Shown piece after piece: positions 1 through 64,000 of a stretch of 64,000 bases of DNA. Within the stretch, counting starts at the first letter, position 1. Each line of letters starts with the position of its first letter. Below the pieces are notes generated by a model. The model searched no databases. It saw only the letters and a list, made by a program, of their open reading frames with translations, and had not been told where the DNA came from. Both the position numbers and the translations under genes were made by a program. Source of the DNA: an uncultured Flavobacteriaceae bacterium (GTDB taxonomy: Bacteria; Bacteroidota; Bacteroidia; Flavobacteriales; Flavobacteriaceae); contig CANLRK010000004.1 of NCBI GenBank assembly GCA_947493535.1, positions 98,950 through 162,949 of the forward strand. The letters run 5' to 3'.

Positions 1-2
1 TT

Positions 3-383
3 TTAAAAGTCTCTAGTAATAAAAGAATCTTTCATTATATCGTATACATATCCTCCTTCTACTAAAACAATAAAAATAAGATACATAATTAAGAAAACTC
101 CTGTCCATACTACAGCTCTTCTAAACCATTTTTTCTCACCATCCATATGCATGAATGCCCAAGTAATGTAATATGCTTTGTAGATAGTTAGTATTATGAA
201 AATCCAGTTAAGTAGTTTCATTCCCACAAATCTATTATGTGTTAATGATTCAGGTTTTATAATACCTAAAATAACTTCAATTATTGTTACCGCAGACAAT
301 AACCAAAATACTAACCAAATTTTATTAACGTTGTTCTTTGGTTTTAATAATCCGAAAAAGAAAGGTTTAATTTCGTGTCCCAT
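3..383 (-). CDS. cytochrome c oxidase subunit IV family protein
   Basis: Small inner-membrane subunit of the caa3-type oxidase. The 126 residues hold three hydrophobic spans at about 20-42, 58-78 and 87-108, the layout of the prokaryotic subunit IV family, with a charged loop (MDGEKKW) between spans two and three. The gene is complete; its TAA stop lies at the window edge. It starts 38 bases after the long subunit III gene on the same strand, so it is the last visible member of the cyoE-ctaE-ctaE cluster. The subunit has no redox centre and presumably stabilises the complex. Assignment rests on topology and context, because the family is poorly conserved. Confidence 0.85.
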   Translation of the reverse strand: MGHEIKPFFFGLLKPKNNVNKIWLVFWLLSAVTIIEVILGIIKPESLTHNRFVGMKLLNWIFIILTIYKAYYITWAFMHMDGEKKWFRRAVVWTGVFLIMYLIFIVLVEGGYVYDIMKDSFITRDF

Positions 384-421
384 TGTTCTATACTTTATAT
401 CGTGTTATCGAATTTTATTTT

Positions 422-1396
422 TTAAACTAGGTAGAAGAATGTAAATACAAATACCCACACTAAATCTACGAAGTGCCAGTATAATCCAACTTTTTCAACC
501 ATTTCATACTGCCCTCTTTTTTCGTAAGTTCCTAAAATTACATTAATAAAAATAATAATATTGATTACGATTCCCGAGAATACGTGAAATCCGTGAAACC
601 CAGTAATAAAGAAAAAGAAGTCCGCAAATAATGGGTGACCATATTCATTTTCTACTAAGTTAGCTCCTTCTATAGTTTTAACTCCTAATTTTAATTTTTC
701 TATTGAAGCCTCTCTACTCAACACTGTTTTCTCTCCTGCTTCAGTTAACTCTTGTGTTCTTACTCTTAAATCAGGTCTTGCAGCAAATGATGTAATTACA
801 TCTTTCATAGCGTATGGTGATAAGCTACCTTCTTTCACACTCCATAAACCTGTACTTGCAGTATGCTGTACTCTATCTGTTGCTGTTTTTACAACAAATG
901 TATTCATAGGCACTCGTTTTCCATCAGCATCTGTAAATTGTAATAAAGAACCTGACTTTGTTTTTACGGCACCATACCCTCCATTAATAAAGTTTTTCCA
1001 TTCCCAAGCTTGTGAGCCAACGAATATCATACCTCCAATAATAGTTAAAAACATATAAGTAATAACCTTATTCTTTTTCATATGATGTCCTGCATCTACA
1101 GCTAATACCATAGTTACAGATGAGAAAATAAGAATAAAAGTCATTAACGCTACATAATACATTGGCGCATCTACACCGTGTAAAAAAGGAAAGTGATTAA
1201 ACACCTCATCGGCTATTGGCCATTCTTGTATAAATTTAAATCTAGAAAATCCGTAAGCAACAATGAAACCTGAGAATGTTAAGGCATCAGACAAAATGAA
1301 AAACCACATCATCATTTTACCATAACTTATCCCAAAAGGTTTACCGAAACCTTTACTTGTATCATGTCCAGAATTTACAGCTACTGTAGCTCCCAT
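422..1396 (-). CDS. ctaE: cytochrome c oxidase subunit III, long form with soluble insert
   Basis: Heme-copper oxidase subunit III. Family signatures are GFHGFHV at about residue 268 and the C-terminal YWHFVDLVWVFVF. Hydrophobic spans at about 28-50, 80-103 and 112-130 precede a hydrophilic stretch of roughly 125 residues (about 131-255), after which the usual two C-terminal helices follow. The total of 324 residues is much longer than the 194-residue neighbour, and the extra length is this insert, which is rich in Lys, Glu and Thr and has no motif I recognise. The gene sits between the short subunit III and subunit IV and probably belongs to the same transcript. The two subunit III proteins may form different parts of one oxidase or be alternatives. 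Confidence 0.9.
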   Translation of the reverse strand: MGATVAVNSGHDTSKGFGKPFGISYGKMMMWFFILSDALTFSGFIVAYGFSRFKFIQEWPIADEVFNHFPFLHGVDAPMYYVALMTFILIFSSVTMVLAVDAGHHMKKNKVITYMFLTIIGGMIFVGSQAWEWKNFINGGYGAVKTKSGSLLQFTDADGKRVPMNTFVVKTATDRVQHTASTGLWSVKEGSLSPYAMKDVITSFAARPDLRVRTQELTEAGEKTVLSREASIEKLKLGVKTIEGANLVENEYGHPLFADFFFFITGFHGFHVFSGIVINIIIFINVILGTYEKRGQYEMVEKVGLYWHFVDLVWVFVFTFFYLV

Positions 1397-1459
1397 ACTA
1401 TATTATATTGAATTATAAATTATATATATTTTACAAAGAAACAAAAATAAGTATTTTTA

Positions 1460-2044
1460 TTATCTAACGAAATAGAAAAACAAAAACAAATACACCCACA
1501 GGAAATCTAAAAAATGCCAAAACATCACACCTAGCTCTAATCCAAGTGTTTGCCCGTTATTGTAACGTTGTTTATAATGGTTATAAATTACCACTAAAAG
1601 CACTATTACTCCTGAAAATAAGTGTGCTAAGTGCAACGCTACAAGCACATAAATAAAAGAAATTACCACATTACTTGTCGGTCCCGTAAAATTATAGCCA
1701 AACTCAGTAACAATATATGAAAACCCTTCCCATTGCAACCATATAAAAGCAAGCCCTAATACCAAAGTGCTTAATAGCATTATTAAACCTAGTCTGTGTT
1801 GTTCATTTTTAATAGCTCTTTTAGCTAAATGTATGGTTATACTACTCAAAAGAATTGCTATAGTACTCCATAACAACATTGGAGGAAGCTCAAAATCTTT
1901 TAACCAATCTGGCCTTGAACTACTCACCAAGTATGCACTCGTTAATCCCGCAAAGGTCATTGTCATGCTTACCATTGCGAACCATAACATGGTTTTTTTT
2001 GCTCTTGCTATTTTTTCAACTTCAGTTCCTTGAGTTAAATCCAT
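1460..2044 (-). CDS. ctaE: cytochrome c oxidase subunit III, short form
   Basis: Second subunit III homologue, 194 residues with five hydrophobic spans, ending in the family signature WHFLDFLWVYLFLFFYFV. The ATG lies six bases after the cyoE stop, so translation is probably coupled to heme O synthase. Subunit III has no metal site; in the family it supports proton uptake and assembly. The usual catalytic partners ctaC and ctaD are not adjacent but lie at 26931-29804 behind the act genes, so the oxidase genes are split over two loci about 25 kb apart. Confidence 0.9.
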   Translation of the reverse strand: MDLTQGTEVEKIARAKKTMLWFAMVSMTMTFAGLTSAYLVSSSRPDWLKDFELPPMLLWSTIAILLSSITIHLAKRAIKNEQHRLGLIMLLSTLVLGLAFIWLQWEGFSYIVTEFGYNFTGPTSNVVISFIYVLVALHLAHLFSGVIVLLVVIYNHYKQRYNNGQTLGLELGVMFWHFLDFLWVYLFLFFYFVR

Positions 2045-2050
2045 TTATTT

Positions 2051-2947
2051 TTATTGTAAAAATTTATCAATTACATATACTATTTGCACCAAGGTAATAT
2101 ATGACACACTTGCCAACATGAGTTGTCTTGCTGTTTTAGCATCCATTTTTTTATAAAGCAATATCGCATAATATAACATCCCTAGCCCTAATAGAAATAC
2201 TATAACTGCTGCAGGCACCGATAATTTTAGCGCTCCAGTAAAGCCAAACACCGGAATTATTGATGCCACTATTGTCCATACCGTATATAAGATTGTTTGC
2301 GAAGCAGTACTTTTATCTCGCTTACCCGTAGGCAACATAAAAAATCCAGCCTTTTCATAATCTTCATACAAAAACCACCCAATTGCCCAAAAATGAGGGA
2401 ATTGCCATAAAAATTGCATTAGAAATAAAGTTCCTGGTTCAATTCCAAAATCATTTGTAGCTGCTACCCAACCTAACATAAAAGGAATAGCCCCCGGAAA
2501 AGCCCCTACAAAAACAGCCAGTGGTGTTTTAGTTTTAAGCGGTGTATACAAACTTACATACATAAAGATAGATATTGCCCCAAACATAGCCGATTTCGGA
2601 TTAATCATATACAACACCACCAAACCAACAATAGTAAGTATTGTTGCAATTACAAAAGCTGCTTTAACAGATATTGTTCCTGAAGGAATCGGTCTGTTTT
2701 TAGTCCTATCCATCAATTTATCTAAATCTCTCTCAATTATTTGATTGTATGCATTTGAAGCCCCTACCATACAATACCCCCCTATCGCTAACATGATTAA
2801 TATTACAAAATCAACCTCTCTTCCTACCGCAATTAAATATCCTGCAATAGCTGAAAAAACAACACTTAAGGCTAAACGGTGCTTTGTAATAGCTTTAAAA
2901 TCTGCAAATAGATTTCTTTGGGTTTTATTTTCTATTGTTGTGCTCAA
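2051..2947 (-). CDS. cyoE: protoheme IX farnesyltransferase (heme O synthase)
   Basis: UbiA-superfamily membrane enzyme that transfers a farnesyl group to heme b to give heme O, a precursor of the oxidase cofactor. The diagnostic substrate-binding segment NAYNQIIERDLDKLMDRT is at about 65-82 and carries the N/DxxxDxxxD pattern, followed by NRPIPSG. There are about nine hydrophobic spans in 298 residues. The start codon is TTG; I see no in-frame ATG upstream between it and the -7 promoter element at 2971-2978, and the next residues match where the family begins. The two subunit III genes and subunit IV follow directly, so this gene heads a cofactor-plus-subunit operon. Confidence 0.93.
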   Translation of the reverse strand: MSTTIENKTQRNLFADFKAITKHRLALSVVFSAIAGYLIAVGREVDFVILIMLAIGGYCMVGASNAYNQIIERDLDKLMDRTKNRPIPSGTISVKAAFVIATILTIVGLVVLYMINPKSAMFGAISIFMYVSLYTPLKTKTPLAVFVGAFPGAIPFMLGWVAATNDFGIEPGTLFLMQFLWQFPHFWAIGWFLYEDYEKAGFFMLPTGKRDKSTASQTILYTVWTIVASIIPVFGFTGALKLSVPAAVIVFLLGLGMLYYAILLYKKMDAKTARQLMLASVSYITLVQIVYVIDKFLQ

Positions 2948-2970
2948 CGATATGCTCTTAAAATTGACGG

Positions 2971-2978
2971 CAAAATTA
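2971..2978 (-). promoter_or_regulatory. -7 promoter element of cyoE operon (TAATTTTG)
   Basis: Reads TAATTTTG on the minus strand, matching the Bacteroidetes TAnnTTTG element, about 24 bases before the TTG start of cyoE. I see no TTG box at the usual distance upstream, so the match is one-sided. Confidence 0.45.
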
Positions 2979-2993
2979 CTGTTTTTTATCGAA

Positions 2994-5078
2994 TTAATAA
3001 TCAGAATAATTATTAAACAAATCTGTACGGAATCCTAAATTGAACCATGTGGTGTTCTTTTCGAAATCTGCTGGCACATTTTCAGGAGAAAAACTACGTT
3101 GTGTAACATTTATAAAAGCTTTCAAGTTTGTAGCTGGATTTACTAAATACCCTGCTTGCAAATCAGCAATAATCACATTAGTTGTATTTCCTTGCAATAA
3201 AGAAATCCCATTATCAGAAGGTCTTAAATCATTATTTATAAAAATATCACCACCGTAACTTACTCCATCACCAGTATCCAAACCTCGTTGCCCATAAATT
3301 AATTTCGCCATACCATACCAGCGTTTATAATTATAATGAGCTATACCAATAAACTCTCTAAAATTAGCTCCCCACAAATGCGCCATAGACTGGTTGTTAT
3401 GCCCATAGTTTAACAGCAATTCATCATGCGAATAAGTGTATGGACGTACTTGGTTATATTCTGCTTGTAACATCAAATTTTTTACATTAAAAGCATTGTA
3501 ATATTTCACCCCTAGCTGATATCCTAACTTATTTTTCCAGCTTTGCTCACCTCCAAAAATATCTTTCGATGAAAATTCGTCAATTATTAACTGTCCGTAA
3601 GCATTAATTTTGTCTGAAAATTTATATTTACCGCTTAACCCTATTAAAGCGTTTCCTGCTCTAGAACCTGTTGAAAACTCAATAGCTCTATAAAAAATTA
3701 CTGGATTCAGGTAATTTACATCAAAACCTCTATTATTGTCATTAGACCATAAAACAGATTCAAAAAAACCTACATTGAATTTTTTAGTAACATTCCAACT
3801 TAAAAAATGAGTTGCCATATATTTACTTCCGTAAGCTCCATCTACAGTAGCTTCAGGTCGTACATCTTTTAACCACATCCATGTATTTGTATACTTAATT
3901 TTCCAAAAAGATGTATTTAATTTTAAGTACGGATGCGGACTAGCAACATCACTAATAAATAACGAACGGTAACCATCCCCTATAAAATTTTTCCCATGTC
4001 CGAATTGCGCATTAAAGTTTTTACTAGCACGATACGAAATATACCCTTCAGCAATAGGATAATCATACGCATCATCGCCATGTTCTTTCGCTATACCTCT
4101 ACCTGGGACAATAGCTGGATTTCCCCCATCAGGCTTTATACTTTCTGCATAAGCATTTACATAATCTGCAAAACGTCCTTGACTTTCAAAAACACTTGCT
4201 GAGAAGTTTATTTTTTTCCCAATACCACCTTGCACATTAATTGCACGGGTATTATTATAGGTATATGACAATTCACTTTGAACATCCTTTCCTAGCTGCA
4301 AATCAGCTACAATATCTGCAGTAAACCAATAACTATTTCCTTGAAACTCTACCAAATGTTCATTCCAAAACTTTCTTCCAAACCAACTCGATTTATCTTT
4401 CTTCAAATTCGCTTGATGCACCTCAAAATCATAATATTTTGACACATCACTATAGTTATACGGTTTAACTGCAGTGTGAGAGTTTGTTCCTACTACATTG
4501 ATATTATAATCAAACTTAGCATAATTCTGGTGGGAGAATGGTATGTTTAAACCGCTCTTATATTTGTTAATTACTGCATTTCCTAAGTTTACAAGACTAT
4601 CATATTCCATAGCTGCTGCTTCTAACTTATTTTTTGGCTTTTTAGCATTCTTAGCATCTATTTCAGTTGTAACCCATGTTAGAGATGGTAATTTTATTTG
4701 CATTGCATACTGTGTATATACAGCCTTACCATCATAGGTAGCTGGTGCAATTACCGGAAACTGTTCAAATGTTTTTTCAACTTGATCTTTTAATTCTGCA
4801 TAAGCCGCTTTAGTATAAATAATCTTAAACGCCCCTTCTTCCGTTACTTCAAATAAAATATTCATACTCCCTTCGTACTTGTCTGTAGTAACTATTTCAG
4901 GTAACTTAAAGTGCTCTAGAAATTCTTTTTGAACTTCTTCTTTAAAACATTTCGGCAATTCCCCTATTTCTACAGAGGTACACGCTTCAAAAACAGGATA
5001 CTTTTCATAAACACTTGTTATTTGACCTTGGCTAAAAAAACTAATAAAACAACAAAGTACAATTATAAAATATTTCAT
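2994..5078 (-). CDS. remB: outer-membrane beta-barrel protein, probable gliding motility protein RemB
   Basis: About 694 residues. I moved the start from 5108 to the internal ATG at 5078, because MKYFIIVLCCFISFFSQGQ is a clean signal peptide there. Residues about 25-130 resemble the TonB C-terminal domain, including the PVF...C...CF pattern also present in the two TonB proteins encoded just upstream in the operon direction. The remainder alternates aromatic and polar residues as in a beta-barrel and ends in aromatic/charged strands, with no T9SS tail. From memory this matches the RemB family linked to gliding in Flavobacterium; sprA lies nearby. A Wzi-like capsule assembly barrel is the main alternative. 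The barrel call is firmer than the name. Confidence 0.65.
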   Translation of the reverse strand: MKYFIIVLCCFISFFSQGQITSVYEKYPVFEACTSVEIGELPKCFKEEVQKEFLEHFKLPEIVTTDKYEGSMNILFEVTEEGAFKIIYTKAAYAELKDQVEKTFEQFPVIAPATYDGKAVYTQYAMQIKLPSLTWVTTEIDAKNAKKPKNKLEAAAMEYDSLVNLGNAVINKYKSGLNIPFSHQNYAKFDYNINVVGTNSHTAVKPYNYSDVSKYYDFEVHQANLKKDKSSWFGRKFWNEHLVEFQGNSYWFTADIVADLQLGKDVQSELSYTYNNTRAINVQGGIGKKINFSASVFESQGRFADYVNAYAESIKPDGGNPAIVPGRGIAKEHGDDAYDYPIAEGYISYRASKNFNAQFGHGKNFIGDGYRSLFISDVASPHPYLKLNTSFWKIKYTNTWMWLKDVRPEATVDGAYGSKYMATHFLSWNVTKKFNVGFFESVLWSNDNNRGFDVNYLNPVIFYRAIEFSTGSRAGNALIGLSGKYKFSDKINAYGQLIIDEFSSKDIFGGEQSWKNKLGYQLGVKYYNAFNVKNLMLQAEYNQVRPYTYSHDELLLNYGHNNQSMAHLWGANFREFIGIAHYNYKRWYGMAKLIYGQRGLDTGDGVSYGGDIFINNDLRPSDNGISLLQGNTTNVIIADLQAGYLVNPATNLKAFINVTQRSFSPENVPADFEKNTTWFNLGFRTDLFNNYSDY

Positions 5079-5142
5079 GTGCAGTAATTTATAGCTGCGA
5101 AAATACAATAAATACTTATTATGAGCTTTTTAGGCATAAAAA

Positions 5143-5163
5143 AATCCTGTCAAAAACAGGATT
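5143..5163 (-). terminator. rho-independent terminator after second tonB gene
   Basis: Eight-base inverted repeat AATCCTGT / ACAGGATT with a five-base loop. On the minus strand it is followed by a run of T. It lies just after the stop at 5185 and separates tonB from the RemB-like gene. Confidence 0.8.
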
Positions 5164-5184
5164 CTTTTATACTTTAAACAACAA

Positions 5185-5964
5185 TTACTGTACTTCAAAA
5201 ATTATTGGTAGCGCATAACTTACATTTACTGTTTTATAACCTTGTTTTGCTGGGGTCATTTGCGGTAGGGCCTTAACTGCCTTAACTGCTTCTGCTTCTA
5301 GTTTCGGATGCGGAGCCCTTGCTTTTACGTTTACCACATTTCCTTGGTTATTTATCACAAAAGTTACCGTTATCTTTTGCCTACCTGTAATACCATTGTC
5401 TACAGCAATATCTGCATCAAACTTTTTGTTGATTATTCTAGCAATTTTTTTTGAAAAACACTCAAACTGTTCCTCTTTATCAGTTAATTTTTCACAACCC
5501 GGAAAAACAGGCAATTCACTTACTAACGATACTGGATACGTGTCTATTTCAGGATCTTCATCAATAACACGAACTTGATTAACTTTTGGTGCTTCATCTA
5601 CTACAGCAATGGGGACATCTACAATTGTTTCTACAACAGGAACATCGTTATCAACCATAGTTGGATTAGTAAGATCTGGCCTTAACGTCTCTATATTAGG
5701 CGCTACTTCCTTTTTAGGTATTAACTCTTCTATTATATAGTCAATAGGTGTATTTGCTACCTCTATTTCCTCTTGAAGTATAATTTTTTGAGCCATTTGA
5801 TTTTTTTTCTCAAATTTCAACTGAAAAACACCAAAACTAATAAACAAGGCTAAGATTAACCCTATTTGAAAATAGAGCCCATTGTTTTTTCGTAAATTTG
5901 CTTGATGTTTCTTTTCTCTGAGAGATAGTTTTACTGTTTTCTTTTTAGGAATGTGTAATTTCAT
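5185..5964 (-). CDS. tonB: energy transducer TonB
   Basis: TonB-type protein of 259 residues that links the inner-membrane proton motive force to outer-membrane transporters. It has a basic N-terminus, one membrane span at about 32-48, a periplasmic linker rich in Pro, Val and acidic residues, and a C-terminal TonB domain from about 150 that ends NVSYALPIIFEVQ. The segment FPGCEKLTDKEEQFECFSKK with two Cys precedes the domain, as in many flavobacterial TonB proteins. Its neighbour upstream is a second TonB of the same design, but each has its own terminator, so the pair look like separately transcribed duplicates. No ExbB/ExbD genes are in the window. Confidence 0.92.
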   Translation of the reverse strand: MKLHIPKKKTVKLSLREKKHQANLRKNNGLYFQIGLILALFISFGVFQLKFEKKNQMAQKIILQEEIEVANTPIDYIIEELIPKKEVAPNIETLRPDLTNPTMVDNDVPVVETIVDVPIAVVDEAPKVNQVRVIDEDPEIDTYPVSLVSELPVFPGCEKLTDKEEQFECFSKKIARIINKKFDADIAVDNGITGRQKITVTFVINNQGNVVNVKARAPHPKLEAEAVKAVKALPQMTPAKQGYKTVNVSYALPIIFEVQ

Positions 5965-6080
5965 AATGTATGGTTTTAGTTAAACATATACTATTTGGTT
6001 CCTTAATAAAACAGCGCCAACTTTTTATTTAAAAAAACCTAATAGTAACGGAAATACACACAAGAAACATACCAAAAAAA

Positions 6081-6102
6081 ATCCCGAGCAATTGCTCGGG
6101 AT
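6081..6102 (-). terminator. rho-independent terminator after first tonB gene
   Basis: A perfect 22-base palindrome (ATCCCGAGCAA and its complement) followed on the minus strand by a run of T. It lies 27 bases past the tonB stop at 6129. Confidence 0.85.
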
Positions 6103-6128
6103 TTTTAAGTATTTATGTAATATGACTC

Positions 6129-6851
6129 TTAGTCTTGTACCTGGAAAATAATTGGTAACGAGTAAGGTACTGTTACGTTTTTACCACGTTGTCTACCTGG
6201 TTTCATTTTAGGTAAAGATTTAATCACCTTTTCTGCTTCTTTCTGTAATTCTGGGTGAGGTGCCCTTGCACGTACGCCAGTTATATCACCGTTTTTATCA
6301 ATCTTAAACGCTACTAAAATTCTTTGTCTTCCTGTTAACCCTAAGTCTGACGCTAGTTCGGTATTAAATTTTTTATTTACATACTTAGCTATTTTTTCAG
6401 ACATACACTTTTTACGGTCCGCATTATTCTTTTTATTCTCGCAACCAGGAAAAACAGGTACGTTTTCAATAATTTGGAAAGGAACCTCTACATCTTCTTC
6501 TACCTCTTCTACTTCAACTTCCTCTACTTCTACAATTTCTTCAGCCTCATCTGTTTCAGTAGATTCGATTACTGTTTCTTCAATTTCTTCTTCATCTTCA
6601 ACAATTTCAATCACCTCTGGCGCCGCTGGTGGTGGCGGTGGCGGTGGCGGTGTTTGCATAATTTCTGTCATTGGAATTTCCTCGTCATCCAAATCACCCA
6701 TATCAATTGAGGCAATATCAAAATCTACTTTATCGTATGTTTTATGATTAATTCCTAAATAAGTAATTAACATTACAGCCGCAATACCAACAGCGTAGTA
6801 AAATGCGCTGTTCTTTTTGATATCCGCTTTTGGGTTTTTCTTTAATTCCAT
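6129..6851 (-). CDS. tonB: energy transducer TonB with polyproline and acidic linker
   Basis: TonB protein of 240 residues. One membrane span lies at about 16-32. The linker starts with eight consecutive prolines (about 68-75) and then a strongly acidic Glu/Val tract to about 120, unusual beside the Pro-Lys linkers of classical TonB. The C-terminal domain begins near VPVFPGCENKK and ends PYSLPIIFQVQD. It shares the Cys-containing junction and the domain with the neighbouring TonB at 5185, so the two are paralogues with divergent linkers. The gene follows the VanZ-like gene on the same strand. Confidence 0.92.
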   Translation of the reverse strand: MELKKNPKADIKKNSAFYYAVGIAAVMLITYLGINHKTYDKVDFDIASIDMGDLDDEEIPMTEIMQTPPPPPPPPAAPEVIEIVEDEEEIEETVIESTETDEAEEIVEVEEVEVEEVEEDVEVPFQIIENVPVFPGCENKKNNADRKKCMSEKIAKYVNKKFNTELASDLGLTGRQRILVAFKIDKNGDITGVRARAPHPELQKEAEKVIKSLPKMKPGRQRGKNVTVPYSLPIIFQVQD

Positions 6852-6905
6852 TATACTATAAATTTATAAGTTGCTAAATTAACCAAATATTAGTGAAATA
6901 CACAA

Positions 6906-7298
6906 CTATTTAATTGAATTTAACGGCAAGTGTTTTTTTACTTGATATAAAAATAATGCTGCAATAATTATGCCGACACCATTAGCCATTACATCTTTAA
7001 CATCTCCTGAACGTGCTGTAACAGTAAACTCTTGTGCAAACTCTAGTATTATCCCTAATACAAATGCAACTATTGATGCTTTTAATAAAGCTTTAGGAAA
7101 GGATTTACTAAAACCTCTACTCCTGAAAGCTATAAACCAAATTAAAGTGCAAAAAAAGTAAATTCCTATATGAACCAACTTATCTGCATGTGATATATTA
7201 ACTTGAACTGGCCTTTTAATTTTAACTAAGCTTACAGTAATTACTAACACTGTATATAGCCCCGCTAAAACAAACCATTTATTTCTTTTAAGCACCAA
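6906..7298 (-). CDS. VanZ-like family membrane protein
   Basis: Small membrane protein of about 130 residues with four hydrophobic spans and the VanZ-like segment [19 protein letters not shown], plus [25 protein letters not shown], a recurring pattern of this family in Bacteroidetes. Its function is unknown. It overlaps the end of gcvH by a few codons. The track start is a TTG, directly followed by GTG, and either could be used. Despite the family name there is no sign of glycopeptide resistance genes here. Confidence 0.8.
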
Positions 7299-7668
7299 TT
7301 AACTCTTTGTAAGCTTCAGCTGAAAGTAATTCATCTAGCTGACTCATGTCTGAAGCCTTAACTTTAACCATCCAACCTTCACCATAAGGATCAGAGTTTA
7401 CACTTTCTGGCTCATCTTCTAAAGTCTCATTAAACTCGATAATCTCTCCAGCTACTGGTAAAAACAAATCAGACACTGTCTTAACCGCTTCTACTGTACC
7501 AAAAACCTCTTCTTGCTCTAAAGTTTCATCTAAAGTATCTACTTCAACATAAACGATATCACCCAATTCTTTTTGGGCAAAATCTGTTATACCAATTGTA
7601 AGTACATCTCCTTCGATTCGTACCCATTCGTGATCTTTAGTATATTTTAATTCTTCTGGAAAATTCAT
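7288..7668 (-). CDS. gcvH: glycine cleavage system H protein
   Basis: Lipoyl carrier of the glycine cleavage system, cytoplasmic, 126 residues, the normal family length. The lipoylation site is Lys63 in [11 protein letters not shown], and the flanking [19 protein letters not shown] and [13 protein letters not shown] segments are canonical. The T, P and L subunit genes are not in the window. The gene lies between sprA and the VanZ-like gene. It has its own -7 promoter element at 7697-7704, so it need not depend on sprA read-through. Confidence 0.97.
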
Positions 7669-7696
7669 TGTATTGTTGTTTAAATTTTATTGATTG

Positions 7697-7704
7697 CAAA
7701 AATA
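7697..7704 (-). promoter_or_regulatory. -7 promoter element of gcvH (TATTTTTG)
   Basis: TATTTTTG on the minus strand, 28 bases before the gcvH ATG, in the 72-base gap after sprA. It matches TAnnTTTG; no clear -33 TTG was seen. Confidence 0.5.
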
Positions 7705-7740
7705 TGGTATTCCCATTTATTTTTTATTGTTCTTCTTATT

Positions 7741-10700
7741 TTAATTTCCAAAATTATATCGTAGTGTAAATCCTCCACGCATAGTTGTTTGCGGAAATGA
7801 GGTAGAAATTACAGAATCTGAAAATGTATAATCAAAATAGAAAAGTGCGGTAAAGTTTTTAGTCATTGCGTAATCAGCTGTAAACTTACCACTCCACAAC
7901 TTTTGCCCTGCAGTTATTTGATTATTAGCTACATCTAAATACCTAACTATGGTTTTATTATCTCTTAAGGAAACATCTGCTTTTATATTTAAATCACCAC
8001 TAAGCGTTTGTTTTTGCCCCAATAAACGAGTTTTAAATTTTAAATCTTTTAAGCGATATCCCAAACCTACAATATATTCTTTTCCTTGAATTTCTGTCAT
8101 TAAACCATTATCAAAACTTAATGACAATGCTCTGTCCTTTCTCATTTCTAAACCAATATTGATTGAGTTTTTCATTTCAAAATCTAATTTCATTAACGGA
8201 CTAAACTGTTCGGTTAAGTTTACATTAGATAGGATTGTTTCATTTTTATAATTCCCTGCTTGATCAATATTATCTGCTGGATTAGCCTGCAACTCTAAAT
8301 TAGTCCTGAACTGATTAACCGTATATCCTGAAGCATAGCCATGTGCCAACGAAAAACGCTTGAAGTTCTTCTTAAACCAAGCCAAGTCCATTAATCCCGT
8401 ATATTTTAACGACCAATTAGGTAATGGCATATCACGGAAAACACCTGTTTTCTCCTTAGAAGCATTTCTTCCAGAATAAGCTGCTAAAAATGACGGCAGC
8501 AATACTTGTTGACTTGTTTTACCATATCCCAACGGGTACCCTTCTGCATCTAAGTTAGCAGGGTTCGTTACATCAATTCCTGCTTGAGTTGCCAAACGAT
8601 TAGCAATAACTTTCCTGTTAGACCTAAAAGCTTCAAATGTTGCTGATTGTGACTCATCACTTTTCTTAAAGGCTGTTTTAATCAGTATTGTAGATATATT
8701 AAAATTACCAGAGGTATTTGGCGTTAATGCCTGGTAAGTTCCATTTAAACCGCTTGCATCAGCGTTGTTAATTTGATAATTTTCGGTATACCTATGTTGA
8801 TACGTTCTATTGGCATTTAAATCAATTTTCAATTTCTTTATAGGCTCCAAATTAGCTGTAATATTTAATTGCCTACTTTTTGTACTTGAATATTGTTCAT
8901 TAAAATCAGGATATAAAGTTAACCACCCTTTTCTGGCCGCTTCATAACGTAAATCGTCGGCCTGAGTACCAAAAGTATACCCAAATGATGGTTTTAAGGT
9001 TCCTATAAACCCAACATCATTAGTGTAACCTGGTATATAACTACCATTGTTTTCGGTATATGTTGCCTGTATTTTCTTTACTGACGTAAGTACATCTACA
9101 CCAAAATTAAACAGTTTATTTGTAAAGTTGGCTTTTGGTTTTTGCTTGCTTTTTGAACGAATTTCCACCAATTGTTCTGACAAATTCTTAATTTTCTTAT
9201 CAACAATCTTTTGTTTACTTTCAGAAAGTGAATCTTTTGCTTTTAAAGCTTCTAGCTTTTTAGTTTTACGTTCCTTTCTAGGACGCAATTTTGCTGCAAA
9301 AGTCTTTTTAAAATTCTTCTTCTCAACACCAATGTACTTGTAAAACTTCTTCATATCCAAAGAAGCATTAAATGTATGAGTTTGTCCGTTTTGTACAGAA
9401 TTCCCAATATTATACACTTGCCCCGTAGGATTACCTAAATCGTCTACTGCTTCAATACTAGTTAATGCATCTGACCCTTTTTGCCATTGGAAATCTCCTG
9501 TATAAGAGTAAGTAGATTTCAAAAAGCTTAACATTGGTAATTTATTTAATGGTAATTCATAATTTAACTGAAATTGTTGTGTATGTCTGTTCGGATCTCC
9601 CGTATCAAAAAATCCATCCCATACAGTGTTGCTATTGTCTATAAGACCAGCTTTAGTGATATAATTTTTTACAATATTATTTCTGGTAGCCGTAAAATTA
9701 AGTTGTAATTTTTTAGTTAGGTTATGGCTAATATTGTACTGCCAATCAAACATATAATTACGCTTATACAGGTCTGGTAAAGGAATACTTCCTACAGCCA
9801 AATCAACATCTCTAAAACGTTGCTTATTATACAAACGCGTATAGTTTGTATTGAAAGATAGGTTAGATGGTAGCAAATTAAAATTAATATCTTTTAATAT
9901 TTTGTAATACTTACTCTTGTTAGTGAATTTTGCCTTTTTTAATGGTTCTATAGGTTTTTGTTGAAATCCGTAACCATAGGTTAAACCTGCTCTTACATTT
10001 TGCTCAAAATAATTTTCCACTTCAAAATCGCGATGGTTTACCTGGTTATAAGAATATGATGCTGTAAAGTTTTCTACATCATAAAACTGTGGTTTCGCAT
10101 CTCCAGTACGTTCTTTACGAACACCTATAAAGTTTATGCTTTTACGTTTTGTATAATCTTCAGCTCTATTTCTGTAAAAATCTTCATTGTCCGGATCTTG
10201 ATCTATAATAGTTTCTAACTCTAAATCTTGATATAGCGGGTCATACTTAGGGGTTATTACCTGCTCTCCAACACCGTAATTAAATGGAATTTTTATTCCC
10301 CATTTTTTTGGTAGAAGCTGCCCAATATTAAGATTTGTTACTACATCATACTGTTTTACATCTTCTCGACTACGCTCATTTGGACCTTGCTCTAAACTAC
10401 CAAAACCAATCGTACTTCTTTTTCCTGAAGCGGAAACTGTGGCAAAATCAGCAACATTTGCGTCGGCACTCAATAAAGCTGCCCAACCACCTTTATTATC
10501 CATATCTGATAAACGAAGTTCGTTAAACCATACTTCTCCTGATATGGTATTTCCCATTGCAGGATCTGTATTGTTTTTAACTCCCAACATTAAATTACGG
10601 ATGTTTCCTAAACTCGGGTTCCCTTTTATCGCAATACGATATTTAGTATTGGGCCCTATAGCTGTGTTTGGTAAACCATCTGCATCAATATTTAGGTACT

Positions 10701-13700
10701 CAGAAAAACTTCCATCAGCAGCAACATCATAGTATTTTATCGTATTTAAAGTTCCTGAGGCAATGCTTGCCGCTTTTATTTCTTTTAAAATTGACAACTG
10801 TAAATCTATTTCATTTTCTATTGGCCATATTCCAGTTGCCGTATTGCTTGTTGACAAGTTCAATGGGATTTCAACCTGATAATAATTTTGAGTTACATCG
10901 GTACCTAAACGCATAAACGCCGACATTTCCCTGTCGGTTAATGAACCTCCTGTTTCCACATAATCTTCCGCGTGTATAAACATTCGCATTTTCTTAAACT
11001 GCAACATGTCTACATTTATCCCTTTAAATACGGCTCTAGAATCTTTCGTTTCTAAATCTCTTACTCGCAACAACAATGATTGTTCGTTTTGACGTAATAC
11101 TGTATTGTTATTATATAACTCTTCTAATTCAATCCCAGGAGGAATTACATAGTTCGGATTTTCTTGATCATTAACCGCTCCTGACTCAAACCCTGTTGCA
11201 TCTGCTGTGTTGTCAGCATCTCCATCAAGGGTTTGTGTGTAGGTACGCCAATCCCCTCTCACTAAATCTAAAGTTCCAAAACGCAACACAACATTTTCAT
11301 CAAAACCACTTAAAAACATACGCATAAAACGGATAGACCTAAAGTCGTTAATTCCATTTACTGCAATAGCGTGCGCACCACGGAGTGGCACTCTAAACTG
11401 TACCCAACGAACTTCTTTAGTGTTTCCGTTTGGCATTGTAACAGATCGTGTTTTTACATCTCTAACAAAAGGATCGCCTATTTGCATGTTATTGGTAATA
11501 TCAATATCATATTGGAAATAGCTATCAATGGTATTCATTGTGTTATCTCTATTGATATCTTCCACATCTGGTAAGGTAGTTGAACCTCTGTTTGTATTCG
11601 TCACTTCTACAGGTGAGTTCCCTTGTGTTCCGTTATAATTATAATAACGTTGTAATATAGACCCCGATGTGTTTAAGTAATAGGTATAATTATCTCCTGC
11701 TGGATCATTTGGATTTTCTGCAAATGATGGGTTATACTTATTTGCTTCTCGTGTATCATTCATACCATCCAATCCAACATCTTGATTTGTTCTCGCACCA
11801 CCATCAGTATCAAAAGCGTAAACTAAGGCTTGATTTACAGGAGTATTACCCCATGGAGAGACATCGTTAACAGTAGTTGGTGTAACAGAACCATCATCTG
11901 GCAATCCATTTTCATATAGTTTTTTACCATCACGCAATACATCTTCTGAAACACTACCTAAATTGATACTTAATTTACCTCCTGTAGAAGGAGTAATTAC
12001 TCCAGAATCATAATACGGATCTTGGATCCAAAATTCCATATATTCAACATTGGAACGCTCAAAGTCAGTGGTAGTTAACTGTCGGGTAACCCCAGCCCAT
12101 TTATCATCAGGATTGGTAGCTTGAAAACCTGTAGTGCTTTGATTATTATACGGTCCTTTCACATCTGGGTAATATGCCAAATCTAATGTCCCTAAAACTG
12201 TTGTTTGCCCAGTTGCAATATCTTGTTGTTGTACTTCTTGTATAAATACACGACGAGTTTCAAGTGTTGAAATATCATCATCAGAAATACCCGATGGTTT
12301 ATCGTTTCCGTAAAAAATAGGGTCAATACTATACCATGCTAATTTAGCTCTTTTATACCCTTCTTCTATGGCGTTGTCAAATATTTGAGTATTAATATCT
12401 GAACTTTGCCCATGTCCTCTAGGTACAGAAGCTAAATGCCATGATAACGGCGATTTTACGTCAATAGCAATTTGCGAACCTTCAAAATCATCCACATAAG
12501 TAGTAGCCTCTCCATTTAACTGTGTTCGTTTTGGCGATCCTGGTAGTAAATATGCAAACTCACCTCTTACCGAAATATTTGAAGGTACATCAGTATCGAT
12601 ATTTGGCAATTTATTAGCCAACCGTGTTAAAAATGGAACTTCTGTTGAATAATTTCCATTTAAACCGAAAATGGTATTATTAACTGGCTCATAACCTAAA
12701 GAAGCCTTCTGCGTTAATGGTCGCTCTTTTAAGTTTAAAAATGTACCTCCAATTTGAAAATTTTCATTAAACTTATGTTCTACATTAATTCCTGCAAAAC
12801 GCTTAGACTGCTGCCCAAAAGCCGCATTATTTTCTACAGAAATATCAATAGGTGTGTTAGATGCTTTTAGGGCTTCATCTAAAATTTGAACTTGCCCTAA
12901 CTTATAGTCCACCGTATAATCAATCCCTTCAACCAACTGTCTTCCTCCTGCAGTTACAGAAACCGAACCTCTAGGTACATTGAATGCTCCAATAGAAATT
13001 CCACTACCTCCTGTTGATTTGTAACGTCCTTTTAATTGAAATTTATTTTTTTCGGCATCTTCCATCGCAGCCGTTTTTGTTGAGGTATATAAGCTACGGT
13101 ATACATATTTTGCTTGGTTATCATCATATGTTGCAGGCAGATCATAATTACCACCTCCTCCTAATTTATTATATAAATATTCACCAAAAGGCTCTACTTT
13201 AGTAAAAAAGATACTTCCCGTTCCAGTATTTACGGTAATCCCTGGATAAAAATCAAAAAAACCATCTCCACCTTGTTGCGGATCATTATTCACATTTAAT
13301 TTATCTAAATCAAATACTTGTAATAAGGTAGTTTGCTCTACATCGGCTGGCAGGGGCGTTCCGTTAACTTCCGAAATATAATTTACTGGTGATGGATCTG
13401 TATATAATAAATCCATTTTAAAACCGTCTTGACTTAACTGATACGCCCCTAGAGAGTATACGTTTTTCATCATTAAATCCCATATTGGTTCATTAACGTT
13501 AGTAATGTTACTCTTCAGCATTTTTAATACCAAGTTCTGATTTGTAACAATACCCGAGCCACTATCTACAGTAGTTGCTTCTACTCCATCGGTAGCAAAT
13601 TCCCCTACTTGATACACCTGTCCACCTACGGTATATTGGAAAGCAACAGCAAGCACCTCGTCATTAGTTAAACGTTGATTTAATGAAATATATCCTAACT

Positions 13701-15021
13701 GAGAGTTGTACGTATACTCTGAGTTTTCTATCAGCTTTCTTGCATTTTCTAATTTTGAATAATCAATACCCTCACTTACAACACCTGAAAGAGTTCCAAA
13801 ACCTGATTGTACCGTAGCTACATCTCTAACAGCTTGTGTTAATGTAGATGATGTTCCTATTGTTTCCGGATTAAACCCGTTATTTTCATTATCAGGAAAA
13901 GCATTAGCACTCGCATAAATTGGCAAAGTAGCCTCGCCAATAGCATTCGGATCAGACTCTCCTAAATCTTGTATTGCTACAATATTTCTAACATTATCTA
14001 CGGTATTGTTACGATTTGTTACCCAAACCTCTAATCGTGTAATTTGAATGTTAGAGCGTATAAACGGATAATCCACCAAAGCAGCATCATAATTGTTTCT
14101 AAAATATTGCGATAGGAAAAAGTGCCTGCTTTCATCGTAATCTAACGCAAAAAGTTCAAATTCTTCAAGTGTTCCACCTCCTTGCGCTACTACACTTTTA
14201 CGCTGAGACTTTTGCTCTGAAAAAACTGCTGTTACTGTAGTTTTCCCAAATTGCAATTCAGTTTTAACACCAAACAGACTTTGTGCTCCTGTAATTAAAG
14301 AACTATTAAGTGGCATACTTACATTACCTACTTCAATTTTTCTAATAATATCATCTTCGGTAGGAGTGTACTCTAACTTTACTTGATTTTGAAAATCAAA
14401 AACTGATTCGGTATCATAATTAGCAGTAACTTGTAAACGTTTACCCACTTTCCCTAATAAACTCAAACTTATTTGTTGATCGAAATCAAACGTAAAATTT
14501 GACCTGTTTTCAGGTGAAATTACAGGGTTATCTCGTTTTGAATATAAAAACCCGATATCCATTGCAACATATCCTTGCGGAATAACTTCAATAGTATTCC
14601 CTCCAAATATCGACTCAAAAAAATTAGAGTTTACGTAAAAATCAGGAAGAATGTTTTTCCTATCTTCTTCAACTCCTTCTTTTTTCCCTTCCATAGCATC
14701 TAGCTTGGTTTTATAATAGTTCTGCATACGCTCTTGCAGCACCAAACGTTCGTACTCTTCTGGAGTTAGAATAACAGGATAATCAATATTAAAATCGCCA
14801 ATAGATTCTGTATAAATATACCTATTAGTGAAAGGATCAAAGGTATATTTTGAAACAATACTGGATGGGTTCGGCACACTTAACTGCCCTAAATTATAAC
14901 CAGATTTTGGAGGAATTGAATCTTGAACAGGATCTTGTGCAAAAGAAACTGCAGATAAAAATAGAAACAGTAAAAAAAATCTTTGCGCTATAATGCCCAT
15001 TATTTGTTTTTTCTTAATCAT
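7741..15021 (-). CDS. sprA: SprA/Sov, outer-membrane translocon of the type IX secretion system
   Basis: Very large outer-membrane protein, 2426 residues, the size expected of SprA, the T9SS translocon pore needed for gliding and for export of CTD-bearing proteins. A signal peptide is visible (second Met at residue 8, then a hydrophobic run ending AVSFAQ). The body is a long series of beta-strand-like segments with repeated mentions of aromatic-Gly strand ends, and the protein finishes with a strand ending in Phe-Gly-Asn, as in outer-membrane barrels. A Lys-rich stretch lies around residue 1900. The gene follows ruvA by two bases, so translation is probably coupled. A T9SS client is encoded at 20190. 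No frameshift is seen along the gene. Confidence 0.95.
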   Translation of the reverse strand: MIKKKQIMGIIAQRFFLLFLFLSAVSFAQDPVQDSIPPKSGYNLGQLSVPNPSSIVSKYTFDPFTNRYIYTESIGDFNIDYPVILTPEEYERLVLQERMQNYYKTKLDAMEGKKEGVEEDRKNILPDFYVNSNFFESIFGGNTIEVIPQGYVAMDIGFLYSKRDNPVISPENRSNFTFDFDQQISLSLLGKVGKRLQVTANYDTESVFDFQNQVKLEYTPTEDDIIRKIEVGNVSMPLNSSLITGAQSLFGVKTELQFGKTTVTAVFSEQKSQRKSVVAQGGGTLEEFELFALDYDESRHFFLSQYFRNNYDAALVDYPFIRSNIQITRLEVWVTNRNNTVDNVRNIVAIQDLGESDPNAIGEATLPIYASANAFPDNENNGFNPETIGTSSTLTQAVRDVATVQSGFGTLSGVVSEGIDYSKLENARKLIENSEYTYNSQLGYISLNQRLTNDEVLAVAFQYTVGGQVYQVGEFATDGVEATTVDSGSGIVTNQNLVLKMLKSNITNVNEPIWDLMMKNVYSLGAYQLSQDGFKMDLLYTDPSPVNYISEVNGTPLPADVEQTTLLQVFDLDKLNVNNDPQQGGDGFFDFYPGITVNTGTGSIFFTKVEPFGEYLYNKLGGGGNYDLPATYDDNQAKYVYRSLYTSTKTAAMEDAEKNKFQLKGRYKSTGGSGISIGAFNVPRGSVSVTAGGRQLVEGIDYTVDYKLGQVQILDEALKASNTPIDISVENNAAFGQQSKRFAGINVEHKFNENFQIGGTFLNLKERPLTQKASLGYEPVNNTIFGLNGNYSTEVPFLTRLANKLPNIDTDVPSNISVRGEFAYLLPGSPKRTQLNGEATTYVDDFEGSQIAIDVKSPLSWHLASVPRGHGQSSDINTQIFDNAIEEGYKRAKLAWYSIDPIFYGNDKPSGISDDDISTLETRRVFIQEVQQQDIATGQTTVLGTLDLAYYPDVKGPYNNQSTTGFQATNPDDKWAGVTRQLTTTDFERSNVEYMEFWIQDPYYDSGVITPSTGGKLSINLGSVSEDVLRDGKKLYENGLPDDGSVTPTTVNDVSPWGNTPVNQALVYAFDTDGGARTNQDVGLDGMNDTREANKYNPSFAENPNDPAGDNYTYYLNTSGSILQRYYNYNGTQGNSPVEVTNTNRGSTTLPDVEDINRDNTMNTIDSYFQYDIDITNNMQIGDPFVRDVKTRSVTMPNGNTKEVRWVQFRVPLRGAHAIAVNGINDFRSIRFMRMFLSGFDENVVLRFGTLDLVRGDWRTYTQTLDGDADNTADATGFESGAVNDQENPNYVIPPGIELEELYNNNTVLRQNEQSLLLRVRDLETKDSRAVFKGINVDMLQFKKMRMFIHAEDYVETGGSLTDREMSAFMRLGTDVTQNYYQVEIPLNLSTSNTATGIWPIENEIDLQLSILKEIKAASIASGTLNTIKYYDVAADGSFSEYLNIDADGLPNTAIGPNTKYRIAIKGNPSLGNIRNLMLGVKNNTDPAMGNTISGEVWFNELRLSDMDNKGGWAALLSADANVADFATVSASGKRSTIGFGSLEQGPNERSREDVKQYDVVTNLNIGQLLPKKWGIKIPFNYGVGEQVITPKYDPLYQDLELETIIDQDPDNEDFYRNRAEDYTKRKSINFIGVRKERTGDAKPQFYDVENFTASYSYNQVNHRDFEVENYFEQNVRAGLTYGYGFQQKPIEPLKKAKFTNKSKYYKILKDINFNLLPSNLSFNTNYTRLYNKQRFRDVDLAVGSIPLPDLYKRNYMFDWQYNISHNLTKKLQLNFTATRNNIVKNYITKAGLIDNSNTVWDGFFDTGDPNRHTQQFQLNYELPLNKLPMLSFLKSTYSYTGDFQWQKGSDALTSIEAVDDLGNPTGQVYNIGNSVQNGQTHTFNASLDMKKFYKYIGVEKKNFKKTFAAKLRPRKERKTKKLEALKAKDSLSESKQKIVDKKIKNLSEQLVEIRSKSKQKPKANFTNKLFNFGVDVLTSVKKIQATYTENNGSYIPGYTNDVGFIGTLKPSFGYTFGTQADDLRYEAARKGWLTLYPDFNEQYSSTKSRQLNITANLEPIKKLKIDLNANRTYQHRYTENYQINNADASGLNGTYQALTPNTSGNFNISTILIKTAFKKSDESQSATFEAFRSNRKVIANRLATQAGIDVTNPANLDAEGYPLGYGKTSQQVLLPSFLAAYSGRNASKEKTGVFRDMPLPNWSLKYTGLMDLAWFKKNFKRFSLAHGYASGYTVNQFRTNLELQANPADNIDQAGNYKNETILSNVNLTEQFSPLMKLDFEMKNSINIGLEMRKDRALSLSFDNGLMTEIQGKEYIVGLGYRLKDLKFKTRLLGQKQTLSGDLNIKADVSLRDNKTIVRYLDVANNQITAGQKLWSGKFTADYAMTKNFTALFYFDYTFSDSVISTSFPQTTMRGGFTLRYNFGN

Positions 15022-15023
15022 TA

Positions 15024-15605
15024 CTACAAACTCTTTAATGCCATTTTTATAATTGTTTCAACATTGGCATCAGGAGTTGTACTTATTATTTTATTACATA
15101 CTTTTTCGGCTTGCTTTCTCGCGTAACCTAAAACCTCTAAAGCAGATAACGCTTCTTCTTTATTAGTATTGCCTACAGGAACAGAAACTTCATCTATTCC
15201 ATAAATTTTTAATACTTTGTCTTTTAAATCTAAAATAACACGCTGAGCAGTTTTTGCCCCAATACCTTTAACTGATTGTATAGTAGCTACATCACCAACC
15301 GCTATAGCCTGCTGAATTTGTTTAGGTGACAAAGCCGACAACATAGTGCGTGCTGTATTGGTTCCTATTCCTGAAACGGATATCAATAAACGAAAAACCT
15401 CTCGTTCAGATTTTTCCATAAAACCGTATAAAGTATGCGCATCTTCTTTAACCTGAAGGTGTGTATAAAGCTTTATAAAATCTTGAGCCGGTAACAAAGA
15501 ATATGTATGCATAGAAATATTAATTTCATATCCTACTCCGCCACAATCAACAACAACATTTGTCGGATTTTTTTCTACGAGTTTTCCTTGTATTTGGGTA
15601 ATCAT
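15024..15605 (-). CDS. ruvA: Holliday junction DNA helicase subunit RuvA
   Basis: Branch-migration protein that binds four-way junctions and recruits RuvB. The 193 residues show the N-terminal OB fold (MITQIQGKLVEKNPTNVVVD), the paired helix-hairpin-helix motifs (LLISVSGIGTNTARTML and IQSVKGIGAKTAQRVILDLK) and the C-terminal RuvB-binding helices. Normal length. ruvB is in the same window at 25024 but not adjacent, and ruvC is absent. The gene has its own -7 element and leads straight into sprA. Confidence 0.97.
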   Translation of the reverse strand: MITQIQGKLVEKNPTNVVVDCGGVGYEINISMHTYSLLPAQDFIKLYTHLQVKEDAHTLYGFMEKSEREVFRLLISVSGIGTNTARTMLSALSPKQIQQAIAVGDVATIQSVKGIGAKTAQRVILDLKDKVLKIYGIDEVSVPVGNTNKEEALSALEVLGYARKQAEKVCNKIISTTPDANVETIIKMALKSL

Positions 15606-15623
15606 TATATCAGTTAGTTAAAT

Positions 15624-15631
15624 CAAAAATA
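15624..15631 (-). promoter_or_regulatory. -7 promoter element of ruvA-sprA (TATTTTTG)
   Basis: TATTTTTG on the minus strand, 18 bases before the ruvA ATG, within the 53-base gap after the malic enzyme stop. It likely drives ruvA and sprA together. Confidence 0.5.
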
Positions 15632-15658
15632 CACTTTTTTTAACAATAGTCTATTGGT

Positions 15659-17941
15659 TTACACTGCAGCCATATTTTCTTTTTGTTGCGCATCAACAAC
15701 AGCAACGGCAGCCATATTAACCATTTCCTCCACTTGCGCTCCTAATTGTAGTACGTGTACGGCTTTATTCATCCCCATTAAAATTGGACCTATTGACTCC
15801 GCTTTATTCAATTCTTTTAGCATTTTATATGAGATATTAGCCGAATCAAGGTTAGGAAATATCAACGTGTTCACCTTCTTTCCTGCTAATTTTGAAAAAG
15901 GGAACTTTTCACTTAACATTTTTGAATTAAGCGCAAAATCCGTTTGTAACTCGCCATCAACAACTAAATCTGGGTAATACTTATGCAAATACGCTACAGC
16001 ATCTGTAACTTTAGTAGAACTTTCATGTCCTGAAGACCCAAAGTTTGAATACGACATCATGGCCATAATAGGCTCCATACCAAACAACCTAACTGTTCTT
16101 GCTGTCATTTTTGCAATTACCGCCAACTCTCTGGCTGAAGGGTTAATATTTATTGAGGTATCCGATAAAAACATTGGCCCTCTTTCTGTCATCATTAAGT
16201 TAGTAGCTGCTACTCGAGTAACTCCTTTTGCCATCCCTATAAGTTCCAGCATTGGCTTTAATACAGTTGGATAACTTCTAGAGTACCCAGTAATAAGAGC
16301 ATCTGCATCACCCTCATTAACCATCATTGCAGCAAAATAATTACGCTCTCGCATCCATTTTTTAGCCTCTAAATAGGTTTTCCCCTTTCTTCTAGATTTT
16401 TCCCAGTATTTTTGAGCATATTGCGCTCTATGCTCTCTTTCTTCATCTGTTTTAGGATCGATAATTACCACATCATCATCAAAACCTATTTCTTTTTTTA
16501 ATTCAAGTATAACCTCTCTATTCCCTAAAAGAATTGGTATCCCTATACCTTCTTCATGTACAATCTGAGCAGCTTTTAATACATCTAAATGATCGGCTTC
16601 TGCAAATACAATTCGTTTTGGGTTTGATTTAGCTCTTCGATGTATCAAACGCACTAGTTTATTATCTGACCCTAAACGCTGTAATAGTTCTTCTTCATAT
16701 TTTGCCCAATCTTCAATAGGTTCGGTAGCCACACCTGACTCCATTGCTGCTTTGGCAATAGCTGGCGGTATAATAGCTATTAAACGCGGATCAAATGGTT
16801 TAGGAATAATATAATCTTTTCCAAAAATCAGTTTCGTTTCGCCATAAGCAATATTTACTTGTTCTGGCACTGGTGTTTTTGCTAAATCGGCTATAGCATG
16901 CACAGCTGCCAATTTCATAGCTTCGTTTATTTTAGTAGCACGCACATCTAATGCTCCCCTAAAAATGAACGGAAACCCTAATACATTATTTACTTGGTTA
17001 GGATGATCTGACCTTCCTGTAGCCATAATAATATCATCTCTTGTAGCAATTGCCAAGTTATAATCTATTTCAGGTGTAGGGTTGGCCATAGCGAAAACAA
17101 TAGGGTTACTTGCCATGGCTAACAACATTTCTGGTGATAAGATATTTCCTACTGAAAGTCCTAAAAAGACATCTGCATTTTCCATTGCTACTGCCATCGT
17201 AGTACCTTCTTCTCCATAGGCAAACTTTTTTTGCAAGTCGGACAAATCAGTTCTTCCTTTATGCAACACACCATCCACATCAAACATCGTTATGTTTTCG
17301 TATTTGGCACCAAGACTTACATACAAATTAGCACATGAAATTGCCGCTGATCCTGCCCCAGAAACTACTATTTTAACTTCTGATATTTCTTTTTCGGCTA
17401 TTTCTAAAGCATTTAACAACGCTGCAGATGATATGATTGCTGTACCATGCTGATCATCATGCATTACAGGTATATCAAGCTCTTCAATTAAACGACGTTC
17501 TATCTCAAAAGCTTCTGGCGCTTTAATATCTTCTAAATTAATTCCTCCAAAAGTTGGCGCTATATTTTTTACTGTTTCAATAAACTTATCAACATCTTTT
17601 GTGTCTACCTCTATATCAAAAACATCAATATCTGCAAAAATTTTAAACAACAAGCCTTTTCCTTCCATTACAGGTTTAGATGCTAATGGGCCTATATCTC
17701 CCAAACCTAAAACCGCTGTTCCGTTAGTAATTACAGCCACTAAATTCCCTTTAGCTGTATACCTATATGCTTCTTCTGGCTTTTTTTCAATTTCTAAACA
17801 AGGCTCTGCGACACCTGGAGAATATGCTAAAGCTAAATCGCGCTGAGTAGCATATTTTTTTGTTGGTACAACCTTAATTTTTCCAGGTACTGGTTTAGCA
17901 TGGTAAATTAATGCCTCATGCCTCATTCTTTTCTTACTCAT
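15659..17941 (-). CDS. maeB: NADP-dependent malic enzyme with C-terminal phosphotransacetylase-like domain
   Basis: Oxidative decarboxylation of malate to pyruvate in the cytoplasm. Residues about 1-420 form the malic enzyme part: substrate segment LALAYSPGVAEPC, GLGDIGPLASKPVMEGK, metal and catalytic region PVMHDDQHGTA, and the dinucleotide motif VVSGAGSAAISCA. Residues about 430-750 resemble phosphate acetyltransferase, which in MaeB-type enzymes has a regulatory rather than catalytic role. At 760 residues it has the normal MaeB length. It is flanked by queG and ruvA on the same strand with modest gaps and has its own -7 element. Confidence 0.96.
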   Translation of the reverse strand: MSKKRMRHEALIYHAKPVPGKIKVVPTKKYATQRDLALAYSPGVAEPCLEIEKKPEEAYRYTAKGNLVAVITNGTAVLGLGDIGPLASKPVMEGKGLLFKIFADIDVFDIEVDTKDVDKFIETVKNIAPTFGGINLEDIKAPEAFEIERRLIEELDIPVMHDDQHGTAIISSAALLNALEIAEKEISEVKIVVSGAGSAAISCANLYVSLGAKYENITMFDVDGVLHKGRTDLSDLQKKFAYGEEGTTMAVAMENADVFLGLSVGNILSPEMLLAMASNPIVFAMANPTPEIDYNLAIATRDDIIMATGRSDHPNQVNNVLGFPFIFRGALDVRATKINEAMKLAAVHAIADLAKTPVPEQVNIAYGETKLIFGKDYIIPKPFDPRLIAIIPPAIAKAAMESGVATEPIEDWAKYEEELLQRLGSDNKLVRLIHRRAKSNPKRIVFAEADHLDVLKAAQIVHEEGIGIPILLGNREVILELKKEIGFDDDVVIIDPKTDEEREHRAQYAQKYWEKSRRKGKTYLEAKKWMRERNYFAAMMVNEGDADALITGYSRSYPTVLKPMLELIGMAKGVTRVAATNLMMTERGPMFLSDTSININPSARELAVIAKMTARTVRLFGMEPIMAMMSYSNFGSSGHESSTKVTDAVAYLHKYYPDLVVDGELQTDFALNSKMLSEKFPFSKLAGKKVNTLIFPNLDSANISYKMLKELNKAESIGPILMGMNKAVHVLQLGAQVEEMVNMAAVAVVDAQQKENMAAV

Positions 17942-17963
17942 AGTTAAAACATCTGTTGTTTTA

Positions 17964-17971
17964 CAAAGTTA
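17964..17971 (-). promoter_or_regulatory. -7 promoter element of maeB (TAACTTTG)
   Basis: TAACTTTG on the minus strand, 22 bases before the maeB ATG, in the 71-base gap after queG. It matches TAnnTTTG. Confidence 0.45.
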
Positions 17972-18012
17972 AAAGTATGTTTCAATTATGAAAGATTTCG
18001 GTTGGCTTATTT

Positions 18013-18930
18013 TTAATCTTTTAAAAATGTAATGTTTCGCTTTAAGCCCGAAAACTTAGTTCGTTTTACAGCAGATTTTTTAAATAACTTTCCAAAAACT
18101 GCTTCAGATACCTCTTCCCATTCTCTTTTTGACATGGTTAATAGTTTTTCATTGGGCGTAAACAAAGGCTGATTGTGTGGTACTGAAAAACGATTCCACG
18201 GACATACATCTTGACATATATCGCAACCAAACATCCAATCGTTAAATTTATCTTTGTAGTGAGGAGGAATATGATCTTTTAACTCAATAGTGAAATAAGA
18301 AATACACTTACTACCATCTACCGTATTATTAGGTAAAATAGCGTCCGTAGGGCAAGCATCTATACATTGGGTACAAGTTCCGCAATGGTCAGTACTAGGA
18401 GTGTCATACTCTAAATCTAAATCAACTATTAATTCTGCTAAAAAAAAGAAAGACCCTTGTTGCTTTTGTAAAGTTAAGGAATGCTTTCCTACCCAGCCAA
18501 TTCCTGATTTTTTAGCCCAAGCACGTTCCATAACTGGAGCAGAATCTACAAAAGCTCTTCCGTTAACTTCGCCAATAGTATCTTGAATAAAAGAAGACAA
18601 CTCTTTGAGTTTCGCTTTAATTACCTGATGATAATCTTGTCCGTAGGCATACTTAGAAATTTTATACGAATCATTGCGCTGCTCCTTTTCGGGGTAATAA
18701 TTATAACTTAGCGAAATAATTGATTTAGCACCATCAACCAATAAACGAGGATCTAAACGCTTATCGAAATGATTTTCCATATACTTCATTTCTCCATGAA
18801 ACCCATTGCTAAGCCACTGTTCTAGTTTAGGTGCTTCTTCTTCTAAAAAATCAGCTTTACTTACTCCACAAGACAAAAAGCCGAGGCGTTGAGCTTCGGC
18901 TTTAATGAGTTGTGTGTATTTTTTTTTCAA
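18013..18930 (-). CDS. queG: epoxyqueuosine reductase QueG
   Basis: Cobalamin- and iron-sulfur-dependent enzyme that reduces epoxyqueuosine to queuosine in tRNA, cytoplasmic. The two ferredoxin-type clusters are clear: [16 protein letters not shown] and [16 protein letters not shown] and [15 protein letters not shown] are conserved family segments. Of 305 residues, close to the usual QueG size without the HEAT-repeat extension. The start codon is TTG; upstream in frame there is a TAA four codons away and no ATG, so TTG is the only reasonable start. Confidence 0.95.
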
Positions 18931-18953
18931 ACTAACTTCTTATAATTATATCT

Positions 18954-18961
18954 CAAAAATA
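18954..18961 (-). promoter_or_regulatory. -7 promoter element of queG (TATTTTTG)
   Basis: TATTTTTG on the minus strand, 23 bases before the TTG start of queG. Its presence supports the short leader and the TTG start. Confidence 0.5.
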
Positions 18962-18978
18962 CAGAAAAAGATTTTGGT

Positions 18979-19995
18979 TTACTGTATGTAAGATAGAAAT
19001 CCTGCCGTAGATGCATCTAAATATTCTTTTACTGCTTTAGAAACCCCATTTACATACTTTTCCTTATCACAAGGAACAGCTTGCATTCTTTCTAACTCTC
19101 TGTCTTGCACATTAAACACCTTAAAAGCTCCAGCATCAGTACCCCATAAATCTTGAGAGGCAGCAGTTACTGCCTTATACTTTTTACCTTCAAAAACACC
19201 TTTTATCAATGTTGGTTTTTTCAATTTCCCCTCATATAACGCTTGATATTTTAAGTTCTTTTTATATGCAAAAGTAACAGCTGTTCCAGATGTTTTTGGC
19301 TTTTTAAAATCTCCTGCTACTGGAACCGTTTCTAAAGGCGACAAACGCAAGTTTGGTTTTAGCACCACTTTTGCAACCCCTCCAAAGGTTTTAGTTAAAG
19401 CCCTGCTTCCTTGCGATTCTCCATTTTCTAAAAATGGTACCGTTATATATACTCGGGCCACTATTACTCCTCCTAATTTTTTAGACTGTGGCATACCAGC
19501 TAGATTAAAAGCTCCATTACCACCTGTTAAATAACTATAGCCTTCTGGAGAAGTTGATAAATACCCTGGTATTTCACTACTTGAAGGAACTCCTCCTTCG
19601 ACTAATGTTTGTTTTACAAACTCTGGATTTTTTTGTACCTCTTCCGCAGATAGTATCGTAAACCCTTTATCTGTTAAATCTTTAACAAAATCTTTGTAAA
19701 ACTCATTAGTCATTTTTTGATAATCTTCCAACTCAACACCTTTAATCCCTAAACTTAAAGATGCTTTAGCATCACCACGATATCCTCCTCCTATTTCTCT
19801 TCCTCCTCGAGCAATTTCAGAAGCACTCATCATAACTTGATAGTTAACAAAAAAATGCTGGATATAAATTTTCTTTTCAGTTTTGTTAAACTTTTTTTGA
19901 GTATACCCTTCATTTTTAAAATTCAACGGTGACAACTCTTGTGCTTGAAATGTAAAGCACATTAAAAAAACTACTACGCTTAAAATTTTTCTCAT
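18979..19995 (-). CDS. secreted protein of unknown function
   Basis: I do not recognise the family. The 338 residues start with a signal peptide (MRKILSVVVFLMCFTFQAQE), without a lipobox Cys and without a T9SS tail, so a periplasmic location is likely. A Gly-rich segment (ARGGREIGGGYRGD) lies near residue 65, and the middle has YITVPFLENG and GGVAKVVLKPNL, patterns suggesting a beta-rich domain. One Cys is left in the mature part (PCDKEKY near 308). The protein ends in a helix-like YLDASTAGFLSYIQ. It lies between queG and the repeat-containing T9SS protein with its own gap of 194 bases upstream, so it is probably transcribed alone. Confidence 0.75.
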   Translation of the reverse strand: MRKILSVVVFLMCFTFQAQELSPLNFKNEGYTQKKFNKTEKKIYIQHFFVNYQVMMSASEIARGGREIGGGYRGDAKASLSLGIKGVELEDYQKMTNEFYKDFVKDLTDKGFTILSAEEVQKNPEFVKQTLVEGGVPSSSEIPGYLSTSPEGYSYLTGGNGAFNLAGMPQSKKLGGVIVARVYITVPFLENGESQGSRALTKTFGGVAKVVLKPNLRLSPLETVPVAGDFKKPKTSGTAVTFAYKKNLKYQALYEGKLKKPTLIKGVFEGKKYKAVTAASQDLWGTDAGAFKVFNVQDRELERMQAVPCDKEKYVNGVSKAVKEYLDASTAGFLSYIQ

Positions 19996-20189
19996 ATCTT
20001 ATGTTTTAAAAAAACAAAACACTCAATTCAACCTGTTGATTAACCTTCATAAAAGATCAATTGAAAAGAGTGCTCTGTTTATTTCCCCAAAAAATGAAGG
20101 TATAATTAATCAACACTTCAAAATTATTAATCTCTTTAATCTAAACTCCTCAGGTAAAAAACGTAATTCACTACGGGATTTACCTTATT

Positions 20190-21410
20190 TTATTGTTTTA
20201 GCACTCTTTTACTTAATTTTCCTTTTTTAGTGTCTAAAACCACCAAATAGATTCCTTTATTTAGATAAGACATATTAATGTTACCTGAGGTTTCTTGGAG
20301 CACTAATTTTCCGTTTAAATCATAAATTCGAATATTATTTATCTTATTTTCTTTCGCTACATTTACTGTTAAATATTCCGAAACTGGATTTGGGTACATT
20401 TTCATATCTATCTCTAAGGTTTGATCTTCTATTCCTAAAACGCCGTTTACTTCAAAATACTGGCGCTCGTATAAAGACCATTCACCTGACATATTCTTCG
20501 TTCTTACATACAAATAATGATCACCTTGTGCTAAACCTACAGGTATATTTACATTAAAGTTTTCATCAATACTATTACCTGAAACTGTTAGTGCGGTTGC
20601 GCTGCCTATACCTGGATCGACATCAATAAAATATTCAGCCGCTGTAATATCTGATGTATTATTATCGAATACATGACCAAGTCTAAATGTTTTATGCTCA
20701 TATAAGCTATATTGATTTGCTGAATTTTTTGTTCGCAAAAAAATACGATGTGTTCCGGCTGGCAAACCTATTGTAGGCACCACTAAAGTTTCATCTACAA
20801 CACTTCCATCTATAACATCAATTGCAGTACCCATTCCCACTCCAGGATCTTGATTAAAGAAATATTCCGCTTCTACTATATCGGAGTTATTATTATCTGG
20901 AGTATGTGCCACCCTAAATGTTTTATGTTCATATAAACTGTACTCATTAACTGCGTTTTTAGTTCTAATAAACAACCTGTGTGTTCCCACAGGTAAGCTA
21001 GATGTAGCTATGTTTAATGTTTCATCTACAATACCTCCATCTAAAACATCAATTGCAGTTCCCATTCCTACTCCTGGGTCTTGATTTATAAAATACTCAG
21101 CTTCTACTATATCAGATATATTATTGATAAGCTCATGACCTACTCTAAACGTTTTATGAACATACATACTTGTAGTGCCATCAATATTTATAGCTCTAAC
21201 AAACAACCGATGAGTACCTTCAGACAATCCTGTTGTCGGGATTAATAAGGTTTGGTTTAGATTTTCAACATCCGGACTAATTGCCACTACGGCACCATTT
21301 CCAACACCTGGATCAGTATCAAAAAAATATTCAACACTGGCTATGTTTGATTGTGAAAAAACAACACCAAATATCAAGCAGCTGAAAATAAAAAAGATTT
21401 TAGCTTTCAT
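20190..21410 (-). CDS. four-repeat surface protein with T9SS type A sorting tail
   Basis: Secreted, 406 residues. A signal peptide ending FSQS is followed by four tandem repeats of about 75-78 residues (about 24-97, 98-175, 176-252, 253-325). Each carries a core like AEYFFNQDPGVGMGTA, then GTHRLFVRTKN and SLYEHKTFR. Repeats two and three are nearly identical, the outer two more diverged. The last about 80 residues, starting MKMYPNPVSEYLTV, are a Por-secretion tail, which directs export through the T9SS whose pore SprA is encoded at 7741. The gene follows the beta-helix gene by 11 bases, so the two are one transcript. Function of the repeat is unknown; adhesion or polymer contact is a guess. 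Confidence 0.9.
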   Translation of the reverse strand: MKAKIFFIFSCLIFGVVFSQSNIASVEYFFDTDPGVGNGAVVAISPDVENLNQTLLIPTTGLSEGTHRLFVRAINIDGTTSMYVHKTFRVGHELINNISDIVEAEYFINQDPGVGMGTAIDVLDGGIVDETLNIATSSLPVGTHRLFIRTKNAVNEYSLYEHKTFRVAHTPDNNNSDIVEAEYFFNQDPGVGMGTAIDVIDGSVVDETLVVPTIGLPAGTHRIFLRTKNSANQYSLYEHKTFRLGHVFDNNTSDITAAEYFIDVDPGIGSATALTVSGNSIDENFNVNIPVGLAQGDHYLYVRTKNMSGEWSLYERQYFEVNGVLGIEDQTLEIDMKMYPNPVSEYLTVNVAKENKINNIRIYDLNGKLVLQETSGNINMSYLNKGIYLVVLDTKKGKLSKRVLKQ

Positions 21411-21421
21411 ACTTAATATTT

Positions 21422-22465
21422 TTAATTTGTTTTATTAGCGTTTGCTTTCAGGTTTACATTCAAATCAGTACCTGCAGGAAGCATATTATTCTGGATAGTC
21501 ATCTCTGTTATATAAGGTAACAAAGTAGGGTACCCTCGCATGTCAAAGTCATAAAAACCATTGTGGATACCCACTTCATTTCCATCAGTTCCTAAAGAAC
21601 CTGAACCGATATGATAATCGTTTAACACATCAAAAACTGGATTATTTACTGGAATACTTGTGAAAATTGGGTTTACATTATCATGATTGCCTATCCCATT
21701 CATAAGCGCTAAAGTGTTACCAGGGTAACTATAACTTAAACAATTATGAAAAGTTGTAGGTGTTCCTCCCGCTTCCCAATTTGTACCATTAAAAGAACTT
21801 GTAAATACAAACACATTATTTTGAGCAACCAAATCTATTGGATTAGCGATAAATGACTGCGTTGTTACTCCTTGAAAAACAATCACATTGTTATTAAATA
21901 TGGTACTACTATTTAAGTAATTTAACCCATTTGCAGATGGTGTATCGAAAAAGTTGTTTACAACGGTAGTATTCATACTATTTGATGCATTAGAACTTAG
22001 AGTTAAATTATTATTAATAATATTACCCTGAATGATAACATTATCTGTTATCCCTCCAGAAATTGTAATATTAAACAACATATTATTTTCAATTGTAATA
22101 TTTGATCTTGTACCTGTTACACTTAAGCTTGTATTTGCAGATACTCCTATACCACTTAACTTCACATTGCTAGCCGTAATGCTGATATTTCCAAAAAATG
22201 CTCTTCTCCCATTATTTAATTCTGGCGTATGTCCTCCTCCATAAATAGTTACTTCTTTATTAATTGTAATTGAACCATATGTAGTCTGTGAAGGCTGCAC
22301 ATAAATCGTATCTCCATTTGCAGCAGCAGCAATTGCACCTGCAAACGTACTATACACATGAGCTGGCGTTGTATCAATACTTACATTATTATCTACAATT
22401 AAAATTGTTTGTGCGTTTGTATAGCTTATACAAAATATAGCTATTAATAGAATAATTTTTTTCAT
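21422..22465 (-). CDS. secreted right-handed parallel beta-helix protein
   Basis: The 347 residues begin with a signal peptide (MKKIILLIAIFCISYTNAQ). The next part matches the DUF-like start of parallel beta-helix proteins: ATFAGAIAAAANGDTIYVQP-type helix cap, then many short N-rich rungs such as NITIENNMLFNITISGG and NVIIQGNIINNNLTL. Such folds are used for polysaccharide binding or lysis, but I see no catalytic triad. There is no sorting tail; the downstream partner at 20190 carries one, so the two may act together at the surface. A -7 element and an unusual 13-base dyad lie upstream. Confidence 0.85.
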   Translation of the reverse strand: MKKIILLIAIFCISYTNAQTILIVDNNVSIDTTPAHVYSTFAGAIAAAANGDTIYVQPSQTTYGSITINKEVTIYGGGHTPELNNGRRAFFGNISITASNVKLSGIGVSANTSLSVTGTRSNITIENNMLFNITISGGITDNVIIQGNIINNNLTLSSNASNSMNTTVVNNFFDTPSANGLNYLNSSTIFNNNVIVFQGVTTQSFIANPIDLVAQNNVFVFTSSFNGTNWEAGGTPTTFHNCLSYSYPGNTLALMNGIGNHDNVNPIFTSIPVNNPVFDVLNDYHIGSGSLGTDGNEVGIHNGFYDFDMRGYPTLLPYITEMTIQNNMLPAGTDLNVNLKANANKTN

Positions 22466-22503
22466 GACTTTAGTGATTTAATTAATTATTTGTTTTGTTA
22501 TAA

Positions 22504-22511
22504 CAAATGTA
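22504..22511 (-). promoter_or_regulatory. -7 promoter element of the beta-helix/repeat protein operon (TACATTTG)
   Basis: TACATTTG on the minus strand, 38 bases before the ATG at 22465. The dyad at 22538-22579 begins 27 bases upstream of it, where an activator or repressor could act. Confidence 0.4.
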
Positions 22512-22537
22512 TTAGCACTAAAAAAATCATGAAATAG

Positions 22538-22579
22538 GGTTATTTCCGTAAAATTTCACAAATATATACGGAAATAACC
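22538..22579. promoter_or_regulatory. 13-base perfect inverted repeat with 16-base spacer
   Basis: GGTTATTTCCGTA at 22538-22550 is repeated as its exact complement at 22567-22579. The right arm also carries a smaller dyad, TACGG-N6-CCGTA. It lies between the stop of the response regulator gene and the promoter of the secreted-protein operon. It could be an operator or a long-loop terminator; on the minus strand a T-rich stretch begins only about 12 bases past the stem, so the terminator reading is weaker. Confidence 0.5.
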
Positions 22580-22598
22580 GTATTTGGCCAGTTTAGTT

Positions 22599-23234
22599 TT
22601 AGGTCACCAATTTATTTTGAAAAGCATATCTTATAATTCCCGCTACATTTTTTACTTGTATTTTCTTCATAATATTGGTACGGTGTGTATCCACTGTACG
22701 CGGGCTAATATGTAGTTTATCACCAATTTGATTATTTGTTAATCCATCAACAAGTAGTTTTACTATTTCTACCTCTCTATCTGAAAGTATTTGAACAGAG
22801 GTATTAGAGGCTATTTGTTCAGTATCCTTACGCAATAAAGCTTTAGTGACATCTGTATTGAAATAACTTCCTCCGGAGTAAATTGTTTTTACAGCCTGAA
22901 TCAATTCATTATTAGGAATTGTTTTCAACATATAACCTTTTACTCCATACTCAATAAGATTACTTATTATAGACTTTTCTTGATGCATTGACAGTATTGC
23001 CACATGGATACTTGGATAGCTTTTTATAAGTTCTTTTGCGCAATCAATACCATTCATTATTGGCATATCAATATCTAATAACACAACATCTACATGTATA
23101 TCTTTTACATAATCCAATACTTCCTTTCCGTTAGTTACAACTACACTAACATGAATATCTTCTGACTTTGAAAAGGTGTTTTTTATCCCTTCAGCCATTA
23201 ACGGATGATCATCTGCTATAAGAATACGTATCAT
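22599..23234 (-). CDS. LuxR/NarL-family response regulator
   Basis: DNA-binding response regulator, 211 residues. The receiver domain (1-120) has the acidic pair DDH at 8-10, the phosphoacceptor Asp54 in VVLLDIDMP, and the conserved Lys in MLKTIP. The C-terminal LuxR HTH (about 146-211) reads LSDREVEIVKLLVDGLTNNQIGDKL in part, followed by HISPRTVDTHRTNIMKK. It overlaps the kinase gene by four bases, so the two are translated together. The 13-base dyad directly downstream is a candidate target site. Confidence 0.95.
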   Translation of the reverse strand: MIRILIADDHPLMAEGIKNTFSKSEDIHVSVVVTNGKEVLDYVKDIHVDVVLLDIDMPIMNGIDCAKELIKSYPSIHVAILSMHQEKSIISNLIEYGVKGYMLKTIPNNELIQAVKTIYSGGSYFNTDVTKALLRKDTEQIASNTSVQILSDREVEIVKLLVDGLTNNQIGDKLHISPRTVDTHRTNIMKKIQVKNVAGIIRYAFQNKLVT

Positions 23235-25021
23235 AATGGTATTTTAACTGTCACTAAAGTACCACTATTTTCACTTGAACCAAAATTTACTGAACCATGT
23301 AAACTTGCTAACCTACTCTTTATATTTAATAAGCCTATGCCTTCTTTTTTATTTTGTTTAATACCTCTTCCATTATCTTCTACAACAAATAGCACATTTG
23401 CTTTATTTATAAACAATTGCACACTTACATCAGTAGCACAACTATGCTTAATTACATTATGTATTAACTCTTGAGCTATACGGTATATGGTAATTTCTAC
23501 TTTCTGTGGCAATCTTTCTTTTATATTAAAATATTCAAAGTTGTATTCAATATTTGTGTACCCTAAACTATTTGCTAACATATCTTCTAACGCTGCCACC
23601 AAGCCCAACTCCTCTAATGCCTTAGGCATTAACTGATGCGACACATTTCTTAACTCTTGATTAGTGTTTTCTAATCTGCTCAAAAGTTCTTTTGACCTAT
23701 TACCTGAAGCTGCCTCTCTCCAGCCTAAAATAACACTTCCAATATCTTGCACTATTCCATCATGCAATTCTTTAGCAATACGAGCACGTTCTTTTTCTTC
23801 TGCTTCTATCATTGCTTGTATACCAGCCTCTTTTTCTTTTACTATTGCTAAGTGCTTTTCTTGCTCGTACTTTCTTTTATTTCGCTGTACAAACGTATAA
23901 CCTCCAAATAGTAGTAATAATAATCCGCCTAACAAACCATACATCAAAACTGTTCTCTTGGACAACTCTAACTCAGTTTCTACTTTTGCTGCTTGTGTTT
24001 CTAATATTTCCTTTTCTTTTTCAGCTGTTTCGTACTTTGTTTGATACTCTAGTATACTTTTGGCTTTAACTACATCAAATAAACTATCTTTAATTTTATT
24101 TGTTTGCATTTTATACTCTAATGCTAACTTATAGTTAGCCATTGTTGCATAAATTACATGTAATGAATCGTAACATTTTCTCGCTAAATCAATATAATTT
24201 TGAGAAGCGCTTTTTTGAATTACTCTATCATATTGCAGTATTGCTAAAGGATATTTTTGTTGATGTAAGTATAAATCAGCAATTGCTTTTTCTGTTTCCA
24301 ACAAGTAAAAGTTATCCTTAATTTTTTCTCTTATCAATTTTGACTCTCTTAACAGTTCCATAGCTTTAATAAAGTTATGATTTCTCTTTTCTATTAGAGC
24401 TAAGTCTAACAAAGCAAATCCTAAGCCTACGCTATCTTTCTGTACCTTTCTTATCTTATGACACTCCTTAAACAAACTATCAGCATACTTATAATAACCA
24501 AACCTATTATAATAAGATGCTTTCATACCATATGAAGTTCCTAGATGTCTTAACTCACCTGATTGCTTCGCGTTAAACTCTGCCTCATCCCATTTTTCAA
24601 AAGCTCTAAGAGAATCTTTTTGCTTAGCATAAAAATTACCCATTTCATTGCATAATTGAGATAACTCAGCTTTATATGGTGACTTTTCAAGTAAGCCATA
24701 CGCTTTTAAATATATTTCATGGGCTTCTTTATAGTTCCCTGACAAATAAAGTACTATACCATAATGCATTAATGATAAAGCGTGGCGTTTATCATCTAAG
24801 TACAGCTCTGATAACTCCACGGCTTTTTTACTTTGCTTTAAACCATTAGCTGCATTTTCACTATAAATTTTATAAAAGTTTTTATTAATTGAATCAACAA
24901 ACAGGCTATCTTTCCTTAAACTTTGAATTGTCTTCTTATTATTATCAGCAACTTTTTTTTCTCTACATGAAACTAACAGTAGTACAGAAAACATTAGTAT
25001 GATACAATTACAACGAAACAT
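23231..25021 (-). CDS. lipid-anchored TPR sensor histidine kinase (HisKA_3 type)
   Basis: Sensor kinase of 596 residues. The N-terminus has a lipobox (LLLVSC, Cys19), then TPR-like helical repeats from about 60 to 310, a coiled coil at about 325-355, one membrane span at about 359-378, and a cytoplasmic kinase. The phosphoacceptor is His420 in IAKELHDGIVQDIG, and the ATPase N-box (ELIHNVIKH) and G-box (VVEDNGRGIK, GIGLLNIKSR) follow. The layout predicts a periplasmic TPR sensor held at both ends. It follows ruvB by two bases and precedes its regulator, so it sits in a ruvB operon. The signal is unknown. Confidence 0.93.
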   Translation of the reverse strand: MFRCNCIILMFSVLLLVSCREKKVADNNKKTIQSLRKDSLFVDSINKNFYKIYSENAANGLKQSKKAVELSELYLDDKRHALSLMHYGIVLYLSGNYKEAHEIYLKAYGLLEKSPYKAELSQLCNEMGNFYAKQKDSLRAFEKWDEAEFNAKQSGELRHLGTSYGMKASYYNRFGYYKYADSLFKECHKIRKVQKDSVGLGFALLDLALIEKRNHNFIKAMELLRESKLIREKIKDNFYLLETEKAIADLYLHQQKYPLAILQYDRVIQKSASQNYIDLARKCYDSLHVIYATMANYKLALEYKMQTNKIKDSLFDVVKAKSILEYQTKYETAEKEKEILETQAAKVETELELSKRTVLMYGLLGGLLLLLFGGYTFVQRNKRKYEQEKHLAIVKEKEAGIQAMIEAEEKERARIAKELHDGIVQDIGSVILGWREAASGNRSKELLSRLENTNQELRNVSHQLMPKALEELGLVAALEDMLANSLGYTNIEYNFEYFNIKERLPQKVEITIYRIAQELIHNVIKHSCATDVSVQLFINKANVLFVVEDNGRGIKQNKKEGIGLLNIKSRLASLHGSVNFGSSENSGTLVTVKIPL

Positions 25022-25023
25022 TT

Positions 25024-26046
25024 TTAAAACAGTCCTCCTTGAATATTTCCTTTAATTTTACCCAAATGAGTATACGCTAGTTCTGTAACTTCTCTACCTC
25101 TTGGTGTACGTAAAATAAACCCTTGCTGAATTAAAAAAGGTTCATACACTTCCTCTATAGTTTCCGGATTTTCTGAAACAGCAGTTGCTAATGTAGTTAT
25201 CCCTACTGGGCCACCTTTAAACTTATCAATAAGAGTGGTTAGTATTTTATTATCCATTTCATCAAGTCCGTGCGCATCAACATTCAGTGCCTTTAATCCA
25301 AATCGAGCAATTGCAACATCTATTTTCCCATTCCCTTTTATTTGTGCAAAATCACGTACCCTACGCAGCAAAGAATTCGCAATACGAGGAGTTCCTCTAC
25401 TTCTTCCTGCAATTTCAATTGCGGCTTCTAAATCAATAGGAACATTTAAAATATGTGCACTACGCTCAACAATTGTTGACAAAAGTTCGGTAGTATAATA
25501 TTGAAGTCGGGACTGAATACCAAATCGCGCGCGCATTGGTGCAGTTAACAAACCCGAACGAGTGGTAGCACCAATCAATGTAAATGGGTTTAAGTTAATT
25601 TGTACCGACCTAGCATTAGGTCCTGTTTCAATCATTATATCTATTTTATAATCTTCCATTGCAGAATATAAATACTCCTCAACAATAGGACTCAGACGAT
25701 GTATCTCATCAATAAACAATACATCACGTTCATCCAAATTGGTTAATAAACCCGCTAAATCACCTGGTTTGTCTAATACAGGTCCAGAAGTGACTTTAAT
25801 CCCAACCCCAAGTTCATTAGCTAAAATATGAGCTAATGTAGTTTTACCTAAACCTGGTGGCCCATGAAATAAGGTATGATCTAAAGCTTCATCTCGTAAA
25901 TTAGCTGCTTGAACAAAGATCCTAAGGTTTTCTAATACTTGATCTTGTCCAGCAAAGTCATCAAAAGATAAAGGCCTTAAGGCTCTTTCTACATCATGAT
26001 CTGCCGATGAGAAATTTTCGTTGGTTGGATCTAAATTTTCATTCAT
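25024..26046 (-). CDS. ruvB: Holliday junction branch migration DNA helicase RuvB
   Basis: AAA+ motor that drives branch migration with RuvA. Of 340 residues, the usual length. The Walker A motif [12 protein letters not shown] lies at about 61-72, Walker B is [11 protein letters not shown], sensor I is [12 protein letters not shown], and the arginine finger region APMRARFG and C-terminal winged helix ([13 protein letters not shown]) are present. The gene is separated from ruvA by about 9 kb. It is the first gene of a transcript that continues into the two-component system. Confidence 0.98.
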
Positions 26047-26428
26047 ATAATGCTTCTGGTGGTATAGTAAGGAAAATGTAAAAGTAGCAAAAATCTATTT
26101 CATCTAAATTAAAGACCTATACAAAAACTTGCCACTGCGTTATACCACAAAAAAACAATGTTTAACCACTTTTTTTAGTAAATAGCAGATATTATTTGCG
26201 TTTAATCGAAAAAATACGTTGTGAATTATTCAATAAAAATTACAATTAAATAGCACATCCATAACATAGTTGTGGTTTAGATTAAAAAATAGCTAACATA
26301 TTGGTTTTCATCTTTATAATGTAATAAAAATTTGCAACCTGTTGATTTTTAACACGATACAAGTTAAGTTTGTAGAGTCAAATAAAATGACATTGGGGAA
26401 TAAATATACTAACTAATAAAACTACACA
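26047..26428. other. intergenic region between divergent ruvB and secreted-protein genes
   Basis: 382 bases without a supported gene, very AT-rich. The right end holds the promoter of the plus-strand gene at 26429. I found no convincing -7 element for ruvB (the nearest, on the minus strand, is one base off) and no tRNA, hairpin or ORF of note. Confidence 0.6.
26342..26372 (+). promoter_or_regulatory. two-box Bacteroidetes promoter (TTG-N20-TAAGTTTG)
   Basis: TTG at 26342-26344 and TAAGTTTG at 26365-26372, 20 bases apart, match both boxes of the Bacteroidetes vegetative promoter. The inferred transcript has a leader of about 50 bases before the ATG at 26429. It is the best promoter in the window. 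Confidence 0.65.
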
Positions 26429-26779
26429 ATGAATTTAAAACATGTTATGCTAATTGGGGCAATGGCAATCACTACTTCATCAATTTTTGGTACTGAAAAA
26501 GACAATACCATTGATAAAAAAGCATGTAAGTATGTAAAAGAACAAATTTCATTAATTGAAAAATTTCACAACTTAGAAGAAGGGTACAGTTTAGAATTAG
26601 TATCTGCTAGTAATTTTTTACAACAAATAACTCAATTAAAGTCAAAAACGGGTTATAGTTACGAAACAATAGGACTAACCAAAGCTAACGATCTTGAAGC
26701 TTGGAAAAAATGGTTTGATGAAAACAAGCATTTACTACACTGGGATAAAGAAACAAAAACTGTAATTGTTCAATTGTAA
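26429..26779 (+). CDS. small secreted protein of unknown function
   Basis: I do not recognise it. 116 residues with a signal peptide (MNLKHVMLIGAMAITTSSIFGTE). The mature part is about 90 residues, highly charged, with a helix-like pattern; the single Cys (KKACKYV) would be free. No lipobox and no sorting tail. It is transcribed alone, from a strong promoter into a clean terminator, and is convergent with the oxidase operon. The C-terminus WKKWFDENKHLLHWDKETKTVIVQL resembles no domain I can name. Confidence 0.75.
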   Translation: MNLKHVMLIGAMAITTSSIFGTEKDNTIDKKACKYVKEQISLIEKFHNLEEGYSLELVSASNFLQQITQLKSKTGYSYETIGLTKANDLEAWKKWFDENKHLLHWDKETKTVIVQL

Positions 26780-26798
26780 TTCTTTATTAATAACACTT

Positions 26799-26829
26799 AA
26801 AAGCCACTTCAATCGAAGTGGCTTTTTTT
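26799..26829 (+). terminator. rho-independent terminator of the small secreted protein gene
   Basis: Stem AGCCACTTC / GAAGTGGCT with loop AATC followed by seven T, 20 bases after the stop at 26779. Confidence 0.9.
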
Positions 26830-26869
26830 ATTAACTAATATAATAGATGAATAATTAAATTACAAAACA

Positions 26870-26902
26870 AAAAAACCTTCTAATATTTAGAAGGTTTTTT
26901 TT
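26870..26902. terminator. bidirectional terminator at the end of the oxidase operon
   Basis: Stem AACCTTCTAA / TTAGAAGGTT with loop TAT, with A-run before and T-run after, so it works in either direction. It lies 28 bases from the ctaD stop (minus strand) and backs up the terminator at 26799. Confidence 0.88.
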
Positions 26903-26930
26903 GTATAAAGTTCCTTAAAAAAGGATATTT

Positions 26931-28700
26931 TTAGTGATGTAATTCTTCTTCACCTGGTTTCATTGGTACGTTTTGCGGTACAAAATCTTCATCATGACCT
27001 GGCTTACTATAGTCGTAAGACCAACGGTGTACCTCAGGTATATCACCTGGCCAGTTACCATGAATATGCTCTACTGGTGTAGTCCACTCTAAAGTATTAG
27101 ACCTCCATGGATTTTGCGTAGCTCTTTCTCCATTGAAAATACTGTTAAAGAAGTTATATAAGAAAATTAATTGTCCTAATCCTGTTATGATAGCAAAAAT
27201 GGTAATAACCACGTTAATATCCGCTAAATCGTCAAAAATAGGGAAACTTGTATTGTTATAATAACGACGTGGTAATCCGGCTAAACCTGTAAAGTGCATT
27301 GGGTAAAATACACCGTATGCTCCAACAGCTGTAATCCAGAAGTGTAAGTAACCTAATTTTTTGCTCATCATTCTACCAAACATTTTTGGGAACCAATGAT
27401 AAACACCCGCTAAGAAACCATAAACTGCTGTTACCCCCATTACTAAGTGGAAGTGTGCAACTACGAACATGGTATCATGTACGTTAATATCTAAAGTACT
27501 GTCTCCTAAAATAATTCCTGTTAATCCTCCAGAAACGAAAGTAGAAACTAATCCGATTGAGAATAACATTGCAGGGTTAAACTGTAAGTTACCTTTCCAG
27601 AGTGTAGTAATATAGTTAAATGCTTTTACCGCAGATGGTATAGCAATTAATAAAGTAGTAAATGTAAATACCGACCCCAAGAATGGGTTCATTCCTGAAA
27701 TAAACATGTGGTGTCCCCATACAATACACGATAAGAAGGCTATAGCTAATACCGAAGCAATCATGGCTCTATAACCAAAAATTGGTTTACGTGAGTTTGT
27801 AGCTATAATTTCAGATGTAATACCTAAGGCAGGTAATAATACGATATATACTTCAGGGTGACCTAAGAACCAGAATAAGTGTTCAAACAATACTGGTGAT
27901 CCTCCTTGGTAGTGTAATACTTCTCCATTAATGAAAATATCTGATAGGTAGAAAGAAGTTCCGAAACTTCTATCCATAATTAACAATAAGGCAGCGGATA
28001 ATAAAACAGGGAAAGAAACCACCCCAATAATAGCTGTTACAAAGAATGTCCATATGGTTAATGGTAAACGCGTCATTGACATTCCTTTAGTACGTAAGTT
28101 GATTACAGTTACAATATAGTTTAATGAACCTAGTAACGATGATGCAATAAATATTGCCATTGATACTAACCAAAGTGTCATACCCATTCCTGATCCAGGA
28201 ATTGCTTGTGGCAATACAGATAATGGTGGGTAAATTGTCCATCCAGCAGAAGCAGGACCTGCTTCAACAAACAATGAAATTACCATAATAACTGAAGACA
28301 AGAAAAACAACCAGTAGGATACCATGTTTAAGAAACCTGATGCCATATCTCTAGCTCCAATTTGTAACGGTATTAATAAGTTACTAAAAGTACCACTTAA
28401 ACCTGCTGTAAGTACAAAGAATACCATAATAGTACCATGAATAGTTACTAAGGCTAAGTAAGAATCAGCATCTAGTACGCCTCCTGGAGCCATACGATCG
28501 CCTAAAAGAATTTCCATTATCTTAAATGGTTCTTCTGGCCATGCTAATTGTAATCTGAATAACATTGACATTGCAATACCAATAATTCCCATGATGATAC
28601 CCGTAATCAAGTATTGCTTAGAGATCATTTTATGATCTATACTAAAAATATATTTAGTAATGAATGTCTCTTTGTGGTGTCCGTGATCGTCGTGTGACAT
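26931..28700 (-). CDS. ctaD: cytochrome c oxidase subunit I (caa3-type)
   Basis: Catalytic subunit holding heme a and the heme a3/CuB site. The 589 residues have about twelve hydrophobic spans and the hallmark motifs WFLGHPEVYIVLLP (CuB His and the cross-linked Tyr), HHMFISGMNP and VAHFHLVMG (heme His pair). The N-terminus is His/Asp-rich (MSHDDHGHH) and the C-terminus extends about 60 residues past the last span. It follows ctaC by 39 bases and ends the act-cta operon before the bidirectional terminator. Subunit III and IV are at the far left of the window. Confidence 0.98.
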   Translation of the reverse strand: MSHDDHGHHKETFITKYIFSIDHKMISKQYLITGIIMGIIGIAMSMLFRLQLAWPEEPFKIMEILLGDRMAPGGVLDADSYLALVTIHGTIMVFFVLTAGLSGTFSNLLIPLQIGARDMASGFLNMVSYWLFFLSSVIMVISLFVEAGPASAGWTIYPPLSVLPQAIPGSGMGMTLWLVSMAIFIASSLLGSLNYIVTVINLRTKGMSMTRLPLTIWTFFVTAIIGVVSFPVLLSAALLLIMDRSFGTSFYLSDIFINGEVLHYQGGSPVLFEHLFWFLGHPEVYIVLLPALGITSEIIATNSRKPIFGYRAMIASVLAIAFLSCIVWGHHMFISGMNPFLGSVFTFTTLLIAIPSAVKAFNYITTLWKGNLQFNPAMLFSIGLVSTFVSGGLTGIILGDSTLDINVHDTMFVVAHFHLVMGVTAVYGFLAGVYHWFPKMFGRMMSKKLGYLHFWITAVGAYGVFYPMHFTGLAGLPRRYYNNTSFPIFDDLADINVVITIFAIITGLGQLIFLYNFFNSIFNGERATQNPWRSNTLEWTTPVEHIHGNWPGDIPEVHRWSYDYSKPGHDEDFVPQNVPMKPGEEELHH

Positions 28701-28739
28701 AACTTTATAAAGGTTATATAGTTTTTTAAATCTAGTTAA

Positions 28740-29804
28740 TTAGTTTGCCGCTACAGTTATAACGTCTTTTGCTTTTTGTTGTTCTTTCATCCAAGCAGCA
28801 TAATCTTCTGGAGTATCAACAACAATTTTCATTTGCATATTGTAGTGAGATTTACCACAAATTTTATTACATAATAATACGTAATCAAACTCGTAGTCTT
28901 CTAACTCTTCCCCAGCTTTTCTACGCTCTGCTCTAATCTCATTGATTCTTTTAACCTTAGCTACAATTTTTTCATCTTTACGCATTTCTGCAGTAGTCAT
29001 TGTAGGTATAAAAGAAAACTCAGTTACCATACCTGGCACACAGTTCATTTGTGCTCTAAAGTGAGGCATATAAGCTGAGTGCAATACATCTTGCGAACGC
29101 ATTTTAAAATGTACACGTTTACCTACTGGTATGTGCAATTCTTTAGTAATTACATCATCTTCATAATTTTTATCAGATGTATCTAATCCTAAGGTATTAA
29201 CTGCATCAAAATCAATTAAACGTACGTTAGCCTCACCTAAAGTATTGTCTTGACCTGCATAACGTGCCGTCCAGTTAAATTGTTGTGCATACAATTCAAC
29301 TACCATTGGCTCTTCTTCACCTTCAAAATCGTAAGACATGATATCATTCCAACTAAATAATCCGAATAAAATTAACCCTGTTAAAGTAATAACTGGAATA
29401 ATAGTCCAAATCATTTCCAACTTCATATTGTCAGAATAGTATAATGCTTTTCCTCCTTCTTTACCTTGATATTTATAAGCAAAATAGTGTAATAAGAACT
29501 GTGTTAAGAAGAAAACTGGAAAAATGATTGCCCAAGATGTCATCATTAACAAATCGTAAGTTGAACCATGCTCAGAAGCTGGAGTACCTAAAAGCACATC
29601 TTTCCATGCAACATATCCTAAAACAACAAATAAAAATAGGAAGATTAAAAACCCAAGCATTAAACCTCCTTGTGTTTTGTTATCTGCATTATTAGCTACT
29701 TCAGTCTCTAACTTTGATGCTTTGTATATTTTTATAACTTTTGATAATTGCCATAATGAAATTGCAATTAAAAGCGCTACTACTATGTATAAAAAAACTG
29801 TCAT
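28740..29804 (-). CDS. ctaC: cytochrome c oxidase subunit II (CuA subunit)
   Basis: Electron entry subunit, 354 residues. The CuA site is visible as CNKICGKSHYNM (CxxxCxxxHxxM) near residue 310, with the upstream His in LHSAYMPHF and an aromatic electron-entry segment QQFNWTARYAG. The N-terminus has a first hydrophobic span and two further spans at about 50-70 and 85-108 and 135-155, more than the usual two. I see no C-terminal heme domain (CxxCH), so despite the caa3-type setting this subunit lacks the fused cytochrome c; ActE may fill that role. Same strand and operon as ctaD. Confidence 0.96.
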   Translation of the reverse strand: MTVFLYIVVALLIAISLWQLSKVIKIYKASKLETEVANNADNKTQGGLMLGFLIFLFLFVVLGYVAWKDVLLGTPASEHGSTYDLLMMTSWAIIFPVFFLTQFLLHYFAYKYQGKEGGKALYYSDNMKLEMIWTIIPVITLTGLILFGLFSWNDIMSYDFEGEEEPMVVELYAQQFNWTARYAGQDNTLGEANVRLIDFDAVNTLGLDTSDKNYEDDVITKELHIPVGKRVHFKMRSQDVLHSAYMPHFRAQMNCVPGMVTEFSFIPTMTTAEMRKDEKIVAKVKRINEIRAERRKAGEELEDYEFDYVLLCNKICGKSHYNMQMKIVVDTPEDYAAWMKEQQKAKDVITVAAN

Positions 29805-29832
29805 TACTTTAAATTTCTAGTTTTAATTAATT

Positions 29833-31191
29833 TTAATAATGAAATTGTTCACTTTCATGAATGAAAGGATTTCGTTTTGGTTCTAATGGCGCTTTCGTTA
29901 ATGCTGTAAACACTACATAAATAAACAACCCTAAGAAAAACAATATAGAAGATATTTCTGGTAAACCAATTGACCATTCAGTACCAACTGTTGCCGGCAT
30001 AACCATGTTATACACATCCATATAGTGCCCTAATAAAATAACGATACCTGCTACTACAACAAACCAATTTACACGTTTGAAATCACTATTCATTAACACC
30101 AACAATGGGAAAATAAAATTCATAGCAACCATACCAAAGAATGGTAAGTTATAATCTTGTATACGTGTAACAAAGTATGTTACTTCTTCTGGTATATCTG
30201 CATACCAGATTAATAAGAATTGAGAAAACCATAAGTATGTCCAGAAAATACTAATACCAAACATAAATTTAGCTAAATCATGTATATGGCTGTTATTTAC
30301 TTTTGGTAAATAATCCTTTTTACCGGCCTTTAAGTAAATTGTTACTAAGGCAATTACAGTAATACCGCTTACAAACATACTTGCAAATACATACCATCCA
30401 AATAATGTAGAGAACCAGTGAGGATCAAAAGACATAATCCAATCCCAAGACATCATCGATTCTGTGTATAAAAACACTACTAAGAATGCTGCAGATAACT
30501 TAAAGTTCTTTTTAAAATTAGAATCATCTGTAGCTACATCTTGCGCACGAGATAACTTTTTAGAGATTATTTGATATCCAATCCAGAAAGCTGAATAAAT
30601 TACAGCTCTAACCATAAACCATCCGCTGTTTAACCAACCTTTTTTGTTGTTTATTAACTTATCAAATTTATCGCTAGATGGATCAATTAAATCTGGGTCT
30701 GTCCAAGCAAAAATATGATTCATATGCCCAAGAGTTGACATTCCTAAAATCACCAATAAAATAATTAACCCTACTGGTAAATATGAAGTAATACCTTCCA
30801 TTACTCTAAATAATAATGGAGACCATCCTGCTTGAGCTGCTCTATTTACTGCATAAAAAGCAAGCGTTCCAAGAGCAATCATCATAAAAAAGAAACAGGC
30901 TACATATAACGCAGACCATGGTTTATTTTGCAACAAATGCATTACGTGCTCTGCATGATGATCATCTGCGTGTGCATCATGAGCTGAAGCTTTATCTCCA
31001 TGCCCTGCTTCAACAACGTGAGTTGTTTCTGCATGTGCATCATGTCCACCATGATGAGCATCATGAGCTAACATTTCTTTTACTTCTTCAACCGTTTTAG
31101 GTGCAGAAATAAAACCTGCTATTATACCAACAGCTCCAACTACCATAAATCCGATAGCCCACAGCTTTAATTTTTTAGAAAAATCGTACAT
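29833..31191 (-). CDS. actF: Alternative Complex III subunit ActF
   Basis: Membrane subunit of the quinol:cytochrome c oxidoreductase, 452 residues with about ten hydrophobic spans. The NrfD-like core is clear from SALYVACFFFMMIALGTLAF and the later SQFLLIWYADIPEE. The first loop after the N-terminal span (about residues 40-85) holds some 13 His in about 50 residues mixed with Asp, Ala and Gly, which is exceptional. Located between ctaC and actE. The role of ActF in the complex is structural or in proton transfer, inferred from the family. Confidence 0.9.
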   Translation of the reverse strand: MYDFSKKLKLWAIGFMVVGAVGIIAGFISAPKTVEEVKEMLAHDAHHGGHDAHAETTHVVEAGHGDKASAHDAHADDHHAEHVMHLLQNKPWSALYVACFFFMMIALGTLAFYAVNRAAQAGWSPLLFRVMEGITSYLPVGLIILLVILGMSTLGHMNHIFAWTDPDLIDPSSDKFDKLINNKKGWLNSGWFMVRAVIYSAFWIGYQIISKKLSRAQDVATDDSNFKKNFKLSAAFLVVFLYTESMMSWDWIMSFDPHWFSTLFGWYVFASMFVSGITVIALVTIYLKAGKKDYLPKVNNSHIHDLAKFMFGISIFWTYLWFSQFLLIWYADIPEEVTYFVTRIQDYNLPFFGMVAMNFIFPLLVLMNSDFKRVNWFVVVAGIVILLGHYMDVYNMVMPATVGTEWSIGLPEISSILFFLGLFIYVVFTALTKAPLEPKRNPFIHESEQFHY

Positions 31192-31213
31192 ATCTATATC
31201 TTAATCTAATTTC

Positions 31214-31765
31214 TTATTTGGTTAAATCTGCCTTTAGCTTGTTTACATATAATGCAACTTGCCAACGCTCTTTTTCGTTTAACTGACCAGCATGAGAACC
31301 CATAGAGTTTAACCCGTAATAAATAGTATGGTAAATACTACCTGTTGTAATATCTCTATCTTTATAGTTCGGTACTCCTAAGAACTTTTCACGTTTTACA
31401 AGATTACCATCTCCTTTTCCTTTTGTACCATGACAAACACTACAGTATACTCCGTACAACTCTTTTCCAGTTGCTAAGTTTGCCTCTGTCATTTTTAAAG
31501 GAACTACTAAACTATCTTTAGCAAAGGTTCTTCCTTCAGCAGTATTAGGTACTTCAAAAGGCAACCAACCTCTTTTTACAGTACCTGCTACTGGTAATTG
31601 TGCTTCAACACCATTGTTAAATGCTTCTGACTCACTATATGTTTCGTACCCAACAGAATCATACATGTTAGGGAAAAACTGGTAATTAGGCGCAGTATCT
31701 GTTTTACAAGAAACGCTTACTAATACTGTTGCTATCGCTATAATTTTAACTAAACTCTTCTTCAT
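31214..31765 (-). CDS. actE: Alternative Complex III subunit ActE, monoheme cytochrome c lipoprotein
   Basis: 183 residues with a lipobox (LVSVSC, Cys20) and one heme site CSVCHGTKGKGDG at about residues 109-121, and the axial Met probably in LNSMGSHAGQL. Fits ActE of ACIII, an outer-leaflet cytochrome that passes electrons on to the oxidase. It lies two bases from actD and close to actF. No other heme motif is present. Confidence 0.93.
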   Translation of the reverse strand: MKKSLVKIIAIATVLVSVSCKTDTAPNYQFFPNMYDSVGYETYSESEAFNNGVEAQLPVAGTVKRGWLPFEVPNTAEGRTFAKDSLVVPLKMTEANLATGKELYGVYCSVCHGTKGKGDGNLVKREKFLGVPNYKDRDITTGSIYHTIYYGLNSMGSHAGQLNEKERWQVALYVNKLKADLTK

Positions 31766-31767
31766 AA

Positions 31768-32295
31768 TTAGTGCTTTTCAGTTAAGTTAATTTCTACTGC
31801 TCCTGTTTCTTTTAATAAAGCAGTTAAAGCCTCTACATCATCTCCTGCTGGAATTTCCATTAAAAAATGATCATCTGTTGTTCTAACATCTGGGTTTTCA
31901 GCCTTTTTAAATGGCCATAACCTACTTCTCATATAAAAAGTAATTACCATTAAGTGTGCTGCAAAAAACACAGTTAACTCAAACATAATTGGCACAAATG
32001 ATGGCATGTTTTCAATAAAACTAAAACTTGGTTTACCACCAATATCTTGAGGCCAATCTTTAATCATGATAAAATTCATCATGGTAACCGCTACAGACAA
32101 ACCAACTAAACCATACATAAATGCTGTAATGGCTAATCGTGTTGGTGCTAACCCCATAGCTTTATCTAATCCGTGTACTGGGAAAGGTGTAAAAACCTCT
32201 TCAATATGATAATGTGCATTTTTTACTGTTTTAACAGCATCCATTAACACATCATCATCAGTATATAACGCGTGAACTACTTTATGACTACTCAT
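31768..32295 (-). CDS. actD: Alternative Complex III subunit ActD (DUF3341)
   Basis: 175 residues with the DUF3341 pattern: an N-terminal soluble part (HALYTDDDVLMDAV, HIEEVFTPFPVHGLDKA) and two hydrophobic spans at about 60-80 and 97-120. It has no cofactor motif and acts as a structural subunit of ACIII. It overlaps actC by eight bases and precedes actE by two, so it is translated as part of the operon. Confidence 0.92.
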   Translation of the reverse strand: MSSHKVVHALYTDDDVLMDAVKTVKNAHYHIEEVFTPFPVHGLDKAMGLAPTRLAITAFMYGLVGLSVAVTMMNFIMIKDWPQDIGGKPSFSFIENMPSFVPIMFELTVFFAAHLMVITFYMRSRLWPFKKAENPDVRTTDDHFLMEIPAGDDVEALTALLKETGAVEINLTEKH

Positions 32296-33676
32296 GACTA
32301 TCGTTAGTTTTTTTGTATTTATCTCCTGATGATTTCAAAATAGATTTTACCTCTGCCTGTGCAATTACAGGGAATGTTCTTGAATATAATAAGAACAATA
32401 CAAAGAAGAAACCTAATGTACCTATAAATATACCTATATCAACAAATGTTGGCGAAAACATTGTCCATGATGATGGTAAATAATCTCTGTGCAAAGAAGT
32501 AACAATAATTACAAAACGCTCAAACCACATTCCGATGTTTACAACAATTGATATGATAAATGAGAATAATAAACTTCTTCTTAATTTCTTAAACCACATA
32601 AACTGTGGAGAGAATACATTACATGTCATCATTGACCAATATGCCCATGCGTAAGGTCCTGTTGCTCTGTTTAAGAACGCATATTGCTCGTACTCTACTC
32701 CTGAATACCATGCAATAAACAACTCCGTAATATAAGCCACCCCTACTATAGAACCCGTAATCATGATTACTAAGTTCATTAATTCAATATGTTGCATTGT
32801 AATGTAATCTTCAAAATTACATACTTTTCTCATGATGATTAATAAGGTATTTACCATAGCAAACCCTGAGAATACTGCTCCTGCAACGAAGTAAGGCGGG
32901 AATATTGTAGTGTGCCATCCTGGTATAACCGATGTAGCAAAGTCAAACGATACAATAGTGTGTACAGAAAGTACTAATGGCGTAGCTAAACCTGCTAATA
33001 CTAAAGACACCTCTTCAAAACGTTGCCAGTCTTTTGCTCGTCCTGACCAACCAAAACTCACTAAACTATATATTTTCTTTTGGAATGGTTTTACCGCTCT
33101 ATCACGTAACATAGCAAAATCTGGTAATAAACCTGTCCACCAGAACACTAATGATACTGATAGATAAGTAGAAATTGCAAATACATCCCATAATAATGGT
33201 GAGTTAAAGTTAACCCATAATGATCCAAACTGGTTTGGTATTGGTAATACCCAGTATCCTAACCATGGACGTCCCATGTGAATAATTGGAAATAACCCCG
33301 CTTGTACAACGGCAAAAATTGTCATTGCCTCTGCTGAACGGTTGATACCCATTCTCCATTTTTGACGGAATAATAATAGTACTGCAGATATTAATGTTCC
33401 TGCGTGACCAATACCAACCCACCATACGAAGTTAGTAATATCCCAAGACCATCCTACTGTCTTGTTCAATCCCCAAGTACCGATACCTGTTGATATTGTG
33501 TAAATCATACATCCTACTCCCCAAAGGAAAGCTGCTAATGAAATTGAAAAAACAATCCACCATTGCTTATTAGCGCGACCTTCAACTGGTCTAGCAACAT
33601 CTACCGATACATCGTGGTATGATTTGTTACCAGTAACTAAAGGTTTTCTTATTGGTGCTTCGTAATGAGACCCCAT
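32288..33676 (-). CDS. actC: Alternative Complex III subunit ActC (NrfD-like)
   Basis: NrfD/PsrC-type membrane protein of 462 residues with about ten hydrophobic spans, the quinol-oxidising membrane subunit in ACIII. Recognisable segments are NFVWWVGIGHAGTLISAVLLL near residue 85, IHMGRPW and TIVSFDFATSVIPGWHTTIF, which are conserved in the family. It follows actB by 36 bases and overlaps actD. ActC and ActF are paralogous membrane subunits in this complex. Confidence 0.94.
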   Translation of the reverse strand: MGSHYEAPIRKPLVTGNKSYHDVSVDVARPVEGRANKQWWIVFSISLAAFLWGVGCMIYTISTGIGTWGLNKTVGWSWDITNFVWWVGIGHAGTLISAVLLLFRQKWRMGINRSAEAMTIFAVVQAGLFPIIHMGRPWLGYWVLPIPNQFGSLWVNFNSPLLWDVFAISTYLSVSLVFWWTGLLPDFAMLRDRAVKPFQKKIYSLVSFGWSGRAKDWQRFEEVSLVLAGLATPLVLSVHTIVSFDFATSVIPGWHTTIFPPYFVAGAVFSGFAMVNTLLIIMRKVCNFEDYITMQHIELMNLVIMITGSIVGVAYITELFIAWYSGVEYEQYAFLNRATGPYAWAYWSMMTCNVFSPQFMWFKKLRRSLLFSFIISIVVNIGMWFERFVIIVTSLHRDYLPSSWTMFSPTFVDIGIFIGTLGFFFVLFLLYSRTFPVIAQAEVKSILKSSGDKYKKTNDSHE

Positions 33677-33712
33677 AATTTATACTTGTTATTACTTAAT
33701 TAATTTTTTTAC

Positions 33713-36700
33713 TTATGCTTCTTTTGAGTTTCTCACTTTTACCTGATATACAACATTAGGTTCTGTACCTACGTGCTCTAGTAAATGATATGCTCTACTA
33801 TCGTTTTTCTTCTTATAAACTTCACTATCGTAGTCATTTACATCGCCGAAAATCATTGCTCCTGACTCACACGCGTTAGAACAAGCTGTTTGAAACTCTC
33901 CATCCTTAATTGCTCTACCATCTCGTTTAGCATCAAGAATTGTTTTCTGTGTCATTTGAATACACATAGAACATTTTTCCATAACTCCTCGAGAACGAAC
34001 AACTACGTCTGGATTCAATACCATCTTACCTAAATCGTCATTCATATGATAGTTAAACTCATCATTTTCTGCATATAAGAACCAGTTGAAACGACGGACT
34101 TTATATGCACAGTTGTTAGCACAATAACGTGTACCTACACAACGGTTATATGCCATTTGGTTTTGCCCTTGACGACCATGAGATGTTGCCGCTACTGGAC
34201 AAACAGTTTCACATGATGCGTGATTACAGTGCTGACACATTACTGGCTGGAACACCACTTGCGGATTAGCCGCTGGATTTTCCAACTCACCAAACTCTAC
34301 TAATGAACTTCCTAAACCTGCAATATTGTCTTTCTTTTCAACATCAGCATTAAAGCTATCTTGAGAAGAATAATATCTATCTATACGCAACCAGTGCATA
34401 TCTCTTGACCTACGTACTTCTGACTTACCAACAACTGGTACGTTGTTTTCTGCATGACATGCAATAACACACGCCCCACATCCTGTACAAGCATTTAAAT
34501 CTATTGATAAGTTAAAGTGATGTCCTACAGACCTGTCAAACGACGTCCATAAATCTGCATCAGGAGAATCTACAGGAATCATTGCGTGATCCTTAGATAC
34601 GTGTGGCTTCGGATTCCAAAGCTTAGCATCTTTTGTATTAAACACCTCTAAAGTAGTATCCTTTACAATATCTCCTCTACCCATTAAGGTATTGTGCAAT
34701 TGTAAGCAAGCAAACTCATGTATACCATCAGTTAACTCAACCTTTACCTCTTGCACCTTATTAGCGTTAGCATATAATTTATATGCATTAACACCAGTTT
34801 GCATTTCAGTTTTTAACCCTGCTTTTCTACCATAACCAAAAGCCATACCTACAGAACCAACTGCTTGACCTGGCTGTACCATTACTGGCACTTTTACAGT
34901 AACGCCGTTTACAGTAACATTTGCATAAGTTCCGTTTAAACCTCCATTAGCATCATTGCGTGCCTCCGTAAAGAAAGTACTTTGCGCTAAACTTAACCCT
35001 AAACGATCAGCATCTGCTTGCGAAATTGTTAAGTAGTTATCCCAAGTAGCTCTAGTTAATGGGTCAGGAAACTCTTGTAACCAAGGGTTATTTGCCATCT
35101 GACCATCACCCATACCAGTTTTAGAGTATAATGTTAACTCTAAACCTTTCGAAGCAGCTTTAGCTAATTTAGCCACATCTGCACTTACATTAGTAACTTC
35201 TACTTCTTCAACATCTCCTTCAGCAACCTCAGCAACAACTACAGGCTTTACTAATACACCATCATGCAACGCTTTATTCCAAGAAGTAGCTCCTAGGAAA
35301 CCTGTTGACCATGTTGATTTGATATATGTATAATACGATTCTGCACTTCCCATCCATTTTAACAATGAATCTTGGAACTGACGCGTATCAAATAACGGCT
35401 TAATTGTAGGCTGCATTAAGCTGTAGTGTCCTTTTTTAAACTCTACATCTCCCCATGACTCTAAGTAATGTGGCGCTGCACCTAAATAGTTTACATATGC
35501 AGAAGTTTCATCTTCTCTTTCTGTAAACGACACTGTTAAATCTATTTTCTTTAAAGCATCACCAAACGCTTCTCCATTTGCTAAGGTATACACTGGATTT
35601 ACACCAGACATAATTACCGCACCAACTTTCCCTGACTTTACATCAGCTACTAATTTACTCATTGCAGCATCATTCCCTTGTCTTATCTTTACAGGAACCG
35701 AAGGATTAAACGCTTTACTTACTAAAGCCTCATTAATTGCAAAAACAACTTTTTGCGCTCCTTTATCTTGCACCCCTGTTAACACAACCGCTCTACTTCC
35801 TGCTTTCTTCAATTCAGCAGCAACTTTCTTAACAACAGCTTCAACAGCAGCAGGCAATTTACCCCCTACAGACGCCCCAGTAACAAAACCATATAATTTC
35901 GCTAAGGCAACTTTTTGTTCTGATGGAGTTAATGGCACACGTAAATCAGCGTTTGCACCTGACAAACTCATATTAGATTCAAACTGAATATGACGCGACA
36001 TTTTACCTTGCTCAGGCACTCTTCCTTTTGCATAAGCAGCTTCATAACCACCACCTTGCCAATCCCCCAAGAAATCCGCACCAACAGAAACAATTAAATC
36101 TGCATTCTCTAAATCATAAGAAGCCAAACCTCTTTCTCCGTACTTTTCTTGATACGCATCTAAGGCAGCAGATTCAGAAATAGCATCGTACACAACGTGA
36201 CGTACATTGCCATATTTTTCTTTAAACTCTGCAATTAAACGAGTAGTTGATGGGCTTGCATAAGTTTGTGTCAACAACACAACCTCTTTGCCCGCAGCAC
36301 TTAAATCAGTTAATTTTTTAGTAATATCAGCATCAAATTTAGACCACGTAGTGATAGCCCCTTTGATTTTAGCTGATTTTAAACGCATATTATCATATAA
36401 TGATAATACCGACGCTTGTATACGAGCAGTAGTTCCTCCGTTTGAGCTAGCCAGTTTATTTGGCTCGATCTTAATTGGACGCCCTTCTCTTGTTTTTACT
36501 AATACACTAGCAAAATCAAAACCGTTCGCTATAGTTGTTGCATAATAATCTGCAACACCCGGACGAACTTGTTCTGGTTGTACTACATATGGTATTGATT
36601 TGATTACCGGACCCTCACAAGCAGCTAAAGATGCAGCAGCTGTACTGAACCCAACATACTTAAGAAAATCACGACGAGTAGTTGATGAAGCCTCAAGAGT

Positions 36701-36826
36701 TTCTTTATCACCCAAGAAACCATCAACAGGAATCTCTTCAACAAATTCATTTTGCTGTAGCGTCTCAACAATTGAGTTAGTATCTAACTCCTCAACACTT
36801 TTCCAGTATTTTTTGTTTGATGCCAT
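33713..36826 (-). CDS. actB: Alternative Complex III subunit ActB, molybdopterin-like and Fe-S fusion
   Basis: Periplasmic iron-sulfur subunit, 1037 residues. Residues 51-60 (RRDFLKYVGF) form a Tat motif placed about 50 residues in, as is typical here, followed by a hydrophobic stretch ending AACE. The middle is a degenerate molybdopterin oxidoreductase fold without visible cofactor ligands. The C-terminal ferredoxin part has CTGCGACVIACHAENNVP, CQHCNHASCETVCPVAA, CVGTRYCANNCAY and CSMCIQ, consistent with several Fe-S clusters. It shares the operon with actA upstream and actC downstream. Confidence 0.95.
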   Translation of the reverse strand: MASNKKYWKSVEELDTNSIVETLQQNEFVEEIPVDGFLGDKETLEASSTTRRDFLKYVGFSTAAASLAACEGPVIKSIPYVVQPEQVRPGVADYYATTIANGFDFASVLVKTREGRPIKIEPNKLASSNGGTTARIQASVLSLYDNMRLKSAKIKGAITTWSKFDADITKKLTDLSAAGKEVVLLTQTYASPSTTRLIAEFKEKYGNVRHVVYDAISESAALDAYQEKYGERGLASYDLENADLIVSVGADFLGDWQGGGYEAAYAKGRVPEQGKMSRHIQFESNMSLSGANADLRVPLTPSEQKVALAKLYGFVTGASVGGKLPAAVEAVVKKVAAELKKAGSRAVVLTGVQDKGAQKVVFAINEALVSKAFNPSVPVKIRQGNDAAMSKLVADVKSGKVGAVIMSGVNPVYTLANGEAFGDALKKIDLTVSFTEREDETSAYVNYLGAAPHYLESWGDVEFKKGHYSLMQPTIKPLFDTRQFQDSLLKWMGSAESYYTYIKSTWSTGFLGATSWNKALHDGVLVKPVVVAEVAEGDVEEVEVTNVSADVAKLAKAASKGLELTLYSKTGMGDGQMANNPWLQEFPDPLTRATWDNYLTISQADADRLGLSLAQSTFFTEARNDANGGLNGTYANVTVNGVTVKVPVMVQPGQAVGSVGMAFGYGRKAGLKTEMQTGVNAYKLYANANKVQEVKVELTDGIHEFACLQLHNTLMGRGDIVKDTTLEVFNTKDAKLWNPKPHVSKDHAMIPVDSPDADLWTSFDRSVGHHFNLSIDLNACTGCGACVIACHAENNVPVVGKSEVRRSRDMHWLRIDRYYSSQDSFNADVEKKDNIAGLGSSLVEFGELENPAANPQVVFQPVMCQHCNHASCETVCPVAATSHGRQGQNQMAYNRCVGTRYCANNCAYKVRRFNWFLYAENDEFNYHMNDDLGKMVLNPDVVVRSRGVMEKCSMCIQMTQKTILDAKRDGRAIKDGEFQTACSNACESGAMIFGDVNDYDSEVYKKKNDSRAYHLLEHVGTEPNVVYQVKVRNSKEA

Positions 36827-36856
36827 ATTATTAATTGATATTAACTTCTTTTATTA

Positions 36857-38113
36857 TTAATAGTGACATTTTCCACATTCCAATCCACCCATTTGAGCAA
36901 TTGTAAGTTGGTCAACACCATATTTCTTCTTTAATTCATCGTGAATTTTCGCGTAATATTCATTACCCTCAACCTTCACATTAGTTTCACGGTGACAGTT
37001 TACACACCACCCCATAGTTAAAGGCGCATGTTGTTCTAAAATTTCCATCTCCTCAACTGGTCCGTGACATTTCTGACATGCTACCCCAGCAACTGTTACG
37101 TGTTGCGAGTGATTAAAGTATGCAAAGTCAGGAAGATTATGCACTCTAACCCATTTAACCGGACTAGATTCCCCCGTATACTTTGTACCATCCCAACCAA
37201 CAGCATCGTATAATTTTTGAATCTCACCATCGTAAAACTCTTTAGTATACTCACCATCAGCAGTAGTTGCAGCTACTTCTGAAATATTTTTATGACAGTT
37301 CATACACACGTTTAACGAAGGTATACCTGACGTTTTACTAACTCTTGCACTTGAGTGACAGTACTTACAGTCAATACCGTTATCCCCAGCATGTATTTTA
37401 TGCGAAAAATGTATTGGCTGTACTGGCTGATACCCTTGGTCAACACCTACTTGCATTAAGAACCCAAAAGCGTGATATCCAGCAAACAACATAAATGCAA
37501 TTACCGCCACCAATACTAAAAATTGGTTTTTTACAAACTTCTGCCAAACAGAGTCAGTTTCTTCCGCCTGAACCCCAGCTTGTTTTGCAAGATTGTTTAG
37601 TGTTTTTGTAACCATAAACAACATTACCGCTAACACTAATAAAATTAACGCCAACAACCCTAACACTAAATCCGTACTCATACCCGAATCAGCACTAGCA
37701 TCTCCTGCTCCAGCTTGAGCAACAGGAACAACCTCAGCCTTTTTCTCCTCAGAAGTGTACGCTAAAATATTTTCTAAATCAGCATCCGAAAGCTGCGGAA
37801 ATGCAGTCATAGCTGTTTTATTATACTTTTCAAAAATTTCAACCGCATACGGATCACCAGCCTTAATCATTTTCGAACTGTTACGAATCCATTCAAAAAG
37901 CCAATCTTTTTCTAAACGCTCTGCAACACCACGCAATGCAGGCCCTGTCATATCTTTATCTAATTTATGACATGCCGCACAATTGGAATTAAACAATGAT
38001 TTACCCGCAACAGGATCGCCTTGAGCAAAAATAGAAGTAGAAAATGCTAGCAAAAACGCTAAACAAAAACCTAGAACTTTAGAAGTTGAATTACGGTGTT
38101 TCACCTTTTTCAT
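36857..38113 (-). CDS. actA: Alternative Complex III subunit ActA, multiheme cytochrome c
   Basis: 418 residues with six CxxCH sites. A signal peptide ends AQGD, a monoheme domain follows (CAACHK at about 45-50), then membrane spans at about 147-168 and 188-210, and a C-terminal part with five sites (CKYCH, CMNCH, CQKCH, CVNCH, CGKCH). Five hemes in the C-terminal part fit the pentaheme ActA of ACIII; the N-terminal class I-type domain is an addition to that description that I cannot compare with other members here. First gene of the operon; a hairpin lies in its leader. Confidence 0.93.
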   Translation of the reverse strand: MKKVKHRNSTSKVLGFCLAFLLAFSTSIFAQGDPVAGKSLFNSNCAACHKLDKDMTGPALRGVAERLEKDWLFEWIRNSSKMIKAGDPYAVEIFEKYNKTAMTAFPQLSDADLENILAYTSEEKKAEVVPVAQAGAGDASADSGMSTDLVLGLLALILLVLAVMLFMVTKTLNNLAKQAGVQAEETDSVWQKFVKNQFLVLVAVIAFMLFAGYHAFGFLMQVGVDQGYQPVQPIHFSHKIHAGDNGIDCKYCHSSARVSKTSGIPSLNVCMNCHKNISEVAATTADGEYTKEFYDGEIQKLYDAVGWDGTKYTGESSPVKWVRVHNLPDFAYFNHSQHVTVAGVACQKCHGPVEEMEILEQHAPLTMGWCVNCHRETNVKVEGNEYYAKIHDELKKKYGVDQLTIAQMGGLECGKCHY

Positions 38114-38142
38114 CTGTAATGTATCTATAATTTATTAGTAAT

Positions 38143-38163
38143 CCTTTAAAATATTTTTAAAGG
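38143..38163 (-). other. RNA hairpin in the actA leader
   Basis: Nine-base perfect inverted repeat CCTTTAAAA / TTTTAAAGG with a three-base loop, about 30 bases before the actA ATG and downstream of the putative promoter. On the minus strand it is not followed by a U-run, so it is not a terminator for this transcript. It could stabilise the long operon mRNA or affect translation. Confidence 0.45.
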
Positions 38164-38233
38164 GTTTTTTCTTTTTGGTACGATTTTTTCAGTAATAGCA
38201 ATAAAAAGCTAGCTCAAGAAAAAATTGTTCCGA

Positions 38234-38241
38234 CAAAAATA
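38234..38241 (-). promoter_or_regulatory. -7 promoter element of the act-cta operon (TATTTTTG)
   Basis: TATTTTTG on the minus strand, 120 bases before the actA ATG. It implies a leader of about 110 bases with the hairpin at 38143-38163. The -33 box is not clear. Confidence 0.45.
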
Positions 38242-38340
38242 ATATTTAAGATTGATTTTTTAAGTGTTATAGATATGTTAATTCTAATTTATATAAATTC
38301 TAAATAAGATAAACCACAAAGTAAAAACTAATAGAAAATG

Positions 38341-38348
38341 TACTTTTG
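38341..38348 (+). promoter_or_regulatory. -7 promoter element of the SPOR protein gene (TACTTTTG)
   Basis: TACTTTTG on the plus strand, 17 bases before the ATG at 38366, in the divergent gap with actA. Confidence 0.45.
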
Positions 38349-38365
38349 TGTAAACACAATTCATT

Positions 38366-38761
38366 ATGAACCGCTTACCTTTACTTAAACTTACTTTACT
38401 AGTTAGCTGTCTTCTATTCATTTGTTCTTCATCATACGGACAAGAAGGAACAGTTACTATTGAACAAGATAAAAAAATTGACTTATTACTGAAAGAACGT
38501 AAGCAATTATACGATACTGGCGAACTTAAAAACTACTTCTCAATACAAGTGATTTCTGGTGAAATAAAAACTGCTAGAGAAACATTAGCTGAGTGCAAAA
38601 AAATGTTTACAGATTACACTTCTGATATTGTGTATCAAACACCACATTACAAAGTTTGGGTAGGAAAATTTAGAAACAGAATTGATGCTGACGCTGCGTT
38701 GGTATTAATTAGCGAAACGTACCCTGGAGCTTTTGTTTTTAAGCCCGAGAATAAAAAATAA
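38366..38761 (+). CDS. small secreted SPOR-domain protein
   Basis: 131 residues: a signal peptide (LLKLTLLVSCLLFICSSSYGQ) and a C-terminal SPOR-like domain, recognisable from YFSIQVISGEIKTARE and VWVGKFRNRIDADAAL. SPOR domains bind peptidoglycan with denuded glycan chains, often in division or envelope proteins. No lipobox Cys is suitably placed, though the signal region contains Cys. It is monocistronic and ends in a clear terminator facing the ygiQ-type gene. Confidence 0.85.
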   Translation: MNRLPLLKLTLLVSCLLFICSSSYGQEGTVTIEQDKKIDLLLKERKQLYDTGELKNYFSIQVISGEIKTARETLAECKKMFTDYTSDIVYQTPHYKVWVGKFRNRIDADAALVLISETYPGAFVFKPENKK

Positions 38762-38780
38762 ATCTACATAGAAACTTAAA

Positions 38781-38808
38781 AAAGCCATCAAAATTGATGG
38801 CTTTTTTT
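38781..38808. terminator. terminator between SPOR and YgiQ-type genes
   Basis: Eleven-base stem AAAGCCATCAA / TTGATGGCTTT with a two-base loop and a run of T; the A-run before it allows function on both strands. It lies between convergent stops at 38761 and 38829. Confidence 0.88.
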
Positions 38809-38828
38809 ATGTGATTCAGTTAAGAAAA

Positions 38829-40820
38829 CTACCTTCTTCGTTTCTTTTTATATTTCTTTTCTGAAACTGATTTTTTCTTTTTTCTTTGAGTACTATTCTT
38901 ATCTTTAGGCAACACACTCACAAATCCTTTTTTATTTGATTTTGAGCCAACATCTTGTTTAAAAGCCTCTTTTTTATACCCTTCTTCTTTTGGCAACAAT
39001 CGCTCAATCAAATCGTTCCTTCCTACTTTTTTTAGTGTATTTCTAATCCATTTTTGATTTTCAGGCTTATACCAAAAGAAAAAACGATGTTGATCTTCTT
39101 TTTCTTTTTTGGTTTTAGGTGTTTTCATTTTTTTAAGCGTGTACGGATGGTACCCACTATAATAAATTACTGTTGCTACCGTCATAGGTGTTGGCGTAAA
39201 ACCTTGTACCTGTTCTAGTTTAAACCCCATATCCTTAGTTTCGGCAGCTAGGTTTGCCATATCTTCCAACTCACTAGCAGGATGACTCGATATAAAATAG
39301 GGTATTAATTGTAAGTTTAACTTTTTACGCAGGTTAATTTTATCAAACATCTTTTTAAACTGATGAAAGTTTGAAAAAGACGGTTTACGCATTAGCTTCA
39401 ACACAGGATCTGAGGTATGCTCTGGAGCTACTTTTAAACGCCCAGAAACGTGATTGGTTATTACTTCTTCAGTATACTCTTCGAGTTCCTTTGGGTCAGC
39501 GTTTTTATTAAATTCAGGTACTAGCATATCGTACCGTATACCACTACCTATAAATGACTTTTTCACCTTTGGATGCTTATCTACTGACTGATAAATATCT
39601 GTTAATGGTTTGTGTGAAGTGTCTAAATTACTACAAATAACAGGGTTGATACACGATGGTGCTACGCATTTATCACAAATTGACTGCACTTTCCCTTTCA
39701 TTTTGTACATATTCGCTGATGGCCCTCCAATATCTGAAAAATACCCTTTAAAATCAGGCATATTGGCTACGGTATCCACCTCCTTCATAATAGACTCTTT
39801 ACTTCGGCTAGCAATAAATTTACCTTGATGTGCTGATATGGTACAGAAACTACACCCTCCAAAACATCCACGATGAATATTGATTGAAAACTTAATCATT
39901 TCAAAAGCAGGTATCGGACCTCGCTTACTGTACTTTGGGTGCGGCAAACGTGTGTAGGGCAAATCAAAAGAAGCATCTATCTCTGCTTCTGTCATTGTAG
40001 GAAACGGCGGGTTAATCACTAATCGTTTGTCGGCAACATGCTGAATAATTCTGTTTCCAAAAGTTTTATTAGATTCCTGCTCTATTACTTTAAAATTTGA
40101 AGCAAAAATCTTTTTGTCATTTAAACAGTCTTCATGTGAAGCTATTTGAACATCTTCCCAGTTTTTATTTTTCTGAATAACTTCTGAACGACTTTGTAAA
40201 TAAGCCGTTTGCTTTATTGTTTTTAATGATGAGAAAGGCACTCCTTTTTTCATTAACTCAATAATTTCACGCAAAGGCTGCTCTCCCATTCCATACACAA
40301 GTAAATCAGCCCCTGAGCTACTTAAAATATTTGGCATTAGCTGATCGCTCCAATAATCATAATGGGTAACCCTACGCAAAGAAGCTTCTATACCTCCAAT
40401 AATGATAGGTACATCAGGAAACTTTTCTTTTAATATTTTGGTGTATACTGTAGTAGCATAATCTGGACGAAAACCCTTATCACCATTTGGCGTATAAGCA
40501 TCTTTATCACGCTGTTTTTTACTTGCAGTGTAGTTGCTCACCATAGAATCCATCACTCCGGCAGTTACCGCAAAAAACATATTAGGTTTTCCTAATTTTA
40601 CAAAATCTTGCAAATTATCATTTACATTGGGCTGAGGTACAATAGCAATACGCAAGCCACAATCTTCTATAATCCTACCAATAACTGAAGGACCAAAAGA
40701 CGGATGGTCTACATACGCATCACCACTAAATAATATTACATCTAACTCATCCCAACCTCTTATTTTAACTTCTTTGTTAGTTGTTGGTAACCAGTCTGAT
40801 AGCCTTAATTCATTCTTCAT
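38829..40820 (-). CDS. YgiQ-family radical SAM protein
   Basis: 663 residues. The radical SAM cluster motif is CFGGCSFC (CxxxCxxC) in the segment INIHRGCFGGCSFCTISAHQ. The N-terminal SCTP-like part and DPVLKLMRKP, QLIPYFISSHPASELEDM are typical of the UPF0313/YgiQ family. The C-terminus is an unusually basic, Lys/Arg-rich tail (SKSNKK, KKKKSVSEKKYKKKRRR). The reaction is unknown in the family. The -7 element is so close to the ATG that the transcript may be leaderless. Confidence 0.92.
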   Translation of the reverse strand: MKNELRLSDWLPTTNKEVKIRGWDELDVILFSGDAYVDHPSFGPSVIGRIIEDCGLRIAIVPQPNVNDNLQDFVKLGKPNMFFAVTAGVMDSMVSNYTASKKQRDKDAYTPNGDKGFRPDYATTVYTKILKEKFPDVPIIIGGIEASLRRVTHYDYWSDQLMPNILSSSGADLLVYGMGEQPLREIIELMKKGVPFSSLKTIKQTAYLQSRSEVIQKNKNWEDVQIASHEDCLNDKKIFASNFKVIEQESNKTFGNRIIQHVADKRLVINPPFPTMTEAEIDASFDLPYTRLPHPKYSKRGPIPAFEMIKFSINIHRGCFGGCSFCTISAHQGKFIASRSKESIMKEVDTVANMPDFKGYFSDIGGPSANMYKMKGKVQSICDKCVAPSCINPVICSNLDTSHKPLTDIYQSVDKHPKVKKSFIGSGIRYDMLVPEFNKNADPKELEEYTEEVITNHVSGRLKVAPEHTSDPVLKLMRKPSFSNFHQFKKMFDKINLRKKLNLQLIPYFISSHPASELEDMANLAAETKDMGFKLEQVQGFTPTPMTVATVIYYSGYHPYTLKKMKTPKTKKEKEDQHRFFFWYKPENQKWIRNTLKKVGRNDLIERLLPKEEGYKKEAFKQDVGSKSNKKGFVSVLPKDKNSTQRKKKKSVSEKKYKKKRRR

Positions 40821-40824
40821 TTTG

Positions 40825-40832
40825 CAAAAATA
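40825..40832 (-). promoter_or_regulatory. -7 promoter element of the YgiQ-type gene (TATTTTTG)
   Basis: TATTTTTG on the minus strand, only four bases before the ATG at 40820. A start site 4-7 bases downstream would fall at or next to the ATG, giving a leaderless or nearly leaderless mRNA. Confidence 0.45.
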
Positions 40833-40917
40833 GACTATTTATCTGACATATATATTTTAATTTTAGCTTGTAAGACTTACTTTTACTCACCGACTATACA
40901 TTAATAATTATAACATT

Positions 40918-41253
40918 ATGGCAAAAACATATTACGACCCAGCAGATTTAAGAAAATTTGGTTCAATTACAGAGTGGAACGAAGAGCTTGGCAACAAGTT
41001 TTTTGACTATTATGGAAAGGTTTTTGAAGAAGGCACCTTAACTGCTCGCGAAAAATCATTAATTGCCTTAGCAGTAGCACACACCGAGCAATGCCCCTAT
41101 TGTATTGATGCCTATACCAAAGATGGCTTACAACGAGGAATCACTAAGGAAGAAATGATGGAAGCCGTACATGTTGGCGCTGCCATAAAAGGCGGAGCTA
41201 CTTTAGTACACGGTGTACAAATGATGAATAAAGTAAATAAATTAGAAATGTAG
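40918..41253 (+). CDS. arsenosugar-associated AhpD-like (carboxymuconolactone decarboxylase) protein
   Basis: 111 residues, CMD/AhpD fold. The active-site motif is CPYC at 59-62 in HTEQCPYCIDAY, with the His of the AhpD-type relay downstream (AVHVGAAIKGG). This is the small peroxidase-like protein that I recall accompanying radical SAM ArsS in arsenosugar gene sets; in some relatives the first Cys is selenocysteine, but here both are encoded as Cys (TGC, TGT). It opens the plus-strand operon, 67 bases before arsS. Its role, perhaps thiol redox for the pathway, is inferred. Confidence 0.88.
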   Translation: MAKTYYDPADLRKFGSITEWNEELGNKFFDYYGKVFEEGTLTAREKSLIALAVAHTEQCPYCIDAYTKDGLQRGITKEEMMEAVHVGAAIKGGATLVHGVQMMNKVNKLEM

Positions 41254-41319
41254 TTTACTATTAATAACTACTAACAGAACTAATAAAAAAACATAAGCGC
41301 TCTAATAAAGAACTATTTC

Positions 41320-42375
41320 ATGGCAACAAAATCTCTTCATAAACGAGAAAACGAATTAGCACAAGCACAAAAACAACTTGATTTTTTATCTAATGGTATT
41401 TTTAAAAATGGGGAGTTGCCTACATTTAAAGAAAAAATAGCAGAAACCAAGCAGTTTCCTTTAACCCCTAAAAAACTAGAAATATTACAATTAAATTTAG
41501 GGTATATGTGTAATCAGGTCTGTGAGCATTGCCATGTAGATGCTGGCCCTGACAGGAAAGAAATAATGACTAAGGAAACCATGCAACAATGTTTAGAGGT
41601 AATAAAAAACACTAAAGCGCATACCTTAGATTTAACAGGAGGAGCACCTGAAATGAATTCTAATTTTCGTTGGTTTGTAGAAGAAGCTTCTAAAGCAGGC
41701 ATACAAGATTTTATTGTCCGTTCTAACCTTACCATTATACGTGCTAATAAAAAGTATTATGATTTGCCTGAGTTTTTTAAAAAACACAATATACATGTAA
41801 TCTCTTCAATGCCGCATTGGACTCCTGGAAAAACTGACAAACAACGAGGTAAAGGAGTTTTTAATGCCTCTATAAAAGCGTTACAAGAATTAAATGCTGT
41901 TGGTTACGGAATGCCTGGTAGTAATTTACGACTTGATTTAGTATACAACCCCTCAGGTGCTTTCTTACCAGGCGACCAAAAAGCTCTTGAAAATGAGTTT
42001 AAAAAAGCACTGCAAGACAACTTTAATATTCAATTTCATAACTTATTTGCAATAACCAACTTGCCTATAAGTAGATTTCTGGATTACCTTATAGCTTCTG
42101 ACAATTATGAAGATTACATGTATGCTTTGGTTGAAGCTTACAATCCTGTGGCAGTAGCCAATGTAATGTGCACCAACACACTTTCCGTAAGTTGGGATGG
42201 GTGGTTGTATGATTGTGATTTTAACCAGATGCTTGAACTAAAAGTAGCTAGTAAAATACAGCATATTAGTGACTATAACGAAGAGTTACTACAGCAACGA
42301 AACATTATAATTTCTCAACATTGTTATGGTTGTACTGCTGGCGCTGGAAGTAGTTGCCAAGGAACTGTAGCCTAA
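41320..42375 (+). CDS. arsS: arsenosugar biosynthesis radical SAM protein ArsS
   Basis: Radical SAM enzyme, 351 residues. In the family it couples dimethylarsenic to a 5'-deoxyadenosyl group from SAM. The cluster motif is C64xxxC68xxC71 in CNQVCEHC, followed by HVDAGPDRKE; the glycine-rich SAM strand is LDLTGGAPEMN. The C-terminal Cys-rich end has C335, C338 and C346 in HCYGCTAGAGSSCQG; relatives can carry selenocysteine in this region, but here all are Cys codons. It lies between the AhpD-like gene and the rhodanese gene, 19 bases before the probable ATC of the latter. Assignment is strong from the Cys-rich end together with the ArsM neighbour. Confidence 0.95.
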   Translation: MATKSLHKRENELAQAQKQLDFLSNGIFKNGELPTFKEKIAETKQFPLTPKKLEILQLNLGYMCNQVCEHCHVDAGPDRKEIMTKETMQQCLEVIKNTKAHTLDLTGGAPEMNSNFRWFVEEASKAGIQDFIVRSNLTIIRANKKYYDLPEFFKKHNIHVISSMPHWTPGKTDKQRGKGVFNASIKALQELNAVGYGMPGSNLRLDLVYNPSGAFLPGDQKALENEFKKALQDNFNIQFHNLFAITNLPISRFLDYLIASDNYEDYMYALVEAYNPVAVANVMCTNTLSVSWDGWLYDCDFNQMLELKVASKIQHISDYNEELLQQRNIIISQHCYGCTAGAGSSCQGTVA

Positions 42376-42394
42376 TTAAAACATTTTTTAAGTT

Positions 42395-42883
42395 ATCAAG
42401 AAAACATTTTACATATTATTCCTTTTTGCTTTTACTAGTATTGCTCAAAATAACTCTTTTGATGTAATGCTGTTTAACACCTTAGAAAGAACAGTTCCGT
42501 TTATTAGCCCTGAAAAACTACTAAAAAACTACAATAACTATACAGTTCTTGATATTAGAGAACCTCAAGAATATAAAGTAAGTCATTTAAAAAACTCCAT
42601 CTTTATTAGTTATGAGGATTTTGATATCAATAAAACAATACAAGCTTTACCTAAAAATAAGCCTATTGTTGTGTACTGTTCTATTGGTTATAGAAGTGAA
42701 AAAATTGGCGAATTATTAATCCAAAAAGGGTATACCGTATACAATTTATACGGTGGCATTTTTAATTGGGTAAACAAAAGTCAACCTATTGTAGATGGTT
42801 ACAACAAGCCTACAAGTAACATTCATCCTTATAATAAAAAATGGGCTATTTGGCTTACCAACGGCATAAAAGTATATGACTAA
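42395..42883 (+). CDS. exported rhodanese-like protein with probable ATC start
   Basis: Rhodanese domain with active-site Cys in VVYCSIGYRSE, a sulfurtransferase or phosphatase-like fold. The ORF track starts at the ATG at 42467, but the same frame continues upstream without a stop and encodes KKTFYILFLFAFTSIAQ, a clean signal peptide, preceded by ATC at 42395. A start at ATC (where ATG would give MKKTFY...) gives 162 residues and explains the upstream sequence; the ATG at 42467 would remove the signal and leave a cytoplasmic protein. It overlaps the next gene by eight bases. ATC starts are rare, so a sequencing error in this codon is also possible. Its role in arsenosugar synthesis is not known. 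Confidence 0.8.
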   Translation: MKKTFYILFLFAFTSIAQNNSFDVMLFNTLERTVPFISPEKLLKNYNNYTVLDIREPQEYKVSHLKNSIFISYEDFDINKTIQALPKNKPIVVYCSIGYRSEKIGELLIQKGYTVYNLYGGIFNWVNKSQPIVDGYNKPTSNIHPYNKKWAIWLTNGIKVYD

Positions 42884-43487
42884 AAATAAAAACTTACTCC
42901 TTATATTTACTCGCAACCCTGAAATAGGGAAATGCAAAACACGGCTTGCAAAAACTATTGGTGCAGAAAATGCTTTAAGTATATATAAAACACTACTTGA
43001 ACATACTGTAAAAACAACTTCAAACATACCTTGTGAAAAGGCAGTATACTATTCAGTTAAAATACGAGAAAATGACATTTGGGATAACGAAGTTTTTAAA
43101 AAATACCTGCAAAATGGTACTGACTTAGGTTTACGAATGAAAAATGCTTTTAAAACGAGCTTTGAAAATAACTACCATAAAGTACTAATTATTGGGAGTG
43201 ATTTGTATGATTTAGAACCTAAACATATTCAAAAAGCTTTTAAAGAGCTTGACCATAACGATGTTGTTATTGGCCCTGCACAAGATGGTGGTTACTATTT
43301 ATTAGGCATGAAAGAATTACACCCAAACATATTTGAAAATAAAAATTGGGGAACCGCAACTGTAAGAGAGGAAACATTAAACGATTTAAAAACAAAAAAA
43401 GTAGCTCAATTAGAAATGCTAAATGACATTGATGTGTATGATGACATAAAAGAATATCCGGCGTTTAAACCATACTTAATACAATAA
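42876..43487 (+). CDS. arsenosugar-associated glycosyltransferase 1 (TIGR04282/DUF2064 type)
   Basis: 203 residues with the nucleotidyl/glycosyl-transferase A-like fold. The N-terminal LLIFTRNPEIGKCKTRLAK, the central LIIGSDLYDLEPKHIQKAFK and VIGPAQDGGYYLLGM are those of the rSAM/selenodomain-associated transferase 1 family (TIGR04282). It starts inside the rhodanese gene and ends 21 bases before the phosphorylase gene. It probably moves a sugar or glycerol-phosphate-type group to the arsenic ribose, but the substrate is unknown. Confidence 0.92.
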   Translation: MTKNKNLLLIFTRNPEIGKCKTRLAKTIGAENALSIYKTLLEHTVKTTSNIPCEKAVYYSVKIRENDIWDNEVFKKYLQNGTDLGLRMKNAFKTSFENNYHKVLIIGSDLYDLEPKHIQKAFKELDHNDVVIGPAQDGGYYLLGMKELHPNIFENKNWGTATVREETLNDLKTKKVAQLEMLNDIDVYDDIKEYPAFKPYLIQ

Positions 43488-43508
43488 AACTACCCTGTAA
43501 AATAACTT

Positions 43509-44324
43509 ATGAAAAAACAACAACTACAAGAATCTATAAACTACCTTAACAGTAAAGGAATTGATCAAGCAGAAATAGGGATCGTTTTAGGTACTGGCTT
43601 AGGTAAAATTGTTAATGAAATTACAATAGAACAAGAAATAGCTTATGCAGACATTCCTCATTTTCCAAAAGCTACAGTTGAGTTTCATTCTGGAAAACTT
43701 ATTTACGGTTGGCTAGAAGGTAAAAAAGTAGTCGTCATGTCTGGCCGTTTTCATTTATATGAAGGTTATAACTTATGGGAAGTAACCTATGGCATACGTA
43801 TTATGCATGGTTTAAACATTAACAAACTACTTATTTCTAACGCAGCAGGAGCTATTAATTTAGCATATAAAAAAGGCGATTTAATGCTATTAGATGACCA
43901 TATTAACCTACAAGGAAATTCACCTTTAGCCTTTGCAAACGTAGGTGAGTTTGGCTCACAATTTACAGATATGCTTGAGCCATATTCAAAAAAGATAAAC
44001 CTTCAGCTTAAAGCTATAGCCAAACAAAACAATATCACTTTACATGAAGGTGTTTACGCTAGTGTTGTAGGACCTCAACTAGAAACCAGAGCCGAATACC
44101 GAATGTTAAGCATTATTGGTGCAGACGCTGTTGGTATGAGTACCGTGCCGGAAGTTATTGTAGCTAACCACTTAAATATTGAAACCATAGCCGTATCGGT
44201 ATTGACTGATGAATGTGACCCTGACAATCTTAAACCTGTTAATATTGAAGAAATTATAGCTATTGCAGGCCAGGCAGAACCTAAAATGATTACTCTCTTT
44301 AAAAAATTAATTCAACAACTATGA
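43509..44324 (+). CDS. purine nucleoside phosphorylase, trimeric (class I) type with adenine-like specificity residue
   Basis: 271 residues of the trimeric PNP family: GRFHLYEGY (phosphate site), ISNAAGAINLAYKKGDLMLLDDH, GPQLETRAEYRML and GADAVGMSTVPEVIVANH. Ungapped comparison with human PNP after the MSTVPEVIVA segment puts Asp234 (VLTDEC) opposite human Asn243, the base-recognition residue; the Asn-to-Asp change in the human enzyme is known to favour adenine nucleosides. The gene overlaps arsM by four bases (ATGA), so it belongs to the arsenosugar operon. The likely role is phosphorolysis of the arsenic-bearing adenosine made by ArsS. A housekeeping purine salvage role remains possible. 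Confidence 0.9.
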   Translation: MKKQQLQESINYLNSKGIDQAEIGIVLGTGLGKIVNEITIEQEIAYADIPHFPKATVEFHSGKLIYGWLEGKKVVVMSGRFHLYEGYNLWEVTYGIRIMHGLNINKLLISNAAGAINLAYKKGDLMLLDDHINLQGNSPLAFANVGEFGSQFTDMLEPYSKKINLQLKAIAKQNNITLHEGVYASVVGPQLETRAEYRMLSIIGADAVGMSTVPEVIVANHLNIETIAVSVLTDECDPDNLKPVNIEEIIAIAGQAEPKMITLFKKLIQQL

Positions 44325-45289
44325 GTTACTTAGAAACCACCCACAACGTATATAAAGAAGCAGCCTTAACACCAGATGTTGGTTTATGCTGTACAACAAA
44401 CCCAATATGGGAGCTCCCTGGATTAAAAATTCCTAAAATAATGCAAGAGATGAACTACGGGTGTGGTTCTACTGTACATGCTCGCGACTTATCTAACAAC
44501 CCTAAAATGCTTTATGTTGGTGTTGGTGGTGGTATGGAACTATTACAATTTTCTTATTTTAACAGACAAAAAGGCGGGGTTATTGGTGTAGATATTGTAG
44601 ATGAAATGCTTGAAGCTTCTCGTAAAAACTTTATTCTTGCTGAACAACAAAACGATTGGTTTAAACGTGATTTTGTTGAACTCAAAAAAGGAGATGCCAT
44701 GAACCTACCAGTAGAAGACAACTCCATAGATGTTGCAGCACAAAACTGTTTATTCAATATCTTTAAAGCAGATGATTTAAAGAAAGCCATAGCAGAAATG
44801 TACCGAGTATTAAAACCTCATGGACGATTAGTGATGAGTGATCCTACCTGCGAACAGCCCATGAACGAGGAGCTCCGTAACGATGAACGCTTACGTGCTT
44901 TATGCTTAAGTGGTAGCTTACCTATTGCCGAGTATGTAAAAGCACTAACCGATGCTGGTTTTGGCACCATCGAAATTAGAGCAAGAAAACCTTATCGTAT
45001 ACTAGACCCCAAAAACTACCCTACTACAGAATTAATTTACATTGAATCTATTGAAGTGGCTGCCATAAAAGATCCTATGCCTAAAGACGGACCTTGTGTA
45101 TTTACCGGAAAAGCCGCAATCTATTATGGTGATGAAGATTATTTTGATGACAAACAAGGTCATATTTTACTAAAAAATCAGCCTTTAGCCATTTGCGATA
45201 AAACTGCAGCTGCATTGAAAGCTTTAAATAGAGATGATATTTATTTTTCTGAGTCTACCTTTCATTATGATGGCGGTGGCTGTTGCTAA
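44321..45289 (+). CDS. arsM: arsenite methyltransferase ArsM, arsenosugar type
   Basis: SAM-dependent methyltransferase, 322 residues. The SAM motif I is LYVGVGGGMELL at about 64-75, motif II AQNCLFNIF near 140-148. Cys residues suited to As(III) binding are C23, C24, C48, C143, C177 and C195, and the chain ends GGGCC. The N-terminus (GLCCTTNPIWELPGL) is the ArsM type associated with ArsS. Sits between the phosphorylase (overlapping) and the DUF547 lipoprotein. It should supply dimethylarsenic to ArsS. No ArsR, ArsC or efflux gene is in the window, so arsenic sensing and export are encoded elsewhere. Confidence 0.95.
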   Translation: MSYLETTHNVYKEAALTPDVGLCCTTNPIWELPGLKIPKIMQEMNYGCGSTVHARDLSNNPKMLYVGVGGGMELLQFSYFNRQKGGVIGVDIVDEMLEASRKNFILAEQQNDWFKRDFVELKKGDAMNLPVEDNSIDVAAQNCLFNIFKADDLKKAIAEMYRVLKPHGRLVMSDPTCEQPMNEELRNDERLRALCLSGSLPIAEYVKALTDAGFGTIEIRARKPYRILDPKNYPTTELIYIESIEVAAIKDPMPKDGPCVFTGKAAIYYGDEDYFDDKQGHILLKNQPLAICDKTAAALKALNRDDIYFSESTFHYDGGGCC

Positions 45290-45333
45290 TTAAACAAGCT
45301 CCTTGCTCTAAAAAGTAAGGAGCATAAATACAT

Positions 45334-46185
45334 ATGTCTATAACCTCATACATATCACTTTTTACAAGTCTATTGATTCTTTCTTGTGCCTCAACAAAAA
45401 ACACCGGAACACAAGAAAACAAACAACCTGTCAAAAATCCAACAGCAAAAACTATTAAAAAGGACAGTAGCTCTTTTACTGTTGCTACTCCGAAAAAAAT
45501 ACTTGATATAGATAGTACATCCGTAACGGAATTAGTTGTTGAAAAAATAAACCACAATCTTTTTCATGAACTGTTACAAAAACACGTTAACATTAAAGGA
45601 AACGTTAATTACAAAGGATTTATTTCAGACAAGAAACAACTTAACACTTATCTGTTACTTTTATCTAAAACTCCTCCAGGTGATTCCTGGACTAAAGAAG
45701 AAAAACTTGCTTATTGGATGAATGCTTACAATGCATTTACCATAAAACTAATTATTGATCACTACCCCATAAAAAGTATAAAAGACATCAAATCTCCTTG
45801 GGATTATCGATTTATTAAAATTGATAAAAAATGGTATACTTTAAATGATATTGAGCACCGTATACTGCGTAAAATGAATGAGCCCAAAATTCATTTTGGT
45901 ATAAACTGTGCCTCTTACTCCTGTCCACCGCTATTAAACAAAGCGTTTACTTCAGCTACCGTAAATAATGATTTAGAATTTTTAGCATACCAATTTATAA
46001 ATGATAAGAGTCGAAATACAATTTCCGAAAACAATATAGAGCTCTCAAAAATATTTCAATGGTTTTCTAAAGATTTTAAAACAGATGGTTCTTTAATTGA
46101 TTTTCTAAATAACTATTCCAATATTCAAATAATGAGTACCGCAAAAAAAAGTTATAAAAAATACGATTGGAATTTGAATGAATAA
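45334..46185 (+). CDS. DUF547 lipoprotein of the arsenosugar operon
   Basis: 283 residues. The N-terminus has a lipobox (SLLILSC, Cys18), then a low-complexity linker of about 65 residues rich in Lys, Thr and Ser, and a DUF547 domain from about residue 90. Signature segments are KLAYWMNAYNAFTIKL, IKSPWDYRFIKI and HFGINCASYSCPPL with a Cys pair. DUF547 proteins are found with ArsM/ArsS genes as I recall, with unknown activity; the conserved Cys and His suggest metal or thiol chemistry. It overlaps the next glycosyltransferase by eight bases. Confidence 0.88.
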   Translation: MSITSYISLFTSLLILSCASTKNTGTQENKQPVKNPTAKTIKKDSSSFTVATPKKILDIDSTSVTELVVEKINHNLFHELLQKHVNIKGNVNYKGFISDKKQLNTYLLLLSKTPPGDSWTKEEKLAYWMNAYNAFTIKLIIDHYPIKSIKDIKSPWDYRFIKIDKKWYTLNDIEHRILRKMNEPKIHFGINCASYSCPPLLNKAFTSATVNNDLEFLAYQFINDKSRNTISENNIELSKIFQWFSKDFKTDGSLIDFLNNYSNIQIMSTAKKSYKKYDWNLNE

Positions 46186-46885
46186 GATCTCTATCATCAT
46201 ACCAACATTAAATGAAGCCGCAAATATTAAACAACTCTTGCTTCATATATTACATAATAGTAGCAAAAATAACATTGCTGATATTATCGTGGTTGATGGC
46301 GGTAGCGCAGATAGCACCGCAGCTATAGTTAAAACAATGACTGAAAAAGATGGTCGGATTCAATTTTTAGATACCGAAAAAGGTAGAGCCAAACAAATGA
46401 ACTATGGCGCAAAAAAAGCAACCGGTACAATTCTTTATTTTTTACATGCCGATTCATTTCCCCCGAACAACTTTGACAAACACATACTTGACGAAATTCA
46501 AAAGGGAAACCTAGCAGGTTGCTTTAAAATGAAGTTTAACAGTACTCATTGGTGGTTAAAATTAGCCGGTTGGCTAACTCAATTTAACTGGCGGGCTTGC
46601 CGAGGTGGCGATCAAAGCCAATTCATAACTAAAACCCTATTTGAGCAACTTAAGGGGTTTAATGAAAGTTATATTATTTATGAAGATAACGACCTAATCA
46701 ATAAGCTATATGCTAAGCAACAATTTGTTGTTATTCAGCAGTGGATAACCACCTCTGCACGTCGTTACCAAACCAATGGTATATGGAAACTCCAATACCA
46801 TTTTTGGATGATTTATATAAAAAAATGGCTTGGTGCCTCTGCAAGTGATTTGCATAACTACTATTTGAAACACATAAAGAGTTAA
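46178..46885 (+). CDS. arsenosugar-associated glycosyltransferase 2 (TIGR04283, GT2 fold)
   Basis: 235 residues of glycosyltransferase family 2: ISIIIPTLNEAANIKQLLL, IIVVDGGSADSTAAIV and the acidic DXD-like ILYFLHADSFPP. The segment WRACRGGDQSQFI after the catalytic part is typical of the rSAM/selenodomain-associated transferase 2 group. No transmembrane span. It is the last clear pathway gene of the operon and overlaps the DUF547 gene. Two transferases of different fold in one operon suggest two sugar additions or two steps in making one. Confidence 0.9.
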   Translation: MNKISIIIPTLNEAANIKQLLLHILHNSSKNNIADIIVVDGGSADSTAAIVKTMTEKDGRIQFLDTEKGRAKQMNYGAKKATGTILYFLHADSFPPNNFDKHILDEIQKGNLAGCFKMKFNSTHWWLKLAGWLTQFNWRACRGGDQSQFITKTLFEQLKGFNESYIIYEDNDLINKLYAKQQFVVIQQWITTSARRYQTNGIWKLQYHFWMIYIKKWLGASASDLHNYYLKHIKS

Positions 46886-46932
46886 TAATATTTCCTACCT
46901 TTAATAAGTATTAACCTTTAAATTTATACAAT

Positions 46933-47178
46933 ATGAGTGGATTATTATACGCTTTACTAATCGGTGCTGTTGCTGGCTGGGCTGCTGGAAAACTAATGAA
47001 AGGTGGCGGTTTTGGAGTACTTATTAACATCATTTTAGGTATTGTTGGCGGCCTTGTTGGTAGTTGGCTTTTCAAAACGCTTAACATTAGCCTTATGGGC
47101 GGAGTACTTGGCGACTTGCTTACTGGTGTAATTGGTGCTTCAGTGGTACTGTTTATTGCTGGGCTATTTAAAAAATAA
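46933..47178 (+). CDS. GlsB/YeaQ/YmgE-family small membrane protein
   Basis: 81 residues with three hydrophobic stretches and many Gly: GAVAGWAAGKLMKGGGFG, IILGIVGGLVGSWLF and TGVIGASVVLFIAGLFKK, the pattern of the transglycosylase-associated family. Function is unknown, often linked to stress. It lies 47 bases after glycosyltransferase 2 and could be the last gene of the same transcript, ended by the hairpin at 47187. Confidence 0.88.
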   Translation: MSGLLYALLIGAVAGWAAGKLMKGGGFGVLINIILGIVGGLVGSWLFKTLNISLMGGVLGDLLTGVIGASVVLFIAGLFKK

Positions 47179-47186
47179 AAGAAAAA

Positions 47187-47210
47187 GGCCAGCTAGTTTA
47201 ATCGCTGGTC
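47187..47210. terminator. terminator between GlsB-like gene and GH113-like gene
   Basis: Stem GGCCAGC / GCTGGTC (one G-U pair) with a ten-base loop, followed by TTTG and more T on the plus strand, and by A-to-T run reading the other way. It closes the arsenosugar transcript and faces the convergent GH113-like gene. Confidence 0.65.
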
Positions 47211-47252
47211 TTTGTTTTAAACAGCACCCCAAACTAACCATATAGGATAACT

Positions 47253-48272
47253 TTACTTATATTTTAAATAAACTTCCCTTACCACTTCTTCAGCTGGTTT
47301 GTTTTGAGGAGTAAACCGTGCATTATGTACTCCTCCAGAATTCACGTAATCAGGAAACCATTTCCATAAAAACCCTCCTGCAAACCAATTTTCTTTCCAG
47401 AATTGTTCAAATAAAACTTTCGTTGCGTTTGTTTGTCCTTGTAAATTTACCGTTGTTTTATCATATGCTACATCCCAAGGTTTATGTGCTGTAAAAGCTA
47501 CACTTCTATAGCCAAACTCTGTAAATAGTATTTTCTTTTGTAAGGAATCTGAATACTTTTTCAGCAATAATTTTGGTTTATCCCAAGCTAATCTTAGTCC
47601 ATTTACACTAGGCGTTTTTTCATTAACCAACGGAAAATATGCATCAACACCTATATAATCCAATTTAGCCCAGAAAGGGGTTTGGGTATATTCATTCCAA
47701 TTAGCTGCGTAGGTTAGTTTTCCTTTATATACAGCTCTTACTTTTTTAATTAAATTCTCCCAAAATTCTGGTCGATGTTTTATAAAAAACTCTAACTCTG
47801 TACCTATACAAAATATAGCTACATCATTCTTTTCCGCTACCTCTGCAAAAGTTAAAATGAACCGTTCATACCCTAATTCAAACAATCGCCAGTCTTCTTC
47901 TGTATTCATTTTTATTATTCCTGTAAAAACCCCATCCCAAACCCACAACTGTGGCTTAAGCATAATTTTAATACCGCTTTTTTTCAACATTATAATGTTT
48001 TGGTTAACACCCACTACCGTTTCTCCATACCATTGCTTATTCGTGTTAAACAACACTTTTGGATGTGCAATACTCTTTACAAAACCAAATGGCATAATTG
48101 CCGCATAATTTGCATGCAAAGCAACTACTGGAGTAATATGAGTCTCAGTAACTTTATGAGGAGTTGCGACAAATGATACTCCATTTATTTTCCTCTCTTT
48201 TTCCTTATTACATGAGAACAAAAAAGTTCCAATAATTAATATAGCTACTATCACTTGCCAGAATTTATTCAT
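47253..48272 (-). CDS. GH113-like glycoside hydrolase lipoprotein
   Basis: 339 residues with a lipobox (TFLFSC, Cys21) and a TIM-barrel hydrolase domain. The putative acid/base Glu159 lies in CIGTELEFF and the nucleophile Glu252 in ILFTEFGYRS, placed as in GH113 mannanases; LDYIGVDAYFPL and WFAGGFLWKWFPDY are also family-like. It is on the opposite strand to all neighbours, ends at the arsenosugar terminator and is divergent from the flavoprotein gene. Nearby CslA-like and GT2 genes suggest a glycan connection; the actual substrate (mannan or other) is not shown. Confidence 0.82.
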   Translation of the reverse strand: MNKFWQVIVAILIIGTFLFSCNKEKERKINGVSFVATPHKVTETHITPVVALHANYAAIMPFGFVKSIAHPKVLFNTNKQWYGETVVGVNQNIIMLKKSGIKIMLKPQLWVWDGVFTGIIKMNTEEDWRLFELGYERFILTFAEVAEKNDVAIFCIGTELEFFIKHRPEFWENLIKKVRAVYKGKLTYAANWNEYTQTPFWAKLDYIGVDAYFPLVNEKTPSVNGLRLAWDKPKLLLKKYSDSLQKKILFTEFGYRSVAFTAHKPWDVAYDKTTVNLQGQTNATKVLFEQFWKENWFAGGFLWKWFPDYVNSGGVHNARFTPQNKPAEEVVREVYLKYK

Positions 48273-48360
48273 ACCTTACTCATTATTTTTTTCAGAAAAA
48301 ACTACCATTAAAAATAAGCTTTTAACTTTAATTACGACATAACCCTCAACAACACGTTAA

Positions 48361-49707
48361 ATGGAGGAACACATCATTATTATCGGAAATGGAATTTCAG
48401 GTATTACCTGCGCTAGGCACATTAGAAAAAATAGCAACAAGCGTATTACTGTAATTTCAGGTGAAAGTCCATATTTTTTTTCAAGAACAGCATTGATGTA
48501 TGTTTACATGGGACATTTAAAGTTTGAACACACCCAACCTTATGAGAAATGGTTTTGGAAAAAAAATAAAATTGAACTAATTCATAAATATGTTACTGAT
48601 ATAAACACCAATGATAACGAACTAATTTTTGAAGACAAAAGCACAATTCGTTATGATAAATTAATTATTGCCACTGGATCAAAACCAAATAAATTTAATT
48701 GGCCTGGACAAAACGCAAAAGGTGTTACTGGCATGTATCATAAACAAGATTTAGATTATATTGAAAAATATGCCGCTAACAGTGCCGATTGTAAACGCGC
48801 AGTAATAGTTGGTGGTGGACTAATAGGTATTGAATTAGCAGAAATGCTACACAGCAGAAACATACCCGTTACTTTTTTGGTAAGAGAACCAAGTTTTTGG
48901 AGCAATGTACTTCCTAAAGAAGAGTCTGAAATGATAAACCGTGAAATACGAGAGCATCATATAGATTTACGCTTAAACACAAACCTTAAACAAATTAATA
49001 CCGATACTAGCGGCAAAACTAACTCCATAACTATAGCTGAAACTAGTGAGCAAATTGTTTGCAATTTAGTAGGCTTAACTACAGGTGTAAGCCCTAATAT
49101 TAATTTTATAAAAAACACAAACATAAGCACTAATAAAGGAATATTAGTAAATAGTTTTTTAGAAACATCCGTTGAAAACATATATGCGATTGGTGATTGT
49201 GCAGAACTACAAAACCCCACAAACAATCGTAAAGCCATAGAAGCGGTATGGTACACTGGTAGAATGATGGGAGAAACGCTAGCGCAAACAATTTGCGGAA
49301 ATAAAACAGCTTATAAACCGGGACATTGGTTTAACTCAGCTAAATTTTTTAATATAGAATATCAAACTTATGGATGGGTATCTAACCAGCCTAAAACACA
49401 TGAAACTCACTTTTATTGGGAGCATGAAACAGAAAAAAAATGTATCCGCATAAATTATAACAAAACTACTCAAGAATTTATCGGCATTAACACTTTAGGC
49501 ATTAGAATGCGTCATAGTTTTTTTGAAAAAATACTTAACGAAAAAAAATCTGTTCAGTATGTTTTAGCTCATTTAGCCGACGCGAATTTTGATCCTGAGT
49601 TTTACACTTTGTATGAAAAAGAAATCGTTGCAAAGTTTAACAAAGAAAATAGTTGCACTATTCAATTAAAAAAGAAAAGTTGGAAACGCATTTTTTCAAA
49701 AGCATAG
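48361..49707 (+). CDS. NAD(P)/FAD-dependent oxidoreductase (NirB/rubredoxin reductase-like)
   Basis: 448 residues of the pyridine nucleotide-disulfide oxidoreductase group: FAD motif IIGNGISGITCARHI at 6-20, central NAD(P) motif AVIVGGGLIGIELAEML at about 148-164, and YAIGDCAEL before the C-terminal FAD contact. The redox-active Cys pair of disulfide reductases is absent, so it is of the ferredoxin/rubredoxin reductase type. The following gene, one base later, is an iron-sulfur membrane protein, so electrons probably flow NAD(P)H to FAD to Fe-S. The substrate is unknown; its place between the arsenosugar operon and glycan genes makes it a candidate redox partner for that pathway. Confidence 0.9.
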   Translation: MEEHIIIIGNGISGITCARHIRKNSNKRITVISGESPYFFSRTALMYVYMGHLKFEHTQPYEKWFWKKNKIELIHKYVTDINTNDNELIFEDKSTIRYDKLIIATGSKPNKFNWPGQNAKGVTGMYHKQDLDYIEKYAANSADCKRAVIVGGGLIGIELAEMLHSRNIPVTFLVREPSFWSNVLPKEESEMINREIREHHIDLRLNTNLKQINTDTSGKTNSITIAETSEQIVCNLVGLTTGVSPNINFIKNTNISTNKGILVNSFLETSVENIYAIGDCAELQNPTNNRKAIEAVWYTGRMMGETLAQTICGNKTAYKPGHWFNSAKFFNIEYQTYGWVSNQPKTHETHFYWEHETEKKCIRINYNKTTQEFIGINTLGIRMRHSFFEKILNEKKSVQYVLAHLADANFDPEFYTLYEKEIVAKFNKENSCTIQLKKKSWKRIFSKA

Positions 49708-49708
49708 C

Positions 49709-51292
49709 ATGATTAAAACAATACAAAATACAGGACTCGTACTGTTACTCATAGGTTTTGGAATATTTATCAGTCTCCCTTTTTTGGGGTCATTTAAAAT
49801 TACTCCTGAAGTGTTTGAAGAACTTATTTCAGCTAACAATATTAAAAGTGAGTTATTTATTTCTAAGGTAAAAACAACAATTCTTAATAATGAATTCTCC
49901 TCTGCTTATAGCTTGTCATCAGAAATCACCACTGCTATAGAAAACGCAAATGCTCAACATTTAAAAAACAAAGAATTCAAACAAAAAATCTGGACTAACC
50001 CTGAGAGTCTTAGCTTTTCAATAATAAAAAAATCTGGTAACGGTTTTATTGCAACTAATAACACTTTACTCTGGTGGCTTACCTTTGGTTTAGCCATTAT
50101 AGGAGCATTATTATATAATATCCCTAAAGTAATTACGCTTGGCGCTAAAGGAATAAAAAACAACGGTATTTTTTCACATCCTTCAACCAACAGGGGGTGG
50201 ATAGGATGGATGGTGTTTATCTTTTTGATAGTTTTTTATATTGTACTGTATTTTAAACCTGCATATATAGTTAATTGGACATACCTAGTTGATACCACCA
50301 GTAAAGCTTTAAGCGGAAATGACGCAAGTCAATGGTTTTTATACGGTTACTTGTATACTGTTGTAATGTTTGTTATGGCTGTAAGAATGTATATCAAATA
50401 CCGCCATAATAACTATCAAATTTTACGCACTACCTCAGTATTGTTCTTTCAATTAGTTTTTGCTTTCTTAATTCCGGAAATCATGGTACGGTTTCAGTTA
50501 CCATGGTATGATTTCAAAAATGCTTTTCCTTTAGATTATGACTTTTTCTTTTCATGGAACTTAAAACAACTTATCAATACCGGAACTTTTGGTTTATTTA
50601 TTCTGGTATGGGGAATTGCACTCACTATTATAATTGTACCAATACTCACCTATTTTTTCGGAAAAAGATGGTATTGCTCTTGGGTATGCGGTTGTGGAGG
50701 CTTAGCCGAAACCCTTGGCGACCCATACCGACAATTATCAAATAAGTCTTTAAAAGCATGGCAACTGGAACGATGGGTTGTACATAGTGTATTGGTTTTT
50801 GCTTTATTGATGACAGCCATAACCTTGTATGCATTTTTTGCAGAAACAAAGGAAGTACTATTTATCAAAACACAAAACATTCAAGATGTTTACGGTTTTT
50901 TAATAGGCTCTATTTTTGCAGGAGTTATAGGTACCGGATTTTACCCTATTTTTGGCAATAGGGTTTGGTGTAGATTTGGATGTCCTTTAGCGGCTTACTT
51001 AGGCATTATTCAGCGGTTTAAATCTAGATTTAGAATTACAACAAACGGCGGACAATGTATTTCCTGTGGAAACTGCTCTACTTATTGCGAACAAGGTATT
51101 GATGTACGTGCTTATGCTCAAAAAGGAGAAAATATAGTACGGGCAAGTTGTGTTGGCTGTGGGGTTTGCGCTGCGGTTTGCCCGAGAGGAGTATTAAAAT
51201 TAGAGAATGGACCTGAAAGTGGTAGAATTAACCCTACAGAAGTATTACTTGGCAATGATATTGACTTAATGAATTATGTTAACAAGAAATAA
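49709..51292 (+). CDS. NapH/NosR-type 4Fe-4S membrane protein
   Basis: 527 residues, about six hydrophobic spans: one at the N-terminus, a soluble segment to about 115, then spans near 117, 165, 215, 255, 300 and 360. Characteristic Cys motifs are CSWVCGCGG and CRFGCPL, the CxxxC pairs of the NapH/NosR/RdxA family, and two C-terminal ferredoxin clusters CISCGNCSTYCEQG and CVGCGVCAAVCPRG. The role is electron transfer across or into the membrane, probably to the quinone or a periplasmic acceptor. It lies one base after the FAD gene and ten before a small lipoprotein, in one transcript. Confidence 0.9.
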   Translation: MIKTIQNTGLVLLLIGFGIFISLPFLGSFKITPEVFEELISANNIKSELFISKVKTTILNNEFSSAYSLSSEITTAIENANAQHLKNKEFKQKIWTNPESLSFSIIKKSGNGFIATNNTLLWWLTFGLAIIGALLYNIPKVITLGAKGIKNNGIFSHPSTNRGWIGWMVFIFLIVFYIVLYFKPAYIVNWTYLVDTTSKALSGNDASQWFLYGYLYTVVMFVMAVRMYIKYRHNNYQILRTTSVLFFQLVFAFLIPEIMVRFQLPWYDFKNAFPLDYDFFFSWNLKQLINTGTFGLFILVWGIALTIIIVPILTYFFGKRWYCSWVCGCGGLAETLGDPYRQLSNKSLKAWQLERWVVHSVLVFALLMTAITLYAFFAETKEVLFIKTQNIQDVYGFLIGSIFAGVIGTGFYPIFGNRVWCRFGCPLAAYLGIIQRFKSRFRITTNGGQCISCGNCSTYCEQGIDVRAYAQKGENIVRASCVGCGVCAAVCPRGVLKLENGPESGRINPTEVLLGNDIDLMNYVNKK

Positions 51293-51302
51293 CTTTGGTT
51301 AT

Positions 51303-51482
51303 ATGCAAAGAATAATATGTATAATTATAATTGCTTTACTTGGCTTATCATCGTGCAGACCAAGTTATATGCGCTGTCCTAAAAACAGACGCTGTGAAAT
51401 AACTCCATCTCTTAATAGGCCCTCTCAACAATTTTCAGAAGTAAATCTAGTTGCAAAAGAAGACACTTCATGTCAATTTTAA
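51303..51482 (+). CDS. small Cys-containing lipoprotein
   Basis: 59 residues from the ATG at 51303; the track start at 51276 lies inside the previous gene. MQRIICIIIIALLGLSSC gives a lipobox with Cys18, followed by three more Cys in a short basic tail (MRCPKNRRCEI, DTSCQF). I do not know a family. It is conserved only in position here, ten bases after the iron-sulfur protein and 27 before GT2. The Cys could bind metal or form disulfides. Confidence 0.65.
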   Translation: MQRIICIIIIALLGLSSCRPSYMRCPKNRRCEITPSLNRPSQQFSEVNLVAKEDTSCQF

Positions 51483-51509
51483 TATTTTTACATTTCTTAA
51501 TTTCAGCAA

Positions 51510-52199
51510 ATGCCTATAGTTAATGTAATTATTCCTGCTTTTAACGAAGAAGATTCTATTGCGAAAGTTATTGCAGAAATTCCTGATATGGTTTCAGAAA
51601 TTATTGTAGTTAACAACAACTCTACAGATAACACTGTGAGTGTTGCCCAAAAAGCAGGTGCTACAGTTTTAACAGAAACCAATAAAGGTTATGGCTATGC
51701 TTGCTTAAAAGGATTAAGCCATATAGCTTCCCTAAATAAAACTCCTGATATTATCGTATTTCTTGATGGAGATTACAGTGATTATCCAGGAGAATTAACT
51801 AAAGTTATCCATCCTATAATCCACAAAAACATCGATTTAGTTATTGGTGCTCGTGTGCCACAATTACGTGAAAAAGACGCTATTACTCCACAACAAATAT
51901 TCGGAAATTGGTTGGCTTGCTGGCTTATGAAGTTGTTTTTTAAAGCTCGATTTACCGATCTTGGCCCTTTTAGAGCTATAAAGTACGACAAACTTTTAGG
52001 TTTAAAAATGGAAGATAAAACCTATGGTTGGACAGTAGAAATGCAGCTTAAAGCTCTAAAACAGAACTTGTCATATACAGAAATACCTGTACACTATAAG
52101 AAAAGAATTGGGGTCTCAAAGGTGTCAGGTACAATAAAAGGTGCTATATTTGCAGGCGTTAAAATTTTAACGTGGATTTTTAAATACAGCCTCAAATAA
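51510..52199 (+). CDS. GT2 glycosyltransferase, dolichol-phosphate mannosyltransferase-like
   Basis: 229 residues with GT2 motifs PIVNVIIPAFNEEDSIAKVI, IIVVNNNSTDNT and VFLDGDYSDYP, the last with the divalent-metal Asp pair. TDLGPFRAI and TYGWTVEMQLKAL are conserved in the DPM1-like group that charges polyprenyl phosphate with a sugar. There is no transmembrane span in the last 40 residues that I can see, only a hydrophobic end. It is followed two bases later by the CslA-like gene. A role in making a lipid-linked donor for the neighbouring synthases is an inference. Confidence 0.88.
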   Translation: MPIVNVIIPAFNEEDSIAKVIAEIPDMVSEIIVVNNNSTDNTVSVAQKAGATVLTETNKGYGYACLKGLSHIASLNKTPDIIVFLDGDYSDYPGELTKVIHPIIHKNIDLVIGARVPQLREKDAITPQQIFGNWLACWLMKLFFKARFTDLGPFRAIKYDKLLGLKMEDKTYGWTVEMQLKALKQNLSYTEIPVHYKKRIGVSKVSGTIKGAIFAGVKILTWIFKYSLK

Positions 52200-52201
52200 C
52201 A

Positions 52202-53719
52202 GTGGATAAAGCAATACTATACGGATCATACTTTATTATGGCGATATATTCTATATCGTTAATCATCATTCTTTTTTATGCCTTAGCGCAATTAAACCTG
52301 CTAATTAACTACCTAAAAGCATCGAAAAAAAAGAATAATGGCCCTATGTTTAATTTAGATAATCCTGATGAAGTTCCGTATGTAACAATACAGTTGCCAC
52401 TTTACAACGAATTGTACGTTGTAGAACGTTTACTAAATAATATTGCCGAAATTGATTATCCTAAAGACAAACTTGAAATTCAAGTTTTAGATGATTCTAC
52501 TGATGAATCTGTAGAAAGCAATGCAGAACTTGTGCAGGCTTTGCAACAAAAAGGCATCGATATATCTCATATAAGAAGAACAAATCGCGAAGGGTTTAAA
52601 GCTGGAGCATTAAAGGAAGGTTTAAAAATAGCTAAAGGGGAATTTATTGCCATTTTTGATGCTGATTTCCTACCTCAAAAAGATTGGTTACAAAAAACAG
52701 TGCCTTATTTTAAAGATAAAAAAATTGGTGTAGTACAAACGCGTTGGGGACACATAAACCGTAACTACTCCATTTTAACAAAAATACAAGCTTTTGCTTT
52801 AGATGCGCATTTTACTTTAGAGCAAGTAGGAAGAAACAGCAAAGGACATTTTATTAATTTTAATGGTACCGCTGGATTGTGGCGTAAAGAATGTATTTAC
52901 GACGCAGGAAATTGGGAAGGAGATACACTTACGGAAGATTTAGACTTAAGTTATCGAGCTCAACTAAAAAACTGGGCGTTTAAATACTTAGTTGATGTGG
53001 AAACGCCAGCGGAATTACCCGTAGTAATTAGTGCGGCACGCTCACAACAATTTCGTTGGAATAAAGGTGGCGCCGAAAATTTTCAGAAAATGTTTAAACG
53101 TGTTGTAAATTCTAAAAACTTATCTTTTAAAACTAAGTTTCATGGAGTAATGCACTTGTTAAACAGCACCATGTTTTTAAATGTTTTTATTGTTGCTATT
53201 TTAAGTGTTCCAATGCTATATATTAAAAACTATTACGGACACTTTCGCTCTTACTTTATAGTAATGAGTTTCTTTGTTACAAGCACACTTATTTTCTTTA
53301 TTTGTTATTGGTTTATGTACCGAAACCTAAACGGTAAAGGCTTTAAAAACTTTTTTAATTACATTGGTCATTTCTTTGCTTTTTTCTCTATTGCTATGGG
53401 GTTCTCTTTACATAATTCATTAGCTGTTTTAGAAGGACATAGAGGTAAAAAAAGTGAGTTTGTACGTACTCCAAAATTTAATATTAGCTCTTTAAAAGAC
53501 TCATGGAAAGGAAACAAATATTTAAGTAAGAATATTTCTAAAAATATTGTTATTGAAGGTTTACTACTGCTTTATTTTATTTTCGGATTAGCTAGTTCTT
53601 ATCTAGTAACTGTAATAGGCGGAGCTAAAGAAACTGATTTTGGATTAGTTCCTTTTCATTTAATGCTAGTTACTGGGTTTGGCTTTGTGTTTTACAAGTC
53701 AATCACATCAAAAGTGTAA
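52202..53719 (+). CDS. CslA-like processive GT2 (beta-mannan/glucan synthase type)
   Basis: 505 residues, GTG start. Membrane spans flank a catalytic GT2 domain (about 60-300). The D, DxD, TED and QxxRW landmarks are Asp97/98 (VLDDST), DAD 153-155 (IFDADF), TED 244-246 and QQFRW 282-286. In order and wording the segments GFKAGALKEGLKIA, NFNGTAGLWR and TPAELPVV match plant CslA/CslC-type synthases more than bacterial BcsA, and there is no PilZ domain. With a GH113-like lipoprotein close by, a mannan-like polymer is plausible but not shown. Confidence 0.88.
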   Translation: MDKAILYGSYFIMAIYSISLIIILFYALAQLNLLINYLKASKKKNNGPMFNLDNPDEVPYVTIQLPLYNELYVVERLLNNIAEIDYPKDKLEIQVLDDSTDESVESNAELVQALQQKGIDISHIRRTNREGFKAGALKEGLKIAKGEFIAIFDADFLPQKDWLQKTVPYFKDKKIGVVQTRWGHINRNYSILTKIQAFALDAHFTLEQVGRNSKGHFINFNGTAGLWRKECIYDAGNWEGDTLTEDLDLSYRAQLKNWAFKYLVDVETPAELPVVISAARSQQFRWNKGGAENFQKMFKRVVNSKNLSFKTKFHGVMHLLNSTMFLNVFIVAILSVPMLYIKNYYGHFRSYFIVMSFFVTSTLIFFICYWFMYRNLNGKGFKNFFNYIGHFFAFFSIAMGFSLHNSLAVLEGHRGKKSEFVRTPKFNISSLKDSWKGNKYLSKNISKNIVIEGLLLLYFIFGLASSYLVTVIGGAKETDFGLVPFHLMLVTGFGFVFYKSITSKV

Positions 53720-53817
53720 TTACACTTAAAATAGATTAATTAAATTTCTTTACTTTTAATGCTTAACTAACCTAACAAGCTAGGGAGAAAAAAGAAATTA
53801 ATTAACACTATTACTTA

Positions 53818-55152
53818 ATGCCCCAATTCTTTTCGCAAAAACCATCTAACTACTCTTATTTTGTTTTTGCTGCAACAATACTAGGTTGCTCCTATTTTAG
53901 CTATTTTCTAGAGCGACAAAACTTTATACTGCTATTTAGCAGTTATACTACTCTGTCCCTGCTCTTTTTATACCTTATTCAACAGAATTTTTCATGGAAA
54001 ATACTCTTGTTATATTCAGTAGTAATAAGACTCGTTTTTATAGTAGCTACTCCTAACCTATCACAAGATTTTTACCGATTTATTTGGGATGGTCGAATGT
54101 TATTAAACGGTTTTAACCCATACCTATACTTACCTGAGTCTTTCTTGAATACAGGTTTATCTGCTCCTAATCAGGCTGCCGGTTTAATAAAAGGCATGGG
54201 GGCTTTAAATGCAAGTCATTATAGCAACTACCCTCCATTAAATCAGTTGTGTTTTTTTATAAGTGCCCTTATTGCAAACAACAGTATAATTGGTAGTATT
54301 ATCAGCCTGCGTTTACTTATAATTTTAGCCGATTTGGGAGTGCTTTATTTTGGTTCAAAATTATTGAAATCGCAACAATTAAACCCAAAATTTATTTTCA
54401 TTTATCTTCTTAACCCTTTAATACTTATAGAACTAACTGGAAATTTACACTTTGAAGGAGTAATGCTATTTTTTCTTATATGGGCATTATACTTACTACA
54501 AAAAAAACATTGGAAAACAGCAGCAATTATATTTGCCTTTTCTATAAATTTAAAATTACTCCCTTTACTATTTCTCCCTTTATTTTTCAAGTATTTCAAC
54601 ATTAAAAAACTTCTTGCTTTTTATGCAATTATAGCACTAACTACGCTAGCAGGTTTTACTCCTTTTCTTTGTGAAGAGCTAATTAGTAATTATTCTAAAA
54701 CCTTAAGCTTGTGGTTTGGAACATTTGAATTTAATGGAAGCCTTTATTTAATTGTTCGTGAAATTGGTTATTACATTAAAGGGTATAACATTATTCATAC
54801 TGTAGGTAAAATAACTCCTATTATTGTGCTTCTTTCAGTATTAATTATTTCTTTTACAAGAAACAACAAAAACACAAAGCAGCTTCTTACTAGCTTTTTA
54901 ATTGTGTTAAGCATTTATTTATTTACTTCAAGCACAATACATCCGTGGTATATTTCTATGTTATTATTATTAAGTATTTATACCAATTATAAATTCCCGT
55001 TAGTGTGGAGTTTCACAATTATCTTCAGCTATTCATTTTACAATAACGATGCATTCCTAAATAATTATTATCTAATTTTTATTGAATACGCAGTCGTATT
55101 TAGTTATATGATTTGGGAAATTTACACCTTAAAAAAGAAACAATTATGTTAA
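53818..55152 (+). CDS. GT-C membrane glycosyltransferase, mannosyltransferase-like
   Basis: 444 residues with about eleven hydrophobic spans. Near residue 80, QDFYRFIWDGRMLLNGFNPY carries the acidic residue in the first loop expected of GT-C enzymes (DUF2029/PIG-M-like). Such enzymes use polyprenyl-phosphate sugars, which the GT2 at 51510 could supply. The gene is 98 bases after the CslA-like gene, so it may have its own promoter. It overlaps the hydrolase gene by seven bases. Confidence 0.82.
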   Translation: MPQFFSQKPSNYSYFVFAATILGCSYFSYFLERQNFILLFSSYTTLSLLFLYLIQQNFSWKILLLYSVVIRLVFIVATPNLSQDFYRFIWDGRMLLNGFNPYLYLPESFLNTGLSAPNQAAGLIKGMGALNASHYSNYPPLNQLCFFISALIANNSIIGSIISLRLLIILADLGVLYFGSKLLKSQQLNPKFIFIYLLNPLILIELTGNLHFEGVMLFFLIWALYLLQKKHWKTAAIIFAFSINLKLLPLLFLPLFFKYFNIKKLLAFYAIIALTTLAGFTPFLCEELISNYSKTLSLWFGTFEFNGSLYLIVREIGYYIKGYNIIHTVGKITPIIVLLSVLIISFTRNNKNTKQLLTSFLIVLSIYLFTSSTIHPWYISMLLLLSIYTNYKFPLVWSFTIIFSYSFYNNDAFLNNYYLIFIEYAVVFSYMIWEIYTLKKKQLC

Positions 55153-55946
55153 AAAAACTACGGTATTTAATTTACATACTAATCATAATATATATAGCAA
55201 TACTCACTTTTTTCTATTTTAATCAAGAAAAATTTTATTTTAACCCAAAAACCCTAGAAGCTAACTATAACTATAATTTTGTTACTGATTTTGAAGAGCT
55301 AAATATTTCTGTAGATCAAGACAATACTTTAAATGCTTTACTTTTTAAAGCACCTAATCCTAAAGGAGTAATATTATACTTTCACGGAAACGCTGGCGCT
55401 ATACATGAATGGGGCTTACGATCCAATTTATACACCAAGCATAATTATGACATTCTATTTGTTGATTACAGAGGCTACGGAAAAAACAACAACCAGATAA
55501 CTAGCGAACAAATTTTGCATAACGACGCACAAAAAGTGTATGACTTTTTAAAAAAAAGTTACCAAGAAAACGACATTATTGTACTTGGGTTTTCTATTGG
55601 CTCGGGTATAGCCGCTAAAGTAGCTGCAAACAACAATCCTAAACTATTAATATTAGAAGCACCCTACTATTCCTTTGAAAGTTTGGTACAACGGCTAGCC
55701 CCTTTTATCCCAAAGTTTTTAATCAATTATAAAATACCAACCCATAAATTTTTAAAACAAGTCACTTGTCCAATAGTTATTTTTCATGGTAAAGAAGATC
55801 AGTTAATTCCTGCCCAAGAAAATGCTGTACGATTAAAAAAGGAAACACCTAATGTTAATAATTTGTTTTTAATAGATAATTGCCACCATAATGGCATCTA
55901 TAAAACAGATTTTTACAATAGTGCTTTAGAAAAATTACTCAATTAA
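55146..55946 (+). CDS. membrane-anchored alpha/beta hydrolase
   Basis: 266 residues; the start was moved from 55113 to the ATG at 55146, which lies within the end of the previous gene and gives a membrane anchor (LIYILIIIYIAILTFF). Serine hydrolase features: oxyanion segment ILYFHGNAGAIHEWG, nucleophile in VLGFSIGSG (GxSxG), Asp in FHGKEDQLIP and His in DNCHHNG. It resembles the BEM46/Rv1191-type hydrolases. No substrate is known; the shared transcript with the GT-C enzyme suggests an envelope glycan or lipid. Confidence 0.88.
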   Translation: MLKKLRYLIYILIIIYIAILTFFYFNQEKFYFNPKTLEANYNYNFVTDFEELNISVDQDNTLNALLFKAPNPKGVILYFHGNAGAIHEWGLRSNLYTKHNYDILFVDYRGYGKNNNQITSEQILHNDAQKVYDFLKKSYQENDIIVLGFSIGSGIAAKVAANNNPKLLILEAPYYSFESLVQRLAPFIPKFLINYKIPTHKFLKQVTCPIVIFHGKEDQLIPAQENAVRLKKETPNVNNLFLIDNCHHNGIYKTDFYNSALEKLLN

Positions 55947-55950
55947 AAAA

Positions 55951-55976
55951 CCCTTTAGGTATTAATACTTAAAGGG
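55951..55976 (-). terminator. rho-independent terminator after the pseudouridine synthase gene
   Basis: Stem CCCTTTA / TAAAGGG, extended by an inner near-palindrome, followed on the minus strand by six T. It lies 28 bases past the stop at 56004, in the gap between convergent genes. Confidence 0.82.
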
Positions 55977-56003
55977 CTTAGTAGATACCTAGCATAAAAT
56001 ATT

Positions 56004-56846
56004 TTATTTAAAATGCTTTAAATTAATTACCTCTTTTTCAGTAAGATGTTTCCAATGGCCTCTTGGAATATCTTTTTTGGTTAAATCTCCTATCATTACG
56101 CAGTCTACTTTCAATAAATCATAGCCTAAATGCTCAAAAATAGTTCTTAAAACACCGTTACCTGTGTTTAAAATAGCTATTCCTATTTCCTTTTTAGGAG
56201 CATTATTGATGTATGAGGCTTCAACTACGGTAATTTTTTTACCTTCTACGGTAATTCCGTCTTGAATTTTCTTTAAATCTTCTTGTTTCAAATTCTTATC
56301 TAATTCTACATGAAACAATCTTTGTACTCCTGTTTTAGAGTTGGTAAACTTTTTGGTTAACTCATCATCATTTGTAAACAACAATAAGCCTGTAGAGTTT
56401 CTTCCTAAACGTCCAATTGGTTTTATTCTTGAACTTGTAGCATTAGCAACCAAATCCATTACGGTTTTCCCTTTACTCTCACTTGTAGTTGTAGCAAAAC
56501 CTTTTGGTTTATTTAATAATACATATGCTTTCTTTTCTGGGTTAATTCTAGCACCATCAAAACGCACTTCATCATTAAGTTTTACCCTATACCCCATCTC
56601 TGTAACTACTTTACCATTAACAGTAACGCTACCTATAGAAATGTGCATATCAGCCTCACGACGTGAGCAAATACCAGAATTTGCTATATATTTATTCAAA
56701 CGAATTTCACCAGACTCTGATTTTTTTACTGTTGCTTGCTTTACTGAAGCTTTAGGCTTTTGCGCACGTGATTTTGGTGCGGAAGCTTTTTTATAAGAAT
56801 CATTTGTATACTTCCTCTTCCCAGTGTTCTTTCTTTCGTGTGACAT
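56004..56846 (-). CDS. RsuA/RluB-type pseudouridine synthase homologue lacking the catalytic Asp
   Basis: 280 residues: a Lys/Arg-rich N-terminal tail of about 45 residues, an S4 RNA-binding domain (IRLNKYIANSGICSRREAD) and a pseudouridine synthase domain (VLLNKPKGFATT, TGLLLFTNDDEL). The family motif GRLD, whose Asp is the catalytic nucleophile, reads GRLG (Gly148, codon GGA at 56403-56405) here. RNA binding is kept in full. Either it acts on RNA without making pseudouridine or another Asp takes over. It has its own promoter element and terminator. Confidence 0.88.
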   Translation of the reverse strand: MSHERKNTGKRKYTNDSYKKASAPKSRAQKPKASVKQATVKKSESGEIRLNKYIANSGICSRREADMHISIGSVTVNGKVVTEMGYRVKLNDEVRFDGARINPEKKAYVLLNKPKGFATTTSESKGKTVMDLVANATSSRIKPIGRLGRNSTGLLLFTNDDELTKKFTNSKTGVQRLFHVELDKNLKQEDLKKIQDGITVEGKKITVVEASYINNAPKKEIGIAILNTGNGVLRTIFEHLGYDLLKVDCVMIGDLTKKDIPRGHWKHLTEKEVINLKHFK

Positions 56847-56863
56847 ATCTAAGTAATTTTGCG

Positions 56864-56871
56864 CAAAGGTA
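56864..56871 (-). promoter_or_regulatory. -7 promoter element of the pseudouridine synthase homologue (TACCTTTG)
   Basis: TACCTTTG on the minus strand, 17 bases before the ATG. It matches TAnnTTTG. Confidence 0.4.
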
Positions 56872-56902
56872 TTGCTAATTATTATAATATTTATACATGC
56901 TC

Positions 56903-57826
56903 TTATAAAACATTCATCAATTCCTGAAACTTATTTAATAATATGTTTGGCTTAATTAATAAGATACTAAAAGCACCTACTACTAACACAAGTTTTAATA
57001 AATTATGTAATAAAATATAATCTGACTTTTTAGAAGACCACCATAACATTAGCAAAAAAAACAGCAGCAATACATTAGCAAGATAAAAATACCAATACAT
57101 CATTCCTACCCTAAACAACGCTGTAATTAATACAGATGTGGCAATAGTAAAAACCAGTAATACACTTATTATTTGCTTGGTTATTTTAACACCATATGCA
57201 ACCGGTATTGTTTGATAATTTAATGTTAAATCACCTTTTATATTCTCCAAATCTTTGGTAATTTCTCTAATAGATATAATCAATGCTAAAAACACTCCGT
57301 GAAAAAAAACTACTGTTTCAAAATTTTTGTAATACACAAACACAATGAAGAATGGGGCTATTGCTAAAGATGAAGCTACCAAATTTCCTATAAAAGGGTA
57401 CTTTTTAAGCTTATGGGAATAAAACCATATCATGAAAATGTAAGACGAAAAAAACAATACGGCTTTAAATGATACATAACTTGCCAATATTACTGTAACA
57501 ATATTCAATACAAAATAAACTGACAACTTTGTATTTTGACTTACCAACCTATCTAACATAGATTTTTTAGGCCTATTAATTAAATCTTTTTCGGTATCGT
57601 AAAAATTATTGATAATGTATCCTGCAGCAACAACTAAAGCAGTAGCAAGTACAAGTACAAATAAGAACTTATCCAACACAACCTCTTTAGGCGACGTGTT
57701 TTTTGATAATATGTAAATTGATGATAAATATTGAGCAAGTACTATAAACATAATATTATAGCCTCTTACTACGGAAAACAAACTAAAAAGTTTCTTTAAG
57801 AAAAGTTTGTTTTTGCGTGACAGCAT
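56903..57826 (-). CDS. UbiA-family prenyltransferase, GGGP geranylgeranyltransferase-like
   Basis: 307 residues with about nine hydrophobic spans. The first Asp-rich motif is NNFYDTEKDLINRP (NxxxDxxxD at about 74-81), the second REITKDLENIKGDLTLN. In Flavobacteriia this group is usually labelled geranylgeranylglycerol-phosphate geranylgeranyltransferase after its archaeal relatives, but the bacterial substrate is uncertain. It follows the GHMP kinase by eleven bases and so belongs with the mevalonate genes that make its prenyl donor. Confidence 0.85.
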   Translation of the reverse strand: MLSRKNKLFLKKLFSLFSVVRGYNIMFIVLAQYLSSIYILSKNTSPKEVVLDKFLFVLVLATALVVAAGYIINNFYDTEKDLINRPKKSMLDRLVSQNTKLSVYFVLNIVTVILASYVSFKAVLFFSSYIFMIWFYSHKLKKYPFIGNLVASSLAIAPFFIVFVYYKNFETVVFFHGVFLALIISIREITKDLENIKGDLTLNYQTIPVAYGVKITKQIISVLLVFTIATSVLITALFRVGMMYWYFYLANVLLLFFLLMLWWSSKKSDYILLHNLLKLVLVVGAFSILLIKPNILLNKFQELMNVL

Positions 57827-57837
57827 ACGGATGAGTT

Positions 57838-58776
57838 TTAGAAGTTATACACCACTTCTAACTTATAATCCTTAAGTAATTCTTTCGTCTTGTTAAAATC
57901 TTCAGTAAACCCAAGAATATAACCTCCACCACCAGATCCGCATAGTTTTAAGTAATAATCATTGGTTTCAATGCCTTGCTTCCATAACTGATGGAACTGT
58001 TCCGGAATCATTGGCTTAAAATTATTAAGCACTACTTTAGACAACTGTTTTACATTATTAAATAACGAACCTATATTCCCCTTTAAAAAATCATCTATAC
58101 AAGCATCTGTATGTTTTGTGAACTGTGTTTTAAGCATATTCCTAAACCCTTCTTGCTTCATGTTTTCCATAAAGATATTCACCATAGGGGCTGTTTCACC
58201 TATCATTCCTGAGTCTAACAAAAATACGGCTCCTTTGCCTTTAGTTTCTTGCGACGGTAATCCAGTTGGTTCAATACTATCTTTTGAATTGATTAAAATT
58301 GGTAAACTCAAATAGCTATTTAACGGGTCTAAACCAGAGCTTTTCCCATGAAAAAAAGATTCCATTTGCGCAAAAATCTCTTTTAACTGTAATAGCTTTT
58401 CACGCGTTAAGTTTTCTAAAACAGTTATTTTATTTTTCGCATACTTATCATATACAGAAGCAACTAAAGCTCCCGAGCTTCCTACACCGTAACCTTGCGG
58501 TATAGACGAATCAAAATACATCCCTTTTTTAAGATCTTGCTTTAATGCCTCTATATTAAAAACAGCAGCACTTCTGTTTCCGTCTTGCAAACGCTCTAAA
58601 TGTTTTGCAAATTCAAATAAACTTTGGTTTGATTTTTTAGCTTCTTCCGATTGATTTTCATCAAGCTTTAATGCTCCGTTATAAAAATTATATGGTATTG
58701 AAAGCCCTTTAGAATCTTTAATAATTCCGTACTCTCCAAATAATAAAATCTTCGAATAAAAAAGAGGTCCTTTCAT
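57838..58776 (-). CDS. mevalonate kinase-like GHMP kinase
   Basis: 312 residues. The GHMP ATP motif is PQGYGVGSSGAL at 93-104, with an N-terminal KILLFGEYGI and a C-terminal LKLCGSGGGGYILGFT, which bind substrate and phosphates. SGLDPLNSYL carries the catalytic Asp. Adjacent to diphosphomevalonate decarboxylase (36 bases away), it fits mevalonate kinase; phosphomevalonate kinase is the alternative, because only one such gene is here. Confidence 0.88.
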   Translation of the reverse strand: MKGPLFYSKILLFGEYGIIKDSKGLSIPYNFYNGALKLDENQSEEAKKSNQSLFEFAKHLERLQDGNRSAAVFNIEALKQDLKKGMYFDSSIPQGYGVGSSGALVASVYDKYAKNKITVLENLTREKLLQLKEIFAQMESFFHGKSSGLDPLNSYLSLPILINSKDSIEPTGLPSQETKGKGAVFLLDSGMIGETAPMVNIFMENMKQEGFRNMLKTQFTKHTDACIDDFLKGNIGSLFNNVKQLSKVVLNNFKPMIPEQFHQLWKQGIETNDYYLKLCGSGGGGYILGFTEDFNKTKELLKDYKLEVVYNF

Positions 58777-58812
58777 AGCCTTAGTATAATTTTAAACTCT
58801 ACGGATTTAAAG

Positions 58813-59895
58813 TTACAATTGTTTTGCTCCAAATCCTACTGTATCGCAAATATAATGACCATTTTGACAATAGCCAACTAACTTATTGTTAATGAATTCT
58901 AAAACTGGCTCTTTTTCGCTTTCCGGATATAGCAAATGTACATTAGCCCCAGCATCTAAAGTAAAACATAGATGTAAACCACTTGCTTTTCTGAACGACC
59001 ATATTTCATTAATAATTTGAAGTGTATTTGGCTTCATCAACACAAAATAAGGTAAACTAGTCATCATCATAGCATGAAGTGTTAAAGCCTCACTCTCTAC
59101 AATTTCTATAAAACTTAACAAATCACCTGTTTCAAAAACGGTTATTAGCTTTGACAAGTTATCATGGGCTTGTGCAAACCTATTTTCTGCAAAAGGATGG
59201 TTGTGCATTAAATTATGCCCTACTGTGCTTGACACCTGCTTCTCTCCTTTGTCTACCAACAAAATAGTATCTTGATAGTTCTTAAATTTTTCATGCACTT
59301 TATACGGAAATTTTACTCCATATAAATTTGATGCTGAAGGAATTTCTTTATGCGTCCCCCAACATACTAAATCACCTTCTAAACTTCTGCAAGCACTTCC
59401 TGAACCCAGACGAGCTAAAAATGAAGCCTTTTGTATAACTTCAATTTCTGATAATTCTGGATTTAACTTTTTTTCTATACTCATAATACACAAGGCCAAA
59501 GCACTCATTCCTGATGCTGAAGATGCAATACCAGAACTATGAGGAAACGAATTGTGTGTATAAATGGAATATTTAAAATGCTTGATAAATGGTACATACT
59601 GTACTATTCTATCAAAAAAAGCGGCTATTTTAGGTTTAAACTCCTCTTTCTGTTCTCCATCCAAAAACACTTCAAACTGAAACTTTTCTGAAGGTGATGA
59701 CAATAACTCATAATGCAAAGTTGTAGTTGTTTTACAGTTAGTTAGTGTAAAACTTATGGATGGGTTTGCTGGAATTTGGTGTTCTTTTTTCCCCCAATAT
59801 TTTACCAAAGCTATGTTACTTGGAGCTTCCCAAGTAACTGCTCCACTATCTATATTTATTTTTGTGTTTTCAAATATAAAACGTGCTTCTTGCAT
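58813..59895 (-). CDS. mvaD: diphosphomevalonate decarboxylase
   Basis: 360 residues of the GHMP superfamily that convert mevalonate diphosphate to isopentenyl diphosphate. Characteristic segments are APSNIALVKYWGKK near residue 25, NSFPHSSGIASSASGMSAL and SGSACRSLEGDLVCW with the catalytic Ser/Lys region. Normal length. First gene of the operon mvaD-mevalonate kinase-prenyltransferase, with a -7 element just upstream. It shows that isoprenoids in this organism come from the mevalonate route. Confidence 0.95.
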   Translation of the reverse strand: MQEARFIFENTKINIDSGAVTWEAPSNIALVKYWGKKEHQIPANPSISFTLTNCKTTTTLHYELLSSPSEKFQFEVFLDGEQKEEFKPKIAAFFDRIVQYVPFIKHFKYSIYTHNSFPHSSGIASSASGMSALALCIMSIEKKLNPELSEIEVIQKASFLARLGSGSACRSLEGDLVCWGTHKEIPSASNLYGVKFPYKVHEKFKNYQDTILLVDKGEKQVSSTVGHNLMHNHPFAENRFAQAHDNLSKLITVFETGDLLSFIEIVESEALTLHAMMMTSLPYFVLMKPNTLQIINEIWSFRKASGLHLCFTLDAGANVHLLYPESEKEPVLEFINNKLVGYCQNGHYICDTVGFGAKQL

Positions 59896-59910
59896 CTATT
59901 ATTTTTTTAG

Positions 59911-59918
59911 CAAATATA
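59911..59918 (-). promoter_or_regulatory. -7 promoter element of the mvaD operon (TATATTTG)
   Basis: TATATTTG on the minus strand, 15 bases before the mvaD ATG, in the 48-base gap after the flavoprotein gene. Confidence 0.45.
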
Positions 59919-59943
59919 CTTCTTATTTCTATTATTAAAACTT

Positions 59944-61158
59944 CTATTGAGCAATTGCTTTAGCTATAATGTAGCCACCTGTCCATGCATTTTGAAAATT
60001 AAATCCACCAGTAACAGCATCAATATCTAAAATCTCTCCTGCAAAAAATAAATTTGAATGCAATTTACTTTCAAAGCGTTTAAAATTAATTTCTTTTAAT
60101 GATACGCCTCCTGCTGTTACAAACTCTTCTTTAAAAGTACTTTTTCCGTCAATAGTAAACACGGCTTCTGTAAGTTGGCTCGCTAAATTTTCTAATTGAT
60201 TTTTAGTTAGATCTGCCCAACGAGTCTTTTCTGTAATTGTTGCAGCTATCGCTAATTTTTGCCACAAACGCTTAGGCAAATCAAACTGCGTGTATTTAAC
60301 AACTAAATTTTTAGCTAGTTGATGTTTTAATGCTTTTAACGCTTCTAAACATGATTCTATATCACGTTGAACAAAGTTAATCCGAATAGAAAATTTGTAA
60401 TTTTTATCAAATAGCTCCCTAGCGCCAAAAGCCGACAATTTTAAAACGGCTGGCGCACTTAATCCCCAATGAGTAATTAATAAAGGACCACTAGTACTCA
60501 ATGTACTATTTAACACTTCCACTTCGGTGTTTTGCACTACAACACCTGGTATATCCTTTATTCTATCATCTTGTGTGTTAAATGTGAATAATGACGGTAC
60601 TGGTGTTACTATGGAGTGCCCCAATGTGGCAAGTAACTTCCATAGTTTTGGACTGCTGCCTCCAGCTACTACAACACTCTTTGAATAATACTCATTCATT
60701 TTGGTAAAAATCTTCCATGACTTTTTTTCAGAAATCAAATTAGTTACACCTTGATTTTTAATCACTTCAATATTATATTTTTTTGTTTCATTCATGAAAC
60801 AATCAATAATGGTTTGTGATGTATTTGATGTAGGAAATACCCTACCATCTTCTTCTATTTTTAAGGATACTCCTCGTTGTTCAAACCACTCAAAAGTATC
60901 GCCACATGAAAATTGATGAAACGGACCTAACAACTCTTTCTCTCCTCTTGGGTAGTATTGCACCAATTCCTTCGGATCAAAACAAGCGTGCGTAACATTG
61001 CATCGGCCTCCACCAGACACTTTTACTTTTTGCAATACCGAATTTCCTCGTTCTAAAATAGCAATTGTAATATCAGATTTATTAGCCGCTATATTAATAG
61101 CTGTAAAAAAACCTGCTGCCCCGCCTCCAATAATTATTACATCATAACTTTTTTCCAT
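59944..61158 (-). CDS. BaiN/HI0933-type FAD-dependent oxidoreductase
   Basis: 404 residues from the ATG at 61158; the track start at 61185 would run through a terminator hairpin, and MEKSYDVIIIGGGAAGFFTA places the FAD motif at the very start as expected. Other family marks are KVSGGGRCNVTHACF, VVVAGGSSPKLW, EFVTAGGVSLKEIN and GEILDIDAVTGGFNFQNAWTGG. A cytoplasmic reductase of unknown natural substrate. It lies alone between the mvaD operon and a secreted protein gene, on the same strand. Confidence 0.93.
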   Translation of the reverse strand: MEKSYDVIIIGGGAAGFFTAINIAANKSDITIAILERGNSVLQKVKVSGGGRCNVTHACFDPKELVQYYPRGEKELLGPFHQFSCGDTFEWFEQRGVSLKIEEDGRVFPTSNTSQTIIDCFMNETKKYNIEVIKNQGVTNLISEKKSWKIFTKMNEYYSKSVVVAGGSSPKLWKLLATLGHSIVTPVPSLFTFNTQDDRIKDIPGVVVQNTEVEVLNSTLSTSGPLLITHWGLSAPAVLKLSAFGARELFDKNYKFSIRINFVQRDIESCLEALKALKHQLAKNLVVKYTQFDLPKRLWQKLAIAATITEKTRWADLTKNQLENLASQLTEAVFTIDGKSTFKEEFVTAGGVSLKEINFKRFESKLHSNLFFAGEILDIDAVTGGFNFQNAWTGGYIIAKAIAQ

Positions 61159-61177
61159 ACTTATATTGCATAAAAAA

Positions 61178-61200
61178 ACCTTCAAGAAACACTTGAAGGT
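61178..61200 (-). terminator. rho-independent terminator after the NTF2-like secreted protein gene
   Basis: Nine-base stem ACCTTCAAG / CTTGAAGGT with loop AAACA, followed on the minus strand by seven T. It lies 22 bases past the stop at 61223 and before the flavoprotein ATG, so the two genes are separate transcripts. Confidence 0.9.
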
Positions 61201-61222
61201 TTTTAATTGTTTTATATCAAGA

Positions 61223-62005
61223 TTAGTTAAAATCCATCTTAGTACATGTTTCTGAATAAATATCAGATAATACTGCTTTTACTGCTTCATCAGAAGTATT
61301 TGCAACTCCTATTTTACGAGCACCATCTAACACATCACCGTTAGAAGCCCAAACGTAAGTAGTTTCGTTTCCTTTGATGATACGTTTTCCATCTCTAGTA
61401 GTTACTCTAAACGATTGGTATTCTCTATCATATTCAACTCCTGCAGGATAATATGTTTCTGCATTAAACATTGTAGATCCTTTTGCATATAAATAACATA
61501 CACAATTTCCTATATCACTTCCTTCAGAAACTCTTACGGTATTATTGTGAATAATTTTCCACTCTCCTCTCACTAAAGAAGCAACAATATTCATTAAAAT
61601 AGTTCCTTTTTCAGCAACTTTTCCATCAATTTTTGATTCAAAGTTTACTAAAGCAGATACTGTTCCTGCTCTTTCTTTTTGCGACTCATGAACAATTTCT
61701 TGAACGTTCATGTGAAAGTCATAATTCTTATTTTTTACATTTTCTGCTAACTGCTCAGAAAACTGCTCAAAACTAATGGTACTTCTTTTTACTACACCAG
61801 ACAACCCAACGTATGCGGTGTTATTGCGGTACCTATCATCAAATAATGCTAATACATTATTTACTTGTTTTGTTTCACCTAACGAATTAGAAGCCATAAT
61901 GTATGACTTTAATAATTTAGTTACTGGCTTTTCTTGTGCAATTCCTGAAACAAATGACAATAAAGCTACTGCCATAACTAATTTTAATACTGTAAATTTT
62001 TTCAT
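61223..62005 (-). CDS. secreted protein with NTF2/SnoaL-like domain
   Basis: 260 residues with a signal peptide (MKKFTVLKLVMAVALLSFVSGIAQ). The part from about 40 to 160 has the shape of the NTF2-like fold: an initial helix region with VNNVLALFDDRYRNNT, then strands with ALVNFESKIDGK and SLVRGEWKIIHNNTVRVS. The C-terminal 80 residues form a second beta-rich part with several Cys (IGNCVCYLY, ETCTKMDFN). The family name is not certain; it was put by fold-like pattern only. It ends in a terminator and has no operon partner. Confidence 0.7.
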   Translation of the reverse strand: MKKFTVLKLVMAVALLSFVSGIAQEKPVTKLLKSYIMASNSLGETKQVNNVLALFDDRYRNNTAYVGLSGVVKRSTISFEQFSEQLAENVKNKNYDFHMNVQEIVHESQKERAGTVSALVNFESKIDGKVAEKGTILMNIVASLVRGEWKIIHNNTVRVSEGSDIGNCVCYLYAKGSTMFNAETYYPAGVEYDREYQSFRVTTRDGKRIIKGNETTYVWASNGDVLDGARKIGVANTSDEAVKAVLSDIYSETCTKMDFN

Positions 62006-62166
62006 GGTCTATTTTAAATAATGGTAGATTTTCTTATTATATAACGTTCGCTAATATATAAAAGAAAAGGTTATGAACAAAAACTATGCGAACAATTGCT
62101 TTAAGACAAGTACTATGCCAAAAAACAGAAACCTAAACTCTTCTTGCTTATTAGGGTAATTTTTAC

Positions 62167-62174
62167 TATCTTTA
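62167..62174 (+). promoter_or_regulatory. near-consensus -7 element of the small lipoprotein gene (TATCTTTA)
   Basis: TTG at 62144-62146 and TATCTTTA at 62167-62174, 20 bases apart, fit the Bacteroidetes promoter except for the final G. The leader to the ATG at 62272 is about 90 bases. Confidence 0.4.
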
Positions 62175-62271
62175 AGTAGGTGGTGACCTTGCCACTTTTT
62201 TAGCTTTCTATACATACACCAAAAAAACTCATAGTATTATAACTAATCGTTTAATTTAAAAGGTGTATATC

Positions 62272-62712
62272 ATGAAAAACATAGTACTACTCACGTTTAT
62301 TTTTGCATTACTTCATACAGGTTGTGTTAGTAATGATGATGAAAACTACATTCAAAACAAAACCATTAACGCACGAGGTGCTTGGAACTTAACAAAAGTT
62401 TCTGGAGGAATTATTGGACAGAATGAAAGTTATGAATCAAAAGTCATTACATGGAGTTTTAATGTGAAAAATTCAATTCTAACAATTGAAAACAACAATA
62501 AAAGCAATGCTGAAGCGAAGCTATATTACGACGGTTTGCCAACTGGAAAATATCATTTTAATATTACAGAGATTAAAAACAACTATTTTTTATTTATTGA
62601 AGGCAATGAATTTGGACTTTACAAAACAAAAGGAAACAAGCTCACTATTGACCAAGGCATAACAACCAATGGTGTGCTTTCAGATGCTTATATCTTAGAA
62701 TTTAACCGATAG
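62272..62712 (+). CDS. small lipoprotein with lipocalin-like domain
   Basis: 146 residues from the ATG at 62272; the track starts three codons earlier at a GTG. The lipobox is LLHTGC (Cys18), and the mature part starts with GAWNLTKVSGG, the opening of lipocalin-like (DUF4923/DUF5004-type) proteins, with a strand-rich pattern in the rest (FNVKNSILTIENN, GLYKTKGNKLTID). Function unknown. Monocistronic, bounded by a weak promoter and a bidirectional terminator. Confidence 0.75.
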   Translation: MKNIVLLTFIFALLHTGCVSNDDENYIQNKTINARGAWNLTKVSGGIIGQNESYESKVITWSFNVKNSILTIENNNKSNAEAKLYYDGLPTGKYHFNITEIKNNYFLFIEGNEFGLYKTKGNKLTIDQGITTNGVLSDAYILEFNR

Positions 62713-62740
62713 AAAGAAAAGAAAATCCCCAAAACTTAAA

Positions 62741-62781
62741 AAAACCTAATTTACATTTCTTAGTAATGTAAATTAGGTTTT
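62741..62781. terminator. bidirectional terminator between lipoprotein and tRNA-Leu genes
   Basis: Long stem AAAACCTAATTTACATT and its exact complement with a seven-base loop, with T-rich sequence on both sides. It ends the lipoprotein transcript and the tRNA-Leu transcript coming from the other side. Confidence 0.88.
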
Positions 62782-62788
62782 AATTTTG

Positions 62789-62870
62789 TACTCAAGGTGG
62801 GAATCGAACCCACACTTCCGAAGAAACTGGATTTTGAATCCAGCGCGTCTACCAGTTCCGCCACTTGAGC
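62789..62870 (-). tRNA. tRNA-Leu (anticodon CAA)
   Basis: 82 bases on the minus strand fold as a class II tRNA: acceptor GCTCAAG / CTTGAGT (one G-U pair), D-arm with GGCGGAACTGGTAGACGC, anticodon stem CTGGA / TCCAG around loop TTCAAAA, so anticodon CAA, a long variable arm (TTTCTTCGGAAGT), and T-arm GTGGG / CCCAC with TTCGATT. The discriminator base is A; CCA is not encoded. It reads codon UUG. Confidence 0.95.
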
Positions 62871-62889
62871 AGCTTTTTTTGTATGTCAG

Positions 62890-62897
62890 CAAAAGTA
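62890..62897 (-). promoter_or_regulatory. -7 promoter element of tRNA-Leu (TACTTTTG)
   Basis: TACTTTTG on the minus strand, 19 bases before the mature 5' end of the tRNA, a plausible distance for a short 5' trailer. It lies in the divergent gap with the PRPP synthetase gene. Confidence 0.45.
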
Positions 62898-62955
62898 TAA
62901 AATTATTTCTTTAAAAGAACCTTTTTATATAACACTTTTTTTTAGGATTAATTCT

Positions 62956-62963
62956 TATTTTTG
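62956..62963 (+). promoter_or_regulatory. -7 promoter element of the PRPP synthetase gene (TATTTTTG)
   Basis: TATTTTTG on the plus strand, 32 bases before the ATG at 62996. The sequence TATTTTTG recurs before gcvH, ruvA, queG, actA and the YgiQ-type gene. Confidence 0.5.
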
Positions 62964-62995
62964 CCGCACAAACAACACTACTAAATTAACATATA

Positions 62996-63937
62996 ATGTC
63001 GGATTATACCTTAGAACCGAAAATATTTGCTTGTTCACAGAGTAAAGATTTAGCAGAAAGAATTGCTGAATCTTTCGGAACAAAACTAGGAAACGTAATA
63101 AGATCAACCTATAGCGACGGAGAGTTTCAACCTTCATTTGAAGAATCTGTTAGAGGGCGTAGGGTGTTTTTAATCGGATCAACTCACCCATCTTCAGAAA
63201 ACCTAATGGAACTGTTAATGATGTTAGATGCTGCTAAAAGAGCTTCCGCACGTCATATCACTGCAGTATTACCCTACTACGGATGGGCAAGACAAGATCG
63301 AAAAGATAAACCTAGAGTTCCTATTACAGCAAAACTAGTAGCCAGTTTACTAGAAACTGCGGGAGCAACCAGAATTATTACAATGGATTTACATGCGGAT
63401 CAAATTCAAGCATTTTTTGAAAAGCCTGTAGACCATTTATTTGCTTCAACCATCTTCTTACCACACGTACAATCGTTAAATTTAGAAAACCTGACCATTG
63501 CCTCACCAGATATGGGAGGTTCTAAACGTGCCTATGCCTACGCCAAAGCCTTAAAAAGCGATGTAGTTATTTGTTACAAACAACGCGAAAAAGCCAATGT
63601 TATTTCTCATATGGAGCTTATTGGTGATGTAAAAGGTAAAAATGTAGTGTTGGTTGATGATATGGTAGACACAGCCGGAACGCTTACTAAAGCTGCCGAT
63701 ATGATGATTGAGCGTGGTGCTTTAAGCGTACGTGCTATATGTACACACGCCATTCTATCTGGTAATGCTTTTGAGCGTATTGAAAACTCAAAATTACAAG
63801 AACTAATTGTAACCGACTCTGTTCCTCATGAACGCAAAAGTGATAAAATTAAAGTTGTTAGTTCGGCTAAACTTTTTGCTGATGTGATGAAAAGTGTTCA
63901 TGAAAACAAATCCATAAGTGAAAAATTTATCATGTAA
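62996..63937 (+). CDS. prs: ribose-phosphate pyrophosphokinase (PRPP synthetase)
   Basis: 313 residues that make PRPP from ribose-5-phosphate and ATP, feeding purine, pyrimidine and cofactor synthesis. Class I motifs are clear: IFACSQSKDLAERIA, TYSDGEFQPS, PYYGWARQDRKDKPR (ATP site), TMDLHADQIQAFF and the PRPP loop VLVDDMVDTAGTLTKAA. Full normal length. The gene has its own promoter and lies next to tRNA-Leu; the window ends 63 bases downstream, so the next gene is not seen. Confidence 0.97.
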   Translation: MSDYTLEPKIFACSQSKDLAERIAESFGTKLGNVIRSTYSDGEFQPSFEESVRGRRVFLIGSTHPSSENLMELLMMLDAAKRASARHITAVLPYYGWARQDRKDKPRVPITAKLVASLLETAGATRIITMDLHADQIQAFFEKPVDHLFASTIFLPHVQSLNLENLTIASPDMGGSKRAYAYAKALKSDVVICYKQREKANVISHMELIGDVKGKNVVLVDDMVDTAGTLTKAADMMIERGALSVRAICTHAILSGNAFERIENSKLQELIVTDSVPHERKSDKIKVVSSAKLFADVMKSVHENKSISEKFIM

Positions 63938-64000
63938 ACTTTTCAAATACTGAAAATTACTTTATAAGTTTTTTGCAAGACGCAATAATTAGCGTACATT

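Follow-up and report, generated by a model that had tools for sequence, protein, structure and literature searches.

In the window analysed here, a stretch of 64,000 nucleotides from an uncultured Flavobacteriaceae bacterium, a rhodanese gene follows arsS, and the locus raises the question of where translation of this rhodanese begins. The first ATG of its frame lies at 42467, and an earlier note had proposed that the frame upstream of it encodes a hidden signal peptide preceded by ATC where ATG would be expected, either as a rare start codon or as a mutation or error. Comparison with related genomes makes it likely that translation of the exported rhodanese begins at ATC 42395 instead of at an ATG (Table 1).

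The leader upstream of the first ATG

Reading of the sequence reproduced the open frame, the coordinates and the leader peptide of the earlier note. The frame is closed upstream by TAA 42389-42391, followed by GTT at 42392 and then by ATC, which is in phase with ATG 42467 and with the stop codon at 42881-42883. The codons after ATC are AAG AAA ACA TTT TAC ATA TTA TTC CTT TTT GCT TTT ACT AGT ATT GCT CAA. We found no ATG, GTG or TTG in this frame between the TAA and 42467. The latter had been called the annotated start; it is indeed the earliest canonical start in this frame, and no annotation stands behind the term. Read from ATC, the protein starts with I or fM, continues with KKTFYILFLFAFTSIA and then Q, and has the positively charged start, the hydrophobic core and the cleavage site (S-I-A before Q) of a signal peptide. 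The mature N-terminus after cleavage is predicted to be QNNSFDVMLFNTLER.

In a profile search, the ATC form matched NF045521, a family of rhodaneses found near arsenosugar glycosyltransferases, with 182.2 bits (curated cut-off, 145 bits) over model positions 1-144 of 144, and PF00581 (rhodanese) at 4e-19. Since the NF045521 match covers residues 18-161, the start of the model coincides with Q, the residue predicted to be the first of the mature protein, seven residues ahead of the first ATG. The cluster is a standard arsenosugar cluster with the gene order AhpD-like protein, ArsS, rhodanese, TIGR04282 glycosyltransferase, purine nucleoside phosphorylase, ArsM, DUF547 protein and TIGR04283 glycosyltransferase, which places the rhodanese beside arsS and the TIGR04282 and TIGR04283 glycosyltransferases. 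The gene is a sulfur-transferase-like rhodanese of the arsenosugar cluster and belongs to family NF045521. We found no literature linking arsenosugars with rhodanese. The arsS stop is 19 nt from ATC, and a fusion of arsS and rhodanese was ruled out by the intervening stops. At the other end, the ATG of the TIGR04282 glycosyltransferase overlaps the rhodanese over 8 nt (42876-42883), so that translation of the glycosyltransferase may be coupled to that of the rhodanese.

Table 1. Features of the rhodanese locus (coordinates refer to the window).
Feature	Coordinates	Strand	Evidence or remark
arsS, arsenosugar radical SAM protein	41320..42375	+	TIGR04167, 436 bits; adjoins rhodanese upstream
In-frame TAA	42389..42391	+	Sequence; closes rhodanese frame upstream, excludes arsS fusion
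ATC, proposed start codon (fMet)	42395..42397	+	Comparison: ATT in G003, ATC in G002, ATG in G001 and G082
Rest of signal peptide, KKTFYILFLFAFTSIA, predicted cleavage between A and Q	42398..42445	+	Translation, orthologue pattern, amino-acid constraint
Mature rhodanese-domain protein (QNNSFDVMLFN...) with CSIGYRS as active-site loop	42446..42883	+	NF045521, PF00581
First in-frame ATG	42467..42469	+	Conserved in the five close genomes; a short form lacking the signal peptide may start here
TIGR04282 arsenosugar glycosyltransferase	42876..43487	+	Profile match; ATG overlaps rhodanese end by 8 nt
AsSugarArsM	at 44321		Profile match
TIGR04283 glycosyltransferase	at 46178		Profile match

Start codons among orthologues and within the genus

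Orthologues were collected from 150 relatives and a 400-genome sample of the family, which yielded the DNA of 153 distinct frames. ATG occupies the start column in 142 of these, by an automatic start classification in which L024, L077, L103 and L141 were reassigned by eye, and most of the others have GTG or TTG. The orthologues inspected show M-K/R followed by a hydrophobic stretch at exactly the column of the window's ATC, and those read by eye carry a signal peptide ahead of the mature domain, as does the window's frame, all judged by sequence pattern. The proposed signal peptide is thus borne out, together with the expectation that orthologues begin with MKK or its like here; the opposite observation, orthologues lacking a signal peptide in this frame, was not made among those inspected. 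Only three frames are without any canonical start: the window's, that of G003 in the same genus and that of G419 in another genus. In the window and G003, there is no canonical codon at the conserved N-terminus. In G419 (L135), CTG AAA, or an ATT before the CTG, stands where its congener G247 (L166) has TTG; this is another candidate for a non-canonical start in the rhodanese family, independent of the first.

The genus was represented by four genomes (the window's, G003, G002 and G001), and the neighbouring genus by G082. An isoleucine codon is conserved at the start column in three of the four: ATC in the window, ATT in G003 (ATT AAA AAC) and ATC in G002 (ATC AAA AAA). G001 and G082 have ATG. 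The three with an isoleucine codon are different species with separate assemblies, and in all of them 23 codons, without indels, lie between this codon and the internal ATG that is conserved in the five genomes. In the window and G003, a stop lies one to three codons upstream of the start column with no canonical codon in between. The start of G002 is ambiguous, since a GTG lies nine codons upstream of its isoleucine codon and could be the actual start instead of ATC. G002 (L010/L085) also has an ATG directly after the arsS stop, with which a frame of five codons (MNSQI) begins, ahead of the rhodanese leader. In G001 (L084/L008), and only there among the five genomes, a 173-nt gap with repeat-like sequence separates arsS from the rhodanese gene; this insertion and the ATG start of G001 are perhaps linked.

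A tree of seven neighbouring proteins separated the window, G003 and G002 from G001 and G082 (bootstrap 89), a grouping that was not recovered in a tree of arsS only. With the split of the larger tree, a single replacement of ATG is enough. The change from ATG to an isoleucine codon therefore probably occurred once, in the ancestor of the three species, and the codon would have been retained since, despite saturated synonymous sites.

Among the three genomes with an isoleucine codon, pN of the leader is 0.33-0.38 vs a pS of 0.66-0.83, with synonymous sites near saturation in leader and body alike. In the leader, conservation is highest at second codon positions (18/23 between the window and G003, vs 10/23 for third positions). 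These patterns indicate that the leader is under selection at the amino-acid level. Furthermore, in a neutral simulation of a 23-codon leader at 1.5 substitutions per site, about 0.5% of the trials per lineage remained open and signal-peptide-like, whereas two further species keep such a leader. For the rhodanese body, comparison of the window with G003 gave a dN of 0.20 and a dS of 1.6 (dN/dS about 0.13, well below 1), and the frame and the CSIGYRS catalytic loop are intact in all three species.

This arrangement is rare in the window. Among its 72 stop-to-stop frames of at least 100 codons, only two have a signal-peptide-like stretch before the first canonical start, and the one besides the rhodanese looks like a chance frame. 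Canonical starts were found for the seven neighbouring genes in all five genomes, except for the DUF547 protein of G003, the N-terminus of which is not aligned. In a comparison of the frames of the 64-kb window to the syntenic regions in G002 and G003, the rhodanese was the only real gene we recognised whose alignment extends far beyond the first canonical start on the upstream side and which has no shared canonical start. Other frames that align in this manner look, by eye and from their coordinates, like antisense chance frames. Upstream conservation of the ordinary kind is seen in several real genes, as 4-13 conserved codons directly ahead of a canonical start that the genomes share.

A second gene bears on whether an isoleucine codon can serve as a start in these cells. 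infC, encoding IF3, is present in the genome, and in three genomes of the genus (G000, G002 and G001; L163, L164 and L165) its conserved N-terminus reads GTC/GTT ATA GCA ATA CGT AGA, with no ATG, GTG or TTG. ATA is the likely start of infC in the genus. As infC starts at ATT in E. coli and at ATC in Streptomyces (PMC5472188), the lack of a canonical infC start in the genus makes initiation at an isoleucine codon very probable for its ribosomes.

Competing explanations

The main competitor of the ATC start is ATG 42467, as the only start or as a second one, the product of which would be a cytoplasmic rhodanese, with or without a small amount of exported protein made from ATC. The conservation of this ATG in all five close genomes speaks for such a start, as does the position of the Pfam rhodanese domain proper, downstream of 42467. 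However, the same ATG is present in G001 and G082, the leaders of which have an ATG of their own, so that in these genomes it is simply an internal methionine codon. Furthermore, the NF045521 model starts before it, and if it were the sole start the leader would be untranslated, yet frame, length, hydrophobicity and amino-acid constraint of the leader are kept in three species. We therefore consider this explanation unlikely. The least probable explanation of all is a frameshift or readthrough from arsS that would extend its translation into the leader: the end of arsS is close upstream, but the arsS C-terminus and its TAA are conserved in these genomes, and the window has a further TAA, in the rhodanese frame, between the end of arsS and the leader.

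The remaining explanations take ATC for a defect. ATC is one base away from ATG, and it could have arisen by an error in sequencing or assembly, or by a mutation private to the strain. The genome of the window is 99.6% complete, however, and the independent assemblies of G003 and G002 also lack ATG at this column (ATT and ATC), so an error or private mutation would have to hit the same codon three times. Loss of ATG is also a common first step in gene death, and the gene could now be decaying. Here, the loss is older than the split of the three species, and a body well below neutrality with an intact catalytic loop in all of them is evidence against decay. The isoleucine codon common to three species and the selected leader thus render error, recent mutation and pseudogene unlikely, and we regard both defects as highly improbable. 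Of the two alternatives left by the earlier note, mutation or error is very unlikely, and the rare ATC start gains support from the isoleucine codons of the two sister species.

Proposed initiation at an isoleucine codon and known counterparts

Ribosomes of Bacteroidetes do not rely on Shine-Dalgarno sequences. In Flavobacterium, initiation is tuned by weak RNA structure and by adenines at -3 and -6 instead of Shine-Dalgarno pairing (PMC6847099). In the window, these positions are occupied by G (-3) and T (-6) instead of the favoured adenines, which counts against the ATC start. Predicted structure around the start is nearly absent in the three genomes with an isoleucine codon (-1.6, -0.7 and -1.6 kcal/mol) compared to the two with ATG (-9.4 and -7.5 kcal/mol); this would fit a compensation for the weak codon, though five sequences prove nothing.

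Near-cognate start codons initiate inefficiently and lower expression. In the mechanism that we propose, the ancestral ATG would have given way to an isoleucine codon that was then kept, and initiator fMet-tRNA would read ATC 42395 to yield a protein that begins MKKTFYILFLFAFTSIA, then Q. This protein would be exported by Sec and is predicted to be cleaved before Q. Initiation at AUC would be inefficient and opposed by IF3, so that ATC would keep rhodanese synthesis below that of the operon neighbours; the output would perhaps vary with the level of IF3, and ribosomes finishing arsS 19 nt upstream would perhaps help initiation. Proven cases of a start opposed by IF3 are infC and Streptomyces sigR, which begins with GTC; in sigR, putting a canonical codon in place of GTC increased SigR and disturbed the system (PMC5472188). 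By analogy with that work, and from general knowledge of near-cognate codons, the output from ATC would be low, and the isoleucine start would probably be an inherited way of keeping the exported rhodanese scarce. More speculative, and in our judgement rather doubtful, is a lineage-fixed valve in which an IF3-sensitive AUC or AUU would hold the rhodanese below ArsS and maybe set the output of the downstream glycosyltransferase, with a form started at ATG 42467 possibly giving dual localisation.

Genes with near-cognate starts are a known kind, and the rhodanese would be a new case of it, unusual in being lineage-fixed and in concerning a metabolic, exported protein in a Bacteroidetes lineage. 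To our knowledge, few bacterial genes besides infC keep a start other than ATG, GTG or TTG across speciation. In a limited literature search, we met no such start kept over speciation in Bacteroidetes. Gene callers that assume the three canonical starts would overlook this one and list the rhodanese as a truncated, cytoplasmic enzyme without noticing its export. Since the case is conserved, lies in a short operon and has infC of the same genus as a near-cognate comparator, it offers a direct way to test how Bacteroidetes use such starts.

Among known counterparts, the other NF045521 rhodaneses share sequence, gene neighbourhood and signal peptide, and differ in that nearly all begin with ATG and a few with GTG or TTG. 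infC, which starts at ATT, ATC or ATA, resembles the rhodanese gene in keeping an isoleucine near-cognate start over evolutionary time, probably as ATA in the same genus; infC differs in that it autoregulates the very factor by which its start is read, whereas no link of the rhodanese to IF3 is evident. The IF3-repressed GTC start of Streptomyces sigR (PMC5472188) has been proven experimentally, in a Gram-positive bacterium and for a regulatory protein, whereas the rhodanese is a predicted exported enzyme. In both cases, an operon gene has a non-canonical start that annotation misses and that a lineage has kept, with the proposed effect of holding the product below that of its operon partner.
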